DNA of 64,000 nt, from contig NZ_CP114598.1 in NCBI RefSeq assembly GCF_030848305.1, positions 558,001-622,000 of the forward strand. The letters are read 5' to 3'. The stretch's first letter is position 1. Each line of letters begins with the position of its first letter. Under the pieces are notes generated by a model that was not told the origin of the DNA, searched no databases, and worked only from the letters and a program-made list of their open reading frames with translations. Positions 1 through 64,000 of this stretch are shown in pieces. The stretch comes from Akkermansia muciniphila. GTDB taxonomy: Bacteria > Verrucomicrobiota > Verrucomicrobiia > Verrucomicrobiales > Akkermansiaceae. The translations under genes were made by a program, and so were the position numbers.

Positions 1-1249
1 AGTCATGAAACTGGCCAGGGTTCAGACTGATCTGCCCCTTGGGAACGCGTGCAGGCCAGCGTACCAGCGCCGGCACGCGCATCCCTCCTTCCCAGCAATC
101 TCGCTTAATGCCGTCCATCATGCCATAACTCTTGAAAAACTGCGGATTTTGCGCTCCGTGCCAATGCCTGGTATCACTCCCGCCCTCATTGTGTGGGCCA
201 TTGTCGGACGTGAAGACGATCATCGTATTATCGTCAATCTTCAAATCTTTCAGCAGCCGTACCAAATCAGCCACGGCATCGTCCACGCGGCGGATCATGG
301 TGGAATGACGTTTGGCCACATCATTCGGGAAATGGGAATTGTCCGGATGAATATAAGTATCCTTATTCTTCTCCGCCTTGGCGTCAAAAGCCGTATTTAC
401 GGATTCCGTTCCTTCCTTCTTCACCCATTGCAGACCTCCCTTCAAACCGCCTCCGGAGGGATAGGGAGTTCCCGGAACCGTCAAACTTCCGTGGGGAGCC
501 GGAAAAGCCAGATACAGGAAAAACGGCTTGCCGGTTTTGCGGGCGGACTTGCGCTGATCCACAATCCACTGCTTGGCGCGGGCGGCAAACAAATCCGTGG
601 AATAAGCCGTCTGGGGCACCTGATCCTTGATATTCTTCCACTCGGGATTGGAAGCGTAGCCGTTGTACTCGAAAATGTCACGGGATTCGGAAGGATAGTG
701 GAAATGCCCCGCCAAATGGTCCAGGATACCGTAAAAATAATTGAATCCCCGCTGATGGGGGCCGGCGGTCATGGCCACCTGGCTCTGACCTCCGCCTCCT
801 ACACCCCATTTGCCAATGGCGGCAGTATCATACCCGGCATCACGCATCACGGTGCCAAGCGTGTGGGAATCTTCAATAGGATGATCGAAACGGTTATTTC
901 TCACCACTCGGGAATTCCCCTGATGCACCCCCAGCAGCAGGGAAGCGCGCGCCGGGGCGCAAACCGGAGCGGCGGAATAGTGGCGGCGCAGCTGAATTCC
1001 CTCCCGCGCCAAAGCGGACAGGGCCGGAGTCTTGAACTCGTTCTTTCTCTCCACCGTCCGGCCATTCAACTTCTGCTGGCTCCAGTTGGAATCCAGGTCT
1101 CCCCAGCCCATGTCGTCCACCAGAATGAAAATAACATTGGGCTTCGAAGTCTTGACAGACCGGGCAGCCGGCTTCGCAGCCTGCCCGGAAGCGCCCATGC
1201 ACGGAACCAGGGAAGTCAGAAGAACGGATAATAAAGATACCAGCTTCAT
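1..1249 (-). CDS. Secreted sulfatase, Cys-type, 3' end cut by window
   Basis: Arylsulfatase-family enzyme that would remove sulfate esters from glycans such as mucin outside the cytoplasm. The protein begins with a signal peptide of about 22 residues (MKLVSLLSVLLTSLVPCMGA), then a metal-binding segment NVIFILVDDMGWGD. The active-site motif CAPAR fits C-x-P-x-R, in which Cys is matured to formylglycine. IGKWG and FTSDNG follow in the usual order. The start is the ATG at 1249, the only one that puts the signal peptide first. About 416 codons are visible and the C-terminus lies outside the window. A long open frame on the opposite strand is a shadow of this gene. Substrate is unknown. The family call is secure. 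Confidence 0.93.
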   Translation of the reverse strand, partial: MKLVSLLSVLLTSLVPCMGASGQAAKPAARSVKTSKPNVIFILVDDMGWGDLDSNWSQQKLNGRTVERKNEFKTPALSALAREGIQLRRHYSAAPVCAPARASLLLGVHQGNSRVVRNNRFDHPIEDSHTLGTVMRDAGYDTAAIGKWGVGGGGQSQVAMTAGPHQRGFNYFYGILDHLAGHFHYPSESRDIFEYNGYASNPEWKNIKDQVPQTAYSTDLFAARAKQWIVDQRKSARKTGKPFFLYLAFPAPHGSLTVPGTPYPSGGGLKGGLQWVKKEGTESVNTAFDAKAEKNKDTYIHPDNSHFPNDVAKRHSTMIRRVDDAVADLVRLLKDLKIDDNTMIVFTSDNGPHNEGGSDTRHWHGAQNPQFFKSYGMMDGIKRDCWEGGMRVPALVRWPARVPKGQISLNPGQFHD

Positions 1250-1296
1250 GATTCAAAAGAAAATAGACTCTGAAAAAGACGTTAAAACAAGGCGTC

Positions 1297-1324
1297 ATCT
1301 TACATGAATTTTCTCATCCCTCAA
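1297..1324 (-). promoter_or_regulatory. Possible sigma70-type promoter of the sulfatase
   Basis: Read on the minus strand this is TTGAGG, 16 bases, TAAGAT, which would start transcription about 40 bases before the sulfatase ATG. Both boxes are near consensus but the match was found by eye and is not unique proof. Confidence 0.35.
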
Positions 1325-1714
1325 GAGAATTGCACGGAAAGGGCACAGAGGATTGAGCCGACAGGGCCCAGCGGAAAAAAACCATGAAAGAACCAGCCTT
1401 ACAGCCGGGAACAGCTACAATTCCGCCATACTACCAATGACCGAATTTTCCGGACGGAGCCATGAATGGAAAAAGCTCCGCCAGCATTCCCGGCTGCCGG
1501 AACCTCAGCCCTCCCGCGCCGCCCGGTTATGCCTGCCCCTGGAGAGAACGGCAGATCCTGCAAAGGAAACCCGGCAGGATAGATATTCCCCCCCTCTGCC
1601 AGGCAGAAAATACAGAAAACCGGCGGGAACAGTAATCATGAACCGGAACGCTCCCAAACATCCGCGCCAATTCCGGAAGCAATGTTGATGACCTTGCCCG
1701 GAACAGCGGAGGCG
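1325..1714. other. Intergenic stretch, no gene seen
   Basis: This lies between the divergently placed 5' side of the sulfatase and the 3' end of the helicase gene. Short open frames cross it, but none has a recognisable domain, a signal peptide or convincing composition. A weak hairpin (TCTGCC/GGCAGA) near 1600 is the only structure I noticed. Confidence 0.5.
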
Positions 1715-3520
1715 TCAGAAACGCTTCTTCCTGTCGTCCCTGCGGGAACGTTCTCCCCAGCGTTCGCCGCGGTCACTGCGGAAGCCCCCGCGGCTTCCCC
1801 TGAATCCGCTGCGGTCCCGCTCTCCACGGTAACTGCTGCGGAATCCTCCATTGCGGCGGGGCGGGCGCGGTGTGCCGGAATATTCCGGAGCGCCCTTGTC
1901 TTCACGGACATTAACTTCATAGCCGCAGACGGTAGCCGTCGCCAGAGCCTCCAGAAGCTGGGGCGCCACGGAAGCGTCCACTTCTATCAGGGAATGCTTG
2001 GGGAAAATCCGGATATCGCCCACGGCGCCCTTTTCCATTTCCACCGTATTGTAAAATAACCCGGCTATGTCCTTGGGCCGCAAGCCAATCATCCGGCCTC
2101 CATTCATAAACAGCGTAACCGTATCACCCTTATGCTGCCAGGAATCACCCTTCTGCGGGCTCTCCGCATCCTCCCCGGTTTGCGGCATACGCCGCGCCCT
2201 GCGTGCCGGCTTGTCTTCCGGAATGGGCTGCACCTCCCGGTGCGTACGTTCCCGAAGCAAATCAAACAGGGCCGCAGCCATGGCCTCCGGCGCAGCCTCC
2301 ACTTCTTTCAATTCCTCCGGCAGCACGGCATCCGGCTTGAGACGTTCCAAAATATCATCCACCAGAGATTCCGTCCGGAGCTGATCCACCTGAACGGCAG
2401 TCAACACAGGTTCCGGAGTCAACTTAACGCCGATGAAGCGCTCTATGCGGCTCATCAGGGAAAAATCACGGCGCCCCACAAAAGTGATGGCCTTCCCCTT
2501 GCGGCCGGCGCGTGCCGTGCGGCCGATGCGGTGCACGTAATCCTCCGGATCACGCGGCAATTCAAAATTCACCACGGCATCCACATCATCCACATCCAGG
2601 CCGCGGGCGGCAATATCCGTCGCCACCAGAAGACGCAGGCTCCCCCTGCGGAAGGAATCCATGACGCGTTCCCTCATCATTTGAGGCATATCCCCATGAA
2701 GGCGGTCCACCGCATAACCGCGGGCCGTCAAACCGTCCACCACGTCATCCACCACCTTTTTGGTATTGGCGAACACCAGCCCCATTTTAATCTTTCCGGT
2801 GTCGAGCAGCCGGCTGAGCACCTCAATCCGGGAGGAAAACACCACCTCGTAATAAACCTGTTCAATGGTAGGCACCGTCAGCGTGGGCCGTTCAATGGAA
2901 ATCTGGACGGGCTCTTTCATGAACCTGCTCACCAGACGGTTGATTTCCGGAGACATGGTAGCGGAGAAAAACAGGGTCTGCTTCGTTTCCGGCATGGCCT
3001 CCGCAATGCGTTCGATGTCTTCCAGAAAACCCATATCCAGCATCTCGTCCGCTTCATCCAGAATCAACATGCGGAGGCCGTCCAGCCTCAACGCCCCGGA
3101 TTCCATCAGGTCCATGACGCGTCCAGGCGTTCCCACCACAAACTGCACCCCGCGGCGCAGGGCGTCCAGTTGCGGACGGAAAGAAGCCCCCCCGTAAATG
3201 GGGACGGCGGAAACGCCGTCCATGAACAAAGCCAGCTTGTCCACCTCCCGGCAAATCTGGACGGCCAGTTCCCGAGTAGGACAAAGGGCGAGCACTTGCA
3301 CGCAGCGTTCCTCAGGCTCAATGCACTCCAGGGCCGGAATGGCAAAGGCAAGCGTCTTTCCGGAGCCCGTATGGGACAGCCCCACAATATCGGACCCTCC
3401 GATCGCGGCGGGAATCGCCTGCTCCTGAATGGAGGAAGGAGTATCGAAGCCGAGCACTTCTATAGCCTCCAGAATCTCCGGTGAAATGCCAAGCGTCGAA
3501 AAAGAAGATGTTTGAGCCAT
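1715..3520 (-). CDS. deaD: DEAD-box ATP-dependent RNA helicase (CsdA/DeaD type)
   Basis: ATP-dependent RNA unwinding protein of the CsdA/DbpA group, acting in ribosome assembly or RNA decay, often under cold stress. The 601-residue protein has a Q motif, the Walker A sequence HTGSGKT near residue 52, PTRELA, TPGRV, DEAD near 155, SAT and a C-terminal helicase domain with HRIGRTARAG. A DbpA-like RNA-binding domain follows (about 470-545), and the tail is rich in Arg, Gly and Asp with RGG-type repeats. I start at the ATG at 3520 (MAQTSSF). An in-frame GTG at 3547 would add nine residues, but the family does not need them. The upstream region shared with the divergent membrane-protein gene is about 220 bases. 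Confidence 0.93.
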   Translation of the reverse strand: MAQTSSFSTLGISPEILEAIEVLGFDTPSSIQEQAIPAAIGGSDIVGLSHTGSGKTLAFAIPALECIEPEERCVQVLALCPTRELAVQICREVDKLALFMDGVSAVPIYGGASFRPQLDALRRGVQFVVGTPGRVMDLMESGALRLDGLRMLILDEADEMLDMGFLEDIERIAEAMPETKQTLFFSATMSPEINRLVSRFMKEPVQISIERPTLTVPTIEQVYYEVVFSSRIEVLSRLLDTGKIKMGLVFANTKKVVDDVVDGLTARGYAVDRLHGDMPQMMRERVMDSFRRGSLRLLVATDIAARGLDVDDVDAVVNFELPRDPEDYVHRIGRTARAGRKGKAITFVGRRDFSLMSRIERFIGVKLTPEPVLTAVQVDQLRTESLVDDILERLKPDAVLPEELKEVEAAPEAMAAALFDLLRERTHREVQPIPEDKPARRARRMPQTGEDAESPQKGDSWQHKGDTVTLFMNGGRMIGLRPKDIAGLFYNTVEMEKGAVGDIRIFPKHSLIEVDASVAPQLLEALATATVCGYEVNVREDKGAPEYSGTPRPPRRNGGFRSSYRGERDRSGFRGSRGGFRSDRGERWGERSRRDDRKKRF

Positions 3521-3739
3521 GGGGGAAAAATGATCTGTCAGAGTCACGGGAGAAGCTGAACATTATTCCCTCCCGTGTCCAGCCAAAAGAACGGAAGATA
3601 CCGTCAGATGCCACGATTTCCGCAGAGCCGCCTGCGAATAAAAACCGGTTTCCCCCGCTTCTGGTCTTTACATTCATACACGGAGTTGCAACTTGCAGGA
3701 GCGCATTTGCGTATGATACAAATAACGGCCTTCGAATTC

Positions 3740-4516
3740 ATGGATAAAACGCCAAACAAATCACAGTCCTCCCTGCTGGGGATTTTCATCAACATCCTTC
3801 TCCCGGTGTTGATTCTGGACTATTGCAGCGCGGGCCCCGCCAATCCTCTGGAACGCCCGGAAGGAGAAAATTTCTGGCATATCGGCCCGGTATGGGCCCT
3901 CGTCATCGCCCTTTCCCTCCCTCTTGTCTATGGCATCCGTTCCCTGGTCGTCTCCAGAAAATTTGACCTGATGTCCGGCGTCGGCATGGCCGGCGTGCTG
4001 CTGACGGGCGTCATCAGCATTTTCGTCATCGGCCCGGAAGGGCGCATCCACAGCGCCACTCCCTGGCTGTTCGCCGGAAAAGAAGCTCTGATTCCCCTCA
4101 TTCTGGCGGCGGCGGTCGTCGTCTCCCGGTCTGCCGGCACGCCCCTTCTCAACATGTTTATCTACACGCCGGAATTATTCGACGTGCGCAGGATAGAACA
4201 AACGGTGGCCGCCAACGGCGAGGAACGGGCTTATCAGAAACTGCTGGCGAACTCGTCCTGGATTCTTGCGGGCACGCTGGTTGCCTCCTCCACCGGCAAT
4301 TTTTTCCTGAGCCTCTCTTTCATGTCTTCCGTCATACAACAGCCGGAAGCGGAACAGCAAGTGGCCTACAACGCCGCCATCGGCAGCATTACCTGGTGGG
4401 GCTTCCTGATCATCGGGATACCCATCCTGGCAGCCCTTGTGTTTATCATGACCCGCCTGATTAAACGGCTCGGCAGGCTGACCGGCCTCTCGCGGGACGA
4501 ACTCCTTCTCAAATAA
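3740..4516 (+). CDS. VC0807-family integral membrane protein
   Basis: Inner-membrane protein of 258 residues with about six hydrophobic segments, resembling the VC0807 / septation-protein-A-like family of unknown function. The frame is open upstream to 3575, but the N-terminal extension is not membrane-like. The ATG at 3740 (MDKTPNK) gives a short cytoplasmic lead followed at once by the first helix. It is followed after 10 bases by the esterase gene, so the two may be co-transcribed. No catalytic motif is visible. Confidence 0.75.
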   Translation: MDKTPNKSQSSLLGIFINILLPVLILDYCSAGPANPLERPEGENFWHIGPVWALVIALSLPLVYGIRSLVVSRKFDLMSGVGMAGVLLTGVISIFVIGPEGRIHSATPWLFAGKEALIPLILAAAVVVSRSAGTPLLNMFIYTPELFDVRRIEQTVAANGEERAYQKLLANSSWILAGTLVASSTGNFFLSLSFMSSVIQQPEAEQQVAYNAAIGSITWWGFLIIGIPILAALVFIMTRLIKRLGRLTGLSRDELLLK

Positions 4517-4526
4517 TCCTCAAACC

Positions 4527-6065
4527 ATGCGCCTCCATACTCCATGCATCCTGGCTGCCGCCATCGCCCTTCATGCGGCGTGGGCGGATACTCCCCGGTT
4601 CGACCGGATTTTCGGTTCCCATATGGTACTTCCCCATGGAAAAAACATTCCCGTTTCCGGTACGGCCGCCCCCAACAGGGAAATAACCGTTACTTTTGGG
4701 AACACAGCCCTGAAAACAACAACCGACTCCAAGGGGAAATGGAGCGTCACGCTGCCCCCCATGCCTCCCTGCGCCACAGGCCAGACGCTGGCGGCCGAGC
4801 AAAACGGAGACTCCGCCAAATTGGAAGATGTGCTCGTGGGGGAAGTGTGGCTGGCTTCCGGCCAATCCAACATGCTGTTCCGTCTGAACCAGACCACGAC
4901 GGCCAAAGAAGACATAGCGGCTTCCGGAGACGACCAGCTCCGCCTGCTCAACAACGTTCCGCAAGCCCATACCAACAACGCCCCCTACTCCGCGAAAGAC
5001 TTTGACGCAGTCACCACGGACAACTTCTATAAAGGTCAATGGGCCGCCAGCTCTCCCTCCACCTCAGGGCCAATGACTGCCGTGGGCTACTACTTCGGGA
5101 AAAAACTCCGTGAAGGACTGGGTATTCCGGTAGGCATCATCCACTCCTCCCTGGGAGGCTCGGAAATCGCAGCGTGGATCCCCCGGCAGGTCATTAATGC
5201 CAACAACAGCTTCCGTACCCTGCGCGGCAACCACTGGCTGGACTCCCCCCTTATCTCCGACTGGGTGAGGGGACGGGCCAGGAAAAACATCTCTCCGCGT
5301 TTGAACCAGGGCTCTCCGGACCATCCCTATAAGCCGGCGTTCCTTTACGAATCCGGCATTGCATGGACAACGTCCCTCCCCGTCACGGGCGTCATCTGGT
5401 ATCAAGGAGAATCCGATGCGGAGATCATTGACAACGCCCAAAACGGCATGCTGCTGAAAACCATGATCTCCTCCTGGAGAAAAGCTTTCCGCAACCCGGA
5501 AATGCCCTTCGTCATGATCCAGCTCCCCCGCATCAACGACCCGTCAAAAATCCGCGCCGGTTGGCCGGAATTCCGTGAAATGCAGGACGCCGTGGCCAAA
5601 ACCGTTCCGAAAGTTTACAGCGTCAACACCATTGATCTTGGTTCCACCAATTCCGACGTTCATCCTCCATTCAAGCGCCCTGTGGGGGAACGTGCAGGAA
5701 ATACTGCCCTGAACAAGGTTTACGGTAAAAAAATCCCCTGTGAAGGACCTGCCTTCAAGGCCTTCAAAACCTCCGGTTCCAGCATCCTGGTTCAACTGAA
5801 CCAAGCCGCAGGACTGACCACCACGGACGGCAAAGAACCGGCCCAGTTTGAAATTGCCGGAACGGACGGAATTTACCATCCTGCCGCGGCGGAAATCACC
5901 AACAGGAAAGGCGACACAGCCGTTATCCGCCTCTCATCCCCGGAAGTAAAATCCCCCAAACACGCCCGATATTGCTGGAACCGTTTCGTGACCCCCAACC
6001 TGGTCAACGGCAACCAGCTCCCCGCCCGTCCCTTCCGGACGGACGCACCTGTTCTGAAAAAATAA
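4527..6065 (+). CDS. Secreted sialate O-acetylesterase-like SGNH hydrolase
   Basis: Likely removes O-acetyl groups from sialic acids or related glycans, exposing them to sialidases. The 512-residue protein has a signal peptide ending near residue 20 (HAAWA), an N-terminal beta-rich domain, then GQSNM with the catalytic Ser at 114, WYQGESD (conserved SASA block) and a DxxH element in NSDVHPP. This is the usual length and order for the SASA family. The gene is followed after 21 bases by another SGNH hydrolase in the same direction, suggesting a two-esterase unit. The exact acyl group is inferred. Confidence 0.88.
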   Translation: MRLHTPCILAAAIALHAAWADTPRFDRIFGSHMVLPHGKNIPVSGTAAPNREITVTFGNTALKTTTDSKGKWSVTLPPMPPCATGQTLAAEQNGDSAKLEDVLVGEVWLASGQSNMLFRLNQTTTAKEDIAASGDDQLRLLNNVPQAHTNNAPYSAKDFDAVTTDNFYKGQWAASSPSTSGPMTAVGYYFGKKLREGLGIPVGIIHSSLGGSEIAAWIPRQVINANNSFRTLRGNHWLDSPLISDWVRGRARKNISPRLNQGSPDHPYKPAFLYESGIAWTTSLPVTGVIWYQGESDAEIIDNAQNGMLLKTMISSWRKAFRNPEMPFVMIQLPRINDPSKIRAGWPEFREMQDAVAKTVPKVYSVNTIDLGSTNSDVHPPFKRPVGERAGNTALNKVYGKKIPCEGPAFKAFKTSGSSILVQLNQAAGLTTTDGKEPAQFEIAGTDGIYHPAAAEITNRKGDTAVIRLSSPEVKSPKHARYCWNRFVTPNLVNGNQLPARPFRTDAPVLKK

Positions 6066-6086
6066 CTCATACCACACCATCACTCC

Positions 6087-7064
6087 ATGAACCTTCATCT
6101 TCTCATCGCTTCTCTGACAGCCACACTCTCACTGGGCATGGCGGCACAAGCTTCTCCCGCCAAAGTAGCCTGCGTGGGAGACAGCATCACCTTCGGCACC
6201 GGCCTTAAACCCGGAGAAGCCCGATATCCGCAAGTGCTCGCCACACTTATGGGGCCGGACTTTGACGTCAGAGGCTTCGGCAATCCCGGAAAAACGGCAG
6301 GCGACTATCCGGGCCAGGCAGGACGCTGGTACGGCAGCACCAAGGAACACAAGCAAGCCCTGGAATTCAAGGCGGATATTTATATCTGCAACCTTGGCAT
6401 CAACGACACGGGCCGCTGGTGGAACCCCGAACTGTTCTCCAAAGGCTATGACGCTTTGCTTCATGCATGGAAAAACGCCAATCCCAAAACACGGTTCTTT
6501 GCCTGGGGGCTGCTGGGCCCGGACTACCGCGGCCCGCTCAACAAGAAGGCATTTCCCGGCAACTGTTATCCGGACGTGCGTAAATATGCAGGCTCGGACA
6601 ACGGCTCATCCGCCAACCGCCCGGAAGCGGAAAAACTGATCGCCGCCGTTGCGCGCAAGTACAAAGTCAGCCTCTTTGACGCGCTGCACCCGCTCTCCGA
6701 CCATCCGGAATGGTATGTTGACGGGCTGCATCCTACGGAGCAGGGCGCACGGCGCATTGCGGAAATCACCTTTGCCAAGCTGGCAAAAAGCCTCAAGCTT
6801 AAGCAGCCCGCACCCAGGCTGGAACCGGGCACCGGCAACGTGATCATCAACAACCCCGGCAACTCCGGCATTCTTCTGGATGGATGGAAACTGACGGACG
6901 GAGCCAATACGCTCATCTTTGAAAACTCCACCGTCATTCATCCCAAGGACAGGCTTATCATCGCCATTGGCCCGGAAACTCAAAAAGACCCGACCAAGCC
7001 CCTGCAAATCAAGTCCGCCCAATCCCCCGCAGCTTTCCGCCTCATTCCTGCGAAAAAACATTAA
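6087..7064 (+). CDS. Secreted SGNH/GDSL hydrolase
   Basis: Lipase/esterase of the GDSL superfamily, 325 residues. After a signal peptide (about 1-23) comes GDSIT with the nucleophile Ser, an LGIND block (the GND oxyanion motif) and DGLHP with the catalytic Asp and His. The last 80 residues form a small extra beta-rich domain with LLDGWKLTDG, reminiscent of lamin-tail-type beta domains. It probably works with the preceding sialate O-acetylesterase-like enzyme on acylated glycans, but the substrate cannot be read from sequence. Confidence 0.85.
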   Translation: MNLHLLIASLTATLSLGMAAQASPAKVACVGDSITFGTGLKPGEARYPQVLATLMGPDFDVRGFGNPGKTAGDYPGQAGRWYGSTKEHKQALEFKADIYICNLGINDTGRWWNPELFSKGYDALLHAWKNANPKTRFFAWGLLGPDYRGPLNKKAFPGNCYPDVRKYAGSDNGSSANRPEAEKLIAAVARKYKVSLFDALHPLSDHPEWYVDGLHPTEQGARRIAEITFAKLAKSLKLKQPAPRLEPGTGNVIINNPGNSGILLDGWKLTDGANTLIFENSTVIHPKDRLIIAIGPETQKDPTKPLQIKSAQSPAAFRLIPAKKH

Positions 7065-7078
7065 AAACTTCCTGAACA

Positions 7079-7121
7079 GGCTTATGGGAACACGCGGAAC
7101 TCCTGCATGTTCCCATAAGCC
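7079..7121 (+). terminator. Strong hairpin after the esterase pair, no U-tract
   Basis: A perfect 14-bp stem (7079-7092 with 7108-7121, arm GGCTTATGGGAACA) encloses a 15-base loop just past the esterase stop codon. No T run follows on either strand, so it may be an RNA 3'-end stabiliser or a Rho-linked site rather than a classic intrinsic terminator. Confidence 0.5.
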
Positions 7122-7259
7122 CAGCGCACGCTATTCCGCCCATACACACGCGCAGCAGGCGGCATGCCTGCGTCACAGGCTGTTTCCCCCTCTACCCTAA
7201 AAACTCATTTTCATCCTGTTTTAATTGAGCATTTCTGTTTCCAAAACGGTCTACAGTGC

Positions 7260-7721
7260 ATGGAACAGAATAAAAGCAAATCATCCGCATGCCGCCTGCT
7301 TGGCCCCCTGGCCACCAACACCAGCATGGACTTCGGCGTTCTGTTGCTGCGCCTGGGCGTAGCAGTCATGATGCTTGTGCATGGCATTCCCAAACTGGGC
7401 ATGCTCATCAGCGGAAACTGGGCGGCTTTCCAGGATCCGCTGGGAATCGGCAATTTTCTGTCCCTGCTGCTGTGCGTAGGCGCGGAATTCGGATGTTCCG
7501 TCCTCCTCTTGCTGGGATTCCTCACCCGTCTGGCCTCCCTTATCCTGGTCATTAACATGTGTGTAGCGCTCTTTCTTGTCCTTGGTCTTTCCGGGTGGGG
7601 AGCGCAGGAACTCGCGGCCATCTACCTGCTGATCTATCTGACCATCTTCTATACGGGACCGGGTAAATTCTCCCTGGATGCCTGGTGGCTCCGGCGCGAC
7701 TGCAAGATAGAAGTGGAATGA
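7260..7721 (+). CDS. DoxX-family membrane protein
   Basis: Small integral membrane protein of 153 residues with four hydrophobic helices and the DoxX-type opening LLLRLGVAVMMLVHGIPKL. Members are linked to quinone or redox functions, but the biochemical role is not settled. The frame is open back to 7164, but the ATG at 7260 gives the normal short cytoplasmic N-terminus. It stands alone between the esterases and purM. Confidence 0.85.
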   Translation: MEQNKSKSSACRLLGPLATNTSMDFGVLLLRLGVAVMMLVHGIPKLGMLISGNWAAFQDPLGIGNFLSLLLCVGAEFGCSVLLLLGFLTRLASLILVINMCVALFLVLGLSGWGAQELAAIYLLIYLTIFYTGPGKFSLDAWWLRRDCKIEVE

Positions 7722-7824
7722 AAACAGCTCCTCCCGCGCGTCCTATGGCAAAAATACTTCTTTTTTCACTCGCCGCGGAAGGAGCCTTCCTCTAGGATGC
7801 TGGCACACCCAGTTCATCCGTTCA

Positions 7825-8826
7825 ATGTCCGGCAAACTAACCTACAAGCAATCGGGGGTCGATACCAAAGAAGCAGCCGCCTTTGTATCCGACATCAGCT
7901 CTCACGTTAAAAGAACGCAAAAGCAGAGATCTCTTCACCAGGCCTTTGGCCTTTTCGCCGCTGCCTATGATTTGAGCTCCTACAAGGAACCGGTCATCGT
8001 CACCGGGTGCGACGGCGTAGGCACCAAGACGGAAATTCTCTTTGAACTGGACATGGTGGAAACCGCCGGCAAAGACCTGGTGGCCATGAACGTCAACGAC
8101 ATTCTTACCACGGGCGGCGCCCCTCTTCTCTTCCTGGATTATCTGGGCATCTCCAATCTGGAACGGGAACGCTCCCGCATCACCCGCCTGGTGGCCGGCA
8201 TGTGCGACTACCTGGAATCCTGCAACTGCATCCTGGCCGGAGGAGAAACGGCGGAAATGCCCGGTGTGGTGCCGGAATCCATCGTGGAACTCTCCGGCTT
8301 CTGCATCGGCTGTTGTGAAAAAAGCAAACTGATTGATCCGAAAACCGTCCGGCCCGGAGACGTATTCATCGGCTACAAATCCGACAGCTTCCATGCCAAC
8401 GGCTGGAGCCTCATCCGCCGCATTCTGGAAGAAAATCCGGATGTAGTTGATGAAGAGGAACTCCGTTCCCTTCTCCAGCCCACCCGCTTGTACCATGACG
8501 TGGTGGCAGATATGCGCCGCTTCAACGTCACCCCGAAGGCATACGCCCATATCACGGGGGGAGGCCTCCCGGAAAACCTGGAACGCTTCCTGGGCGACTA
8601 CGGAGCAGACCTCTCCATTCCCTATTGGGACAACACCGCAGCCCAGAAAATCCTGAAGCATGTGGATCCGCAGGACCGCTTCAACACCTTTAACATGGGC
8701 ATTGGCTGGGTAGCCATTGTGAAGCCTGAAGACGCGGAAGCCGCATTGAAGGCAGGTCCGGGCGGCACGGTCATCGGCACGCTGAGAGAAGGCCGCGGCA
8801 TTCATGTCAAAGTACAGGGCGAATAA
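7825..8826 (+). CDS. purM: Phosphoribosylformylglycinamidine cyclo-ligase
   Basis: AIR synthase: closes the imidazole ring of formylglycinamidine ribonucleotide using ATP, the fifth step of purine synthesis. The 333-residue protein has the family landmarks VTGCDGVGTK, VAMNVNDI, GGETAEMPG and HITGGGLPENLER, and full family length. The start ATG is preceded by no Shine-Dalgarno sequence. purF follows 62 bases downstream in the same direction, so the two probably share a transcript. Nothing is missing. Confidence 0.96.
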   Translation: MSGKLTYKQSGVDTKEAAAFVSDISSHVKRTQKQRSLHQAFGLFAAAYDLSSYKEPVIVTGCDGVGTKTEILFELDMVETAGKDLVAMNVNDILTTGGAPLLFLDYLGISNLERERSRITRLVAGMCDYLESCNCILAGGETAEMPGVVPESIVELSGFCIGCCEKSKLIDPKTVRPGDVFIGYKSDSFHANGWSLIRRILEENPDVVDEEELRSLLQPTRLYHDVVADMRRFNVTPKAYAHITGGGLPENLERFLGDYGADLSIPYWDNTAAQKILKHVDPQDRFNTFNMGIGWVAIVKPEDAEAALKAGPGGTVIGTLREGRGIHVKVQGE

Positions 8827-8888
8827 AAACACCATCTCCTTGCAGCGGATACGCCACACTTACAGGACAATCTTTTCATCATCTTCCC

Positions 8889-10808
8889 ATGAGCGATTTT
8901 CTTAAACACGAGTGCGGCGTAGCCGCCATTCGTCTGCTTAAGCCTCTCTCTTATTTTCAGGATAAATACGGCTCCACCCTCTGGGCATTCAACAAACTGC
9001 TCATCCTGATGGAAAAGCAGTACAACCGCGGCCAGGACGGCGCGGGCATAGGCTGCGTCAAACTGAACATGCCTCTGGGGCAGCCTTATCTGTTCCGCAC
9101 CCGGGACGCCAGCAAAGACGCCCTTACAAGCATCTTCAATGGGCAAATCAAGAAGCTCAACAAAAAGGTCCGCCGCGGCCTGGTCAACCTGAAGGATGCG
9201 GAAGACATCAAAAACAAATTCGACTACGGCGGGGAAATCCTGATGGGGCATCTCCGCTACGGCACCTCCGGCCTCTTTGACGAAGGTTCCTGCCATCCCT
9301 ACCTGCGCCGCACCAACTGGCCGACCCGCACTCTGATGGTTCTGGGCAACTTCAACATGACCAATACGCCGGAATTGAACCAGCGCATGATTGAACGCGG
9401 CCAGCATCCCGTCTTCGGAACGGACACGCAGACTGTCCTTGAAGAAATAGGGTATCACCTGGATGAAGCCCATACGGACCTTTACCGCGCCTTGCGGGAC
9501 AGCGGCATGCCCGGCCCGGAAATTCCCCATGCCATTTCCTCCCGGCTTAACATTCAGGAAATCATCCATAACTCCGCCAAGCAATGGGACGGCGGATATG
9601 CCATCATGGGGGCCATCGGCAACGGGGACTACTTCTGCCTGCGGGATCCGCACGGCATCCGCCCATGCCACTACCTGATTACGGATGAATTCATTGCCGT
9701 GGCTTCCGAACGCGTTCCTCTGATGACCGTCTTTGAAGTGGACAGCGAACAGGTTCAAGAACTTCCGCCGGCCAATATGCTCTCCATCAAAGCAGACGGC
9801 ACACATGCCATTACGGAATTTACCACCCCTCTGAAACCGGCTCCCTGCTCCTTTGAAAAGATTTACTTCTCCCGCGGGAACGATCCTATCGTTTACCGGG
9901 AGCGCAAGGCGCTCGGCGCGGCGCTGACCCCTCAAATCGTGGATTCTCTGGAAGACCGTTTTGACAAATCCGCTATCACCTACATTCCCAACACGGCGGA
10001 AACCGCCTACTACGGGTTGCTGGAAGGCTTGCGCGTTTACCGCCGCAAGCGCGTGCATGCCCAGCTTCTGGAGGCCCTGAGAAACGGAACTCTGGATGAA
10101 AACATGCTGGACAGCGCTATCCTGAAGCGCTGGCCGCGCGGTGAAAAAATCGCCCACAAGGATATCAAAATGCGCACGTTCATCACGCAGGAAAAAAGCC
10201 GCGCGCAGCTGGTTTCCCACGTATATGACCTCACTTACGGCGCCGTAGGACCGGAAGACGTGCTCGTCGCCATTGACGACTCCATAGTCCGCGGCACCAC
10301 CCTGAGAAGGTCCATCCTCCGCATCCTGGGCCGCACCAATCCCCGGAAAATCGTCATTGCATCCACTGCCCCGCAAATCCGGTATCCGGACTGCTACGGC
10401 ATTGACATGTCCGAGCTGGGCAACTTCATCGCCTTCCAGGCGGCCGTCTCCCTGATCAAGCAGCACGGACAGGTCCGTCTGCTGGAAGAAGTGTACACGG
10501 CATGCAAGGAAGAACTGACCAAGCCCAAGGAAGAACGGCGCAATTGCGTAAAGGCTATTTACGAAGGGTTGACTGAGGCTGAAATCTCCCGGGAAATCAC
10601 CCGCCTGGTCACGCCGCACGACGCGCCGTGCCCTGTGGAAGTCATCTTCCAGACCATCGAAAACCTCCATGAATCCATAGAAGGCCCCTGCGGCGACTGG
10701 TATTTCACCGGAGATTATCCGACTCCGGGCGGATACACCACAGTTAATGTGGCATACATGCGCTGGTTTGAGGGCAAAGGGGGCCGTGCATACGATTTGC
10801 CCTTGTAG
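8889..10808 (+). CDS. purF: Amidophosphoribosyltransferase, long form
   Basis: Commits PRPP to purine synthesis by transferring ammonia from glutamine. The glutaminase domain begins at Cys9 (CGVAAI), so an eight-residue propeptide would have to be removed to free the N-terminal nucleophile. NRGQDGAG, RYGTSG and RDPHGIRP follow. The C-terminal phosphoribosyltransferase domain has the PRPP loop AIDDSIVRGTT. At 639 residues it is longer than the roughly 500-residue enteric enzyme; extra segments lie around residues 75-110 and at the C-terminus. This resembles the long PurF type of Bacteroidota-like genomes. It is preceded by purM. Confidence 0.94.
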   Translation: MSDFLKHECGVAAIRLLKPLSYFQDKYGSTLWAFNKLLILMEKQYNRGQDGAGIGCVKLNMPLGQPYLFRTRDASKDALTSIFNGQIKKLNKKVRRGLVNLKDAEDIKNKFDYGGEILMGHLRYGTSGLFDEGSCHPYLRRTNWPTRTLMVLGNFNMTNTPELNQRMIERGQHPVFGTDTQTVLEEIGYHLDEAHTDLYRALRDSGMPGPEIPHAISSRLNIQEIIHNSAKQWDGGYAIMGAIGNGDYFCLRDPHGIRPCHYLITDEFIAVASERVPLMTVFEVDSEQVQELPPANMLSIKADGTHAITEFTTPLKPAPCSFEKIYFSRGNDPIVYRERKALGAALTPQIVDSLEDRFDKSAITYIPNTAETAYYGLLEGLRVYRRKRVHAQLLEALRNGTLDENMLDSAILKRWPRGEKIAHKDIKMRTFITQEKSRAQLVSHVYDLTYGAVGPEDVLVAIDDSIVRGTTLRRSILRILGRTNPRKIVIASTAPQIRYPDCYGIDMSELGNFIAFQAAVSLIKQHGQVRLLEEVYTACKEELTKPKEERRNCVKAIYEGLTEAEISREITRLVTPHDAPCPVEVIFQTIENLHESIEGPCGDWYFTGDYPTPGGYTTVNVAYMRWFEGKGGRAYDLPL

Positions 10809-10841
10809 CACATCCCTTTTTTTGGGTATTCTGTCGTTGAT

Positions 10842-11441
10842 ATGTCAGGACCCATTGCATACACGACCTTGGAAGACACCGAACTGGTCGCCAGGGCACG
10901 GGAGGGAGACTCGCGGGCTTTTGACGAGCTCGTCATTCGCCACAGCCGCAAGCTCCATGCCACCCTGTACCAGATGACGGATAACTACGATGACGCCTAT
11001 GACATCGCCCAGGAAGCGTTCTCCAAAGCCTACCGGGCCTTGCGCTACTTCAACGGGCAAAGCGCCTTTTATACATGGTTGCACTCCATTGCCGTCAACC
11101 ATGCCAGAAACTTCCTGAAAAAACGCAACCGCAGAATGACCTACAGTCTGGACGACGACGAGTACGGCGACCATACGGAAAAGGACATGAACATGGCGGA
11201 TGAAACGGATGGAGCGGACCCGGAACGCCGAACCCATCTGAATGAGCTGCAACTTAAAATTAATGAAGCCCTGAAAAAACTTTCGTCCAAACACAGGGAA
11301 GTCGTTGTCCTTCACGATGTGAAAGGACTCAATCATACGGAAATATCCGCCCTTCTGGGCATCTCTGAAGGAACGCTCAGATCACGTCTGCATTATGCTC
11401 ACAAGGAACTCCAGGGGCTCTTGGCGGAATATCTGAGTTAA
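10842..11441 (+). CDS. ECF-type RNA polymerase sigma factor
   Basis: Group 4 sigma factor of 199 residues. Region 2 spans about 20-90 (DAYDIAQEAFSKAYRALRYF, FYTWLHSIAVNHARN), an acidic linker follows, and region 4 lies at about 135-190 (LSSKHREVVVLHDVKGLNHTEI, then SEGTLRSRLHYAHKEL). It resembles RpoE/SigW-like ECF factors. The next gene encodes a one-pass membrane protein with a cytoplasmic N-terminus, a likely anti-sigma factor, and the one after that a PDZ protein. It is probably an envelope-stress regulon, but no target promoter can be assigned. Confidence 0.9.
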   Translation: MSGPIAYTTLEDTELVARAREGDSRAFDELVIRHSRKLHATLYQMTDNYDDAYDIAQEAFSKAYRALRYFNGQSAFYTWLHSIAVNHARNFLKKRNRRMTYSLDDDEYGDHTEKDMNMADETDGADPERRTHLNELQLKINEALKKLSSKHREVVVLHDVKGLNHTEISALLGISEGTLRSRLHYAHKELQGLLAEYLS

Positions 11442-11548
11442 CAGATTAAAAAAATATTGAACGTCAGTTCTCGCTGTCATGTCAAACGCATAGTCCCGCA
11501 TTTCGGGCTAACATACCCTAACCTCTATTATATTTAATATTAACGAAG

Positions 11549-12070
11549 ATGGATAAACAATCCACAGATCACAAGGAAGAAGCTCTGGTTGCCATGCTTG
11601 CGTCTCTCCGTAAGGAACCCTGCTATCATGACAATTTTGAGGAAGATTTCCTCCGCAATTTTCATCTTAGAAAGGAAACCGATCAGGCTGCCAACTCTGC
11701 TTGGAAATTGTTACTCGAACGTCTGGACAACTATCTGCAGAACTTTCGTGGTTGGCAGTGGGTCTATGCTTCCATGTCCATCGTGACATTGGCTGCAGTA
11801 GGCGTTATTATCGCATCCGGCAACATGGATGATCCAGCCGACTCTTATGTGGCCTCCTCCCAGGAAAAAGAAGAAATTCTCCTGACGGAAAAAGCAATGC
11901 CCGTAAGTAAGGAAACTATTGAACAAACCTCTACCGAAGCCGCCCCTGCGGAAAAACCCGAATTCACGACGGGCGCGTCTTCATATGACACATCAGACAC
12001 CAATAATCAGCAGAAAACCAATTCCAATACCGATAAGAAACCGGTATCCCGCGTTCTCATTGAGATGTAA
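11549..12070 (+). CDS. Probable membrane-bound anti-sigma factor
   Basis: Single-pass protein of 173 residues. It has about 68 charged cytoplasmic residues (short helices with FEEDFLRNFHLRKE), one transmembrane helix at about 70-90, and a low-complexity Ser/Thr/Glu-rich external tail. I do not recognise a named family. The size, topology and position directly after an ECF sigma gene fit an RseA-like anti-sigma factor. The 107-base gap from the sigma gene is AT-rich and could hold another promoter. Confidence 0.6.
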   Translation: MDKQSTDHKEEALVAMLASLRKEPCYHDNFEEDFLRNFHLRKETDQAANSAWKLLLERLDNYLQNFRGWQWVYASMSIVTLAAVGVIIASGNMDDPADSYVASSQEKEEILLTEKAMPVSKETIEQTSTEAAPAEKPEFTTGASSYDTSDTNNQQKTNSNTDKKPVSRVLIEM

Positions 12071-12076
12071 CAATCC

Positions 12077-12952
12077 ATGATGAACCTGGCTCCTATATTG
12101 ACGGGCATGGCCGTTGCTGGTCTGATTTACCAGGCAGCGGCCGTGCCTGTTCCCTTTAAGATAGAAGCCATTCCCCCCCAGGGGGGAGGAGCGCCGTACA
12201 CAACCATGGCGGCGCAGGTCGGCAAGGACATGCTGGCCTCCCTGATTCCCTACCGGGTTTTAAAAAACGCAGACACGACCTACCGCCTCGGGGACAGAAA
12301 CGCCCCGCCCCTTCAGGTCTGGGCTCAGGAAAAACTCACAGGCCTGACCATCTTCAAGGTGGACCCTGCCCGCATATATGACGGGCAGGCGCCCCTTACC
12401 CCGTCCTGTATCCTTAAACGCGGCGACAAACTGTCCTTTGCCAGCAGCAAGAATGAGACCACGCAGGGAATTTACGTGGGCATGGAACATTCCATTGGGG
12501 ACACCAGTTTCCCCCTGCGACTTATCCGCGCCCAGTTCCCCAAACTGGCCATCCCGTCCATCGGCCAGCCATGCTACGACTCGGAAAACCGTCTGGTAGG
12601 CATTGTGCTGGGAGTTTCCCGCAAGGGAACTTGCCATCTGCTGCCTGCCCGGGCCATCTCATTCCTGGCGGCCCATCCGGAAGCCAAAAGAGTGCGCCTG
12701 GGCTGCCTGCTGGACATCAACTCTTCCACCCCCGTCATTGAGGGCCTTATCAACGGGGGGCCTCTTGCGCGGGGAGGAATCCAGACCGGGGACATCCTCA
12801 TCAACATCAACGACACGCCTATCCGCAACTACGGGGACATGTTGGACGCCACTTATTACCTTACGGGAGACAAACCTCTGTCTATCGAAGTCATCCGCGG
12901 CACCCAGGTGGTCAAAAGCAAAGGAATCATCCCTACGCAGGATTCCCGTTAA
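12077..12952 (+). CDS. Secreted PDZ protein with degenerate trypsin-like domain
   Basis: Periplasmic or surface protein of 291 residues: signal peptide (about 1-22), a beta-rich region resembling the DegP/DegS protease fold, and a C-terminal PDZ domain at about 205-285 (LINGGPLARGGIQTGDILININ). Where DegS-type proteases carry GNSGGP, this protein has SIGQPCYDSENRLVG, so the catalytic Ser seems absent. It begins six bases after the probable anti-sigma gene and likely senses or scaffolds rather than cuts. A fold prediction would be needed to confirm the protease-like part. Confidence 0.65.
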   Translation: MMNLAPILTGMAVAGLIYQAAAVPVPFKIEAIPPQGGGAPYTTMAAQVGKDMLASLIPYRVLKNADTTYRLGDRNAPPLQVWAQEKLTGLTIFKVDPARIYDGQAPLTPSCILKRGDKLSFASSKNETTQGIYVGMEHSIGDTSFPLRLIRAQFPKLAIPSIGQPCYDSENRLVGIVLGVSRKGTCHLLPARAISFLAAHPEAKRVRLGCLLDINSSTPVIEGLINGGPLARGGIQTGDILININDTPIRNYGDMLDATYYLTGDKPLSIEVIRGTQVVKSKGIIPTQDSR

Positions 12953-13063
12953 TCCAAACCCGGCCGCCAAATAAATGCCGGGTCTCCGGACGGCTCCCGC
13001 TCAAAATCGTCCTGAACCCTCTTTCAGGCTTGAACTCGCCCGCTGGCGCACTTAAAAAAGGGC

Positions 13064-13432
13064 GTGCTTCAAATCGTCTTCAATAAAATCAGCGCTGCGG
13101 AAGTATCCAGCATCCCCACTCTGGAACAGCTGGATCTGCTCGGAGACTTTCAAGTCTCGGAATCCACCCTCCAAACCCTGGATGACGCCCGTTTCGGCAA
13201 AATGGAAAAGGATGGCAAAATTCTTTACCGTTACGTCGCCAAAGATTACCGTATCTACTTTGAAGTCATTGAAGGCAAAGTGATCGTCCACCGCGTCCTG
13301 CACGCCAACAGCCTGAACGATTTCCTGTTTCGCACCAATATTTCCCCGACTGCCGGCGAAGATGAAATCCTGAGCCAGTCCAAGCACTTCTGGAAACTCA
13401 TCGACGAAGGCAAAAACGCCTCCAAAGCCTGA
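13064..13432 (+). CDS. RelE/ParE-like small protein, no antitoxin
   Basis: Protein of 122 residues started by GTG with a purine-rich AAAAAAGGG just upstream. The stretch around residues 52-90 (RYVAKDYRIYFEV, then HRVLHANSLNDFLFR) has the alternating strands of a RelE/ParE-type core, but the N-terminus and C-terminal tail are atypical. No antitoxin gene lies on either side; coaC begins 12 bases downstream. It may be a domesticated RelE-fold protein. The family call is tentative. Confidence 0.55.
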   Translation: MLQIVFNKISAAEVSSIPTLEQLDLLGDFQVSESTLQTLDDARFGKMEKDGKILYRYVAKDYRIYFEVIEGKVIVHRVLHANSLNDFLFRTNISPTAGEDEILSQSKHFWKLIDEGKNASKA

Positions 13433-13444
13433 CTTTTCCCATTC

Positions 13445-13984
13445 ATGGCCTGCATCGTTCTGGGCGTTACCGGCTCCATTGCCGCATATAAGGCGGCAGA
13501 CATCGCTTCCGCTCTGGTCAAACACGGCCATGAAGTGCACTGCGTCTGCACAGCCAAGGCCCTTGAATTCGTCACCCCCCTCACCCTGCACACGATTTCC
13601 CGCAACCCGGTCTTCTCCTCCTTTGAGGATGAAAAGGAGGACTGGGTCCCCCCGCACATCCAGCTGGCCCAGAGGGCAGATCTTCTGCTTATAGCTCCTG
13701 CCACGGCAAACGCCATGGCCAATTTCGCCCACGGCCTTGCCCCGGACATGCTCAGCTCCCTCTACCTGGCCTGCCAGGCTCCGGTGCTCATTTGCCCGGC
13801 TATGAATGTCCACATGTGGGAACACGCGGCTACGCAGCAAAACGCGGCCGTCCTGCAGCAGAGGAAAGACCACCACATCTTTGGCCCCAGCGAATCCGGA
13901 ATTCTGGCCTGCGGAGCGGAAGGCGCGGGAAAACTCATGCCGGTGGACAGGATTGTTCAAAAAACGCTCTCCCTTTTGCCGTAA
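13445..13984 (+). CDS. coaC: Phosphopantothenoylcysteine decarboxylase, stand-alone
   Basis: FMN-dependent enzyme that decarboxylates 4'-phosphopantothenoylcysteine on the way to coenzyme A. Its 179 residues cover only the N-terminal half of a Dfp/CoaBC protein. Visible are the FMN loop GVTGSIAAYK, the catalytic His71 (PPHIQL), the PAMNVHMW block and the active-site Cys156 in ILACGAEGAGKL. The ligase half is encoded separately near 22.7 kb. It is preceded by the RelE-like gene by 12 bases. Confidence 0.9.
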   Translation: MACIVLGVTGSIAAYKAADIASALVKHGHEVHCVCTAKALEFVTPLTLHTISRNPVFSSFEDEKEDWVPPHIQLAQRADLLLIAPATANAMANFAHGLAPDMLSSLYLACQAPVLICPAMNVHMWEHAATQQNAAVLQQRKDHHIFGPSESGILACGAEGAGKLMPVDRIVQKTLSLLP

Positions 13985-14057
13985 GGATGGCAAAAATCGC
14001 TCCATGCCTGTTTATTGGTTTGCCCCCGGAGAACTAAATCTTCTATCATGGACGCAT

Positions 14058-14633
14058 ATGAAAATGCTCCTGCTCCTCTTCGGTTCCCTCATGCTCTGCT
14101 CCTGCGGTCCGGATAAATATCCCATCAGCTTTCATATGGAGACGGGAGCGACGGACAGCAGAAAATTCGCCTTTGAAAGGGACGGACATTACTATAGCAA
14201 AGCCCCCTTTATTTCCCATAAAGACATTGAATCCTATTATTCCTTCCCTGCACCGGACAACACCTACGGCATCGTCGTCAACGTCCGGAAAGGCCTGGAC
14301 AGCCGGGTGGAAGGAATAACAGCCGCCAACCTGGGCAGGCAAATACTGCCCATCGTCAACGGCCACGCCATGCAGCCCCTGCGCCTTTACAGCAAACCTG
14401 TCACCTCTGGAAAACTGGCGATTATGGGAGGTTTCTCCCCGGCGGATCTTGCCGCCATGGCTGAATTCATTCCTCCGGCGGACCCTAAAAGGGAAGAACC
14501 CGTCAACAAACTGGCCGCCGTTACCAAGCCCCTTCTTCCCACCAAGGACCCTGTTCAGGAGAAGAAGGAAGCCAAAGACCCTGAAGAACACAAGGACCGT
14601 ACCGTGGTCAGCACCCGCCGGGGGCGGATCTGA
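14058..14633 (+). CDS. Hypothetical lipoprotein
   Basis: Predicted lipoprotein of 191 residues. The N-terminus MKMLLLLFGSLMLCSCGPDK has a hydrophobic core and a lipobox-like LCSC. The middle is a small mixed domain that I do not recognise, and the last 50 residues are Lys/Glu/Pro-rich and probably unstructured. The frame is open further upstream into coaC, but only the ATG at 14058 places the lipoprotein signal at the start. An M23 peptidase follows 21 bases later, so it may act in the cell wall. Confidence 0.7.
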   Translation: MKMLLLLFGSLMLCSCGPDKYPISFHMETGATDSRKFAFERDGHYYSKAPFISHKDIESYYSFPAPDNTYGIVVNVRKGLDSRVEGITAANLGRQILPIVNGHAMQPLRLYSKPVTSGKLAIMGGFSPADLAAMAEFIPPADPKREEPVNKLAAVTKPLLPTKDPVQEKKEAKDPEEHKDRTVVSTRRGRI

Positions 14634-14654
14634 GCCAGCACCCTTCATATCAGC

Positions 14655-15698
14655 ATGCACGGCAACTCCTTTCCACTCCTGACCGGCATCTTCCTGTTCC
14701 TTTGGGGCATGCCACTCCTGATGGCGGATATTGTAGTGCGTTTCCCCACGGAAAATACGGCCCTGCTGGACAACCGCCCGCAGGATTTTTACATGTATGT
14801 AGACCGCAACTTTGAGGGGGAGAAATCCCAGCCGTGGGAAGCAGGAGCCTACGGTTTTACACGGACCCTCGTCAGGACCCAGGCAGGCCCCGTAGCCGTC
14901 AAATTTCATGAGGGCATCGATATTAAACCTCTCAGGAGGGATGCTTCCGGCACGCCTCTGGACGACGTGCACCCCGTAGCCGGAGGCACGGTAGTCCATG
15001 CCTCCGCCAACCCCGCCCACAGCAATTACGGCCGCTACGTGGTTATTGAACATCAACTGAAGGACGGGCCGCTTTACAGCCTGTACGCCCATCTGGCCTC
15101 CGTCTCCTGCAAGAAAGGCGACCGTGTGGGCACCGGAAATGTCATTGGAAAACTGGGATACTCCGGGGCGGGTTTGAACAAAACGCGTGCCCATGTGCAT
15201 CTGGAACTCTGCCTCAAACTGCAGGATGACTTTGAAAACTGGTATTCCAGTCTGAAACTGAGCGCTCCCAACCGCCACGGCTCCTATAACGGACTCAATC
15301 TGGCCGGTTTTGACCCGGCGCCGGTCCTCCTGCAATGCAGGGACGGGGCGGAATTCTCCCTCTCGCGCCATATCTCCTCCCTGCCGGTCCAATACGTCGT
15401 GCGGGCTCCCTCTTCCGGCGAGCCGCCCAGCCTTGTCAAACGCTACCCCTTCCTGCTGAAGCCGGGCCCCGCCAACCCAAAATCCTGGGAAATCAGTTTT
15501 ACGGGGGAAGGGGTTCCCGTTTCCGTGACTCCTTCCAGCCAGCCGTGCGCGGCCCCCGTCGTCATCCGGGCCGTTCCGCATCCTTTTTCCCAACTGTACA
15601 GGACCTGCAACCGCGTTTCCGGCTCCAGCAAGACCCCTAAGCTTACCGCCGCCGGCAAACGCTACATCCGGCTCATCTTCATGGGGCCTGAATCATAA
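14655..15698 (+). CDS. Secreted M23-family metallopeptidase
   Basis: Peptidoglycan endopeptidase-type protein of 347 residues. After a signal peptide (about 1-24) the LytM domain spans about 75-185. The zinc ligands fit H85 and D89 (HEGIDI) plus H182 in HVHLEL, with H146 (YAHLAS) and H180 as catalytic neighbours. The C-terminal 150 residues form a further beta-rich region of unknown role. It sits between a lipoprotein and a TPR protein with gaps of 21 and 7 bases, so these three probably form an envelope operon. Confidence 0.88.
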   Translation: MHGNSFPLLTGIFLFLWGMPLLMADIVVRFPTENTALLDNRPQDFYMYVDRNFEGEKSQPWEAGAYGFTRTLVRTQAGPVAVKFHEGIDIKPLRRDASGTPLDDVHPVAGGTVVHASANPAHSNYGRYVVIEHQLKDGPLYSLYAHLASVSCKKGDRVGTGNVIGKLGYSGAGLNKTRAHVHLELCLKLQDDFENWYSSLKLSAPNRHGSYNGLNLAGFDPAPVLLQCRDGAEFSLSRHISSLPVQYVVRAPSSGEPPSLVKRYPFLLKPGPANPKSWEISFTGEGVPVSVTPSSQPCAAPVVIRAVPHPFSQLYRTCNRVSGSSKTPKLTAAGKRYIRLIFMGPES

Positions 15699-15705
15699 TC
15701 CTACG

Positions 15706-18360
15706 ATGATGCAAACCTTCTCCAGACTCCATGTTCCCCATGCCGTTCTCACGTCCTGCGCGGCGGCCCTGCTTTCCCTGGGCGGCGCTTCCCCTGCAAC
15801 TGCCTCCCTCCCTGCGGGAGAAACCCTCCCGCAGGACAGGCAGGATCTCCTGAAAAACAAAAAATACCAGCAGGGGCTGAAAGCCCTGGAAAACCGCCTT
15901 CCCCTGGAAGCCAGCAAACATTTCCAGGAATGCCTGTCTTCCAGAAACCTGGCGGAACCACAAAAAGCCATCATCCGCCCTTTTCTGGCGGAAGCCCTGA
16001 TCCGCGCCAAAAAAACGGAAGAAGGTCTGAATGCCTGGGAGCAGCTACCGGACTCTCCCATGAAATCCTACTGGACGGCGGTGGGCCTCTTCAATAAGGG
16101 CTCCTTTACTAAAGCCCTGGAAAAACTTACCGCCATCCCGGAAACAGATCCGCTTTCCCTCTACGGGTTCCAATTGAAAGCCCGGCTTGCGCGCCAGCTT
16201 CAGGACCGGCAACTTTTATCGGAAACCCTCAGCAGGCTGGGTCAGGCGGAATCTCCCGCCGTTTCCCGCCCCGCGCGCCTTCTTCTGGCGGATGTACTGG
16301 TGAATCAGGAACGCTACCAGGACTCCGCCGCTATCCTTGAACAGCTCAAAACGGAAGCCGGGACGGACAGCAACCAGCTCATGCGTTCATACGCCGAACT
16401 CATAGAAGGAAAGCTGGCCGGCAAACAGGGGAATCTGGACCAGGCCATAAAAACCTTCGCCGCCGTTATGGACAACAAGTCCTATCCGGAAAAAATACGT
16501 GATCTGGGCCGTCTGGCTCTCGCCAAGGCGGAAATAGCCCGGGAGAAAAGCAATCCGGAGCAGGCGGAAGAGGAAACGCGTTCCCAGCTTCAGGAAGAGG
16601 AAGCTCCGCACACCGCCGGAACGGCGGAAGAACGCCTGCTGGCGTTCATTGGCGGCAAATCGGAATCCGCCCTTCTGATGGATGCCTTCAACATTCTGCT
16701 GGATGAAGACATCTTCCGCACCAATCCCCAGGCTCTGGAAAAACTCAACGGCTGGGTAAAGGCCAGGGATGTCTCCCGCCAGCCGGCGGCCATGTATGCC
16801 ATGGGAAAACTTCTTCTGGAAAAAGATGACCTGCCGGGCGCCGTCAACATGGCGGAAGAAGGGCTCTCCAAATATCCCCAGAGTCTTCCCGTTCAAATTC
16901 TTTCCCTGAATACCATTACTGTTCTGCTGGATAAAAACCGCCTGAAGGAGGCGGAACGTCTTATTTCCAAATATCCCGGTTCGTCCCCTGACCTCGTCTT
17001 TCAACAGGGCGCCCTGGCTTTCCTCAAAAAAGACTACTCCCTGGCGCAGAACCTTTTCCGGGAAGCGGCCCGCCGAGCTTCGGAAACAACGGCGGAAAAC
17101 GCCCTGTTCAATGAAAACCTGGCCGCCTTGAACGCCAATGACTCCGCCGGAGCCGCCGCGCTCATCAAGGAAGCCGCAGGCTCTTCCCGGCTCCGGGAAA
17201 ACATCCTCTTTGAACAGGCCCATTACGCCGCTAAAAGAATGGACCCTCAGGCTGCGGAATTGCTGGCAAATTTCATCGCTCTGGCGGAGAATCCGGCTCT
17301 GAAAACCCAGGCGCGGCTGGACCAGGCGGAAGTAGCCCTGAATCTCAACCCTCCGGATCTGAAAACCGTGCAGACTATCATCCCCCTGTTGGAAAAAGAG
17401 CAGTTGTCCCCGGAACAGACCATGCAGCTGGCACGGCTAAATATTCTGGAAGCGGAGAGCCGGCAGGAATGGCCCAGCGCCATCCAGGCCTGCCGGAAGG
17501 CCATTGCCCTGGATGCGGAAGGCAAACAGGCGGATATGCTTTATCTCAAACTGGGAGAACTTCTGTACAAAAACGGAGACTTCCATGAAGCGCAGCTTGT
17601 TCTCCAGCCCTTTCCCTCCAAATACCCTGACAGCCCTCTTCAGGCGGCAGCCCTCTTCCTGGCAGGAAAAGCCGCCCAGCAAAGTAATGCCGGCAGCACG
17701 CTGAACGCCGCCCTGAACATCTTCAAAACCCTGGGCGCGGAGGACACCCCCTTTGCCCAGCCTGCCAGAATAGAAGAAGCCTCCATTCTCCTGCGCATGG
17801 GAAAAGCGGATCAATGCATCTCCGCCCTGGAAAACCTGCTTTCCACCCCATTGCCGCGCTACATGCGCCTGCTGGCCCTCTCCATCCAGGCGGATGCCTG
17901 GGTGACAAAGGAAGACACCCATTCGGACACGCTGCGCAAGGCTATCAACCTCTGTACGGAAATCCTGAATACGCCCAACCTGGGACTGGCCTGGAAATTC
18001 AAGGCCCTGACCCAGCGGGCCCAGTTCTACGAACGAATGAACGAACAAAAAAAGGCGCTGGACGACTATGCCTCCATTCTGGCCCATACGCCCAGCGGAA
18101 GTTCCTCCAACAAACGCAGGGACTGGCACTGGTTCTACAATGCCGGTTTTGCCTCCATCCGCCTGCTGGGCCAGCTTCAGGACTGGGACGGAGCCCTGGC
18201 GCTGGCAAAAAAACTGGCGCAGACTTCCGGCCCCAGAGCCAGGGAAGCAGCGGCCTATGCGCGCCGCATCCAGCTGGAACACTTCATCTGGCAGGATGAA
18301 CAGGAAGCTCCCGCTCTGGAAAACGAAAAGCCGGCGGCACCGGATCAAACCGCAGATTAA
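15706..18360 (+). CDS. Large secreted TPR-repeat protein
   Basis: Protein of 884 residues built almost wholly from tetratricopeptide-like helical pairs, with repeated A/L/E-rich patterns and turns such as YPxSxP (SKYPQSLPVQI, SKYPDSPLQAA). An N-terminal hydrophobic segment (LTSCAAALLSLGGASPATA) looks like a signal peptide, so it is likely periplasmic, acting as a scaffold. It starts seven bases after the M23 gene. No enzymatic motif is visible. Confidence 0.85.
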   Translation: MMQTFSRLHVPHAVLTSCAAALLSLGGASPATASLPAGETLPQDRQDLLKNKKYQQGLKALENRLPLEASKHFQECLSSRNLAEPQKAIIRPFLAEALIRAKKTEEGLNAWEQLPDSPMKSYWTAVGLFNKGSFTKALEKLTAIPETDPLSLYGFQLKARLARQLQDRQLLSETLSRLGQAESPAVSRPARLLLADVLVNQERYQDSAAILEQLKTEAGTDSNQLMRSYAELIEGKLAGKQGNLDQAIKTFAAVMDNKSYPEKIRDLGRLALAKAEIAREKSNPEQAEEETRSQLQEEEAPHTAGTAEERLLAFIGGKSESALLMDAFNILLDEDIFRTNPQALEKLNGWVKARDVSRQPAAMYAMGKLLLEKDDLPGAVNMAEEGLSKYPQSLPVQILSLNTITVLLDKNRLKEAERLISKYPGSSPDLVFQQGALAFLKKDYSLAQNLFREAARRASETTAENALFNENLAALNANDSAGAAALIKEAAGSSRLRENILFEQAHYAAKRMDPQAAELLANFIALAENPALKTQARLDQAEVALNLNPPDLKTVQTIIPLLEKEQLSPEQTMQLARLNILEAESRQEWPSAIQACRKAIALDAEGKQADMLYLKLGELLYKNGDFHEAQLVLQPFPSKYPDSPLQAAALFLAGKAAQQSNAGSTLNAALNIFKTLGAEDTPFAQPARIEEASILLRMGKADQCISALENLLSTPLPRYMRLLALSIQADAWVTKEDTHSDTLRKAINLCTEILNTPNLGLAWKFKALTQRAQFYERMNEQKKALDDYASILAHTPSGSSSNKRRDWHWFYNAGFASIRLLGQLQDWDGALALAKKLAQTSGPRAREAAAYARRIQLEHFIWQDEQEAPALENEKPAAPDQTAD

Positions 18361-18378
18361 GCAGCCTTCCCTCCCGCC

Positions 18379-19722
18379 ATGGATACCCATCCCACAGCAA
18401 AAAACTGGAGACTCAATGCAGCGGCCATCATTATGGACGCTGAAGGCTGCGTATTGCTGGGCAAGGACAGCGGCCGCAACCCGTACTGGCATTTCCCGCA
18501 GGGAGGCGTCATTAAAGGCGAAAGCATTGAACGGACTCTTGCGCGGGAAGTATGGGAGGAAGTGGGGCTGCGCCCCACGGAATACACCATTGTCAACCGT
18601 CTGCCCGGCCTGCGCTACAAATACCCTTCCGGCAACCGTAAAGTTACGCGCTGGATAGGCCAGGAACAAACCTACTTCCTTGTGCGCTGCAAAACCAGAC
18701 GCCCTAAAACGGACTTGCACCGCAGCCCCGAATTTTCAAAAACGAAATGGATTCCCCTCCAAGATCTCAAACTGGAAATGTTTCCCAAATTCAAAAGGAA
18801 AGTCATTAAAAACGCCCTTCAGCAATTCTTCGGGCCCGGCTTTCCTTCCAAACATGCCGCCGTGAAAACATCTTCACCCTCCTCACCCTCATCTTCAACA
18901 CTAACTCCGCGTACAATGAACCGTTACCTGGTGCCTCCCGGCAAAAAACTGCGTTTAAAGGATTATTCTCCGGACGATAAATCTCTCTTCTCCGGAACCA
19001 AGGAAGAATCCCTGATTGAATTCGACAAACTGAGGGAAGAACTGCAGGAACTGCAGAAAAAACTTTTTGCCCAGCACAAGCACAAAATTCTGGTCATTCT
19101 TCAGGCCATGGACGCAGGGGGCAAGGACGGCTGCGTCAAGCATGTCTTTTCCCGGGTGGATCCGCAGGGGCTGCACGTAGTCCCCTTCAAAAAACCTACT
19201 ACTGAGGAACTGGACCACGATTTCCTGTGGCGCGTACACAAGGAAGTGCCCGCCAAAGGGCAAATCGCCATCTTCAACCGTTCCCATTATGAAGATATCA
19301 TTGCCGTCCGCGTGAAAAAAATCTTCCCGGATCCGGTCTGGAAACGCCGCTACAAGCACGTCCTCGATTTTGAATCCATGCTTGCGGAAGAAGGCACCGT
19401 CATCATCAAGCTATTCCTGAATATCTCCAAGGCGGAACAGAAAAAACGGCTGGAATCCAGGCTTCAGGATCCGGACAAACTTTGGAAATTCTGCATGGAT
19501 GACCTGGATGACCGGAATCGTTGGGACGAATTCCAGACAGCTTACCAGGATCTCATTGAAAAAACATCTACTCCGGAAGCGCCCTGGTACATTATCCCGG
19601 CAGACCGGAAATGGTATAGAAACCTGGTTGTCGCCCGCCTGATGGTAGAAAAACTGCGCCATCTCCAGCTTTCGCTCCCCACTCCCAACTTTGATCCTGC
19701 CTCCATCGTCATTCCAGATTGA
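18379..19722 (+). CDS. Nudix hydrolase-polyphosphate kinase 2 fusion
   Basis: Two enzymes in one 447-residue chain. Residues 1-155 are an RppH/ApnA-type Nudix hydrolase with a perfect box GX5EX7REUXEEXGU at 42-64. A Ser/Pro/Thr-rich linker (about 160-180) leads to a PPK2 domain (about 181-447) with Walker A DAGGKDG at 245-251, FNRSHYEDI and the C-terminal block WYIIPADRKWYRNL. PPK2 moves phosphate between polyphosphate and nucleotides; the Nudix part would hydrolyse capped RNA ends or dinucleoside polyphosphates. An internal ATG at 18916 starts the PPK2 half but has no ribosome binding site. The frame is continuous across the junction. Confidence 0.88.
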   Translation: MDTHPTAKNWRLNAAAIIMDAEGCVLLGKDSGRNPYWHFPQGGVIKGESIERTLAREVWEEVGLRPTEYTIVNRLPGLRYKYPSGNRKVTRWIGQEQTYFLVRCKTRRPKTDLHRSPEFSKTKWIPLQDLKLEMFPKFKRKVIKNALQQFFGPGFPSKHAAVKTSSPSSPSSSTLTPRTMNRYLVPPGKKLRLKDYSPDDKSLFSGTKEESLIEFDKLREELQELQKKLFAQHKHKILVILQAMDAGGKDGCVKHVFSRVDPQGLHVVPFKKPTTEELDHDFLWRVHKEVPAKGQIAIFNRSHYEDIIAVRVKKIFPDPVWKRRYKHVLDFESMLAEEGTVIIKLFLNISKAEQKKRLESRLQDPDKLWKFCMDDLDDRNRWDEFQTAYQDLIEKTSTPEAPWYIIPADRKWYRNLVVARLMVEKLRHLQLSLPTPNFDPASIVIPD

Positions 19723-19839
19723 TAAAATCTGTCATAACGATAACAAATTTGTGCATCTTGAAATTATTTTTGTACATTTCTCGGTATTCAGTTGTCCCAC
19801 TATTATAAAATCTGCATTATTCACAATAACAATCAAAAC

Positions 19840-19919
19840 TTAGAATTTCTAACGCTTGACTGTTCTAGTGAAAAATTGTAGAAAACAACTTAACGCCCAG
19901 AACGTGTAAACATTCTACA
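19840..19919 (+). promoter_or_regulatory. Repeated TTCTA/TAGAA half-sites, possible operator
   Basis: Five copies of TTCTA or its complement start at 19841, 19847, 19863, 19879 and 19913. The first two form a perfect palindrome TTAGAATTTCTAA. The copies flank and overlap the candidate promoter of the DeoR-family gene, so they may be its own operator. Confidence 0.35.
19856..19884 (+). promoter_or_regulatory. Candidate promoter of the DeoR-family gene
   Basis: TTGACT at 19856, 17 bases, TAGAAA at 19879. Both boxes and spacing fit a housekeeping sigma factor. The region is strongly AT-rich compared with neighbours. Transcription would begin about 45 bases before the ATG. Confidence 0.5.
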
Positions 19920-19936
19920 TAGAAAAACAAAATCAA

Positions 19937-20686
19937 ATGTATTTAGCATCCCAACGAAAGGAGTTCATTCTGAAAACGCTGGCCGAACATGGAGCTGCAA
20001 GGACCATCGCTCTGGCCAAACAGATGAAGGTCACGGATGAAACGGTCCGCAATGATTTGATTAACCTTGAAAAACGCGGCTTCCTCAAGCGCGTCCACGG
20101 CGGTGCTCTGGCGCTTACTCACAAATCCCTTCATGAAGACATTGTCACTCAAGACGATGTGTCTATCAGGATTGCCAAAAAAACTGTTCAGAATATTCCC
20201 GCTTCCGTGGTTATGTTCATTGACAGCAGCACCATGGGCTATCAAATATGCAACCACATCAATTCCAAGGATACGCACGTGGTTTCCAACAACCCCACGT
20301 TGCTGACCCGGCTTGAAGGCATTCCGAACCTGAGCTTCTATTGCACGGGCGGACACTTTGACCGCGAAGCCCTGGTCTATGTAGGACAGGACGCCGCCAA
20401 GGCCGCCGGCTCCCTGAGCATTGACATGGTTGTGCTGACGCCGGACTGCTACTCCCCCAAGCATGGCGCCGGATACAAGAACATGCTGCAATCCGAATTC
20501 ATCAAGAGCGTCATCCCCGCGGATGCCAAGGTGATCATCGCCATGCCTTCCACCAGCGTGGCTAACAACCCGGCATTCTATACCGTTGCGCCCTCCCAGG
20601 TTTCCATGCTCATCACTGATGAGGCCCTTTCTCCGGAAATGGCCGACCAGATTGAAAAGAGCGGCGTCAAGGTGGAACTCGCCTGA
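19937..20686 (+). CDS. DeoR/GlpR-family transcriptional regulator
   Basis: DNA-binding repressor of 249 residues. The N-terminal winged helix spans about 5-58 (RKEFILKTLAEHGA, VTDETVRNDLINLEKRGFL, RVHGGAL) and the sugar-phosphate-sensing domain covers about 75-245. DeoR proteins usually respond to a phosphorylated sugar. No sugar catabolic gene is adjacent, so the target is unknown apart from possible autoregulation. It is a single-gene unit with its own promoter and terminator. Confidence 0.92.
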   Translation: MYLASQRKEFILKTLAEHGAARTIALAKQMKVTDETVRNDLINLEKRGFLKRVHGGALALTHKSLHEDIVTQDDVSIRIAKKTVQNIPASVVMFIDSSTMGYQICNHINSKDTHVVSNNPTLLTRLEGIPNLSFYCTGGHFDREALVYVGQDAAKAAGSLSIDMVVLTPDCYSPKHGAGYKNMLQSEFIKSVIPADAKVIIAMPSTSVANNPAFYTVAPSQVSMLITDEALSPEMADQIEKSGVKVELA

Positions 20687-20706
20687 CGGCTGTCTGCTTT
20701 ACAGGA

Positions 20707-20738
20707 GGCGGAAGTTCATCGGAACTTCCGCCTTTTTT
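20707..20738 (+). terminator. Intrinsic terminator after the DeoR gene
   Basis: A perfect 11-bp GC-rich stem (GGCGGAAGTTC / GAACTTCCGCC) closes a four-base loop and is followed by six T residues, 20 bases past the stop codon. Confidence 0.93.
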
Positions 20739-20745
20739 ATGATAA

Positions 20746-21189
20746 TCACATACTCTCTCTTTTCCATTCCATCCGGTACTCCCGGCTTCCCGTCAACTCA
20801 TCCTCCCTGGAGCCGATTTCTTCAAACCCGCCCCGCCGATAGAATGCGCGGGCGCGGGCATTCTCTTCATAAACTCCCACCGTCAGCATTCCCTTGCTGT
20901 GTTCCTTTACCCAGTCCAGCAGCGCTGTACCTATTCCTTCACACTGGCGTTCCGGCGCCACGAACAGGGCGGCCAGTTCCCCTTCCCCCACCAGGCAGGC
21001 AAACCCGACAACGCGACCACCGTCCCTGCACACCCATGTACGCGCCTTGGGCAGGTACACCTGCCTCATATCTTCCACCAGACCGCACCAGAACCCCACG
21101 CCCGCAAAAGAATGGGCCTGTTCGGACGCTTTCAGCCAAATATTCAAAACCTCCGTTTCATCCCTATTCTGGTAATGTTCTATCTTCAT
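20746..21189 (-). CDS. GNAT-family N-acetyltransferase
   Basis: Acetyl-CoA-dependent acetyltransferase of 147 residues. The core is recognisable: ALFVAPERQCEGIGTALLDWV contains the pyrophosphate-binding Q/RxxGxG/A element, and TVGVYEENARARAFYRRGGF is the usual C-terminal motif. It resembles YjaB/PhnO-like small acetyltransferases. The substrate is unknown. It is convergent with the DeoR gene, separated by that gene's terminator. Confidence 0.88.
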   Translation of the reverse strand: MKIEHYQNRDETEVLNIWLKASEQAHSFAGVGFWCGLVEDMRQVYLPKARTWVCRDGGRVVGFACLVGEGELAALFVAPERQCEGIGTALLDWVKEHSKGMLTVGVYEENARARAFYRRGGFEEIGSREDELTGSREYRMEWKRESM

Positions 21190-21408
21190 ACATCAATAAC
21201 AGGTATTCGGAAACCTTCCTGTAGTCTGTACAGATTAGCATGGCGGATGTATGGAACTCAAGAAAGAAAGGCCCGCCTTCCGGTAAAAATGAAAGGAAAG
21301 GCCATGCCGGCCGGCTTCTCTTCCATCCTCTTCCTTCAACACACCGCCAGCCCTCAAATTATATAATACGGCTTTCTGAACGAGCGCCCCAACCTTCCCC
21401 CCCCTCCA

Positions 21409-22563
21409 CTACGGCCTGTACACAAGCACCGGTCCGGTACGCGAAGACTGGACGCCGCGCACCTTCCGAACGGCGGCTCCCACCAGGGCCGCCGCCTGTT
21501 CCACCTCCTCCTGCGTCGTCATGAAAGACAGGGAAAAACGCAGGGAGGAACGTACCGCCTCATCAGATAATCCCATAGCCGTCAGCACATGGGAAGGCAC
21601 AGGCTGCAGCGTGTGGCAGGCCGAACCTGCCGAACACAGCAGGCCGGCAGGTTCCAGCAACAGCATCAGCGCTTCCGCCGTACACCCGTCAAACGCCAGA
21701 TTGGAAGTATTAGGAATACGTTCCGTTCCTCCGGAATGCACCGTCACGTCCCCCACCTGTGCCCTCAGGAGAGCCTCAAAAGAATCCCGCATCCGGGACA
21801 GCCGTCCGGCGTCTTCCTCCAAGTGCCTCAATGCCGCCCGCGCCGCCGCACCAAAACCAATGATTCCCGGAACATTCTCCGTGCCGGACCTCAGCCCGTA
21901 CTCCTGTCCTCCGCCGAACAGCAAAGGGGAAAAAGGAGCCCCCGCTCTCCTGTACAGACATCCAATCCCCTTGGGGCCATGAAATTTGTGTGCGGATACG
22001 GAAGCATAATCCACTTCCATTCCGTGTAAATCCACGGGAATTTTCCCGGCGCACTGAACCACATCCAAATGCACGGGAACTCCGTGCTTCCCGGCGGAGG
22101 AACACAAAACCGCCGCATCCTGCAATGCGCCTGTCTCATTATTGGCCCAGGCAAAAGAAACGCCGGATACTCCCCCCGCGCACATGGACTCCCATTTTTC
22201 CGGAATCGCTCTCCCTTCCCCGTCCACGGGGCAGACACGGCCGCAGCCCAGGGCCAGGGCAGTTTTCAGGGAGGCGTCATGGTCCGTGGACAAAACGCCT
22301 ATCCCACCCTCCCGCACCCCGGCCATCTGGCGGAAAGCCATATTGGACGCCTCCGTTCCGCCGGAAGTAAATATAATTTCCGAAGGAAATGCGCCCAACA
22401 GGGCGGCAACGGCCTCACGGGCCTCATCCACGGCCTCGCGCACGCGCCTGGCACAGCCGTAACCGGCGGACGGGTTGAAAAACCGTTCTTTTAAAAACGG
22501 CTCCATGGCCTCGTAAACCTCCGGGGCCAGCGGTGTGGTGGCGTTATTATCCCAATAAATCAC
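21409..22563 (-). CDS. Cysteine desulfurase, NifS/IscS type
   Basis: PLP enzyme that takes sulfur from cysteine as a persulfide for Fe-S clusters or tRNA thiolation. The protein has YWDNNATTPL at the start, TSGGTEASNMA, the PLP lysine in SAHKFHGPKG, and the catalytic Cys in LLCSAGSACH. The GTG at 22563 gives VIYWDNN, the family N-terminus, with GGGGGAG upstream; 384 residues. A GTG at 22632 would add 23 unlikely residues. It is divergent from coaB. The Suf operon near 36 kb has no sufS, so this enzyme may supply it. Confidence 0.9.
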   Translation of the reverse strand: MIYWDNNATTPLAPEVYEAMEPFLKERFFNPSAGYGCARRVREAVDEAREAVAALLGAFPSEIIFTSGGTEASNMAFRQMAGVREGGIGVLSTDHDASLKTALALGCGRVCPVDGEGRAIPEKWESMCAGGVSGVSFAWANNETGALQDAAVLCSSAGKHGVPVHLDVVQCAGKIPVDLHGMEVDYASVSAHKFHGPKGIGCLYRRAGAPFSPLLFGGGQEYGLRSGTENVPGIIGFGAAARAALRHLEEDAGRLSRMRDSFEALLRAQVGDVTVHSGGTERIPNTSNLAFDGCTAEALMLLLEPAGLLCSAGSACHTLQPVPSHVLTAMGLSDEAVRSSLRFSLSFMTTQEEVEQAAALVGAAVRKVRGVQSSRTGPVLVYRP

Positions 22564-22660
22564 GCCTTCATAACTCCCCCAATCGCGGGAAGGAGTCAAG
22601 CCGGAACATAATGCGCGGCTGCACAAGATCACTCTTCACTTTTACCCGTGATTCCGCATA

Positions 22661-23344
22661 ATGCCTTCCATGCGTTTTCTCATCACGGCAGGCCCCACCA
22701 GGGAAGCTATTGACCCCGTCAGATACCTCACCAACCACTCCTCCGGGAAAATGGGGTATTGCCTGGCGGAAGCGGCTGTTCACGAAGGCCACAGCGTCCT
22801 TCTCATCTCCGGCCCCACGTCCCTGGACATTCCGCACGGAGTGGACTTCCTGCCGGTGGAATGTGCCCAGGAAATGTATGACGCCGTCAAAAACCAGGCC
22901 CCCTACGCAGACGCAGCCATCCTCAGCGCCGCCGTGGCGGATTACCGCCCCGTCTCCGTTCCGGACCGCAAAATCAAGAAAACGGGGGAACGCATGATTT
23001 TGGAACTGGAACGTACTGCGGATATTTTGGGCTCCATGCGCGCGGAATTCGGCTTCAGAGGCATTCTGGTAGGCTTCGCGGCGGAAACTCATGACGTGGA
23101 AAATTACGCGCGCGGCAAACTGGAACGCAAGCGGTGCGACATGATTGTGGCCAACGACGTTTCCCGCAGCGACATTGGTTTCAACTCCTCTGAAAATGAA
23201 GTGCTGCTCGTTTATCCGGACCGGACGGAGCTTCTGGAAAAAGCGCCTAAAACACAAATTGCCATCCAAATCATCGAGCGCGCATGCCGTCTCGCACAGG
23301 GGAAAGCTCCGTCATGCCGGCCGGCAGACCCGTTCCACGCTTGA
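22661..23344 (+). CDS. coaB: Phosphopantothenate-cysteine ligase, stand-alone
   Basis: Joins 4'-phosphopantothenate and cysteine using a nucleotide triphosphate in coenzyme A synthesis. The 227 residues match the C-terminal half of Dfp/CoaBC: LITAGPTREAIDPVRYLTNHSSGKMG, AAVADYRP, KIKK (substrate Lys), LVGFAAET and ANDVSR. An ATG three codons later (22670) is an equally good start. The decarboxylase half, coaC, lies about 9 kb upstream on the same strand, so the usually fused enzyme is split here. Confidence 0.92.
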   Translation: MPSMRFLITAGPTREAIDPVRYLTNHSSGKMGYCLAEAAVHEGHSVLLISGPTSLDIPHGVDFLPVECAQEMYDAVKNQAPYADAAILSAAVADYRPVSVPDRKIKKTGERMILELERTADILGSMRAEFGFRGILVGFAAETHDVENYARGKLERKRCDMIVANDVSRSDIGFNSSENEVLLVYPDRTELLEKAPKTQIAIQIIERACRLAQGKAPSCRPADPFHA

Positions 23345-23425
23345 ACCGGAAGAAGGTTTGCCCCACGATTCCATGCTGGCATATAAATGCCGGCGGCCTT
23401 TCCCAAAACTACATTTTCCATTTTC

Positions 23426-24547
23426 ATGCCCGTCACTCTTCAGGATTTAGGCTGGAACGACCACTTTCAACGCGCTTTCGACGCCGTTGCCAAACCAGGC
23501 TGGGTGCCGGGGCGCCTCATCCGGGAAACGAAAATCAACTTCACTGCTCTTCTGGAAGGGGGGGAAGATATAGATGCCGTCATCAGCGGCAAACTCTGGC
23601 ATGACGCGGCCACGGATGCGGAACTGCCCGCCGTTGGAGACTGGGTGGCGATCGATCCGGGGGAAACGGGAGACGAGGCCGTCATACGCTCCATTCTCCC
23701 GCGCCAGACCTGTTTTTCCCGCAAAGCCCCAGGGAAAAGTAGCGCGGAACAGGTATTGGGAACCAATGTGGATATCGTGGCCGTGGTGACGGAGCCGGGA
23801 ACGGACTTCAACCCCAGGCGCATGGAGCGCTACTTCACGCTCATCCGCCGCAGCGGAGCCTCCCCCCTCATCCTGCTTAACAAAACGGATCTTTTTTCCA
23901 GGGAGGAAGTGGCAACAGCCATGCAAATCCTGCGGGAGCTTTCCCCGGAATGCGCCATGATCAGCATCAGCGCCCTGCACAACAGGGGAATCAGGGAATT
24001 CCGCAAATGCCTCTCCAAGGGAAAAACCATCTGCATCGTCGGGTCCTCAGGCGTTGGGAAGTCCACACTGGTCAATACCCTGCTGGGGGATGAATGGCTC
24101 TGGACGGGAGAAGTCAATGAAGTAACCGGCAAAGGGCGCCATACGACAGTGGCGCGGGAATTGGTGCTCCTCAGGCATGGCGGTTTGCTGATTGATAATC
24201 CCGGCATCCGGGAAATACAGATGTGGACTGATGAACATACTCTCCGTGAAAGCTTTGCGGATTTGACGGAGCTGGCTCATGAATGCAAATTCGCGGATTG
24301 CAGCCACGGTAAAGATTCCGGCTGCGCCATCAGGAAGGCCGTGGACGAAGGGAGGCTGGACAAGGAGCGGTACTTGAACTTCCTGAATTTGGAAAATGAA
24401 ATCGCCCGGCTTGCAAAACGCCAGAAAAAAAGGCAAATGAACGTGGAACGGGCCGGAAAAAGAGACCGGAAAGTGCAGGCCCGGAACTACGAAGACCGCG
24501 TGGAACTGGAACGCCGCCACAAACCCAACCACCGCAGCCATGACTGA
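23426..24547 (+). CDS. rsgA: Ribosome small subunit-dependent GTPase
   Basis: Late 30S ribosome assembly GTPase. The 373 residues have an OB-fold domain, then a circularly permuted G domain: NKTD (G4) before GSSGVGKST (G1) and DNPGIRE (G3). The C-terminal zinc knuckle has the ligands of CKFADCSH followed by Cys in DSGCAI. A long Lys/Arg-rich tail follows. I start at the ATG at 23426 (MPVTLQDLGW); one at 23387 would add 13 residues. coaB ends 81 bases upstream. Confidence 0.94.
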   Translation: MPVTLQDLGWNDHFQRAFDAVAKPGWVPGRLIRETKINFTALLEGGEDIDAVISGKLWHDAATDAELPAVGDWVAIDPGETGDEAVIRSILPRQTCFSRKAPGKSSAEQVLGTNVDIVAVVTEPGTDFNPRRMERYFTLIRRSGASPLILLNKTDLFSREEVATAMQILRELSPECAMISISALHNRGIREFRKCLSKGKTICIVGSSGVGKSTLVNTLLGDEWLWTGEVNEVTGKGRHTTVARELVLLRHGGLLIDNPGIREIQMWTDEHTLRESFADLTELAHECKFADCSHGKDSGCAIRKAVDEGRLDKERYLNFLNLENEIARLAKRQKKRQMNVERAGKRDRKVQARNYEDRVELERRHKPNHRSHD

Positions 24548-24601
24548 TGCTCCTTCAGAATTGGCTTGTCAAACTGCAAAAACACGCTTAATGGTGAAAA
24601 A

Positions 24602-25573
24602 ATGCTATCCTCATGCAGCTTCATCCGCACTTCCCTGGCTCTTCTGGCGTTAGGGACGCTTCCCTTATCCGCAGAAGAACAGGCGGTTCCCGCCGCAGGC
24701 GGCCCTGTCGTGTCCATTACTGACCTGAACCCCGTAAAGCTGGAGAAGGATTCCCGCAGCAAGCTTCTTGTAGCGCAATGCGCTGTCAATGGAGTCCCAT
24801 GCAATCTTATTGTGGACACGGCGGCTTCCCACACCACATTTGACATCAAATTCATCAAGAAGAATTTTCCCGGCCTGCCTCTTGAAGACGTTCAAATCGC
24901 CCCTGGTTCCAACGTCCGTGCCGCCCCCCGGCTATTTGCCATGCGGTCTTTCTCCATGGGAGGGCTTCATATTAAAAATTTCTTCGGCCTTGCCCTGGAT
25001 CTTACTCCCCTTCAAAAGGATATGCAGGTGAAAGTGGACGGCATTCTGGGCATCAACTACCTGGGGTTCTCCCCATTCCTGCTGTCCGTCAGGAACGCTT
25101 CTCTGCAGTTTCTGGAACGCTCCCGCTTCCCCGTCCAATACATGAAGCCGCTGGATGTGGAACGAGGTCCTTCCGGAATTTTTTACATCCGCTGTTCCCG
25201 TGGGGGAGACGCTTTCCCCCTGGCCCTTGACTCCGGCTCTTCTCTTTCCATGGCGCCGGTGGAACAGTGGCCCGTGGATCCGAACGGCCATCAGCTCACC
25301 ACCAAAGCGACCGACATTAACGGACACAACGGGGATTGTACTGTCATGAAACTGGGTATCCCCTCCACGCTCCGCATGGGACCGGACTTCCAAATGGACG
25401 GCCTTTCCTTTGCCGTAACGGGAACAGGGGGCCGATACCAGATTGGCGTAGACACCTTCCAGCATTTTGACATCATCATTGATGCGCCGCAAGGGGAAGT
25501 TTTCGCCCTCCCGCCCCATTCCAGGCCGGAGCCTCAGGGGCAAAAAACTCCCGATATTAAACGGGAATCTTGA
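24602..25573 (+). CDS. Secreted pepsin/retropepsin-like aspartic protease
   Basis: Predicted exported aspartic protease of 323 residues. A signal peptide of about 24 residues ends at PLSA. Two aspartate motifs appear, LIVDTAAS and LALDSGSS, each in the Asp-Thr/Ser-Ala/Gly pattern of a two-lobed aspartyl protease, with a hydrophobic VDGILGINYLG block after the first. The start at 24602 is preceded by GGTGAAAAA. The 3' end overlaps the convergent waaA gene by 17 bases. Activity and target are unknown. Confidence 0.75.
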   Translation: MLSSCSFIRTSLALLALGTLPLSAEEQAVPAAGGPVVSITDLNPVKLEKDSRSKLLVAQCAVNGVPCNLIVDTAASHTTFDIKFIKKNFPGLPLEDVQIAPGSNVRAAPRLFAMRSFSMGGLHIKNFFGLALDLTPLQKDMQVKVDGILGINYLGFSPFLLSVRNASLQFLERSRFPVQYMKPLDVERGPSGIFYIRCSRGGDAFPLALDSGSSLSMAPVEQWPVDPNGHQLTTKATDINGHNGDCTVMKLGIPSTLRMGPDFQMDGLSFAVTGTGGRYQIGVDTFQHFDIIIDAPQGEVFALPPHSRPEPQGQKTPDIKRES

Positions 25574-26843
25574 GCATGATGCAGATCATGCGAATGGTCC
25601 GGGCCGTAGCGCCGAAATGGGCCTTCAGCGCCACCTGGGCGCGGGAAGACTGGGCATGAGCCAGCAGGGGATTGTCCAGCATCTCCTTGAGCACGTCCGC
25701 CAGACGGTCTTCTCCACACCTGGTGATTCCGTCCACGCCTTCAAGCAGCTGGACCAGGCCATCGAAATTTTCCATATGAGGCCCCGTCAGCACGGGCACG
25801 CCGCAGGCGACGGCTTCAGCCGGATTCTGGCCACCGTCCGCCAAAAAGCTTTTGCCGATCACGGCTACATCCGCCAGCGCAGTCCAGTCCCTCAATTCCC
25901 CCGTCGTATCCGCGATGTAACAAACATGGTCCTTCAGGGTTTCCGGAATTTCCCCATCAGTCCGCAACACGCACTGCCAGCCCTGGGCTTCCAGTTCCCG
26001 CACCACGGCATGGCGGCGTTCCGCATGCCTGGGCACGATCAGGGGAAAGCCCCCCGCCTTGCGCGCCGCCTCCGCAATCAAAACTTCCTCCCCGTCATGC
26101 GTGCTGGCGGCCAGCACTACAGGCTTGCCGCGTTTCAGCTTGTCCAGAATGGAGGCAAACTCCGCATTAACCTCCTTGCGCTCCGCCATTTGCTGGTCAA
26201 ATTTGATGCTTCCCGTTACATGGATGATGGAGGAACGCACGCCCACGGATTCAAACCTCCGGACATCTCCCTTGTCCTGTACGCCCATAGCGTCAAGGAA
26301 GGAAAAATAATACTTTGAAATCCATTTAAAAGCGCGGTAACGGCTCTCGGATCTGGCGGACATGCGGGCATTAATCATCGCCATGGGTATGCCGCGCACC
26401 CTGGCGGCGCGGGCAAAGTTCGGCCACAACTCGGCCTCCACCAGAACAATGGCTTCCGGTTCAAAACGGTCAAAACACCTTCCCGGCAGGCCCAGAAGGT
26501 CAAAAGGGGCATAAATCACGCGCACGCCGGGAACCTGCGCATTCACCGCCGTATCATGCCCCGTAGCCGTACTGGTGGCCAGCACGGCGGAACCTCCGCG
26601 TTCCCGGAGCCACGCCCGGAGAAACTTGAGAGCCAGCACCACTTCACCCACGCTTACGGCATGCACATACAATACCCCCTTCGGTTCCCGGTTATAGGAG
26701 ACCCGGTACAGCCCGAAACGCTCCAGAAGCCCCGTGCCGAATCCGCCTCTTCTCTTCTGCTTAAGCAGATAGGAAGGCAGCGTCACCAGCCATCCGACGG
26801 TATACAGAATATTGTAGCAGAAGGGAAACAGGAAGGCTTTCAT
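25557..26843 (-). CDS. waaA: 3-deoxy-D-manno-octulosonic acid transferase
   Basis: KDO transferase that adds the first lipopolysaccharide core sugars to lipid IVA at the inner membrane. The 428-residue protein has the membrane anchor at the N-terminus, HAVSVGE (substrate loop with the conserved Glu), LVEAELWPN, AASTHDGEE and SFLADGGQNPAEAVACGVPV, all typical. Its presence implies an LPS-bearing outer membrane. rsmD lies just upstream with one base between them, so they are one transcript. The 3' end overlaps the facing protease gene. Confidence 0.95.
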   Translation of the reverse strand: MKAFLFPFCYNILYTVGWLVTLPSYLLKQKRRGGFGTGLLERFGLYRVSYNREPKGVLYVHAVSVGEVVLALKFLRAWLRERGGSAVLATSTATGHDTAVNAQVPGVRVIYAPFDLLGLPGRCFDRFEPEAIVLVEAELWPNFARAARVRGIPMAMINARMSARSESRYRAFKWISKYYFSFLDAMGVQDKGDVRRFESVGVRSSIIHVTGSIKFDQQMAERKEVNAEFASILDKLKRGKPVVLAASTHDGEEVLIAEAARKAGGFPLIVPRHAERRHAVVRELEAQGWQCVLRTDGEIPETLKDHVCYIADTTGELRDWTALADVAVIGKSFLADGGQNPAEAVACGVPVLTGPHMENFDGLVQLLEGVDGITRCGEDRLADVLKEMLDNPLLAHAQSSRAQVALKAHFGATARTIRMICIMLKIPV

Positions 26844-26844
26844 C

Positions 26845-27420
26845 TTACTTCTCAGGTAATTGGTAGAACAGCAGCATATTTTTCCCGTACCGGCGGGTAT
26901 CCACCAGATTCAGGCCGTCAATTTCCGCGGCGCCTTCCCTTCCGGTACCCCAGCCCTCCTGCACTTCCGCAATAAACACGCCGCCGTCCTTCAACAGCCC
27001 GGCAACTCCTGCCTCCGCCAGCTCAACAATAAAGTCGCGGTCCGCCGGACCCTTGCAATAAGGAGGATCTGCAAAAATAATATCGTACTTCCTGCCGGCC
27101 AGCAGGTCCCTTTTTACAAACTGGACGGCATCCCCCTGGATAACGGTTCCGCCTTCCAAACCTGTTTTGACGAGATTGGCTTTGGCCGCCGCGCAGGAGA
27201 GACGGGAAAAATCCACCATGCGGGCGTTTCCCGCCCCACGGCTGAGAGCCTCCAGGCCGAAAGCGCCGGACCCGGTAAACAAATCCAGCACGTCGGCCCC
27301 GTCCATCAGCGGATTCAGGATGGAAAAAACGGCCTCCCTGACCCGGTCTGTCGTGGGACGCACTTCCCCTTTGGGAACAGACAGGGTTATGCCGCCGGCC
27401 TTTCCGCTGATAATACGCAT
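26845..27420 (-). CDS. rsmD: 16S rRNA guanine-966 N2-methyltransferase
   Basis: SAM-dependent methyltransferase that modifies G966 of 16S rRNA. The 191-residue protein shows RIISGKAGG, RPTTDRVREAVFSIL, the SAM loop LDLFTGSGAFGLEAL and the catalytic FADPPY. Length and order match the family. It lies between an exported protein gene and waaA on the minus strand, with one base separating it from waaA. Confidence 0.94.
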   Translation of the reverse strand: MRIISGKAGGITLSVPKGEVRPTTDRVREAVFSILNPLMDGADVLDLFTGSGAFGLEALSRGAGNARMVDFSRLSCAAAKANLVKTGLEGGTVIQGDAVQFVKRDLLAGRKYDIIFADPPYCKGPADRDFIVELAEAGVAGLLKDGGVFIAEVQEGWGTGREGAAEIDGLNLVDTRRYGKNMLLFYQLPEK

Positions 27421-27456
27421 TGTTGTCTTACCGGAAATGAAAGGAACATCATATCC

Positions 27457-28218
27457 CTACTGGCGGGCCTTGGCCTTGGCCTTCTCCAGCAAAGGATCCC
27501 CCGCGATGCGGGTGACGGGAACGCGCAGAACAATGGACTGGTTGGCAATGGCAACATTGTCCGGGTTCTTTTCGGACATGTTGTAAACGAAATAGGCATA
27601 TTTGCCGTCCTTGCTCTTGCCCGCAATGATAGTCTCCGTCAGGGTGGAAAGGATGGTTTTCTTTTCCATCGTCCATTCCTTGCCGCTCCACGCGCCATAC
27701 ACATTCAGTTCGTCATAGGACACGTCCCCTTTCAGGGACAGGGTTCCGTTGGGAGAAATCCACGACTTGGTGCTGGAATCATACTTCAGCGTGCTCATCG
27801 GCAGCGGCCCCTGCTGCGCCACAGCAGCCAAATCCCATATATTCCGTTCTCCCGAAGCGAAAATGCCCAGGGCCACAGGCGCTACTTCCTGCACCTGCTT
27901 CAGCTTCCAGCACTCCAGATACTTGGCATACTCGTCCTTGGTCCAGCCCAGGCGTTCATCATACGGGACGGGCTGGCCGGGGACAATCTGGCTGACAAGC
28001 TCTTTCTTGTCCTTGTCGGGCAGGGAGGCGAAAACGCCGTCTATCTTTTCCATAAACGGCTGCAGGCTTTCATCAAGCACAACGCTGACGGCGGCGGCTT
28101 CCGCCATTTTGCCGACCGGGAGATATTCGCCAACTATTTCCGGCTTTTCCGCTGCGGACAGGGAAGAAACCAGAACGGGGACCATCAGTGTTAAAGCCAG
28201 ATTGCGGAGCGCTTTCAT
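27457..28218 (-). CDS. Hypothetical secreted protein
   Basis: A 253-residue protein with a clear signal peptide (MKALRNLALTLMVPVLVSSL, cleavage near SAA). I do not recognise the mature domain; it contains a helical N-terminal part and a beta-rich second half with YDELNVYGAWSGKEW. The ATG at 28218 is chosen because the signal peptide starts there; the open frame continues far upstream without sense. It is divergent from a lipoprotein gene 64 bases away and precedes rsmD by 36 bases. Confidence 0.7.
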   Translation of the reverse strand: MKALRNLALTLMVPVLVSSLSAAEKPEIVGEYLPVGKMAEAAAVSVVLDESLQPFMEKIDGVFASLPDKDKKELVSQIVPGQPVPYDERLGWTKDEYAKYLECWKLKQVQEVAPVALGIFASGERNIWDLAAVAQQGPLPMSTLKYDSSTKSWISPNGTLSLKGDVSYDELNVYGAWSGKEWTMEKKTILSTLTETIIAGKSKDGKYAYFVYNMSEKNPDNVAIANQSIVLRVPVTRIAGDPLLEKAKAKARQ

Positions 28219-28282
28219 AACGTGTTCGTACATTTTACTCAACAAAAGACCCTTGGCAAGAGTCAAAGTGAGTGTTATCCGT

Positions 28283-28735
28283 ATGCATATCATGAGTTGG
28301 AAGTTACTTTTCACTACCCTGTCCGCCGCTCTGTGCCTTGCTTCCTGCGTATCCACCCCGGCATCACGCATCCAGAAAAATCCGGCCCTTTTCAATTCCC
28401 TCCCGCCCAGCCAGAAAACACTGGTGGAATCCGGGCAAATTGCGGAAGGGATGTCTCCGCCGGCCGTTTTCCTGGCCTGGGGGGACCCCTCCGCCGTAGC
28501 GGAAGGCAACCTTAACGGGAAATCCGCCACGCGCTGGATTTATTCCTCCCTTCAGCCGGTTTACACTCCGCCGCCCTCTTTCTGGGCCGGACCTTACTGG
28601 GGCGGCCCCTACTGGGGACCGGGCTTCTACCGTCCCTATTACCCTTATTACAATGATGTCACCTACGTTCCGGTAAACACCGGTTACGTGCTCTTTATCA
28701 ACGGAAAAGTACAATCCTGGGAACGTAGGCGCTGA
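28283..28735 (+). CDS. Tyr/Pro/Gly-rich lipoprotein
   Basis: Predicted lipoprotein of 150 residues with the lipobox LASC after a short hydrophobic stretch. The first half has a small domain (VESGQIAEGMSPPAVFLAWG) like those found in outer-membrane assembly-type lipoproteins. The second half is rich in Tyr, Pro, Gly and Trp (GPYWGGPYWGPGFYRPYY). An alternative ATG at 28292 would drop three residues. It is divergent from the secreted-protein gene with only 64 bases between. Confidence 0.75.
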   Translation: MHIMSWKLLFTTLSAALCLASCVSTPASRIQKNPALFNSLPPSQKTLVESGQIAEGMSPPAVFLAWGDPSAVAEGNLNGKSATRWIYSSLQPVYTPPPSFWAGPYWGGPYWGPGFYRPYYPYYNDVTYVPVNTGYVLFINGKVQSWERRR

Positions 28736-28770
28736 CGAAAACGGAACCTGCTCCATGAAATGAAATAAGG

Positions 28771-28816
28771 CGGCGCAGCCAAAAGGAGGGCTATCTCCCG
28801 CTGGCGCGCCGTTTTT
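28771..28816 (+). terminator. Possible terminator of the lipoprotein gene
   Basis: CGGCGC-AGC pairs with GCT-(bulge)-GCGCCG around an inner GGAG/CTCC stem, followed by five T residues. The stem is bulged, so strength is uncertain. Confidence 0.5.
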
Positions 28817-28840
28817 CTCTCCGCGTTTCCAAATGTCACC

Positions 28841-29767
28841 CTAATCCCCGCCCCCGGACAGGGGGCGTTCCAGTTCCTCCCGGAATTTGGGAAAGAACGC
28901 TTTCAATTCCCCGGAAACCTTCGGGTATTCCAGCCTCATTTCCGCCAGGGCCTCCACAATGGCGCACAAGCAGACGAGCCGGGAATACCACTTGTTGTCC
29001 GCCGGCACCACATACCATGGAGCCTCCCGGGAAGAAGTATGGCGTATCATCTCCTCATACGCTTTCTGGTACTGGCCCCAGAATTCGCGTTCGTGGATAT
29101 CTCCTTCTGAAAACTTCCAGTTCTTGTCCGGAGTATCCAGCCGCGCCAGAAGGCGCTTTCTCTGTTCCTCCGGGGAAAGATTGAGGAATATTTTCACAAT
29201 GCTCGTCTTGTTGGCGAGCAGGTGGCGTTCCAGATTATTAATGGACCTGAACCTCTCCTCCCAGAAAGCACTTTTGGCATGGGCGGGATTAAATCCCTCT
29301 CCGGCCAGAAACTCCGGATGCACGCGCACGCTAAGAACTTCTTCATAATAGGAGCGGTTGAAAATGCCAATCATTCCCCGCCTGGGGAGACGGGATACAC
29401 ACCGCCACAGGAAATCATGGCTCCGCTCCAGCGTGGAAGGCTGCTTGAAGCTGCTGACTACGCACCCCTGCGGATTGACGCCTCCCATCACATGCTTCAC
29501 AATGCCATCTTTCCCCGCGCTGTCCATCGCCTGCAACACCACCAGCAGAGCATAAGACTCGCTGGCATACAATACTTCCTGAAGCTGTGCCAGCAATTCG
29601 ATGCCCTTTTCCAGCTTATCCACGGCCTCTTTCTTGCTGTCTTTGCCCAGTTTGCCGAGATCGCCCGGGTCATAGCGGGACAACTTGAATCCCCTGCCGT
29701 CCGTCACCCGGTACGGTTCAATAAATTTCCTGCATCTTTTGACCAGGCGGGAAGAAATATCCATCAT
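28841..29767 (-). CDS. Polyphosphate kinase 2 family protein
   Basis: Second PPK2 in the window, 308 residues, without a Nudix partner. The Walker A block is LQAMDSAGKDG, followed by FNRSYYEEVL, FLNLSPEEQRKRL and the C-terminal WYVVPADNKWYSRL. These match the PPK2 half of the fusion at 18.4 kb, though with clear divergence. I start at the first ATG of ATGATGG (29767), preceded by CAGGA; the frame is open to 29821. Whether it favours AMP, ADP or GDP cannot be read. Confidence 0.9.
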   Translation of the reverse strand: MMDISSRLVKRCRKFIEPYRVTDGRGFKLSRYDPGDLGKLGKDSKKEAVDKLEKGIELLAQLQEVLYASESYALLVVLQAMDSAGKDGIVKHVMGGVNPQGCVVSSFKQPSTLERSHDFLWRCVSRLPRRGMIGIFNRSYYEEVLSVRVHPEFLAGEGFNPAHAKSAFWEERFRSINNLERHLLANKTSIVKIFLNLSPEEQRKRLLARLDTPDKNWKFSEGDIHEREFWGQYQKAYEEMIRHTSSREAPWYVVPADNKWYSRLVCLCAIVEALAEMRLEYPKVSGELKAFFPKFREELERPLSGGGD

Positions 29768-30448
29768 TCCTGTAATGACACCGTCCCTTCTCAAAATGTT
29801 GAAACAACAGTAAAACATCAATGCTTCTCTGTTTGAAGGATTCCACCCCGGCGATAGACGACACTTCCCGGCATAAATCAGGAACGTTCATCCTTGCCGG
29901 CCCCATTGCATAAAAGCAGAAGTTAACATCACTGCCCTGCAATAAGATCCAGCCGTGCAGTAAAAACGGCGCAATCAAAAAACAACCAGCGTCTTTGGCC
30001 CCCTCCTGAAAAAACAGGATGATAAAAATATCCAGAATATATTAAATAACTTTATCCAGCAGCCTTCCGTTCCCTGCTGCATGACGCACGATGCATTATA
30101 ACTTCATCAATCCAAAAACTTTGATTATTCAGGGAAACAAAAAGAACAAAAAAGTAAAATCCGCCATGTTTGACGCCTTCGTCATTGCCTTTCCCCGCTC
30201 TTTCTTGTTCCCGGCACATAGTGCAGGTCAATATGGCGGGACTGCATCTCCGGCTCCTGTTTTTTACAGGAAAACAATCACAATTCTATTGAATATCAAT
30301 GAACAGATATTCAAATAGATTTATTTCTCTTCTTATCTCTGCAACTTTGAAAAGCTCTGAATGCTTTTATCCCGGAAAATATATTGCCGCCGGATATGTA
30401 ATCCGCGGGAAAATGTAATTTCTATGAATATTGCTTAAAATAAAAAAC
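29768..30448. other. AT-rich intergenic stretch, no gene seen
   Basis: Nearly 700 bases between the 5' side of ppk2 and the 3' end of the GH110 gene. It is visibly richer in A and T than its neighbours. Two related small hairpins occur, CCTGAAAAAACAGG near 30010 and CCTGTTTTTTACAGG near 30260. A 75-codon open frame at 30091-30318 shows no domain and is probably chance. Confidence 0.5.
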
Positions 30449-32740
30449 TTACTCACCAAAACAAACCTGGTCTGCGGGAGTATTTTCCAGCTTGCAGTCT
30501 TCAAGAGTCCATGTGCGTGGAGGCAGCACCTTGTTATCTTTAATCAGAATATTGGCGCATCTTCTGAATTGGAAAGGTTTCTGCCCCCACCCCTTAAACT
30601 CATCATTGTAAATGACTTTATTATTGATGAACCTGAGGTTGTCCGTGGAAATGGCGAACAGCAGCGGCACATCGAACGTCTTGAAAACATTATTTTCTAT
30701 CAGCACATTGCGATGATAGTAATCCTTCTGTCTGCCCAGCTGCTTGACTTCCGGGTAAATGGAAATAATGGCATTCGTAAACTGGTAGCGCGAGGTCAGG
30801 TTGTTAATGAACGTATTTTTGCGGATCACCACTTCATGGCAGGCGCCGCTTTCATACCACCCCTGGGCATCCCCTGCCAATAGAATGGCGGAGCCGGAGG
30901 AATGGTCAAACAAATTGCCCTCCACCAGCACTCTCTCCGGAGTTGTGAAAAGAGATCCTCGTGCACGGTTGTTGCGGACGATATTGTCGCGGAAAACCAC
31001 GGAAGGGTAAAAATCCGCATTCTCCACGGCATCCCCGGCCCTGACGGAGGGGGGAAGCGGCTCTTCCACTGTAATCACCAATTCCGAGGAACTTTTTTTC
31101 ACGGCCGTTTTCACAGTGGCCGTTCCTCCGGGTTCCAGCGTAGGACCGTTGATGAAACGGATTTTTTCACCGGGAAGAAATACCTCAAACCCCACCGCCT
31201 GACGATGCATGTATTTGCACTTCAGGGTATGGCCGTCCACTACTTCCATCACGCCCAGGCAGGTGGAATGGACATTGATGGCGTCATCCATCATCCCTTC
31301 GAAAAGGGCTTTCTCCACCACGATTGCGCCCCGGGTATTGGAAAAATGGGTAGCGTCCGCTCCGGCGGTGTGCACGCGCCCCGTACCTTTCCTGACCATG
31401 ACTCCGCCGCCTTTCATATGGAAATCCTCCGACCGCTGGACCAGCAGGGCCATGCCTGAACTCTGGTGCAGGGATACGTCATTCAGTGATGTTTTCCGCG
31501 CCCGGTACACCACGCATCCCGGATGGGGGCGGTTGTAATTCCGTAGCACCAGCGTATCCCCCGGCTTGATTCCCTTCTGCTTGAGGTTCCAGTCCAGACG
31601 GAGACGGTTCCCGCCCAGCGGCTCCACATGTCCGTTCCAGCCGATGTCCGATGTATTAGCGATGATATGTCCCGTCCCCTTCTCAAAGGCCATGCAGTGT
31701 CCCATCCCTTCTTCCCAGCCTTTCCCCTGAAAGACGAATCTGTTGTTCCGAATTTCGTAAGGATAGGCTTTTTTGTCTATTTCCACTTCCGTAAACCGGT
31801 CGTCCGCCTTCATGACGCGCGCCTCCGTGCACCAGGACCGTTCATAATCCACGGCCAAACGGTTGACGCTGACATTTTCGCAGTCCATCACCAGCAGGGG
31901 AACCACCTTGCCGTGAAAAAGAAACAGGGAACCATTGCCCTCCACGCGGACATCTCTCAAATCGGCCAGGGGCACGCACACCGGATGAATCAGCGGCTGG
32001 TCATGGTTGGAAATATGGAAGCTCATGTTCAAAGCCCCCTCCGGATAAAAATGGTAAACGCCCCCGGGGATGTTCAAAACGCCTCCGCCCTGCTTTCGGA
32101 GAGCGGAAACGGCTGCCCTCAGCGCCGGCCCCTGGTCTTTTCTGACGCCGGGAACCATGCCGAATTCAGAGGCATTCACCACAGCTCCCTTCGCCCCCTG
32201 CCCACTTCCTCCCGTCTTCCAGGCCAGGTCCACCCAGTCCGCATGATCGTAGGAATTGTTGTCCACCCGGTCGGCCATCAGGTAAAGATGCCGTATGCCG
32301 TTTTCCGCCACCGGAATGGAAAACTTCTTCGCGGCCATCCCCCTCTTCATCACGCCGGAACTCCACAAAACCCCGGAACCGCTCATCACGCGGAATTCCA
32401 CGCTTCCGTCCCCATCCGCACCGTCATCAATGCCGCATGCTCCTTCCAGCCTCAGAATTTTCGGGGTTTCCGGAACGGGAAGGGGAATCATGGACGTAGC
32501 GTGCGTACCGATTCCCGTGGCATATTTCTTGCCGCCTATGCTCAACCCCGCATTACTGAAAGAACGGTCCAGCCGGGTTTCTCCCGTCTCCTGGCGGGCC
32601 ATCAGCAGGCTGGAGGCAGGCACTTTCACGGCGATGGCTCCAGATTGGGCAGCTTCTTCCCCGCCTAGGGACTGCGCCGGGAAAAATCCCGCCAGACACG
32701 CTGCCGCTGCAAAACTCCATGAAAACATCCGGACGAACAT
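30449..32740 (-). CDS. CBM51-GH110 alpha-1,3-galactosidase
   Basis: Secreted glycoside hydrolase of 763 residues. A signal peptide (about 1-25) is followed by an NPCBM/CBM51 module (about 36-175, with GLSIGGKKYATGIGTHATSMI and YLMADRVDNNSYDHADWVDL). The GH110 right-handed beta-helix follows, with SFHISNHDQP and the paired aspartates DDAINVH at 485-486. GH110 enzymes cleave terminal alpha-1,3-galactose, including the blood-group B determinant, from mucin and glycolipids. The domain pair is the same as in known Akkermansia enzymes. Which of the branched and linear substrates it prefers is unknown. Confidence 0.88.
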   Translation of the reverse strand: MFVRMFSWSFAAAACLAGFFPAQSLGGEEAAQSGAIAVKVPASSLLMARQETGETRLDRSFSNAGLSIGGKKYATGIGTHATSMIPLPVPETPKILRLEGACGIDDGADGDGSVEFRVMSGSGVLWSSGVMKRGMAAKKFSIPVAENGIRHLYLMADRVDNNSYDHADWVDLAWKTGGSGQGAKGAVVNASEFGMVPGVRKDQGPALRAAVSALRKQGGGVLNIPGGVYHFYPEGALNMSFHISNHDQPLIHPVCVPLADLRDVRVEGNGSLFLFHGKVVPLLVMDCENVSVNRLAVDYERSWCTEARVMKADDRFTEVEIDKKAYPYEIRNNRFVFQGKGWEEGMGHCMAFEKGTGHIIANTSDIGWNGHVEPLGGNRLRLDWNLKQKGIKPGDTLVLRNYNRPHPGCVVYRARKTSLNDVSLHQSSGMALLVQRSEDFHMKGGGVMVRKGTGRVHTAGADATHFSNTRGAIVVEKALFEGMMDDAINVHSTCLGVMEVVDGHTLKCKYMHRQAVGFEVFLPGEKIRFINGPTLEPGGTATVKTAVKKSSSELVITVEEPLPPSVRAGDAVENADFYPSVVFRDNIVRNNRARGSLFTTPERVLVEGNLFDHSSGSAILLAGDAQGWYESGACHEVVIRKNTFINNLTSRYQFTNAIISIYPEVKQLGRQKDYYHRNVLIENNVFKTFDVPLLFAISTDNLRFINNKVIYNDEFKGWGQKPFQFRRCANILIKDNKVLPPRTWTLEDCKLENTPADQVCFGE

Positions 32741-32862
32741 ATATATCCTTTATACCCTTTTCCCGTTTTTCTTCTATCGGAAAAATTTCAATCCCTGAAA
32801 AAGACCATCATTAAGAAAAAAGAGAGATTGCCTTCCCCGTCAAATTCAGGAACACTGTTTCC

Positions 32863-33330
32863 ATGCGATCAGCATTCTTCCTACTGCCCGGCATCCCGCT
32901 GGCGCTTTCCTCCTGCGGGCGCGGAGGCGCCACGCTTGAAACGGATAACGTCCAGGCGGAATGGTTCCCCAACGGCAGCAGAACGGAGATTGCCCTGGAA
33001 GGAGAAAGCGAACCCGTTTCCGAACGGGAAGCCCGGCATTCCCCTTCCGGCATGACTCTTTTTTACCATTCGCTGGGGGAAGGAAGAGGAACGCTGGAAA
33101 GCACAGGAGGGGGGACGGAAACGGCTACAGTAACATACAGCCAGGGAGCATCTTCCACAGTGCTGCATTTCAAAACGCCCTCCCAGGAAGTACTCCTGAA
33201 TGATGTAAACTGCCTGGACGCGGACGGCAAAACGGCCCTCCTGAACGGCTGGAGCTGCCGGGAACGGGGCACAGCCCGGCTCCGCACCGGGACAGCCGGA
33301 ACCATAATCACGAAGAAAAATTTCCCATGA
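32863..33330 (+). CDS. Hypothetical lipoprotein
   Basis: Predicted lipoprotein of 155 residues; the N-terminus MRSAFFLLPGIPLALSSC has a lipobox at LSSC. The mature part is beta-rich and not recognised. It lies 122 bases from the divergent GH110 gene and overlaps the next hydrolase gene by four bases (ATGA), so it is translationally coupled to it. Confidence 0.65.
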   Translation: MRSAFFLLPGIPLALSSCGRGGATLETDNVQAEWFPNGSRTEIALEGESEPVSEREARHSPSGMTLFYHSLGEGRGTLESTGGGTETATVTYSQGASSTVLHFKTPSQEVLLNDVNCLDADGKTALLNGWSCRERGTARLRTGTAGTIITKKNFP

Positions 33331-34145
33331 ACCTTCTGAGGCTACTGAAAACGGGAACATGGAAAATCCCGTGCACACTTCTGCTTGCCGGAGCGCTGGC
33401 CCTGGCGTGCCTCCAGTGCTCCGTCCGCTCCCTGGTGTACCTGCCGCCCCAGCCCAGGGACAAAACCGCGTATCTGGAAAAACGGGCCGCCTGGGAACCG
33501 CATCGGCGCACCTTCCACCATAATGGGGCCAAACTCAGCGGCTGGCTTATTGAAAAGAAGGGGCAGCCCCTCCTGGTATATTATGGGGGAAACGCCATGG
33601 ACATCTCCATGATGCTTCCCTACCTGGACCGGTTTCCCCATGCCAAGCTCCTGGTCAATTACCGCGGGTACGGGCTCAGCACCGGCATCCCCACGGAACA
33701 GGATATCATGGGAGACTCCCTGGCTATTCTTGACTCCGTTCTGAAGGAAACCGGAAGAACGCCGGATGACGTCATTCTGGTCGGGCAAAGCCTCGGTTCC
33801 GGAGTCGCTACCCAGGTAGCCTCTGTCAGGCACGTAAAAAAACTGGTGCTGCTGGTTCCTTTTGACAGCCTTCTGGAAACCGCCCGGGGCCTCTTTCCGT
33901 ACCTGCCCGTCAGGCTTCTCCTTCCGGACCACTTCCGGTCGGACCTGGCCGCGCCCAAAGTCGCCTGCCCTGTCAGCATTCTGGCCGCGGGAGCGGATGA
34001 AGTCATTCCGCCGAACCACGCCAAACGGCTTCGGGACTGTTTCTCCGTACCGGTCAGCTACCAGGAATTCCCCGGAGCCATGCATAATACCATCTGGTCC
34101 AGCCCCGGCTTTGACAAAGCGTTTTCCCAAAGCATCGGGTACTAA
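33327..34145 (+). CDS. Alpha/beta hydrolase, membrane-anchored
   Basis: Serine hydrolase of 272 residues with an N-terminal membrane helix or lipoprotein-like signal (LLLAGALALACLQC). The core has NYRGYGLSTG, the nucleophile elbow GQSLGSG, an acid in the AAGADEVIPP block and His in PGAMHNT. It resembles BAAT/YfhR-type hydrolases. The substrate is unknown. It overlaps the upstream lipoprotein gene by four bases. Confidence 0.85.
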   Translation: MNLLRLLKTGTWKIPCTLLLAGALALACLQCSVRSLVYLPPQPRDKTAYLEKRAAWEPHRRTFHHNGAKLSGWLIEKKGQPLLVYYGGNAMDISMMLPYLDRFPHAKLLVNYRGYGLSTGIPTEQDIMGDSLAILDSVLKETGRTPDDVILVGQSLGSGVATQVASVRHVKKLVLLVPFDSLLETARGLFPYLPVRLLLPDHFRSDLAAPKVACPVSILAAGADEVIPPNHAKRLRDCFSVPVSYQEFPGAMHNTIWSSPGFDKAFSQSIGY

Positions 34146-34151
34146 TCCGTT

Positions 34152-34601
34152 TCATTCCGCAGGGGCCAGAGACACGCGGCGCAGGCAGCTTCCTTCATGT
34201 TCCAGCAACAGCCATGAGGCTTCTTCCGGAAGCGCTTCCGGAAACAGGTTGGCCCATTCGACAATGAGCACGGTCTCTCCGTCCAGATACTCTTCCCACC
34301 CTATGCCGGTCAGCTCGGACTCATCCTTCAGGCGGTAAAAATCAAAATGGCACGCCGGCAGACGGCCGTCAGCATGCTCATGCACCAGGGAAAATGTCGG
34401 GCTGGCTGCCGCCTCGGAGCTCCCCAGCCCCTCCATAATGCCCTGGGTCAGGTGCGTCTTTCCGGCCCCCAGCTCACCCACCACGCCCAGAATTTCACCG
34501 GGCATTAAAATTTTACCTATTCGCCTTCCCAGTTCCCTCATTTCCTCCGGGGAATGAGTCAAAACGGGGCCGTTTTTAAAAATTTTATGCCATTCGCTCA
34601 T
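34152..34601 (-). CDS. tsaE: tRNA t6A biosynthesis ATPase
   Basis: P-loop ATPase of 149 residues that cooperates with TsaB/TsaD in making threonylcarbamoyladenosine at position 37 of tRNA. GELGAGKTHLTQGI is the Walker A loop, followed by SPTFSLVHEH and the C-terminal VLIVEWANLFPEALP. Length and motifs match the family. It is divergent from rplU. Confidence 0.94.
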   Translation of the reverse strand: MSEWHKIFKNGPVLTHSPEEMRELGRRIGKILMPGEILGVVGELGAGKTHLTQGIMEGLGSSEAAASPTFSLVHEHADGRLPACHFDFYRLKDESELTGIGWEEYLDGETVLIVEWANLFPEALPEEASWLLLEHEGSCLRRVSLAPAE

Positions 34602-34615
34602 TTTTCCATGAAATT

Positions 34616-34668
34616 TTGCTTGTCTAAAAGAAAGTCATATGGTTTATTGCGGCTCCCGCATCTGCGGG
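34616..34668 (+). promoter_or_regulatory. Possible rplU promoter and leader hairpin
   Basis: TTGCTT at 34616, 16 bases, TATGGT at 34638 gives a weak promoter. Immediately downstream is a 6-bp hairpin CCCGCA/TGCGGG (34655-34668) that would lie at the 5' end of the rplU-rpmA mRNA. Autoregulatory L21 leaders are known elsewhere, but nothing here proves one. Confidence 0.35.
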
Positions 34669-34689
34669 CGAACCTTAACAGTGATAGCA

Positions 34690-35007
34690 ATGGCATACGC
34701 AATTTTCAAAACAGGTGGCAAGCAGTACCGCGTCCAGACGGGCGACGTGATCGACGTTGAATGCATCAATACCCTTGAAGAGGGGGCCGAAGCAAGCTTC
34801 GATCAGGTGCTTATGGTGGAAAATGACGGAAAAGTGACCGTCGGCGCCCCTATGGTGGAAGGAGCTACAGTCTCCGCCAAGGTGGTCAGCCAGTTCCGCG
34901 GCAAAAAGATCATCGCTTTCAAATTCAAGCGCCGCAAGGGCTTCCACAAGAAAAAAGGTTCCCGCCGCGCCATGACGAAGCTGGAAATCACCGCTATCAA
35001 CGCCTAA
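34690..35007 (+). CDS. rplU: 50S ribosomal protein L21
   Basis: Ribosomal protein L21, 105 residues, beginning [19 protein letters not shown] and ending with the conserved [13 protein letters not shown] region. The ATG at 34690 gives the standard N-terminus; the frame is open to 34639. The start has no Shine-Dalgarno sequence. rpmA follows, the usual pair. Confidence 0.97.
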
Positions 35008-35033
35008 TTTCAACCCTTAATTTTTATTATCTT

Positions 35034-35297
35034 ATGGCTCACAAGAAAGGTCAAGGTTCTGTCAAGAATGGTCGCGACTCCCGCAGCAAGCGCCTCGGCG
35101 TTAAAAAATTCGGCGGACAGGAAGTGATCGCGGGCAACATCATCATCCGCCAGCGCGGCACCAAGTGGCACCCCGGCAAGGGCGTAGGCATGGGTCGTGA
35201 CTACACCATCTTCTCCCTGGTGGACGGCCGCGTGTTCTTTGACCGCGAAGGCCGCCGCGTCAATGTGGCTCCGGAAGGATCTGAAGCCGCCAACTAA
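35034..35297 (+). CDS. rpmA: 50S ribosomal protein L27
   Basis: Ribosomal protein L27, 87 residues, starting [20 protein letters not shown] with [19 protein letters not shown]. The N-terminus shows no cleavable extension of the Firmicutes type. The ATG is preceded by an AT-rich stretch without a purine ribosome-binding motif. It is cotranscribed with rplU and ends at a terminator. Confidence 0.97.
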
Positions 35298-35323
35298 ATT
35301 ACGGATTACTCTATCTCCCTGCA

Positions 35324-35358
35324 GGGGCGGCCATCCACAGGGATGACCGCCCCTTTTT
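35324..35358 (+). terminator. Intrinsic terminator of rplU-rpmA
   Basis: GGGGCGG pairs with CCGCCCC, and the stem continues through a C/A mismatch into CATCC/GGATG around an ACAG loop. Five T residues follow. Confidence 0.9.
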
Positions 35359-35390
35359 CTACCCTTCTCCGCGCTCCAATAAATAACAGG

Positions 35391-35411
35391 AATTGTTCTT
35401 GCAAAACAATT
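35391..35411 (+). promoter_or_regulatory. AT-rich inverted repeat before the Fur-like gene
   Basis: AATTGTT and AACAATT form a perfect 7-7-7 inverted repeat about 40 bases before the Fur-like start codon and overlap TTGCAA, a possible -35 box. It could be the operator of that regulator and the suf operon. Confidence 0.4.
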
Positions 35412-35452
35412 ACCCCTCCCCCACTATCCACGCAGAGCATGAAAAATAAGAT

Positions 35453-35893
35453 ATGAATCCCAAAACAGATTCCAAGCAGGCCGTCCGCACCGCCTCTACC
35501 CTGCCGGTCATTTCCGGGTTGAGACTTACCAAGCAAAGGCAGGAAGTCTATCAGGTTCTTCTGGAACAAAGGGATCATCCTACGGCCAATGAAGTTTACC
35601 AGCGGGTACGCAAAAAACTCCCCAGCATTTCCCTGGCCACCGTTTACAACTGCCTGGAGGCTCTGGTAAACCACGGCCTGGTCAATCAGGTCAACTTTGA
35701 ACGTAGCTCTTCCCGCTTCTGTCCCAACCTCGTTGAGCACGGTCACTTCCAGGACACCCGGACCGGACGCATTTATGACATCACCATCAAGGAAGGCGTG
35801 GACCTGAAGGAATTCATCAACCTGCCCGACGACGTGTGCGTGGAAGAAGCCCAAATCACCCTGAGGGGGTCCATCACCACGCCGCAGGGCTAA
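35453..35893 (+). CDS. Fur-family regulator lacking the CxxC zinc site
   Basis: Winged-helix regulator of 146 residues. LTKQRQEVYQVLLEQRDHPTA and SISLATVYNCLEALVNHGL are the Fur/PerR DNA-binding domain. In the dimerisation domain the usual HHHxxCxxCG is replaced by HGHFQDTRTG (96-105), so both structural-zinc cysteines are gone. Only Cys67, Cys90 and Cys129 remain. sufC begins 15 bases downstream, so it probably regulates iron-sulfur assembly, much as IscR or SufR do elsewhere. What it senses is unknown. Confidence 0.87.
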   Translation: MNPKTDSKQAVRTASTLPVISGLRLTKQRQEVYQVLLEQRDHPTANEVYQRVRKKLPSISLATVYNCLEALVNHGLVNQVNFERSSSRFCPNLVEHGHFQDTRTGRIYDITIKEGVDLKEFINLPDDVCVEEAQITLRGSITTPQG

Positions 35894-35908
35894 CTCTCTT
35901 TCATCATC

Positions 35909-36667
35909 ATGAGTCTGGTCATTAAAAATTTGCACGCCAATGTGCAAGGCACGGAAATACTTAAAGGCATCAATCTGGAAATTCCCAAAGGAGAGGTGCA
36001 TGCGATCATGGGGCCCAACGGTTCCGGGAAAAGCACTTTATCCAAAGTGCTTTGCGGACATCCGGACTATGAGGTAACGGAGGGGGAAGCCTGGCTGGAC
36101 GGACAGAACCTGCTGGATATGAGCATTGACGAGCGCAGCAGGGCGGGACTCTTCCTGGCATTCCAGTATCCCATGGAAGTTCCCGGCGTCTCCAACGCCA
36201 ACTTCCTTCGAGCGGCCATGCAGGCCCGCATGCCCCACGGGGAGGAACTGGATGCGGTCACCTTCTACAAAACGCTCTATGCAAAAATGGACCAGCTCGG
36301 CATGGCCCGCAAATTTACGTCCCGCGCCGTTAACGAAGGTTTTTCCGGTGGAGAGAAAAAGCGCAATGAGGTGCTGCAAATGCTTCTTCTGGACCCCCTG
36401 TACGCCATTCTGGATGAAACGGATTCCGGCCTGGACATCGATGCCCTCCGCATTGTCTCGGAAGGGGTCAACTCCATGCGGTCCCCCTTCCGCAGCTTCC
36501 TGGTCATCACCCACTACAAACGCCTGCTGGACTACATTAGGCCGGATGTGGTCCACGTGCTGGCTGACGGGCGGATCGTCCGGACCGGAGGCGGAGAACT
36601 GGTGGACGAACTGGAAAGCAGGGGATACGAGTTCCTGAAAGACACGGAAACAGCGGAAAAGGCGTAA
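35909..36667 (+). CDS. sufC: Fe-S assembly ATPase
   Basis: ABC-type ATPase of the SufBCD scaffold, 252 residues. Walker A is [10 protein letters not shown], the signature is [14 protein letters not shown], Walker B is [12 protein letters not shown], and the H-loop is VITHYKRLL. It drives Fe-S cluster formation on SufB/SufD. It follows the Fur-like gene by 15 bases and precedes sufB by 22. Confidence 0.97.
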
Positions 36668-36689
36668 TGCCGCCATCCGGCCATCAATC

Positions 36690-38126
36690 ATGAGCGATAC
36701 ACCTGACATGCCAGAGAACGGGAACACACAGAACCTGTTTGACTTCGACCGGAGCAAGGGAAACTTCTCCTTCCCGGAGCGCCATAAATTTGATGCCGGA
36801 TACGGCCTGACGGAGGCCACCATTGACTACATCTGCGACGTCAAGGACGACCCGGAATGGGTGCGCCAGTTCCGCAAAAACGCGCTTGCCGTTTTTGAAA
36901 GCAAGCCCATGCCCACCCACTGGGCTTCTCCGGATATTAAAAAAATAGATTTCTCCCAAATCCGCTACTACCTCTCCGACGGAGAACGGCCCAAACGAAG
37001 CTGGGACGACGTGCCGGAGGACGTCAAGCGCACCTTCGAACGCCTGGGCGTCCCGGAACAGGAACGCCAGTTTCTGGCGGGCGTGGAAGCCCAGTACGAC
37101 TCCGAATCCGCCTACTCTAACATGAAGGAGGAACTCCGCAGCCAGGGCGTTATCTTCGTCAACTCCACGGAAGGCCTGAAACACCATGAAGACGTCTTCC
37201 GCCCCTGGTTTGGAAAAGTCATTCCCACGGGAGACAACAAATTCTCCGCCCTGAACAGCGCGGTATTTTCCGGAGGTTCCTTTATTTACGTGCCCAAAGG
37301 GGTTAAACTCAAACATCCTCTCCAGGCCTACTTCCGCATCAACTCGGAAAATTTCGGGCAGTTCGAAAGAACTCTCATCATTGCGGACGAAGGCGCGGAA
37401 CTCATGTACATGGAAGGATGCACGGCTCCCCAGTTTGAAACTTCCACCCTCCACTCCGCCGTTGTGGAGCTGGTCGCGCTCAAGGGAGCGAAAATTCAGT
37501 ACGTCACCGTGCAAAACTGGTCCTCCAATGTCTTCAACATGGTCACCAAACGCGGCCTTGCCATGGAAGATGCGGAAATCCGCTGGATAGACTGCAACAT
37601 TGGCTCCGGCCTCACCATGAAATACCCGGCTGTGGTGCTCAAGGGCAGGCGCGCGCGCGGGGAAGTCATCTCCATCGCCCTGGCAAACACGGGCCAGCAT
37701 CAAGATACGGGGGCCAAAATGATCCATGCGGCGGACGACACTACGTCCAACATCGTTTCCAAATCCATCAGCATTGGCGAAGGGCGCGCCAGCTACCGGG
37801 GCCAGGTAATCATGGGCAAAGGGCTCAAGGGTTGCAAAAACAACACGGAATGCGACGCCCTTCTTCTGGCGGCCAACAGCCGTACGGACACCTACCCCGC
37901 CATCACGGTAAAAGGGGATGGAGGCACGGTGCAGCATGAGGCGTCCGTCTCCCAGGTCTCCGAAGAAATGCTTTTTTACATGCAGCAGCGGGGCATTCCG
38001 AAAGCTGCGGCGATGTCCCTGGCCGTCAATGGATTCATTAACGACCTCGTTCAGGAATTCCCCATGGAATACTCTGTGGAGCTGCGCAGGCTCATTGATC
38101 TGGAAATGGAAGACAGCATCGGATAA
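36690..38126 (+). CDS. sufB: Fe-S cluster assembly scaffold protein
   Basis: Core SufBCD component, 478 residues, with the right-handed beta-helix of the family. Landmarks are [36 protein letters not shown] and [18 protein letters not shown]. The C-terminal helical block [22 protein letters not shown] is standard. It lies between sufC and sufD. Confidence 0.97.
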
Positions 38127-38131
38127 GGAGG
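38125..38131 (+). promoter_or_regulatory. Strong Shine-Dalgarno of sufD
   Basis: AAGGAGG six bases before the sufD ATG. Most other genes here, including rplU and rpmA, lack such a site, which makes this one stand out. Confidence 0.75.
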
Positions 38132-38137
38132 GAAATA

Positions 38138-39391
38138 ATGGATCATTTGCTTAACGAAGAACAATTCCCCGCAGGCTTTCTTCCCGCATGGTTTGAAGCC
38201 CGGCGCCGCCATGCCCTGGAGCAGGCGGAACAGCTTCCGGAACCTTCCCGCCATATGGAATCCTGGCGTTTCGGCGCCCCCGGCAACGAATCCCTGGAAC
38301 ATGTGGAAGCGGCTCCTCCTGCAGATCCGGAAACCTTGGCCCCCATCATCAGGGAACGTGCCTCCATGCCGGAGGCCCTCCGCATTGTCTACGCCAACGG
38401 AATCCCCGTTTCCATCCCGGAAGAACTGCCGGAAGGGCTTTCCGTAATGGATATGGAAGACTTTGTGCTGCAATGCCCGGACACCGCCCGGAAATACCTG
38501 GAAACAGAGACGGAAACGCTCGGTTCCGAAAAACTGTCGGCATTGGCTACGGCCCTCCAGCACAACGGGCTGGTTATTATGGCGGGCAGGGAAATCTCCC
38601 TCCCTCTGGAAATACTCCACTTCATTTCCGGAGATAACGTGGCCGTTTTTCCCTCCACGCTGCTCATTGCGGAAACCGGAAGCCGCCTGCGTATTCTGGA
38701 ACGCCACATTAGCGCAGACCATGGCCGCCAATTCTGCGGAGCGCTCCAGCAGTACCATCTTTCCTCCGCGTCATCTGTCAAATACGCGCTGGTTCAGGAA
38801 CTTAACAGCCATTCCCGTGCCGTGGAGCTTTCCCATATGATGGCGGATGATTCCGCGGAAATGGAACATCTCGTCAGCCATCCCGGCGCGGCATGGGTCA
38901 GGCAGGAGACGGTCTGCATCCTGAACGGAGACGGCGCAGGAGTCCGCCTGCTTTCCGCCAACCATCTCAAGGAAAACAAGAAGCTGGACCAGAGAACCTG
39001 CCAGAAGCACCTTTACCGCGGAGCCTCCAGCAACCTGCTTTACGCCAACGTGCTTGACGACGAAGCCAGCAGCATTTTCAGCGGCATGATCCTGGTGGCG
39101 GAAGGAGCGCATGACACCAGCGCCTATCAAAGCAACCGTAATCTCATTCTCAGCCCCAGAGCGGAAGCCAACTCCATTCCCGGCCTGGAAATCCTGGCGG
39201 ACAGAGTGCAGTGTTCGCACGGTTCCGCCACATCCTCCATTTCTCCGGAAGAAATCTTCTACCTGCTTTCACGGGGAATTCCGGAGCAGACGGCGCGCAG
39301 CATGATTGCCCAGGGCTTCCTGAAACATGCCTTGAACCAATTTGGCGATGAGACCATACGTGCCGCGGTAGAAAGCCTTATCCTGCCCTGA
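38138..39391 (+). CDS. sufD: Fe-S cluster assembly protein
   Basis: Third SufBCD component, 417 residues, sharing the beta-helix with SufB. The C-terminal landmarks are HTSAYQSNRNLILSPRAEAN (with T/D and variation), PGLEILADRVQCSHGSATSSIS and YLLSRGIPEQTARSMIAQGF. The start has a strong ribosome binding site. No sufS or sufE follows; the facing gene is a membrane protein. Confidence 0.95.
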   Translation: MDHLLNEEQFPAGFLPAWFEARRRHALEQAEQLPEPSRHMESWRFGAPGNESLEHVEAAPPADPETLAPIIRERASMPEALRIVYANGIPVSIPEELPEGLSVMDMEDFVLQCPDTARKYLETETETLGSEKLSALATALQHNGLVIMAGREISLPLEILHFISGDNVAVFPSTLLIAETGSRLRILERHISADHGRQFCGALQQYHLSSASSVKYALVQELNSHSRAVELSHMMADDSAEMEHLVSHPGAAWVRQETVCILNGDGAGVRLLSANHLKENKKLDQRTCQKHLYRGASSNLLYANVLDDEASSIFSGMILVAEGAHDTSAYQSNRNLILSPRAEANSIPGLEILADRVQCSHGSATSSISPEEIFYLLSRGIPEQTARSMIAQGFLKHALNQFGDETIRAAVESLILP

Positions 39392-39434
39392 CCGCTATTT
39401 CATGAAAACAAAAAAGACGGAGAGAAGGTCCTCC

Positions 39435-41693
39435 CTATCCCCTCTTTCCCGTCCTGGCATTCATGCGCCGCTGCAAGAAAACTGTCACAAGCAGAAACAG
39501 GGCCGTTCCCCCCATCATGCTGTAATACCATTCACGGTAAGGCGTATGGTACTGAAGGAGGATTTCCGTCTGCTGCTCCGAATCCGGGACAGAAACAAGA
39601 ATGGAATAACGCTCAGTACTGGATAAAGGAAGCTCTTCCCCCTTCCCGGTGCGGGCGCTCCATCCCCTGGAATAGCTCTCAAGCACAGACAATTCCTTTG
39701 TTCCTGGCGGCACGGTAACATGGATTTTATTATTCGTTCTCCAATCCGGAACAACAGGGGAAAAATGATTTTCTTCCCCTTGGGCGCGGACGAAATAGCG
39801 TCCACGGTACAAGGGATTTTCCAGCAAGAAGAAATTTCCCGTTTCCTGAACCAGAATCCACCCGTCAAGGCGTGGTTTTCCGGCTCTGGCATCGCACAGC
39901 AAATGGGAAATGCCGGCCATGGCATAATCTTTCGGATGATAATGTCCATCCGACAAAGGTCTCAAATATTTGGGCTGTACCGTTTCATAGCCTGAAGCCA
40001 ATCTTATTCCATATGTGGATAAATGATTGGTACATAGAAAATCCAAATCATTATGAGGATTGACGATGACAACGGCGCCATCCCCCACATGACCGCGGAA
40101 CTCGGGCATCCATTTCGGTTCTTTATAAAGACAGCCACTTTCCGGTTTATCGGAATAGGCAAGCCAAGAAGAAGAAAACACCAGCTGCTCCCCAAAGGTA
40201 CATAACACCACAAGTCCCGCCCACCACTTCGGATAACGGCTGGACATATTCAGGCGGGAACAAGCCCAGCCCCCTATGCCGACCAAAAAAATTAATGAAA
40301 CATTGCGCCAATCCCAAATCATCAACTGGTCCAGGAGACGCTCGCTTCTGAACAAATACCAGGAATGACGGTATTGTTGCTGAGAAGTCGTTATGTTTCC
40401 GTCAATAAAGCCATGCAATTTTAACAGCAATGGTTCATGGAAGCACTGAACGGCTACCGACACGCCAAGCCATACGCACAAGATTCCAATTCCCCACCAG
40501 GCAAGTCTGCGCCAGACAGGAAGAGCTGGCTGCCGCCCAAGGTCAAATAACTGCCATCCGGCAAGCCAGCTCATTCCAAAGGCCATCACAACCGTGGAAC
40601 GTGAATAAAGAAAAGTAGAAAGAGGAGTGCATGAAATAATGAAACTGACAAGAAAACAGAACTTGGCCGTCAACGGTGCCCGTCGGTTAAACAATGCCAG
40701 AACAGCCAGCACGAAAACAACTCCTCCACCAAACTTGATATCGAACAAATCAGCGCCGATCACTTTGGGAATACTGATTGTCTGAGGAATGCCGAAGAGC
40801 GTCGGCATCACAGACGTGACCAAAAAAGGAAGATTTTCCAGTCCCCAGACAAACGGCAGGCTTTTACAGCCTTCCATACGCGGCAGGGTATCCACAAAAA
40901 CGTCCAAGGAAAGCAACGCCGCCAAAAATCCGGAGATCAAATAAAAAGAAGATGATTTCAGAAAAACTTTCCAAGACCAGCGATCTGTCCGTTTCCACCA
41001 ATCCGCAAGAAACACGCACAGCACCAAAAGAAAAACAAAGAGACACGCTTGCAGATGGCCGCCTCTGAATCCAAGAGCAATAAAAAGAATAGAGGGAATA
41101 TGCACCCATTTGTTTTTTCTTCTCCCTTCCAACAGGGACCAGACAATCAACGGAGCCCAAATCATTCCACCAAGCCACCGGTCATATATCCACATAATAA
41201 ACTGGGAATAAAAACTGAAACTCACGGCTCCCAGCAATACGTACGGAACGGGAATTCCCCTGGATTTCAGCAGAAGGATCATCCCCAGCCCCGCTATAAA
41301 AAACTGCATCCAGATTCCCGCATCCCATGCCGTCCAGAAAGGAAGAAAACCAAATAACCAATGATGCCAATCCCCCGGGCTTAACATGGTGTTTTCCGGC
41401 AGGGAAGTGCCATTGTGGGTATAAGGGTTCCATCCCATATACCCGTCACTTTGCCAGGACTGCTGCATCGCCCAGCTATAAGGCAAATATTGCGAAGCCC
41501 CATCCACGTTATATTGGTTATGGACTTCCTCCATTGGCTGAACCGCGAAAGGTCTGAACAGGCACTCCACACAATCCACCGGAGCTAAAACCTTTCCCCC
41601 GAACACGGCAGGAGCAAAAAAAAGCAGTACAAGCGCAGCCCAAATGATTATCCCCCACCACAAGGAAACTTTTTCTATTTTTTTACAATTCAT
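39435..41693 (-). CDS. YfhO-like multi-pass membrane protein
   Basis: Polytopic membrane protein of 752 residues with roughly a dozen hydrophobic helices and a soluble, beta-rich C-terminal region (about 520-700) before a last helix. The pattern matches the YfhO family of GT-C-like putative lipid-linked sugar transferases, with VDCVECLFRPF and NPYTHNGTSLPENTMLSPGD in the first external loops. The gene is more AT-rich than its neighbours and uses codons unlike them, so recent acquisition is possible. Its sugar and acceptor are unknown. Confidence 0.75.
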   Translation of the reverse strand: MNCKKIEKVSLWWGIIIWAALVLLFFAPAVFGGKVLAPVDCVECLFRPFAVQPMEEVHNQYNVDGASQYLPYSWAMQQSWQSDGYMGWNPYTHNGTSLPENTMLSPGDWHHWLFGFLPFWTAWDAGIWMQFFIAGLGMILLLKSRGIPVPYVLLGAVSFSFYSQFIMWIYDRWLGGMIWAPLIVWSLLEGRRKNKWVHIPSILFIALGFRGGHLQACLFVFLLVLCVFLADWWKRTDRWSWKVFLKSSSFYLISGFLAALLSLDVFVDTLPRMEGCKSLPFVWGLENLPFLVTSVMPTLFGIPQTISIPKVIGADLFDIKFGGGVVFVLAVLALFNRRAPLTAKFCFLVSFIISCTPLSTFLYSRSTVVMAFGMSWLAGWQLFDLGRQPALPVWRRLAWWGIGILCVWLGVSVAVQCFHEPLLLKLHGFIDGNITTSQQQYRHSWYLFRSERLLDQLMIWDWRNVSLIFLVGIGGWACSRLNMSSRYPKWWAGLVVLCTFGEQLVFSSSWLAYSDKPESGCLYKEPKWMPEFRGHVGDGAVVIVNPHNDLDFLCTNHLSTYGIRLASGYETVQPKYLRPLSDGHYHPKDYAMAGISHLLCDARAGKPRLDGWILVQETGNFFLLENPLYRGRYFVRAQGEENHFSPVVPDWRTNNKIHVTVPPGTKELSVLESYSRGWSARTGKGEELPLSSTERYSILVSVPDSEQQTEILLQYHTPYREWYYSMMGGTALFLLVTVFLQRRMNARTGKRG

Positions 41694-41845
41694 TTATCAT
41701 AAAATCTGGCATTGGCCCCATGCATACCCGAATCAAATCCCTGCAAAGGAACGAATGAATTTTCCCACAGAATTGTTAAAAACCGGCATCTATCGTTCTC
41801 CTTCAATTCAGGAATCAAATCAACGTATCGGAACGCCTTTTTTTA

Positions 41846-41861
41846 GCGGATTTACAATCCG
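41846..41861 (+). repeat. Left copy of 16-bp inverted repeat
   Basis: GCGGATTTACAATCCG. It is itself a hairpin (CGGATT/AATCCG) and is the exact reverse complement of 42129-42144. Confidence 0.85.
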
Positions 41862-42128
41862 GAGTCAAGTTGTAACTCTAAGGGAAAAGAACTTGCAACG
41901 TTGTTCCTTTACGTATCAGGGGATTTTATGCAGAACAAAAATCTGCCTGGGCGCACCCTTGTGACGTGAACACAGAAAATTTCTACGATCTCCGGGCTTG
42001 AAGTAGAATTTTGGCAAATCCTCTTTCATGGAGTCCGTTGCATGTTAAAGCGGAGCCTCGTTCCAATAACTGTGAAGATCGGCACTTTCTCTGAGAACAA
42101 GATGACTTTTCCCGTTTCCTATCCGTAA

Positions 42129-42144
42129 CGGATTGTAAATCCGC
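42129..42144 (-). repeat. Right copy of 16-bp inverted repeat
   Basis: Plus strand CGGATTGTAAATCCGC. It is preceded by ATCCGTAA, so three alternating ATCCG/CGGAT units stand in a row and can form alternative hairpins. Confidence 0.85.
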
Positions 42145-42501
42145 CCTCCCCCTCAAGGAAGAGCTGTCTTATTGAAAAACGCTTCACCAGGAACTATTTT
42201 CATTCTGAATTTCCGGTTCAGCATCTTGAGCAATGCATCAAAAAATCTGGCGGGGATGATAAGAAATAGCCTTGCCGCCGGTTGATGACCTGTCCGACAA
42301 ATAAATTGAGGGAACAAATACTGGTGGTTCGTCATTCCACATAAAGAAAGAAGAACCAGAACAAACAGGAACAGCGTGAATAAATAAGTAATCCGAAATA
42401 AAAGGAAACCGGCAGGTTCGCCATGTGAGCCTCTCATCCGGCAAGGAAAGAGAAACTGTTTTTTGAAACAGGGGAGAGTGTTCCTCCGTTATTATTATCG
42501 T

Positions 42502-43995
42502 ATGGTCACCTTTTACAACATCACTCTCTCCGCCGCCTTTTCCCTGCTGATGCTGTCTGTGGCGGAAGCGGCACGGCCCAATGTGGTCCTCATCAATGCG
42601 GATGATCTTGGCTGGGCGGAAGTGGGCTGCTACGGCCAGAAAAAAATTAAAACCCCGAACATTGACAGGCTGGCATCCGAAGGACAGCGATGGGTTTATT
42701 TCTATTCCGGGGCTCCGGTTTGTTCCCCCTCCCGCAACGTGCTGATGACGGGCAAGCATACGGGCAGCTGCGACGTACAGGATTTGAAACGCGTGGACGC
42801 GGGCGAAAACTGGCGCGACCTCAAAGGAGACTGGCCTATCGAAGAAAAAACCTACACTCTGCCGGAAGCCATGAAAAAAGCCGGTTACGCCACAGCGGTA
42901 TTCGGTAAATGGGGTATTGGGGATTTCGGCTCCACCGGAGCGCCGGACAAACACGGCGTGGACAGGTTCTATGGCTACACGGACCAGAAAGCCTGCCACA
43001 CCTACTATCCTCCATACCTCTGGAATAACGGAAAGAAAGAAGTTCTCAACACTTCCCTGACAGCCGCCACCATCGGACACGGTTCCCAGCCCAAAGGGGA
43101 AGTTCTGGCGGACACCTACCGCGCGGAACAGCACAGTTCCGATCTTATTGCGGATAAAATGCTGGAATTTGTGAGGGAAAAGGCCCATGGCAAACAACCG
43201 TTTTTCCTGTATTACGCCCCGCTGGAACCCCATGTGGCTATGCAGCCTCTTCAGGAATGGATTGACCGCTATCCCCGCGAATGGGACCCATCCCCCTACC
43301 GCGGCAACCGGGGCTATCTGCCCCATCCCCGCCCCCGGGCCGCCTATGCAGGCATGATTTCCCAGATGGACCACAACGTGGGACGCCTGCTGGACACGCT
43401 GAAAGCCTGCGGCCTGGACAAAAACACCATCGTCATTTTTACCAGTGACAACGGCACCACCCATGATGCAGGAGGGGTGGACCACCGTTTTTTCAACTCC
43501 GTAGCCGATCTCAAAGGATTGAAAGGACAGCTTTATGAAGGCGGCATACGTGTCCCCGGCATTATCCGCTGGCCTGGGAAAATAGCTCCGGGAAAAACCA
43601 TTGCCCAGCCGGCCTTCCATGCGGACGTGATGCCTACGCTGTGCGCTCTGACGGGAGCGGATGCAGGTTCCCCGCTGGGAACGGACCTCTCCCCTGTCCT
43701 TCTGGGTAAAAAATCCGCCCTGCATGACAGGAAACCCCTGGTTTGGGCAGGAGGAGGCTACGGCGGCCAGGTAGCCGTCCGTTTCGACTCCAAGAAAGTC
43801 ATCCGCCGCAACCTGTTTCCCGGTAAAAAACCGGACAACTGGGAAGTGTACGATATCGTGAAAGACCCCGCAGAGAAAAATAATATCGCCGCAGAAAACC
43901 GTGACCTGATCAACAGAGCCATCGCCATTCTGGACAGGGAATACCAACCCGCCCCCGGATTCCAGGCCCTGCGTTACAGGGCCCCGGAACAATAG
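42502..43995 (+). CDS. Secreted sulfatase, Cys-type
   Basis: Second arylsulfatase-family enzyme, 497 residues. A signal peptide (LSAAFSLLMLSVAEA) precedes ADDLGWAEVGCYG, the formylglycine motif CSPSR, GKWGIGDFG, FTSDNGTTHDAGG and LYEGGIRVPG. An ATG at 42463 would add 13 residues ahead of the signal peptide, so I use 42502. It is related to but distinct from the truncated sulfatase at 1-1249. It probably desulfates host glycans. A long antisense frame covers it and is a shadow. Confidence 0.93.
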   Translation: MVTFYNITLSAAFSLLMLSVAEAARPNVVLINADDLGWAEVGCYGQKKIKTPNIDRLASEGQRWVYFYSGAPVCSPSRNVLMTGKHTGSCDVQDLKRVDAGENWRDLKGDWPIEEKTYTLPEAMKKAGYATAVFGKWGIGDFGSTGAPDKHGVDRFYGYTDQKACHTYYPPYLWNNGKKEVLNTSLTAATIGHGSQPKGEVLADTYRAEQHSSDLIADKMLEFVREKAHGKQPFFLYYAPLEPHVAMQPLQEWIDRYPREWDPSPYRGNRGYLPHPRPRAAYAGMISQMDHNVGRLLDTLKACGLDKNTIVIFTSDNGTTHDAGGVDHRFFNSVADLKGLKGQLYEGGIRVPGIIRWPGKIAPGKTIAQPAFHADVMPTLCALTGADAGSPLGTDLSPVLLGKKSALHDRKPLVWAGGGYGGQVAVRFDSKKVIRRNLFPGKKPDNWEVYDIVKDPAEKNNIAAENRDLINRAIAILDREYQPAPGFQALRYRAPEQ

Positions 43996-44052
43996 CCGAA
44001 CAAGAAAGCGGGAAAGAAGGCCCCACGATCCGCCTCCGCCGCCATTCTGCCC

Positions 44053-44080
44053 TTGACGCGAACGGCTCCGGGATTAGTCT
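44053..44080 (+). promoter_or_regulatory. Candidate bioB promoter
   Basis: TTGACG, 16 bases, TAGTCT. The predicted start point falls at or within a base or two of the bioB ATG, so the transcript could be leaderless. Confidence 0.4.
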
Positions 44081-44087
44081 TTCACTC

Positions 44088-45053
44088 ATGAGTCTGACAT
44101 CTTCCCTCCTTTCCAGGGTTCTCGGGGGCGGTTCCTGCTCCAGAGAAGAATTGATAGCCCTCAGCCGGGAACCGCTGGAAGAGTTGTGCCAGGCGGCCAA
44201 CGCCATCCGGGAACATTTCTGCGGGAATATCTTCGACCTCTGCACCATCATCAACGGCCGCAGCGGCAAATGTTCGGAAAACTGCAAATACTGCGCCCAG
44301 TCCGCCCACTACTCCACGGCAGTGGAGGAATATCCCCTTTTAAGTGATGAAGCCCTCCTGGCGGGGGCCAGGTACAATGACGAACGCGGCATTCTGCGTT
44401 ACTCCATCGTCACCTCCGGCAAGAGGCTGACGGATGAAAACGTGGACCGGCTCTGCGCCAGTTACCGGCACATCGCCGAACATTGCGGCATCTCTCTCTG
44501 CGCCTCCCACGGCCTTATTTCCAAGAAGCACTGCGAGCAGTTGAAAGCCGCGGGCGTTTCACGCTACCACAATAACCTGGAAACCTCCCGCCGCAATTTT
44601 CCAAACGTTTGCACCACCCATACGTACGACGACAAACTGCAAACCATCAAATGGGCGCTGGAAGCCGGGCTGGAAGTTTGCAGCGGCGGCATCATGGGGC
44701 TTGGAGAAACCATGGAGGACCGGATAGACATGTACATGGACATTGCCGCGCTGGGCATCAAATCCATGCCCGTCAACTTTCTGACCCCCATTCCCGGAAC
44801 GCCGTACGCGAACATGACTCCTCTGGGAGAGGAAGAGCAGCTGCGCATCGTGGCCCTGGTGCGGTTCATCATGCCGGACGGCTTCGTCCGCATCGCCGCC
44901 GGAAGGAACACCATGAAGGACCACGGCAGGAAAATCTTCATGTCCGGAGCGAATGCCGCCATCTCCGGAGACATGCTCACCACCGCCGGCGTCACCATCC
45001 GGGAAGACCTGGCCATGCTGGCGGAACTGGGATATGAAGTCCGCATGAAATAA
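44088..45053 (+). CDS. bioB: Biotin synthase
   Basis: Radical-SAM enzyme that inserts sulfur into dethiobiotin. The 321 residues contain the cluster motif CSENCKYC, GICASHG-like ISLCASHG, YHNNLETS and the C-terminal SANAAISGDMLTTAG-type block (MSGANAAISGDMLTTAG). bioA follows 28 bases downstream. The rest of the biotin pathway is not in the window. Confidence 0.96.
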   Translation: MSLTSSLLSRVLGGGSCSREELIALSREPLEELCQAANAIREHFCGNIFDLCTIINGRSGKCSENCKYCAQSAHYSTAVEEYPLLSDEALLAGARYNDERGILRYSIVTSGKRLTDENVDRLCASYRHIAEHCGISLCASHGLISKKHCEQLKAAGVSRYHNNLETSRRNFPNVCTTHTYDDKLQTIKWALEAGLEVCSGGIMGLGETMEDRIDMYMDIAALGIKSMPVNFLTPIPGTPYANMTPLGEEEQLRIVALVRFIMPDGFVRIAAGRNTMKDHGRKIFMSGANAAISGDMLTTAGVTIREDLAMLAELGYEVRMK

Positions 45054-45081
45054 AATCCGCCCCACTTCCGCGACTTTTGCC

Positions 45082-46431
45082 ATGAACCACTCCGACTGGT
45101 CAAAAAAAGATCTGGAATACATCTGGCATCCCTGTTCCCAGATGAAGGATTACGAAACGCTGCCTCCTATCGTGATCGACCACGGGAAAGGCGTCAGCCT
45201 GTATGATGTGGACGGGAAACGCTATCTGGACGTGGTCAGCTCCTGGTGGTGCAACCTGCTGGGCCACTCCCACCCCAAAATCAACCGCGCCATCAAGGAA
45301 CAGCTTGATTCCCTGGAGCATGTCATCTTCGCCAACTTCTCGCACAGGCCGGCTATCACCCTGTGTGAAGAACTGATGAAGAAAATTCCGCGGGGGCTCT
45401 GCAAATTCAATTTCTCCGATAACGGTTCGGCATCCATCGAATCCGCGATGAAAATGAGTTTCCAATACCACTACCAGACCGGAAACCGCCAGAAAGTACG
45501 TTTCATGTCCCTGAGCGACGCCTATCACGGAGAAACCCTGGGAGCCCTCTCCGCAGGAGGCCTGGACCTGTACTCGGAACTTTACAGGCCTCTTCTGCTG
45601 GACATCGTGCGCATTCCCGCCCCGGATTGCTACCGCTGCCCCAAGGGGAACAAACGCGGCTGCTGCCAGGCGGAATGCATTGACGCGGCACAGGAAGCCT
45701 TTGCGCGCCATGGAGACGAATGCGCAGCCCTGCTGGTGGAACCCCTGCTCCAGGGCTCCGCGGGCATGCGGATGTACCCTCCCGCCTATCTGGCGAAACT
45801 GCGCTCCCTGTGCGACGCCTACAACGTGCACCTCATCGCGGATGAAATCGCCACCGGTTTTGGCCGTACGGGGAGCATGTTCGCCTGTGACCAGGCCGGC
45901 GTTTCCCCGGACATCATGTGCGTCTCCAAAGGGCTCACGGGCGGTTATATGCCCATGTCCATCACCATCACCACGCAGAAAATTTACGACGCCTTTTATG
46001 CGGACTACAGGGAAGGAAAAGCGTTCATGCACAGCCATACCTATTCCGGCAATCCGCTGGGGTGCTCCGCCGCTCTCGCCGTGCTGAAGGTCCTGGACGA
46101 GGAACAAATCATTCCCCGGGCGCAGGAAAAGGCCCCTCTTTTCCGACGGATGATTATGGAGACCCTGGGGGATCATCCCCACGTGGGGGAAATACGCAGC
46201 CTGGGACTGGTGAACGCCATTGAACTGGTGGAAAACAGGGAAACCAAAAAAAGCTTTCCGTCCGAACAACGGATGGGATACCGGATTTACAGGGAAGCCC
46301 TTAAACGGGGACTGCTGCTCCGCCCCCTGGGCGACGTCCTGTATTTCAATCCCCCCCTCGTTATTTCTCCAGAGGAAATGGAGGAAGCCGTATCCATCTG
46401 CGCTTCCTGCATCCGCAAGGTGCTGGGCTGA
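45082..46431 (+). CDS. bioA: Adenosylmethionine-8-amino-7-oxononanoate aminotransferase
   Basis: PLP aminotransferase making 7,8-diaminopelargonate, 449 residues. WHPCSQMKDY at the start, SSWWCNLLGHSHPKIN, FSDNGSASIESAMKM, the HGETLGALS-type loop (YHGETLGALS), DEIATGFGRTG and the PLP lysine in VSKGLTGGYMP are the expected order. It follows bioB directly and likely shares its promoter. Confidence 0.96.
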   Translation: MNHSDWSKKDLEYIWHPCSQMKDYETLPPIVIDHGKGVSLYDVDGKRYLDVVSSWWCNLLGHSHPKINRAIKEQLDSLEHVIFANFSHRPAITLCEELMKKIPRGLCKFNFSDNGSASIESAMKMSFQYHYQTGNRQKVRFMSLSDAYHGETLGALSAGGLDLYSELYRPLLLDIVRIPAPDCYRCPKGNKRGCCQAECIDAAQEAFARHGDECAALLVEPLLQGSAGMRMYPPAYLAKLRSLCDAYNVHLIADEIATGFGRTGSMFACDQAGVSPDIMCVSKGLTGGYMPMSITITTQKIYDAFYADYREGKAFMHSHTYSGNPLGCSAALAVLKVLDEEQIIPRAQEKAPLFRRMIMETLGDHPHVGEIRSLGLVNAIELVENRETKKSFPSEQRMGYRIYREALKRGLLLRPLGDVLYFNPPLVISPEEMEEAVSICASCIRKVLG

Positions 46432-46533
46432 GCTGCCGCCCCGGTAATAATATATGCTTCCTTTTTTAAAGGAAAAATGCAACTTTATTAAAAAAGGGGG
46501 GTTTGTAAAAGTACCCTGTAATCTTATACCGCC

Positions 46534-47601
46534 ATGACACATTTCATCCCGCTCCGCAAACGTCCGGCGCTTTCCGCGCTGATGCTTCTCCTCCTGGGGT
46601 CCTGTTTCTGCCAGGCTCAGGAAATGCTTACCGATTCCGCAAGAAAGGAAGCTTCCGAATGGCTGAAGGAAGTCAAAGCCGGCTACCTGAACACCAGCTC
46701 TTCCCGCATCCAGAAGGCCGTGGCCGCCCTTACCGCAGCCACCAGCACGGAAAACGCCGCCATGAAACTTTACGTGGACGCCATGAAGGACCGTTTCTTA
46801 AACCCCACCAGCATGATGTCCCGCATGCTGAACCGGGGTGGAGGCTTCCGGATGATGCGCATGCCGGGTTCCGGAGGGAAGGGAGGCAACAGCAGCAAGC
46901 CTGACAGCCCCAGCACCGCCTTCTCCAACTGGCGCAAGCAGAACACGGGAAACAACGTGGCCCCCGGTTTTAAAAAGGCCCTTCAAATCCAGTGCAAATG
47001 GATGCTGCTTTGCCTGAGAAAAGCGGATGCGGAAAAAAACGAGCGAGAACTCAACGTTTCCTCCAGCGTCCTCTCCATGCTGGATGAAGTAGCCGCCAAC
47101 GCCAAGGACGTAGGCGAACAGCTTCCCATGGTAGGCGGAGCCAGCGAAGTCATCCGCACTTACCTGAACATTGGGGACTACCGTTCGGAAACCCTGCCGG
47201 ACAACCTGATGGACCTCAACACCATCTTTGACCGCGTTCTGCTGGTTCCCTATAAGGAGAAAAAAGATGTGGAAAATTTCCGGAAGCTCTGGAACAAACG
47301 CATCGCCCTGGAAGCGACTCTGCTTCAAAACAACTCCGCCAGCGATAAGAAAACGGCGGAAGCGGAAAAAGCCGCTTTCCTGACCAAAAGGCAGTGGGAC
47401 CGGGAAAAAGCCTGCTTTGAACTCGGTGACCAGGTAGCGGCCCTTGAAAAAATGAAAAGCCTGATTTCCAGCATCAAGGAGCCTTCTGAAAAACAGCGCG
47501 CCATCCGCGATCTGGAATTTCTGCTTCTTTCCCCCGCGGAACAGGCAAAACTCCGCGAAGAGCGCATGAACAGACGCATGCCGGGCGTCCCGCGCTTCTA
47601 A
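46534..47601 (+). CDS. Hypothetical secreted, helical protein
   Basis: A 355-residue protein with a signal sequence (ALMLLLLGSCFCQAQ) that could be cut by signal peptidase I or, through LGSC, processed as a lipoprotein. A Gly/Met-rich patch (MMSRMLNRGGGFRMMRMPG) lies near residue 100. The rest is mostly helical and charged, suggesting a coiled coil. No family is recognised. It stands alone between bioA and a convergent membrane-protein gene. Confidence 0.65.
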   Translation: MTHFIPLRKRPALSALMLLLLGSCFCQAQEMLTDSARKEASEWLKEVKAGYLNTSSSRIQKAVAALTAATSTENAAMKLYVDAMKDRFLNPTSMMSRMLNRGGGFRMMRMPGSGGKGGNSSKPDSPSTAFSNWRKQNTGNNVAPGFKKALQIQCKWMLLCLRKADAEKNERELNVSSSVLSMLDEVAANAKDVGEQLPMVGGASEVIRTYLNIGDYRSETLPDNLMDLNTIFDRVLLVPYKEKKDVENFRKLWNKRIALEATLLQNNSASDKKTAEAEKAAFLTKRQWDREKACFELGDQVAALEKMKSLISSIKEPSEKQRAIRDLEFLLLSPAEQAKLREERMNRRMPGVPRF

Positions 47602-47633
47602 AAACCGTCGCCAAGCCCCAACCTCCCTCCTTT

Positions 47634-47666
47634 CATCCCCCGTCGCGTAATACGCATCGGGGGATG
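47634..47666. terminator. Compound hairpin between convergent genes, no U-tract
   Basis: CATCCCCCG pairs with CGGGGGATG, and inside it GCGT pairs with ACGC around AAT. It begins just after one stop codon and ends at the other gene's stop. No T run follows on either strand, so an ordinary intrinsic terminator is not certain. Confidence 0.5.
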
Positions 47667-49469
47667 TTACGTTGCGGAGAGACACATTTCCGGAACAGAG
47701 GCGGCTTCCTTCCTGCCGGGCTGGAACCATGTCTTGCGCAGGCGGTAAACGCGCACACCCTGGATATTCTCATCCAGATGCCAGGCTGTGCGAACGCCGT
47801 GCTGCTCCCAGATATGGCGGCTGAGCATTCCCATGAACTTGCTGTCCATATCGGAAACGTCCCCTTGCGGCGTGAGACAGACAATGTACACATTATCCCT
47901 GCACAGGTTCAGGGAGGACTGCCCCGCCCACCCCATTTCCTTCAGTTTCCGCTGCACGGGTTTCAACGGGAAATTCCAGCCGCCCAGCGTGACTACATTC
48001 TTGCGGGAACAGCTCCAGGCCTTGCGGAAAACGGACTGCCCCGGAGCCAGATCGTCAATAGTGCCGCCGGACATCTGGACGCAAAACAGGGAATCGGGTT
48101 CCCGGTCCACCCGCTCGCATAACAGGCGCCCGGCATCCGGAGAAAAAGACTCCAGATTAGCCTCCCATACGGCGGCGCACGCCTGGGACAAGGAAACGGA
48201 AAACGCGCAGAACATGGGCACGCCGCCCGCAAGGGCTCCTTTCCCCGTCCAGTTGATGCGGATGGGGCGGTATTGCTCCGACCACAGCAGACACAGCCCG
48301 GCAATCAGGAACGTTGGGTAAACCACGCGGAAATACAAACGGTCTATGCTGGCCATGTACAGCAGAACCAGCACCAGCAGGGAGCCTACGCAGTACACCA
48401 GGGCGGGAGAATCCCCGCGCCGGAAAGAAACGCGGCATGCCAGGCCGAACAAAATCCAGCAAGGGAGGAGATCCATAACGGAATCCCACGAAAACAGATG
48501 CAAGGCTTTCTCTACGCGGGCCCATGCCCTGGGCCAGAATTCTCCCCCGTCCCGCGCCAATAGAAGCCTTTCCAGATAATCCGCGTTGAATACATTCATA
48601 TCGCAATTGGTAAACATCCGGACCATCTTGATATCATTGGCGAACACGCCGTACTTTTCACACTGGTAGGCGCTCTCCTGCCTGATGGGGCATGTGTCCG
48701 AGAGAAGGGAGCGGGCCTGGTTCCATGCCGCCACGTCACATCCTTCCAGCACATTCCGGTGGGCGTACTTATTATATTCATTCAGGCTGAAAGAAGCGAT
48801 GAGCACGCAGGCCAGAGCCAGCCAGAGGCGGCGGAGGGCAAACAGCTTCTCCCTGGACGGCCTGAGCCCTTCCAGACTGCCTGCCAGCAGGATGGCTCCC
48901 CAGAAAGCGGCGCATGCCAGGGCGGCATCCAGCCGGACCATGCTGCCCAGCACGCACAGGAATACCCCCGCGCACCATCCCTTCCAGGAAGAACCGTACT
49001 TCAAACACGCCAGCACACCTGTAAATCCCGTCAGAAAGGCGGCATGGCTGAATTGCAGGGCGGCGTAAAAACCCGGCATGATCAGCAGCCACACCAGCAG
49101 CAGAACCAGCGTATTGAAATCATATCTGCGCGCCTTGCGGGCATGCGCCGTCAGCATCGTGAAAATGGCCGCGCCGCTGGACAACGTGGCAAGCGCCAGA
49201 AACACAGGCCAGACGGACACCCCGCCAAGGACAGGCGCGGCTTTCAACAGAATTCCGGTCAACAGGGGATTGACGAAAATAACATGGGCGTCCGCGTAAG
49301 AGGGGTCCCCCCATCCGTCAAGTACGGACGCAATCACCAGATCGTCATTGGATTGGTACGCCACGCCCACAAGGCTCCAGGCCAGAACCAGAAGCAGCAG
49401 GTTGAACCATACGGGATGGAGCAGAGGGAAAAGCGATACCCATCTCCAAATCTGTTTCAACATAAGCAA
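47667..49469 (-). CDS. GT-C-like multi-pass membrane protein
   Basis: Membrane protein of 600 residues with about ten helices in the first 400 and a soluble C-terminal part. The first external loop contains SNDDLVIASVLDGW, with the paired acidic residues that GT-C glycosyltransferases use. It could be the enzyme that moves a polyprenyl-linked sugar onto a periplasmic acceptor, as ArnT does. It lies downstream of a sugar transaminase, acetyltransferase, glycosyltransferase and two small transporters on the same strand, but seems to have its own promoter. No clear family name. Confidence 0.65.
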   Translation of the reverse strand: MLMLKQIWRWVSLFPLLHPVWFNLLLLVLAWSLVGVAYQSNDDLVIASVLDGWGDPSYADAHVIFVNPLLTGILLKAAPVLGGVSVWPVFLALATLSSGAAIFTMLTAHARKARRYDFNTLVLLLVWLLIMPGFYAALQFSHAAFLTGFTGVLACLKYGSSWKGWCAGVFLCVLGSMVRLDAALACAAFWGAILLAGSLEGLRPSREKLFALRRLWLALACVLIASFSLNEYNKYAHRNVLEGCDVAAWNQARSLLSDTCPIRQESAYQCEKYGVFANDIKMVRMFTNCDMNVFNADYLERLLLARDGGEFWPRAWARVEKALHLFSWDSVMDLLPCWILFGLACRVSFRRGDSPALVYCVGSLLVLVLLYMASIDRLYFRVVYPTFLIAGLCLLWSEQYRPIRINWTGKGALAGGVPMFCAFSVSLSQACAAVWEANLESFSPDAGRLLCERVDREPDSLFCVQMSGGTIDDLAPGQSVFRKAWSCSRKNVVTLGGWNFPLKPVQRKLKEMGWAGQSSLNLCRDNVYIVCLTPQGDVSDMDSKFMGMLSRHIWEQHGVRTAWHLDENIQGVRVYRLRKTWFQPGRKEAASVPEMCLSAT

Positions 49470-49510
49470 ATTCCCTGACTTTACAGACTGTTTTCCCTGT
49501 TCGGGAACGC

Positions 49511-49539
49511 ATACTAGAAACGGGGAAAATGAAAGTCAA
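49511..49539 (-). promoter_or_regulatory. Candidate promoter of the GT-C-like gene
   Basis: Minus-strand TTGACT, 17 bases, TAGTAT, placed so that transcription would start about 35 bases before the ATG at 49469. It closely resembles the candidate in front of the DeoR gene. Confidence 0.45.
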
Positions 49540-49590
49540 GAGCCGATCCGGATGAACAAACCGGGGGGATAAAAGACTGTACCCACCTTC

Positions 49591-49941
49591 TTAACGGTTC
49601 AGGCAGATGATAATGCCCGCGATGATCATCGCGTTGCCGCACACCTTGCGCAAGGTGATTGGTTTGCCGAAAAAAATCCGGTCAAACAAAAGGATGTACA
49701 CGTATGCGGAGCATTCCAGCACATTCACCGTAATCATCGGCAGGTGGGACAGGCAATAAAACGTCAGCAGGCAGCAGCCCAAAAAAACGGAATATGCCGC
49801 TATCGTGGCCGGATTCACGAAATAGGAAAGGCCGGTCAGCCGGTCATTCATGGCGGACTTTTTCAAAACCACCTGGGAACAGGAAGCCAGAAAAACGGAA
49901 AACAGATTCAGTCCGATGTAAAATTCCTCACTCATGCGCAT
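49591..49941 (-). CDS. SMR/EamA half-transporter (ArnF-like)
   Basis: Four-helix membrane protein of 116 residues resembling the ArnE/ArnF type of small multidrug resistance protein, with a C-terminal pair of helices around FFGKPITLRKVCGNAMIIAGIII. Such proteins flip undecaprenyl-phosphate-linked sugars as heterodimers. Its start overlaps the end of its partner gene by 14 bases. A second ATG two codons later is possible. It ends the row of overlapping genes. Confidence 0.75.
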   Translation of the reverse strand: MRMSEEFYIGLNLFSVFLASCSQVVLKKSAMNDRLTGLSYFVNPATIAAYSVFLGCCLLTFYCLSHLPMITVNVLECSAYVYILLFDRIFFGKPITLRKVCGNAMIIAGIIICLNR

Positions 49942-50266
49942 CCTCCGTGGAGACCAAAATAATACCGCCGATGACCAGCGCCGCTCCCGCCGCCAGCGTC
50001 CAGGAAAGGGCCTCCCCCAGGCAAAGCCATGCCAGCAGGATGCCCCAGATCACCACGGCGGAACGGTTGGCATAAGCTACGCCCAGGTTAAATTTTTTCA
50101 GCATGACCTGCCATCCCGCCGCATAAATGCCCAACAGGAACAGCACGCCGGCCAGCAGGGCGAACCGGCGCCAGTCCGTCCAGCCGTAAGGGGCGGCCAT
50201 ACGCCCCAGGACGGTATTCAGCGCATAAACAATAAACAGCAGATGCAGAATCAGGTAATTGATCAT
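49928..50266 (-). CDS. SMR/EamA half-transporter (ArnE-like)
   Basis: Partner of the preceding half-transporter, 112 residues, four helices. The second half (YANRSAVVIWGILLAWLCLG, then GAALVIGGIILVS) is typical of EamA halves. A GTG at 50293 would overlap the upstream glycosyltransferase by four bases; I use the ATG at 50266 (MINYLILHLLF), which starts at the first helix. Two different four-helix units side by side suggest an asymmetric dimer. Confidence 0.75.
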   Translation of the reverse strand: MINYLILHLLFIVYALNTVLGRMAAPYGWTDWRRFALLAGVLFLLGIYAAGWQVMLKKFNLGVAYANRSAVVIWGILLAWLCLGEALSWTLAAGAALVIGGIILVSTEDAHE

Positions 50267-50289
50267 GAGAGAAAAAAGGTGGGGAAAAC

Positions 50290-51228
50290 TCACTCATACC
50301 GGCGCGCCACCACTACGGCGGGCCGGTGCTTGGTTTCCTTGTAAATTTTGGATATGTAAATGCCGATAACTCCCAGGCTCATCAGAATCAAGCCCCCGAC
50401 CAGCCAGATGGAGGCCACGGAAGAGGCCCAGCCGGTCGGGGCTACATTATACAGAAGCTGGCGCACAACCACCCAGGCTACATACAGCATGGCGATCATG
50501 GTGACCGCCAGGCCAAAATAGGAAATATACACCAGCGGCCTGGCGCTGTAGGAAACCACGGAATTCACCGCCAACGCCATTTTTTTGCGGAAAGTGTAGG
50601 TAGTTGGAGAAGAGGACGCCTTCTTCACCCTGCACGGCACCTGCCGGAAACCGGCGGAAACGCACAGCCCAAAGAAAAAAGGCTCCCGATCCTGGAATTT
50701 CAGCATCTCCCGCAGGAAACGCGCGCTCATCAGCCGCGCCGTCACCATATTCCTGGTAATCTGCTGGTCGGAAAGCAAATTAAACAATGTGTAGAACAAT
50801 TCTCCGGAAACGGCTTCAAACAAGCCGCCCTTCCTCTTCTCCTGCACCCCGTACACCACATCCGCCCCGGTGGAATCCATCTCGCGGGAAAAATCAGCCA
50901 GCCATTCGGGAGATTCCTCCAAATCACTGTCAATCAAGAATACGCGCTCACCCCGTGCTTCTTCGCAGGCCACGTACATGGCCAGATGATGACCGAAGTT
51001 GCGGGATAAATCCACCACGCGCACCCGGCCGTCCTTCTCCCGCTCCTTCAAAGCCTGTTCCAGCCCGTCCCTGGGGCAGCCGTCATTCACCAGCACCACC
51101 TCCGTGCGGGAGGGGTCATAACCCGCCTCAAGCGCAGCGGCGAAACTGCGGGAACAGAACTCCGCCAGATAACCGCCCGTACAATACACGGTAGCCACAA
51201 TGGACAATTGAATCTGTGGATCAGTCAT
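50290..51228 (-). CDS. ArnC/DPM1-like polyprenyl-phosphate glycosyltransferase
   Basis: GT2 enzyme of 312 residues. The nucleotide-binding fold has VVLVNDGCPRDG and the metal-binding DxD at 100-102 (LIDSDLEESPEW). Two C-terminal transmembrane helices follow (about 235-260 and 270-295), as in ArnC, which moves an amino sugar to undecaprenyl phosphate. It overlaps the upstream acetyltransferase gene by four bases and sits next to ArnE/F-like transporters. The sugar donor is inferred to be the product of the neighbours. Confidence 0.85.
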   Translation of the reverse strand: MTDPQIQLSIVATVYCTGGYLAEFCSRSFAAALEAGYDPSRTEVVLVNDGCPRDGLEQALKEREKDGRVRVVDLSRNFGHHLAMYVACEEARGERVFLIDSDLEESPEWLADFSREMDSTGADVVYGVQEKRKGGLFEAVSGELFYTLFNLLSDQQITRNMVTARLMSARFLREMLKFQDREPFFFGLCVSAGFRQVPCRVKKASSSPTTYTFRKKMALAVNSVVSYSARPLVYISYFGLAVTMIAMLYVAWVVVRQLLYNVAPTGWASSVASIWLVGGLILMSLGVIGIYISKIYKETKHRPAVVVARRYE

Positions 51229-51725
51229 AACGCTTTTACATACATCAGAACGCGCTTCCTTTTCCCGTTTTTCACGCGCACCTCGTCCTTTTCCGGGACA
51301 CGGACAAACCCCATGCGCTCATGAAAACGCACGGAAGCCGCATTGTCTTCCAGAATCCGGGCATACAGCCGTTCCAGGCCCAGCTCCCCCGCGGCCAGCT
51401 CCATCATCCCGGCATACGCGGCAGAGGCCGGGCGCAGTTCCCTGAACGCCCTGTCGTAAAGATAAATGCCTATCTCTCCGCAGCGCGTGTTCCGGTCAAA
51501 CCAGGGCAGGTAAACCAGGCCCTGCGGAACCCGGTCCGCATAAATCACGCAGGCGCGGGCATCCTCCCCGCGGATGTTTCTTTCCAGCCACGTCCGGTGC
51601 TGCTCCTCCGTTACCTGGTCCAACAAAAAAAACGGGCTGACCCTGTCGGAATTGCGCCACACGCGCAGGCGGCTGCGCATGGCCTCATCCACATCGGACA
51701 CGTTGACCAGTCCAATTTTAATCAT
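51225..51725 (-). CDS. GNAT acetyltransferase (PseH/RimJ-like)
   Basis: Acetyltransferase of 166 residues. RVWRNSDRVSPFFLLDQVTEEQHRTWLE is the N-terminal block found in RimJ/RimL-like and PseH-like nucleotide-sugar acetyltransferases, and RLYARILEDNAASVRFHERMGF is the acetyl-CoA motif. It overlaps the transaminase gene by four bases and the glycosyltransferase by four. Its likely role is N-acetylation of the 4-amino sugar made upstream. Confidence 0.82.
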   Translation of the reverse strand: MIKIGLVNVSDVDEAMRSRLRVWRNSDRVSPFFLLDQVTEEQHRTWLERNIRGEDARACVIYADRVPQGLVYLPWFDRNTRCGEIGIYLYDRAFRELRPASAAYAGMMELAAGELGLERLYARILEDNAASVRFHERMGFVRVPEKDEVRVKNGKRKRVLMYVKAL

Positions 51726-52861
51726 GATTCAACTCCTTCCAGCCCAAATCCGGCCCGCAATACCTCCCGGCAGCCCTCTTCCCCCAAATCGTAATACAAA
51801 GGAAGCCTCAGCAACGTATCGCTGGTACGGTCCGTATGCGGCATGGCCCCGGCAGAACGCCCGAACCTCATCCCGGCAGGGGAGGAATGGAGGGGAATGT
51901 AGTGGAACACCGCTTTAATCCCGTGCTCCGCCAGCTTGTTGATCAAGCGCGCGCGCTCCTCCATGGAACGGAGCAGCACGTAATACATGTGGGCGTTATG
52001 CGTGCAATGCTCCGGAACGCACGGACGCCGCAGCACTCCCTGTTCTTCCAGTGGAGCCAGCGCGCGGTGGTACATATTCCACCATTTCAACCTTTCGCCG
52101 TTGATTTCCTGCCCGTGTTCCAGCTGGGCATACAGATAAGCGGCGGTCATCTCTCCGGGCAAATAGGAAGAACCAACGTCCACCCAGGTGTATTTGTCCA
52201 CCTGCCCGCGGAAAAACCTGGCCCGGTTGGTCCCTTTTTCCCGGATAATCTCCGCGCGTTCCATCAGGGAGGGGTCATTCACCAGCAGGGCCCCTCCCTC
52301 CCCGGAAATGACATTCTTGGTCTCGTGGAAACTGTAGCAGCCCAAATGGCCGATAGAACCGAGCCGACGCCCTCTGTAACAGGAGCCGACGCCCTGGGCG
52401 GCGTCTTCAATCACGTACAGGCGGTGCCTCTCGGCAATTTCCATGATTGCATCCATTTCACAGGCCACGCCCGCGTAATGAACCACGCAAATGGCGCGGG
52501 TGCGGTCCGTGATGGCCGCTTCTATCAGCGTCTCGTCAATATTCTGCGTATCCGGCCTGATATCCACGAATACGGGAACGCCGCCGCGCAGCACAAACGC
52601 GTTCGCCGTGGAGACGAACGTATAGGAAGGCATAATAATCTCGTCGCCCGGGCGGCAGTCGATCAACAGGGCCGCCATCTCCAGTGCGGCGGTTCCGGAA
52701 TGAACCAGCAGAACCTTTCCGGCGCCGGTGCGTTCCGCGAGCAGTTCATGGCATTTTTTCGTGTAATAGCCGTCTCCGCACAAATGGGCGCGCTGGATGG
52801 CATCCCGGATATAATCCAATTCGGGGCCGTGCTGGTGAGGTTGGTTGAAAGGAATCTCCAT
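51722..52861 (-). CDS. wecE: WecE-type nucleotide-sugar 4-aminotransferase
   Basis: DegT-family PLP transaminase of 379 residues. It is strikingly close to enteric WecE (RffA), which makes dTDP-4-amino-4,6-dideoxygalactose: PSYTFVSTANAFVLRG, VHYAGVACEMD, VIEDAAQGV, the PLP lysine K182 in SFHETKN, then GTNRARFFRGQVDKYTWVD and AVFHYIPLHSSPAG. This gives high confidence in the class, less in the exact sugar. It is first in a run of overlapping genes toward 49591. The rmlA/rmlB genes needed for its substrate are outside the window. Confidence 0.9.
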   Translation of the reverse strand: MEIPFNQPHQHGPELDYIRDAIQRAHLCGDGYYTKKCHELLAERTGAGKVLLVHSGTAALEMAALLIDCRPGDEIIMPSYTFVSTANAFVLRGGVPVFVDIRPDTQNIDETLIEAAITDRTRAICVVHYAGVACEMDAIMEIAERHRLYVIEDAAQGVGSCYRGRRLGSIGHLGCYSFHETKNVISGEGGALLVNDPSLMERAEIIREKGTNRARFFRGQVDKYTWVDVGSSYLPGEMTAAYLYAQLEHGQEINGERLKWWNMYHRALAPLEEQGVLRRPCVPEHCTHNAHMYYVLLRSMEERARLINKLAEHGIKAVFHYIPLHSSPAGMRFGRSAGAMPHTDRTSDTLLRLPLYYDLGEEGCREVLRAGFGLEGVES

Positions 52862-52912
52862 AGCTTCAGAAAAGACCGGCCCATAACGGACGCCCGGCGC
52901 AGGCGTGCCGAT

Positions 52913-52947
52913 CCCGTGCGGAAGGCGTTCCCCGCCTTCCGCACGGG
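52913..52947. terminator. 15-bp perfect hairpin upstream of wecE
   Basis: CCCGTGCGGAAGGCG pairs perfectly with its complement around a five-base loop. On the minus strand it follows the acyltransferase stop codon, but there is no T run. Very stable; probably ends or protects that transcript. Confidence 0.55.
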
Positions 52948-52982
52948 GAGACCCTACTATGAACGGAGGACTGAAAACAAGC

Positions 52983-54104
52983 CTAGACCTTGATGAAGGT
53001 CCGGTTTTTGTACATGTAATACAGCACGCCCCAGATCAGGGCGTAATTGCAGAGATAAAAGACAAACCTGTCCGCATCCCCGAAACACCCGCTAAACCCG
53101 GTAAACAGCACCCGGGAGAAATTGCCCGTGGGGGGGCACAACGATACCCACATGTACACGAAAATGGCATTGCTTCCGATTACGGAGAAAAAGAATGTCA
53201 GCCAATTCAATTTCAGCACATCCGTCAGCAGGTAGAACAGAGCCAGCAGCAAATAGCACCATCCCGCCGCCCACAATACCATGGAACTGGTGAACAAACG
53301 CTTGATTATTGGGAAATCCAGGCTCCAGACATACCCCAGCGCCAGGCAGCCCGCGCCCGCGCCCAGCAGCCACGCCAGCTTTTTCCCGTGCCCCTGCACC
53401 CGTTTCAGCATCTGGCCGCCCAGCAGGCCGAGCATGGTCATGGCGCCAAAACCGAACTGCGCCAGGATCCACGCGTAATTCGTTTTATCCTGCCAGTTCC
53501 CCATCAGGTATTTATCCAGCAGCAGGGCCAGATTCCTCCCCGGCTCAAGCATTCCTGCCGCACAGAAACCCACCGAGGGATCGGAAAAAGGAACGAATTT
53601 AATCACCAGCCAGTAAACAACCAGCAACAGCCCTGTCACCGCTACCTGCCACCGGACGGACAAATGAAGAAGGCAAATGGCCGCAATCAGGTAGCCGGAG
53701 GCGATGGCCTGGAGCGTATTGCAGTACAGGGACATTTTGGACGGTTCAAAACTCAGCAGATTTCCCTGCACCACCATGCCAAGCAAAAAAAGCACCACTA
53801 CCCGCCTGGCAACTTTCAGGTAAATCTTCCACACAGGCTCCGAACCGATGCGCCTGGAAAAGGAAAACGGCATGGCCGTTCCCACAATGAACAAAAAGAG
53901 GGGCATCACCAGGTCCCAGGCGGCAAACCCCTCCCAATTCACGTGCGTGCTGTGCTTCACCAGCCACTCGGGGCTCCGGTCATAAAAAAGGTTGATGCCG
54001 GAAACAACCAGAGCCAGCCCCCCGGTCAGGAAAAACATGTCAAATCCCCGCAGGGCGTCAATGGCCGCAATCCTCTGCGGCTTGGTATCGGAAAGAGAAC
54101 TCAT
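52983..54104 (-). CDS. HGSNAT-like membrane acyltransferase (DUF5009 type)
   Basis: Ten- or eleven-helix membrane protein of 373 residues resembling heparan-alpha-glucosaminide N-acetyltransferase relatives. The opening RIAAIDALRGFDMFFLTGG and WEGFAAWDLVMPLFLFIVGTAM with a conserved His-free acidic loop are typical. Such proteins carry an acetyl group across the membrane to an amino sugar. It is upstream of the sugar locus, separated by 121 bases with a strong hairpin. Whether it acts with the locus or on scavenged glycans is unknown. Confidence 0.82.
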   Translation of the reverse strand: MSSLSDTKPQRIAAIDALRGFDMFFLTGGLALVVSGINLFYDRSPEWLVKHSTHVNWEGFAAWDLVMPLFLFIVGTAMPFSFSRRIGSEPVWKIYLKVARRVVVLFLLGMVVQGNLLSFEPSKMSLYCNTLQAIASGYLIAAICLLHLSVRWQVAVTGLLLVVYWLVIKFVPFSDPSVGFCAAGMLEPGRNLALLLDKYLMGNWQDKTNYAWILAQFGFGAMTMLGLLGGQMLKRVQGHGKKLAWLLGAGAGCLALGYVWSLDFPIIKRLFTSSMVLWAAGWCYLLLALFYLLTDVLKLNWLTFFFSVIGSNAIFVYMWVSLCPPTGNFSRVLFTGFSGCFGDADRFVFYLCNYALIWGVLYYMYKNRTFIKV

Positions 54105-54280
54105 GGCGATATTCCAACTACGGCATTATGTCCGCCAACCTTTCCAAAGACTTTCTTTTTCTCAGGCTCCGTAAAAAAAAACGGCTGTTTCCGGAAAAAC
54201 CTGTCCTCCACGGCAACTCCGTCATGATGCCTTTCTCCATATTCCCTTCCCCGTCTTCCATGCTATGCTTTCCCCGCAAC

Positions 54281-54793
54281 ATGACCATGGGGAACGACCA
54301 ATCCGGCGAACGCGACAGCTTCCGGAATATTGAAACTTACGCCCGCCTGAAAATGGATGAACTTGGTCTGGCAGACTGGCAATTCGGCTGGGACCGGGCC
54401 AAAAGAAGGCTGGGCGTGTGCCGCCTGCTGGAAAAAAGCATTACGATTTCCATCCACTTCGTCCGCGCCAATCTGGAAACCCCTCACGAAATCCGTGACA
54501 CGATTTTGCATGAGATCGCCCACGCCCTGGCGTGGACCCGCCATGGGGAACGCACCCACGGACCGCGATGGAGACAGATTTGCAGGGAAATAGGGGCCGT
54601 TCCGCGCGCCGCCGCCAAACAGGACGCCGTCCGCGTCACCACGTACAAATATATCCTGCGTCTGAAAACGACGGGCGAAGTCGTCGGCAAATACCACCGC
54701 CGCCCCTCTTTTGCCAAATACCTCAAGCGCATGGCCCTGAAAGACCGCCCCGATACGCTGGGACAGCTGGAACTGGCGCCTTATGAAGAATAA
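54281..54793 (+). CDS. SprT-like zinc metallopeptidase domain protein
   Basis: Protein of 170 residues with the SprT-type zinc motif HEIAHALAW and a following Asp/His region (GPRWRQICREIG). SprT-like proteins are metalloprotease-fold proteins of uncertain function in bacteria. The frame is open back to 54128; I use the ATG at 54281, which removes a nonsense-like N-terminus. Another ATG at 54287 is possible. It is divergent from the acyltransferase gene. Confidence 0.8.
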   Translation: MTMGNDQSGERDSFRNIETYARLKMDELGLADWQFGWDRAKRRLGVCRLLEKSITISIHFVRANLETPHEIRDTILHEIAHALAWTRHGERTHGPRWRQICREIGAVPRAAAKQDAVRVTTYKYILRLKTTGEVVGKYHRRPSFAKYLKRMALKDRPDTLGQLELAPYEE

Positions 54794-54878
54794 TCTTCAC
54801 AAAAGCTGAAAGAAACGCGCCGTTTCCCGGCTATTCTCCAGAATCAACGGCCCTCCCATTCCGGGCCTTTCCGTTTTC

Positions 54879-55442
54879 TTACGCCCGCTCATTTTCCGGA
54901 ACGGAAGAGGAAACATTCAAGGTGCACTGGCGTACGTAGTCATACACCTTCGCGTCGCTGTCTCCTGCGGCCCAAACCACCCGCAAGAAGTCGGCTGGAT
55001 GAATGTTTCCGTGGTCCCGGAAGAAGCGGCGGTCATTCTCGCAGCAGTAAATGACGTCATTCCCCATGGAACCGACGAGCTTGGCCCGCGCCTTGGCGAT
55101 CAGGCGCGGAAGGTAGGGAAGGCCGCTGAGTTCGTCGCCGAACCCCGGCAAATCGTACCCGATCACAGGTTTCCCCTGGTAAAACTGCCCGTGCTGGACG
55201 GTCAGGAAGAAGTCCCGGCGCGCCGCAGCCATCAGCAGAACCGTGGTGGGGGAAGGTTCTCCCGTGCGGGCATAGGTTTCTACAAAATCAAACAATTCCC
55301 GCGTGCGGCAACCAATGGAAGACAGAAAGATAATTTCCTGATCCGTAAAAAAGCCGTCCACATTCCTGTGGCCTTCATGGTAGCGCCCCACCGCTTCGCG
55401 GAAAAGGTCGTAAAACGTATCGTTCCAATCTTCCTCCATCAT
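54879..55442 (-). CDS. DUF5069-domain protein at the end of the atp operon
   Basis: Soluble protein of 187 residues matching what I recall of the DUF5069 family: GFGDELSGLPYLPRLIAKAR, then GNDVIYCCENDRRFFRDHG and HPADFLRVVWAAGDSD. The role is unknown. It overlaps atpC by four bases (ATGA), so it is translated with the ATP synthase operon. The N-terminal 90 residues look like a separate alpha-helical part. Confidence 0.78.
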   Translation of the reverse strand: MMEEDWNDTFYDLFREAVGRYHEGHRNVDGFFTDQEIIFLSSIGCRTRELFDFVETYARTGEPSPTTVLLMAAARRDFFLTVQHGQFYQGKPVIGYDLPGFGDELSGLPYLPRLIAKARAKLVGSMGNDVIYCCENDRRFFRDHGNIHPADFLRVVWAAGDSDAKVYDYVRQCTLNVSSSVPENERA

Positions 55443-55861
55443 CGGCCCGGCGATTTGTGTTTGCGCTTAAAGTTAAGCATCATGATCTGCTTGGTCAGAT
55501 TGGCTTCAAAGCGGGCCTGTTCCTCGCGGGACATTTCCGAACGCGTCTTGAGCACCTCCTGCGCTTCCTGAATGGCCCGCTCCACGCTGCCTTCATCAAT
55601 CTGGGAGGAATTGAGCGCGAGGTCGGTTACCATGAGAACCTGGTCGTCATTGACCTGCACAAAGCCGGTGCCCACCACCATGCTTTCCTCCGGGCCGTCC
55701 ATGGGCTTGTAGCGGAGTTCCCCCGGTTCCAGGGAGGTAATCAGGGCCGTATGATGTTCCAGCACGCCCATCTCCCCGAGGCTGCCGGGCAGATAAACGT
55801 ACTCTACAGTAGCGGCAACCGCCACTTCATCCGGGGTAATGACTTTGAACTCCATGCTCAT
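55439..55861 (-). CDS. atpC: ATP synthase epsilon subunit
   Basis: Central-stalk epsilon subunit, 140 residues. The beta-sandwich domain is recognisable (FKVITPDEVAV, YVYLPGSLGEMGVLEHHTALIT, GTGFVQVNDDQVLMVTDLA), followed by the C-terminal helical hairpin, here with a basic tail. ATG two codons later is an alternative start. It is next to last in the operon. Confidence 0.94.
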   Translation of the reverse strand: MSMEFKVITPDEVAVAATVEYVYLPGSLGEMGVLEHHTALITSLEPGELRYKPMDGPEESMVVGTGFVQVNDDQVLMVTDLALNSSQIDEGSVERAIQEAQEVLKTRSEMSREEQARFEANLTKQIMMLNFKRKHKSPGR

Positions 55862-55884
55862 GGTTCGGAACGGCGGGAAAAGGG

Positions 55885-58253
<2,369 letters not shown>

Positions 58254-58274
58254 GTGTCAGTACTCCCGTAATCG

Positions 58275-59807
58275 TTAATTCCAGCTGAGCTTGAAGGATT
58301 CGATAGCGGCTTTAAGCCCTGCGTCTATTTCCGGCGTCAGGTCTTTTTCCTTCAGGATGCTTTCCAGCAGGTCCGGATGCTGATCCTGCATCACCGCTTC
58401 CCACGCGTTCTGGCATTCCTTGATCCTGTCCACCGGTACATCGTCAAAGTACCCTTTCTGCATGGCATACAAGTCAGCGGCCTCCAGCCCCAGGGATTTG
58501 GGCTCATACTGGTTCTGCTTAAAGAGCTCCACGATGCGCTGGCCGCGGGCCAGCTTGGCCTTCGTGCTGGAGTCCAGATCTGACCCGAACTGGGCGAACG
58601 CCTGCAATTCCGTAAATTGGGCAAGATCCAGCTTAATGGAGCCGGCCAGTTTCTTGATGATTTTCGTCTGGGCGGAGGAACCCACGCGGGAGACGGAAAT
58701 ACCCACGTTGATGGCCGGGCGCACCCCCTGGTAGAACAGGTCCGTTTCCAGGAATATCTGGCCGTCCGTGATGGAAATGACATTCGTAGGAATGTAGGCG
58801 GAGACGTCGCCGGCCTGCGTTTCAATAATGGGAAGAGCCGTCAGGGAGCCGCCGCCATGTTCCTTGTTGATGCGCGCGGCGCGTTCCAACAGGCGGCTGT
58901 GCAGGTAGAATACGTCCCCCGGATACGCCTCACGGCCGGAGGGGCGGCGCAGAATCAGGGAAATCTGGCGGTAGGCCACGGCATGCTTGGAAAGGTCGTC
59001 ATAAACGATAAGGGCGTCTTCCCCCTTGTCCATAAAGTATTCTCCCATCGCGCAGCCGGCGTAGGGCGCCAGGTACAGCATGGCGGCGGGATCGGAGGCG
59101 GAAGCCGCCACCACGATGGAATATTTCATGGCTCCCGTTTCCTCCAGCTTCGCCACCAGGCGGCTGATGTTGGCGCGCTTCTGGCCGATAGCCACGTAGA
59201 TATTGTAAAGGGGCTGGTGATCCGGAAGCTTGCCTTCCTCCGCCAGACGGTTCTGTTCCGCCTGGGCAATCATGGTATCCATGGCAATGGCGGTCTTCCC
59301 GGTGGCGCGGTCCCCAATGATGAGTTCGCGCTGGCCGCGGCCGATGGGAATCATGGCGTCAATGGGAAGGATGCCCGTCTGGACGGGAACGGAAACGGAC
59401 TGGCGGGAGATGATGCCGGAGGCGATTTTTTCCACCGGATAATACGCTTCCGCCTCAATCGGCCCTTTGCCGTCAATAGGCTCTCCCAGCGTGTTCACCA
59501 CACGGCCCAGCAGGGAACGGCCCACAGGCACGGAAAGAAGGCGGCCGGAGCACTTGACCGTGTCCCCTTCCTTCAACCTGGAATCATCCCCCAGAATCAC
59601 GGCGCCCACCTCATGCTCTTCCAGGTTCATCGCCAGCCCCATCACCCCGCCGGGGAACTCTATCATTTCATTGAGCATGACGCCGCTCAATCCTTCAATC
59701 TTGGCGACGCCGTCCCCCACGGAACGAATGACGCCCACGTTTTCCTGACTGACGGAAGCCGTGGCTTTTTTTATTTCTGCTTCGAGTTCTTGAAGTATGT
59801 TGCTCAT
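58275..59807 (-). CDS. atpA: ATP synthase alpha subunit
   Basis: Regulatory F1 alpha subunit, 510 residues. P-loop [15 protein letters not shown] differs from the very common GDRQTGKT in having Ala for Gln. [13 protein letters not shown] and RAIEAFKLSWN-like C-terminal ([11 protein letters not shown]) are as expected. It starts without a Shine-Dalgarno site and follows atpH by 17 bases. Confidence 0.98.
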
Positions 59808-59824
59808 GGGAAAAAATTCGTTAG

Positions 59825-60232
59825 TTAATTGGAAAGGGTGCGGGCCACCGCAGCCAGACGGTCGATTCTGGAACGCACGGAACCGTCCCTCACGTCATCC
59901 CCTACCTGGATGCGGACACCCGCCAGCAGAGACGGCTCCACCTCCCAGCGGTAGTAGAGGGCGCCGCCATATCTGGCCTCCAGTTTGGCCTGAATCAGGG
60001 AACGTTCCTCTTCCGTAAGGGGCACGGCGCTTTGAATAGTGGCTGTACGGCTCTTCACCGCATATTCCACCATGCCGGAAAAAGCCTTCAGCAGAGCAGC
60101 ATAATTACGGGGCTTGCGTTCCGCAATCTTCCGGGCGATCAAACGCACGCGGTCCTCCGCCACGGCATTCCCGTCCATACAGAGCCGGAACAGTCTGCGG
60201 GCGGCATTTTGCGTGTCCTTTCCGATCTTCAT
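59825..60232 (-). CDS. atpH: ATP synthase delta subunit, short
   Basis: Peripheral-stalk delta (OSCP) subunit, 135 residues, clearly shorter than the usual 175-180. The conserved C-terminal segment is present ([24 protein letters not shown]). The N-terminal helical domain is compressed to roughly 60-70 residues. Position between atpF and atpA supports the call. Confidence 0.85.
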
Positions 60233-60239
60233 AAACGTT

Positions 60240-60767
60240 TCAGGAATCCAGGCTGTCGATCGCTTCCCGGTTGATTCTCCGCTGGTCTTCTTCCGTCAGC
60301 ATTTTTCCGGTAACCTGGGCCGCAGCCAGGGCCACCAGCTGGCCAAATTGTTCTTTTAACGCTTCACGCTCTTTCTGCTGTTCCAGTTCCGCAAGCTGCC
60401 GGGCTTTTTTTACGATTTCCTCAGCCTTCCGGGAGGCTTCCGCTTCCTGTTCTTCCAACAGGCGGGCGGCGGCAGCCTTGGCGGCGTCTATTTTCTCCTG
60501 CCCCTTTTCCCCTGCTTCCACCAGCATTTCATGCGTCTGTTCCTTGACGGAAGCCAGCTGCCGCTCGCTTTCCTCACGCATTTCCTCTCCTTCTTCAATC
60601 CGCCGGCGTCTTTTTTCCAGAACGTTCTGGATGGGCTTGAACGCCAGATACCGCAGGATCACCACCATCAGAATGAAAGCGATCAGGTTGGCAACAAAAG
60701 GCTCCCAACTCGTTACCCCGAAGGGAGCAAAAGGATTCCAGGCTTGGTCAGCTATGAGATTCAGCAT
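60240..60767 (-). CDS. atpF: ATP synthase b subunit
   Basis: Peripheral-stalk b subunit of 175 residues with an N-terminal transmembrane helix (FVANLIAFILMVVILRYLAF) and a long charged alpha-helical stalk (EEGEEMREESERQLAS to AEEIVKKARQLAELEQQ). It lies between atpE and atpH. No second b-type gene is present. Confidence 0.94.
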   Translation of the reverse strand: MLNLIADQAWNPFAPFGVTSWEPFVANLIAFILMVVILRYLAFKPIQNVLEKRRRRIEEGEEMREESERQLASVKEQTHEMLVEAGEKGQEKIDAAKAAAARLLEEQEAEASRKAEEIVKKARQLAELEQQKEREALKEQFGQLVALAAAQVTGKMLTEEDQRRINREAIDSLDS

Positions 60768-60868
60768 AAGATGAGCGGTTTGAACATGCCGGAAATTTTC
60801 CGGACCGGCAGGGGACGGGCGCGCCGCCCCGGAGCGGAAAAGCTCCCTCCGGGGACGGAACTTCCGTT

Positions 60869-61090
60869 TTATTTCACAAAGATGGAGATCAGGGCCACGC
60901 CTTCAATCAGGGCCGCCAGCGTGATGGCAATCACCATAATGGGGGAGGAGGCTCCGGGGTTGCGCCCGGTGGCTTCCGCGGCTTTCGAGCCGATGAGGCC
61001 AATGCCGAGGCCGGCGCCGATGGTGACGAGGCCGAAACCTACGTTGCCGGACAATTCGGCCAGGGAGGTCATTGCGATAGGATCGATCAT
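60869..61090 (-). CDS. atpE: ATP synthase c subunit
   Basis: Proteolipid ring subunit, 73 residues, two helices. Start at ATG 61090 (MIDPIAMTSLAELSG) because the open frame upstream is not membrane-like. The ion-binding carboxylate is Glu63 in LIEGVALI. The glycine-rich helix 1 lacks the Gln of sodium-type rings, and a Gly follows Glu63, so protons are the likely coupling ion. Confidence 0.95.
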   Translation of the reverse strand: MIDPIAMTSLAELSGNVGFGLVTIGAGLGIGLIGSKAAEATGRNPGASSPIMVIAITLAALIEGVALISIFVK

Positions 61091-61172
61091 GTTATTGGTA
61101 TGGTTTATGTTTTTTGTTGAACGTTCCCCCACAGGTCGCCCATGGTCCGGAACGGAAAGTTGGCGGTACGGT

Positions 61173-62111
61173 TTATGAGGCTTTTCCGGGAGGCGGGCTG
61201 TCCGGAACGGGAAGTTCCTTTTCCTCATTTTTGGAGGTATGGCCGTGGGCGTCATCGTCCCCTACCTGAAGTTTCAGGAAAATCGCCGTCAGGAGCAGGA
61301 AAACCAGGGCCTGAATGAACCCCACAAGCAGTTCAATCGCCAGAAACGGCAGTACGCACAGGGCGCTGAGCACGGGCCCGAACATGTGAGCCATAGTGTC
61401 AATAATCGTCTCCCCGGCGTAAATATTGCCGTAAAGACGGGCTGCCAGCGCAATGGGGCGGATCGTGATGCTCAGGACGTCCACCAGCCCCACAAAGATG
61501 AAGATGAACACCAGTACAAATCCCATGAACCCCGGCAGCCTTCCCTTGGGGCCGAACAGATGCATAAAGAAGCCTTTCAGTCCCTGCTCCCGGATAGACC
61601 AGTAAAGCCACATCAGCGCATAAAAAATACCCAGGAACATCGTCACGTTCATGTCCGCATTCGCACCGCGGAACAGCGGCACCCCATGGTAAGTGACGGT
61701 TCCCACTCCGGGAAGAAGCCCCATGTAATTGCTGACCAGAATAATAGTGAAAATGGTCCCGAAGTACCAGAAGTACTTGCGTGTCAGGCGCGGCCCCAGA
61801 AGGGACTTCACAAAGTTATACAGAGTCTCAAAAAAGTATTCCACCGCATTCTGCAAACGGGAAGGCAGGATGCGCATGGAACGGGTGGCGGACCATACGA
61901 CCACCCCTATCAGAAGAACCGCCAGAAACAGCATCAGCATTGAGTTGGACACCGGGAGCTCAATGCCTCCGGGCAGCGGAATGGAAAACAAATGGGGAGC
62001 CGCCTGTTCCAATCCGTGCTCCGCTCCTTCCTCCGCCGCACAGGCGCTGCCGCCCATAACGCCGGACACGGTCAACGCCGCCAACCACAGGAACTGGAAA
62101 AATCTGCTCAT
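61173..62111 (-). CDS. atpB: ATP synthase a subunit with cleavable leader
   Basis: Stator a subunit of 312 residues. The first 25 residues look like a signal peptide (MSRFFQFLWLAALTVSGVMG, then SACA), and the acidic N-terminal stretch would be periplasmic. The proton-channel arginine lies in LAARLYGNIYAGE. The C-terminal tail is acidic and Lys/Pro-rich. It opens the operon. Confidence 0.95.
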   Translation of the reverse strand: MSRFFQFLWLAALTVSGVMGGSACAAEEGAEHGLEQAAPHLFSIPLPGGIELPVSNSMLMLFLAVLLIGVVVWSATRSMRILPSRLQNAVEYFFETLYNFVKSLLGPRLTRKYFWYFGTIFTIILVSNYMGLLPGVGTVTYHGVPLFRGANADMNVTMFLGIFYALMWLYWSIREQGLKGFFMHLFGPKGRLPGFMGFVLVFIFIFVGLVDVLSITIRPIALAARLYGNIYAGETIIDTMAHMFGPVLSALCVLPFLAIELLVGFIQALVFLLLTAIFLKLQVGDDDAHGHTSKNEEKELPVPDSPPPGKAS

Positions 62112-62191
62112 TGTCTTTCTCTCACCATTACTTGTGCCAACTCCTGTAAATACTGGAAGAGGGAATCCATTCCCTTTATTTGACGGTTCTG

Positions 62192-62220
62192 ATTATGTAC
62201 TTCCCTCTTTCTTTTGGCAA
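62192..62220 (-). promoter_or_regulatory. Candidate promoter of the atp operon
   Basis: Minus-strand TTGCCA, 17 bases, CATAAT; each box differs from consensus at one position. Transcription would start about 75 bases before atpB. Confidence 0.5.
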
Positions 62221-62322
62221 GCCCAAAACTTGGCGCGCACGCAAATTGTATACATTTGTACATAATTTTAAAGCCCGCCTGGATGACCGTTGTGTCATGA
62301 ACACAACCTTTTCTCCATCAAC

Positions 62323-62356
62323 AAAAAAGGCTTCCGGGATGAACTCCCGGAAGCCT
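62323..62356 (-). terminator. Intrinsic terminator of the last gene
   Basis: Read on the minus strand: a perfect 12-bp stem (AGGCTTCCGGGA/TCCCGGAAGCCT) with a five-base loop, then six T residues, about 30 bases past the stop codon at 62385. Confidence 0.93.
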
Positions 62357-62384
62357 GCAGGAAAAACTGGGCGGAGGAAGGCCG

Positions 62385-64000
62385 TTACTTGGCGGCGGGA
62401 ATAATATGGATGTGGTACACATCCCTGCCGTCCGCGGCCTTGCGCCCCGTGGCATGTACTCCCGTAACATCGGAAGTGATTACATCCAGGGTTTCCACAG
62501 TCTTCCGGAGCTTCTTGCTGCCCTCCGCCGCGCTCTTCAGGGCGTCACGGACCGGAACCAGGTTAAGCTGAAATTCGAGAGGGGCTCCCTGCGCCGGAGA
62601 TTTCACGGATTCCCTGAGGACTTCCAGGCCGAAAGCCTTCGGCATGCTGATTGCCCAGCGGGTGTCGGAAATGCTCACTACCGGGTTCAGATCGGCGCCC
62701 AGAGGGCATTGGTAATCGTAGGTAGTGATATCCCCGTCCACAGAAGACTGGGGAGCGGGAAGCTCCGCCATTTTACCCTGGCTGAGCAGGGTGACGACGG
62801 TTTTGGCGGCATGAGTCACTTTCTGCCAGGCCTCGCCCAGAGCGGCGCGGTTGTTCACTTCATACGCAGCGGAGAAGCGCGGCGCCGGCACATTCTTGAG
62901 CATGGGATTGGGAGCGCCCTGCATGTCCATCATGAATACGCCTGAACCCGTAAGGCCGGAAAGAGCAGTTTTATAAGCCTTCCAGAGCTCTTCAATGGTA
63001 GGCCTGGCCATCTGGATCATAGGAGCGGCCATGCGCACCTGATCGCTCACATCATGCTTCGGGTTGGAAATATAGGCATTGCCGTAGTCCCATACAATCT
63101 GGGCAAGATTACCGCACAGGGAACAACCCATATCCATCATCTGCGGATTGACCGTGCAGGAGGAATACAGCACTGTGGACGCGCCCGGACGCACGCCGCT
63201 CATGGCGGAGGGGGCGTCCAGCTTGTAAAATTCAAGCGGATATGTGCATGCTTCCACATGCACCCCCTGATCCTGCCATGAATAGTAGGAAACGGACGTG
63301 GCCTTCCGGGCCAGCTCTTCATACATGCCAAGCATGCTGCCCCTGATGGAATCCAGAGCCGTCATGGAAGGAGCCGGATCGGCAATCTTCCAATCGGCGC
63401 CTATTGCCTGCATCACGTCCTTCAACCCGGTGAACATGCCCTTGTAATAGGCCAGATCCATGTTAATAACCCCTTTGACGGAGGCTTTGTCTGCGAAGAG
63501 CAGACCGTAGGCCGGATACTGGGACCGGGCATCGGCCATGGAAAAATCAGGACGAGACAGCACGGAGTCCTGGGGAGAAGAGGCTATGCGGACCTGTTTT
63601 TCAGGATTGGTGGTTATAAAGCCTACCAGGGTATCCTCCACAAAAGAGACGGCTACATACAGCCTGGATTCATCCAGACGAACGAGCGCCGCCTTGAGGC
63701 GGTCCATATTTTCCTGGGAAATGTCCATCTGCCCCTTTGCCTCCTCCAGAAGCTCTTCCAGCTTCGCGCGCACCTTTTTGCAGTCCACTTCCGCCACCTT
63801 GCAGGCCAGGCCATTGTAGGTCTTTTCGTACAGGGAAACCATTCCATGCAGCTCCATATCCTCCTGAAGATGGGCGTCCTTCAGGAAAGCTTTGGCCTGG
63901 GCCAGGGCTTCCGGCGTCAGTTTGGCGGCAATCATCACGGGCGCCGTCGCAGCCTGGGAAGGGCGTAAATCCATCATCTCAGCCCACTGCGCAATCATCT
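62385..64000 (-). CDS. Hypothetical protein, 5' end outside window
   Basis: At least 537 residues, with no in-frame stop reaching the window edge, so the N-terminus and any signal peptide are not visible. The visible part is alpha/beta, with a helical N-terminal region (AKLEELLEEAKGQ) and repeated Met/Ala/Gly-rich blocks. I recognise no family. It ends at a strong terminator. It is upstream in transcription order of the atp operon but on a separate transcript. Confidence 0.75.
   Translation of the reverse strand, partial: MIAQWAEMMDLRPSQAATAPVMIAAKLTPEALAQAKAFLKDAHLQEDMELHGMVSLYEKTYNGLACKVAEVDCKKVRAKLEELLEEAKGQMDISQENMDRLKAALVRLDESRLYVAVSFVEDTLVGFITTNPEKQVRIASSPQDSVLSRPDFSMADARSQYPAYGLLFADKASVKGVINMDLAYYKGMFTGLKDVMQAIGADWKIADPAPSMTALDSIRGSMLGMYEELARKATSVSYYSWQDQGVHVEACTYPLEFYKLDAPSAMSGVRPGASTVLYSSCTVNPQMMDMGCSLCGNLAQIVWDYGNAYISNPKHDVSDQVRMAAPMIQMARPTIEELWKAYKTALSGLTGSGVFMMDMQGAPNPMLKNVPAPRFSAAYEVNNRAALGEAWQKVTHAAKTVVTLLSQGKMAELPAPQSSVDGDITTYDYQCPLGADLNPVVSISDTRWAISMPKAFGLEVLRESVKSPAQGAPLEFQLNLVPVRDALKSAAEGSKKLRKTVETLDVITSDVTGVHATGRKAADGRDVYHIHIIPAAK

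Follow-up and report, generated by a model that had tools for sequence, protein, structure and literature searches.

A Nudix hydrolase fused to a class III PPK2 in Akkermansia, with kinase-motif loss in a sub-clade of 28 species

Class III PPK2s carry out the polyphosphate (polyP)-driven phosphorylation of AMP and ADP, to ATP, and they are recognized by a signature glutamate after Walker B, which is E137 in the Cytophaga hutchinsonii enzyme, ChPPK2 (PMC8776046). PPK2s form oligomers, and Ap4 and Ap5 arise as by-products of their activity (PMC8776046). Alteration of K86, K258, and R262 in ChPPK2 lowered PPK2 activity, and the counterparts of these residues in FtPPK2 affect polyP binding (PMC8776046). 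RppH-type Nudix enzymes split Ap4A into AMP and ATP (PMC7705103), and RNA 5' ends are also substrates of these enzymes (PMC7705103; PMC5389931). No description of a protein joining a Nudix domain to a PPK2 was found in the open-access literature searched. Here we describe such a fusion in Akkermansia muciniphila, which would give this widely studied gut bacterium a single chain combining an Ap4A- or RNA-cap-type hydrolase with an AMP kinase driven by polyP.

The fusion gene and its surroundings

The window analyzed, a stretch of 64,000 nucleotides, comes from a 2.65 Mb genome assembled as a single contig, and its region has a 100% match in an A. muciniphila record (L016). The fusion gene and its parts are as follows.

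18379..19722, + strand: Nudix-PPK2 fusion gene, 447 aa, a single open reading frame (ORF) with an ATG start and Pfam matches to NUDIX and PPK2
18403..18831, + strand: Nudix hydrolase domain of the RppH/NudH type, residues ~9-151 (Pfam; resemblance to PRK00714; E. coli RppH structures)
18502..18570, + strand: Nudix box GGVIKGESIERTLAREVWEEVGL, residues 42-64 (G42-L64), fitting GX5EX7REUXEEXGU
18832..18921, + strand: linker of ~30 aa rich in Ser, Pro, and Thr, residues 152-181, containing the internal Met180 (18916-18918)
18922..19719, + strand: class III PPK2 domain, residues 182-447 (TIGR03709 above its cut-off; Meiothermus ruber PPK2 5LC9)
19111..19131, + strand: PPK2 Walker A motif DAGGKDG (D245, K249), intact in 17 fused genomes, the window's among them
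19273..19296, + strand: PPK2 FNRSHYED, the Walker B region with E305 (alignment and numbering check against ChPPK2)

The ORF runs without an internal stop over all 447 aa. The original prediction, made from the letters alone, was that one open frame holds two complete domains joined by a Ser/Pro-rich linker, and the domain search it proposed bore this out in that NUDIX and PPK2 were both matched in the one ORF. The NUDIX profile (PF00293) matched residues 11-145 with an E-value of 1.5e-20 and a score of 74 bits (cut-off 21.1), and the fold profile together with the complete GX5EX7REUXEEXGU box places the N-terminal half among the Nudix hydrolases. The nearest solved structure to this half is that of E. 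coli RppH (E ~1e-14), and the domain falls in the same sequence subfamily as RppH/NudH/IalA, with its best equivalog match, PRK00714, reaching 87 bits against an RppH cut-off of 118 (NCBIfam). Judged from these matches, the Nudix half resembles RppH but is not classed as RppH. A bile-repressed NUDIX gene, AMUC_RS00015 (PMC7671984), is listed as gene 2 of its genome and, going by this gene order, is apparently not the fusion gene.

The C-terminal half matched PPK2 (PF03976) over residues 212-427 with an E-value of 2.6e-71 and 240 bits against a cut-off of 22.3 (Pfam), and its score to TIGR03709 (PPK2_rel_1; NCBIfam) was 363 bits, the cut-off being 247. Its closest solved relative is the class III M. 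ruber PPK2 (5LC9, E 7e-94). Along with the class III profile, this half carries the Walker A GGKDG with both D245 and K249, and E305 in FNRSHYED corresponds, by alignment-checked numbering, to the signature glutamate E137 of ChPPK2.

Of 76 Akkermansia genomes (genus as defined by GTDB), 45 carry the same unbroken fused frame, which also recurs in independent assemblies (L010-L016), and one further genome (G317) has a fused gene cut by a contig end. A sequencing error or frameshift hiding a stop is for practical purposes ruled out by these 45 genomes, several of them independent assemblies, and the frame that had been predicted is thus real. Across species, the linker varies from 14 to 40 aa, always by in-frame changes, with a pairwise dN/dS of 0.09-0.91 where measured.

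As far as can be read from sequence, the fusion gene specifies one protein. It is very improbable that two proteins are made, whether through internal initiation at the ATG at 18916 or through a cut within the linker. Met180 does sit at the point where standalone PPK2s start and is found in 16 of the 17 fusions with an intact kinase; however, it is Ile in the remaining one (G289) and absent in 28 of 28 divergent relatives, the linker is in frame in 45 of 45 fused proteins, and no SD-like site lies at the internal ATG. The last of these points had been raised from the start as the lack of a ribosome binding site before that ATG, an observation that is accurate but uninformative as an argument, since the gene's own ATG also lacks such a site and an SD-like motif is rare among the long ORFs of the window (by a crude count, 8 of 41 have an in-frame ATG behind one).

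Three neighboring genes bear on the locus.

15706..18360, + strand: TPR-repeat protein, 884 aa, upstream (Pfam TPR), with its stop 18 bp ahead of the fusion gene
19937..20686, + strand: DeoR-type regulator, 249 aa, downstream (Pfam), with synteny kept in the same group as for the TPR gene
28841..29821, - strand: second, unfused class III-like PPK2, 326 aa, with FNRSYYEE (Pfam), ~9 kb from the fusion gene

The TPR gene and the fusion gene are probably on the same transcript. Their synteny is conserved across the A. muciniphila group, and G291, G083, and G042 share it at a greater distance. The closest solved relative of the second PPK2 is C. hutchinsonii PPK2. ApaH was not found in any of 31 genus genomes, and YqeK gave only a sub-cut-off match in the window's genome, which may leave Nudix enzymes as the principal known means of removing Ap4A.

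Distribution and origin of the fusion

Among the matches listed from 289 genomes of the order and 388 of the Verrucomicrobiota, those spanning both halves came only from the genus Akkermansia; these sets hold one genome per species, many of them draft assemblies. Verrucomicrobiota was the phylum searched, and the fusion may also occur outside it. Of 404 matching plasmid records, none cover 80% of the query. In sister genera and in the order's remaining families, class III PPK2 is encoded by a gene of its own, and the copies at the loci examined are 55-68% identical.

In a tree of 86 Nudix domains, all fused domains form one clade (support 100/100), which splits into a group with intact PPK2 halves (91/45, a weak value) and a group with degenerate PPK2 halves (100/91). 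Akkermansia also retains a separate RppH-like Nudix gene. Because this gene clusters with those of the sister genera and apart from the fused clade, an origin of the fused Nudix domain as its recent copy is not supported. Fusion of neighboring ancestral genes was also considered and set aside: in 19 loci of the same order, no Nudix gene adjoins the PPK2 gene, and the two Nudix genes that lie 1–2.5 kb upstream of a PPK2 both belong to the standalone clade.

Divergent PPK2 halves in 28 species

The fused genomes divide according to the state of the kinase. In 17, the window's included, both active sites are intact. The other 28 retain an intact Nudix box, whereas their PPK2 half is without the Walker A lysine, the catalytic Asp, and the class III Glu: K249 is kept in 0/28, D245 in 1/28, N300 in 3/28, E305 in 2/28, and R361 in 2/28, and the lid is mostly deleted. 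The pairing of Walker A lysine with catalytic Asp by which a PPK2 kinase is recognized was thus not found in these 28 relatives. Of 81 near-invariant positions drawn from 38 reference PPK2s, the median position is kept in 3 of the 28 divergent proteins, as against 27 of 28 for the invariant positions of the Nudix half, and the G, E, RE, EE, and G positions of the Nudix box are retained in all 45 fused proteins. The divergent halves are nonetheless homologous to PPK2 (hhalign probability 97.4-99.9%, with Nudix controls at <1%). Their decay is graded, with G196 still scoring 115 bits to PF03976, others scoring 20-40 bits or giving no match, and the most diverged no longer matched by Pfam PPK2.

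Y183, K208, W412, Y413, and R414 are invariant in the 28 divergent halves. By alignment, ChPPK2 K86 and K258 correspond to K254 and K411, and R262 lies near R414, an arginine that is offset by one residue and whose equivalent role is assumed. An Arg stands in for K254 in 28/28, the residue at K411 is basic in 23/28, and R414 and K208 are each kept in 28/28. By this alignment, most of the putative polyP-binding basic positions outlast the catalytic ones.

For the close pairs that could be measured, dN/dS of the pseudo-PPK2 half was 0.01-0.19, and in one sub-clade it was mostly below that of the intact Nudix half; these are simple pairwise NG86 values, and several pairs were saturated and gave none. 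No stops or frameshifts occur in the 28 species. Where measurable, the pseudo-PPK2 half is under purifying selection by this estimate. Within the A. muciniphila group, the PPK2 half gave a dN/dS of 0.02-0.05, also below that of the Nudix half. These observations bear on whether the divergent half is merely a decaying remnant heading for loss, an explanation to which we give very little credence. Graded decay of the kind described above would fit it, as would the roughly 30 genus genomes without a detected fused gene, but the low dN/dS, the uninterrupted frames, and the five invariant residues are set against it. The retained features instead suggest that the pseudo-PPK2 half has been turned into a helper or sensor for the Nudix half.

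PPK1 is present in 72 of the 76 genus genomes, so polyP should still be made, and lost polyP metabolism was rejected as the cause of kinase decay. Among the matches listed, the 28 pseudo-PPK2 genomes have no PPK2 other than the fused gene, and a second PPK2 match is found in many A. muciniphila-group genomes and in 0 of these 28.

Two further observations concern particular loci. In a sub-clade comprising L081-L085, L087-L089, and L098, the GSNRKSCLRR and CCDPLLTRAFRPEWQPEEYD segments of the PPK2-derived half are nearly identical between species, and one representative has no Pfam PPK2 match; from its sequence, this half looks like a neofunctionalized domain. In addition, the gene immediately preceding the fusion gene, at 0–40 bp (139 in one), encodes an LplA-like ligase (PF21948) in 27 of the 28 pseudo-PPK2 loci, the 28th being cut by a contig end, as well as in A. 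glycaniphila-like records and G067 (records L038, L074, and L076-L101, also L015, L073, and L075).

Possible roles of the joined chain

We lean toward a reading in which the protein is a bifunctional Nudix hydrolase and class III PPK2, whose kinase was lost in a sub-clade that kept the PPK2 fold as a partner of the Nudix half. The sequences show the fusion itself, the identity of its domains, their intact motifs, the single clade, and, in the sub-clade, purifying selection and the loss of kinase motifs, while the substrates, the coupling, and the sensing are inferred. The Nudix half would cut dinucleoside polyphosphates (Ap4A to AMP and ATP), over-phosphorylated nucleotides such as p4A and p5A, and/or RNA 5' ends, and the PPK2 half would phosphorylate AMP and ADP at the expense of polyP. 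Both halves of the A. muciniphila protein are predicted to be active from their intact catalytic residues; the kinase could recharge the AMP released by the Nudix half, which could in turn remove the Ap4/Ap5 that PPK2s make as by-products. It is plausible, as originally proposed, that hydrolysis is coupled to polyP-driven phosphorylation in the window's protein. In the ancestor of the large sub-clade, kinase activity was probably lost, and the PPK2 fold with its basic polyP-binding positions may have been kept as a scaffold or as a polyP/phosphate sensor for the Nudix half.

Since 28 species keep the fusion although its kinase is apparently dead, substrate hand-off cannot be the only reason for joining, and the PPK2 half would also have a structural or sensing role for the Nudix half, on which it probably has a direct effect as well. 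The 3D model (mean pLDDT 60, from an 8-sequence alignment) is too weak to show the domain interface. Given the separate RppH-like Nudix gene and the second PPK2 in the same genome, neither activity depends on the fusion protein.

The two halves could alternatively be independent enzymes that share a chain, with the fusion setting co-expression or a higher oligomeric state without coupling. Such an arrangement would agree with a linker that is variable in length and sequence (and relaxed in dN/dS), with the known oligomers of PPK2s (PMC8776046), and with the separate genes of the sister genera. We nevertheless consider it unlikely, as a dead PPK2 half that 28 species have kept in the fusion under purifying selection needs a non-catalytic role. 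Conversely, the PPK2 half might be mainly regulatory throughout, such that its sensing of polyP or nucleotides controls an RppH-like pyrophosphohydrolase of RNA 5' ends and kinase activity is secondary even in A. muciniphila. The RppH-like character of the Nudix half, the persistence of polyP-binding basic positions beyond catalytic ones, and the retention of PPK1 all point in this direction; yet the A. muciniphila group has a full set of kinase residues, the dN/dS of its PPK2 half is low, as for a working kinase, and a separate RppH-like gene exists, which makes a mainly regulatory PPK2 half quite improbable in our judgment.

A bolder version of the bifunctional reading that we lean toward holds that the domains were joined once in the Akkermansia ancestor and that, in the 28-species sub-clade, the PPK2 half became a non-catalytic polyP/phosphate sensor controlling the hydrolysis of dinucleotides or RNA 5' ends by the Nudix half. 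We regard this version as tentative and rather doubtful; if it is true, polyP level would be linked to RNA decay or to alarmone level. Nature provides, between the intact kinase and the pseudokinase, a series of proteins suited to studying direct control by polyP of a nucleotide or RNA-end hydrolase.

Compared with E. coli RppH (PDB 4S2V) of the RppH/NudH/IalA family, the Akkermansia Nudix half shares the Nudix box, the FPQGG and GQ(x)Q motifs, and a similar length. It differs in being fused to a PPK2 and in falling below every RppH equivalog cut-off, and the standalone RppH-like genes found in Akkermansia and its sister genera fall outside its clade. With the class III PPK2s of M. ruber (5LC9), Deinococcus (6AQE), and Cytophaga (6AN9), the other half shares GGKDG, FNRSHYE with its Glu, and the lid Lys/Arg; in contrast with these enzymes, the Akkermansia protein has an N-terminal Nudix domain, and 28 of its relatives lack the catalytic residues. 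Pseudomonas aeruginosa PPK2C (PA3455), which consists of two fused PPK2 domains of which the N-terminal one is inactive (PMC8776046), provides a precedent for an inactive PPK2 domain retained within a working enzyme, although the partner domain in PPK2C is a second PPK2, whereas in Akkermansia it is a Nudix hydrolase.
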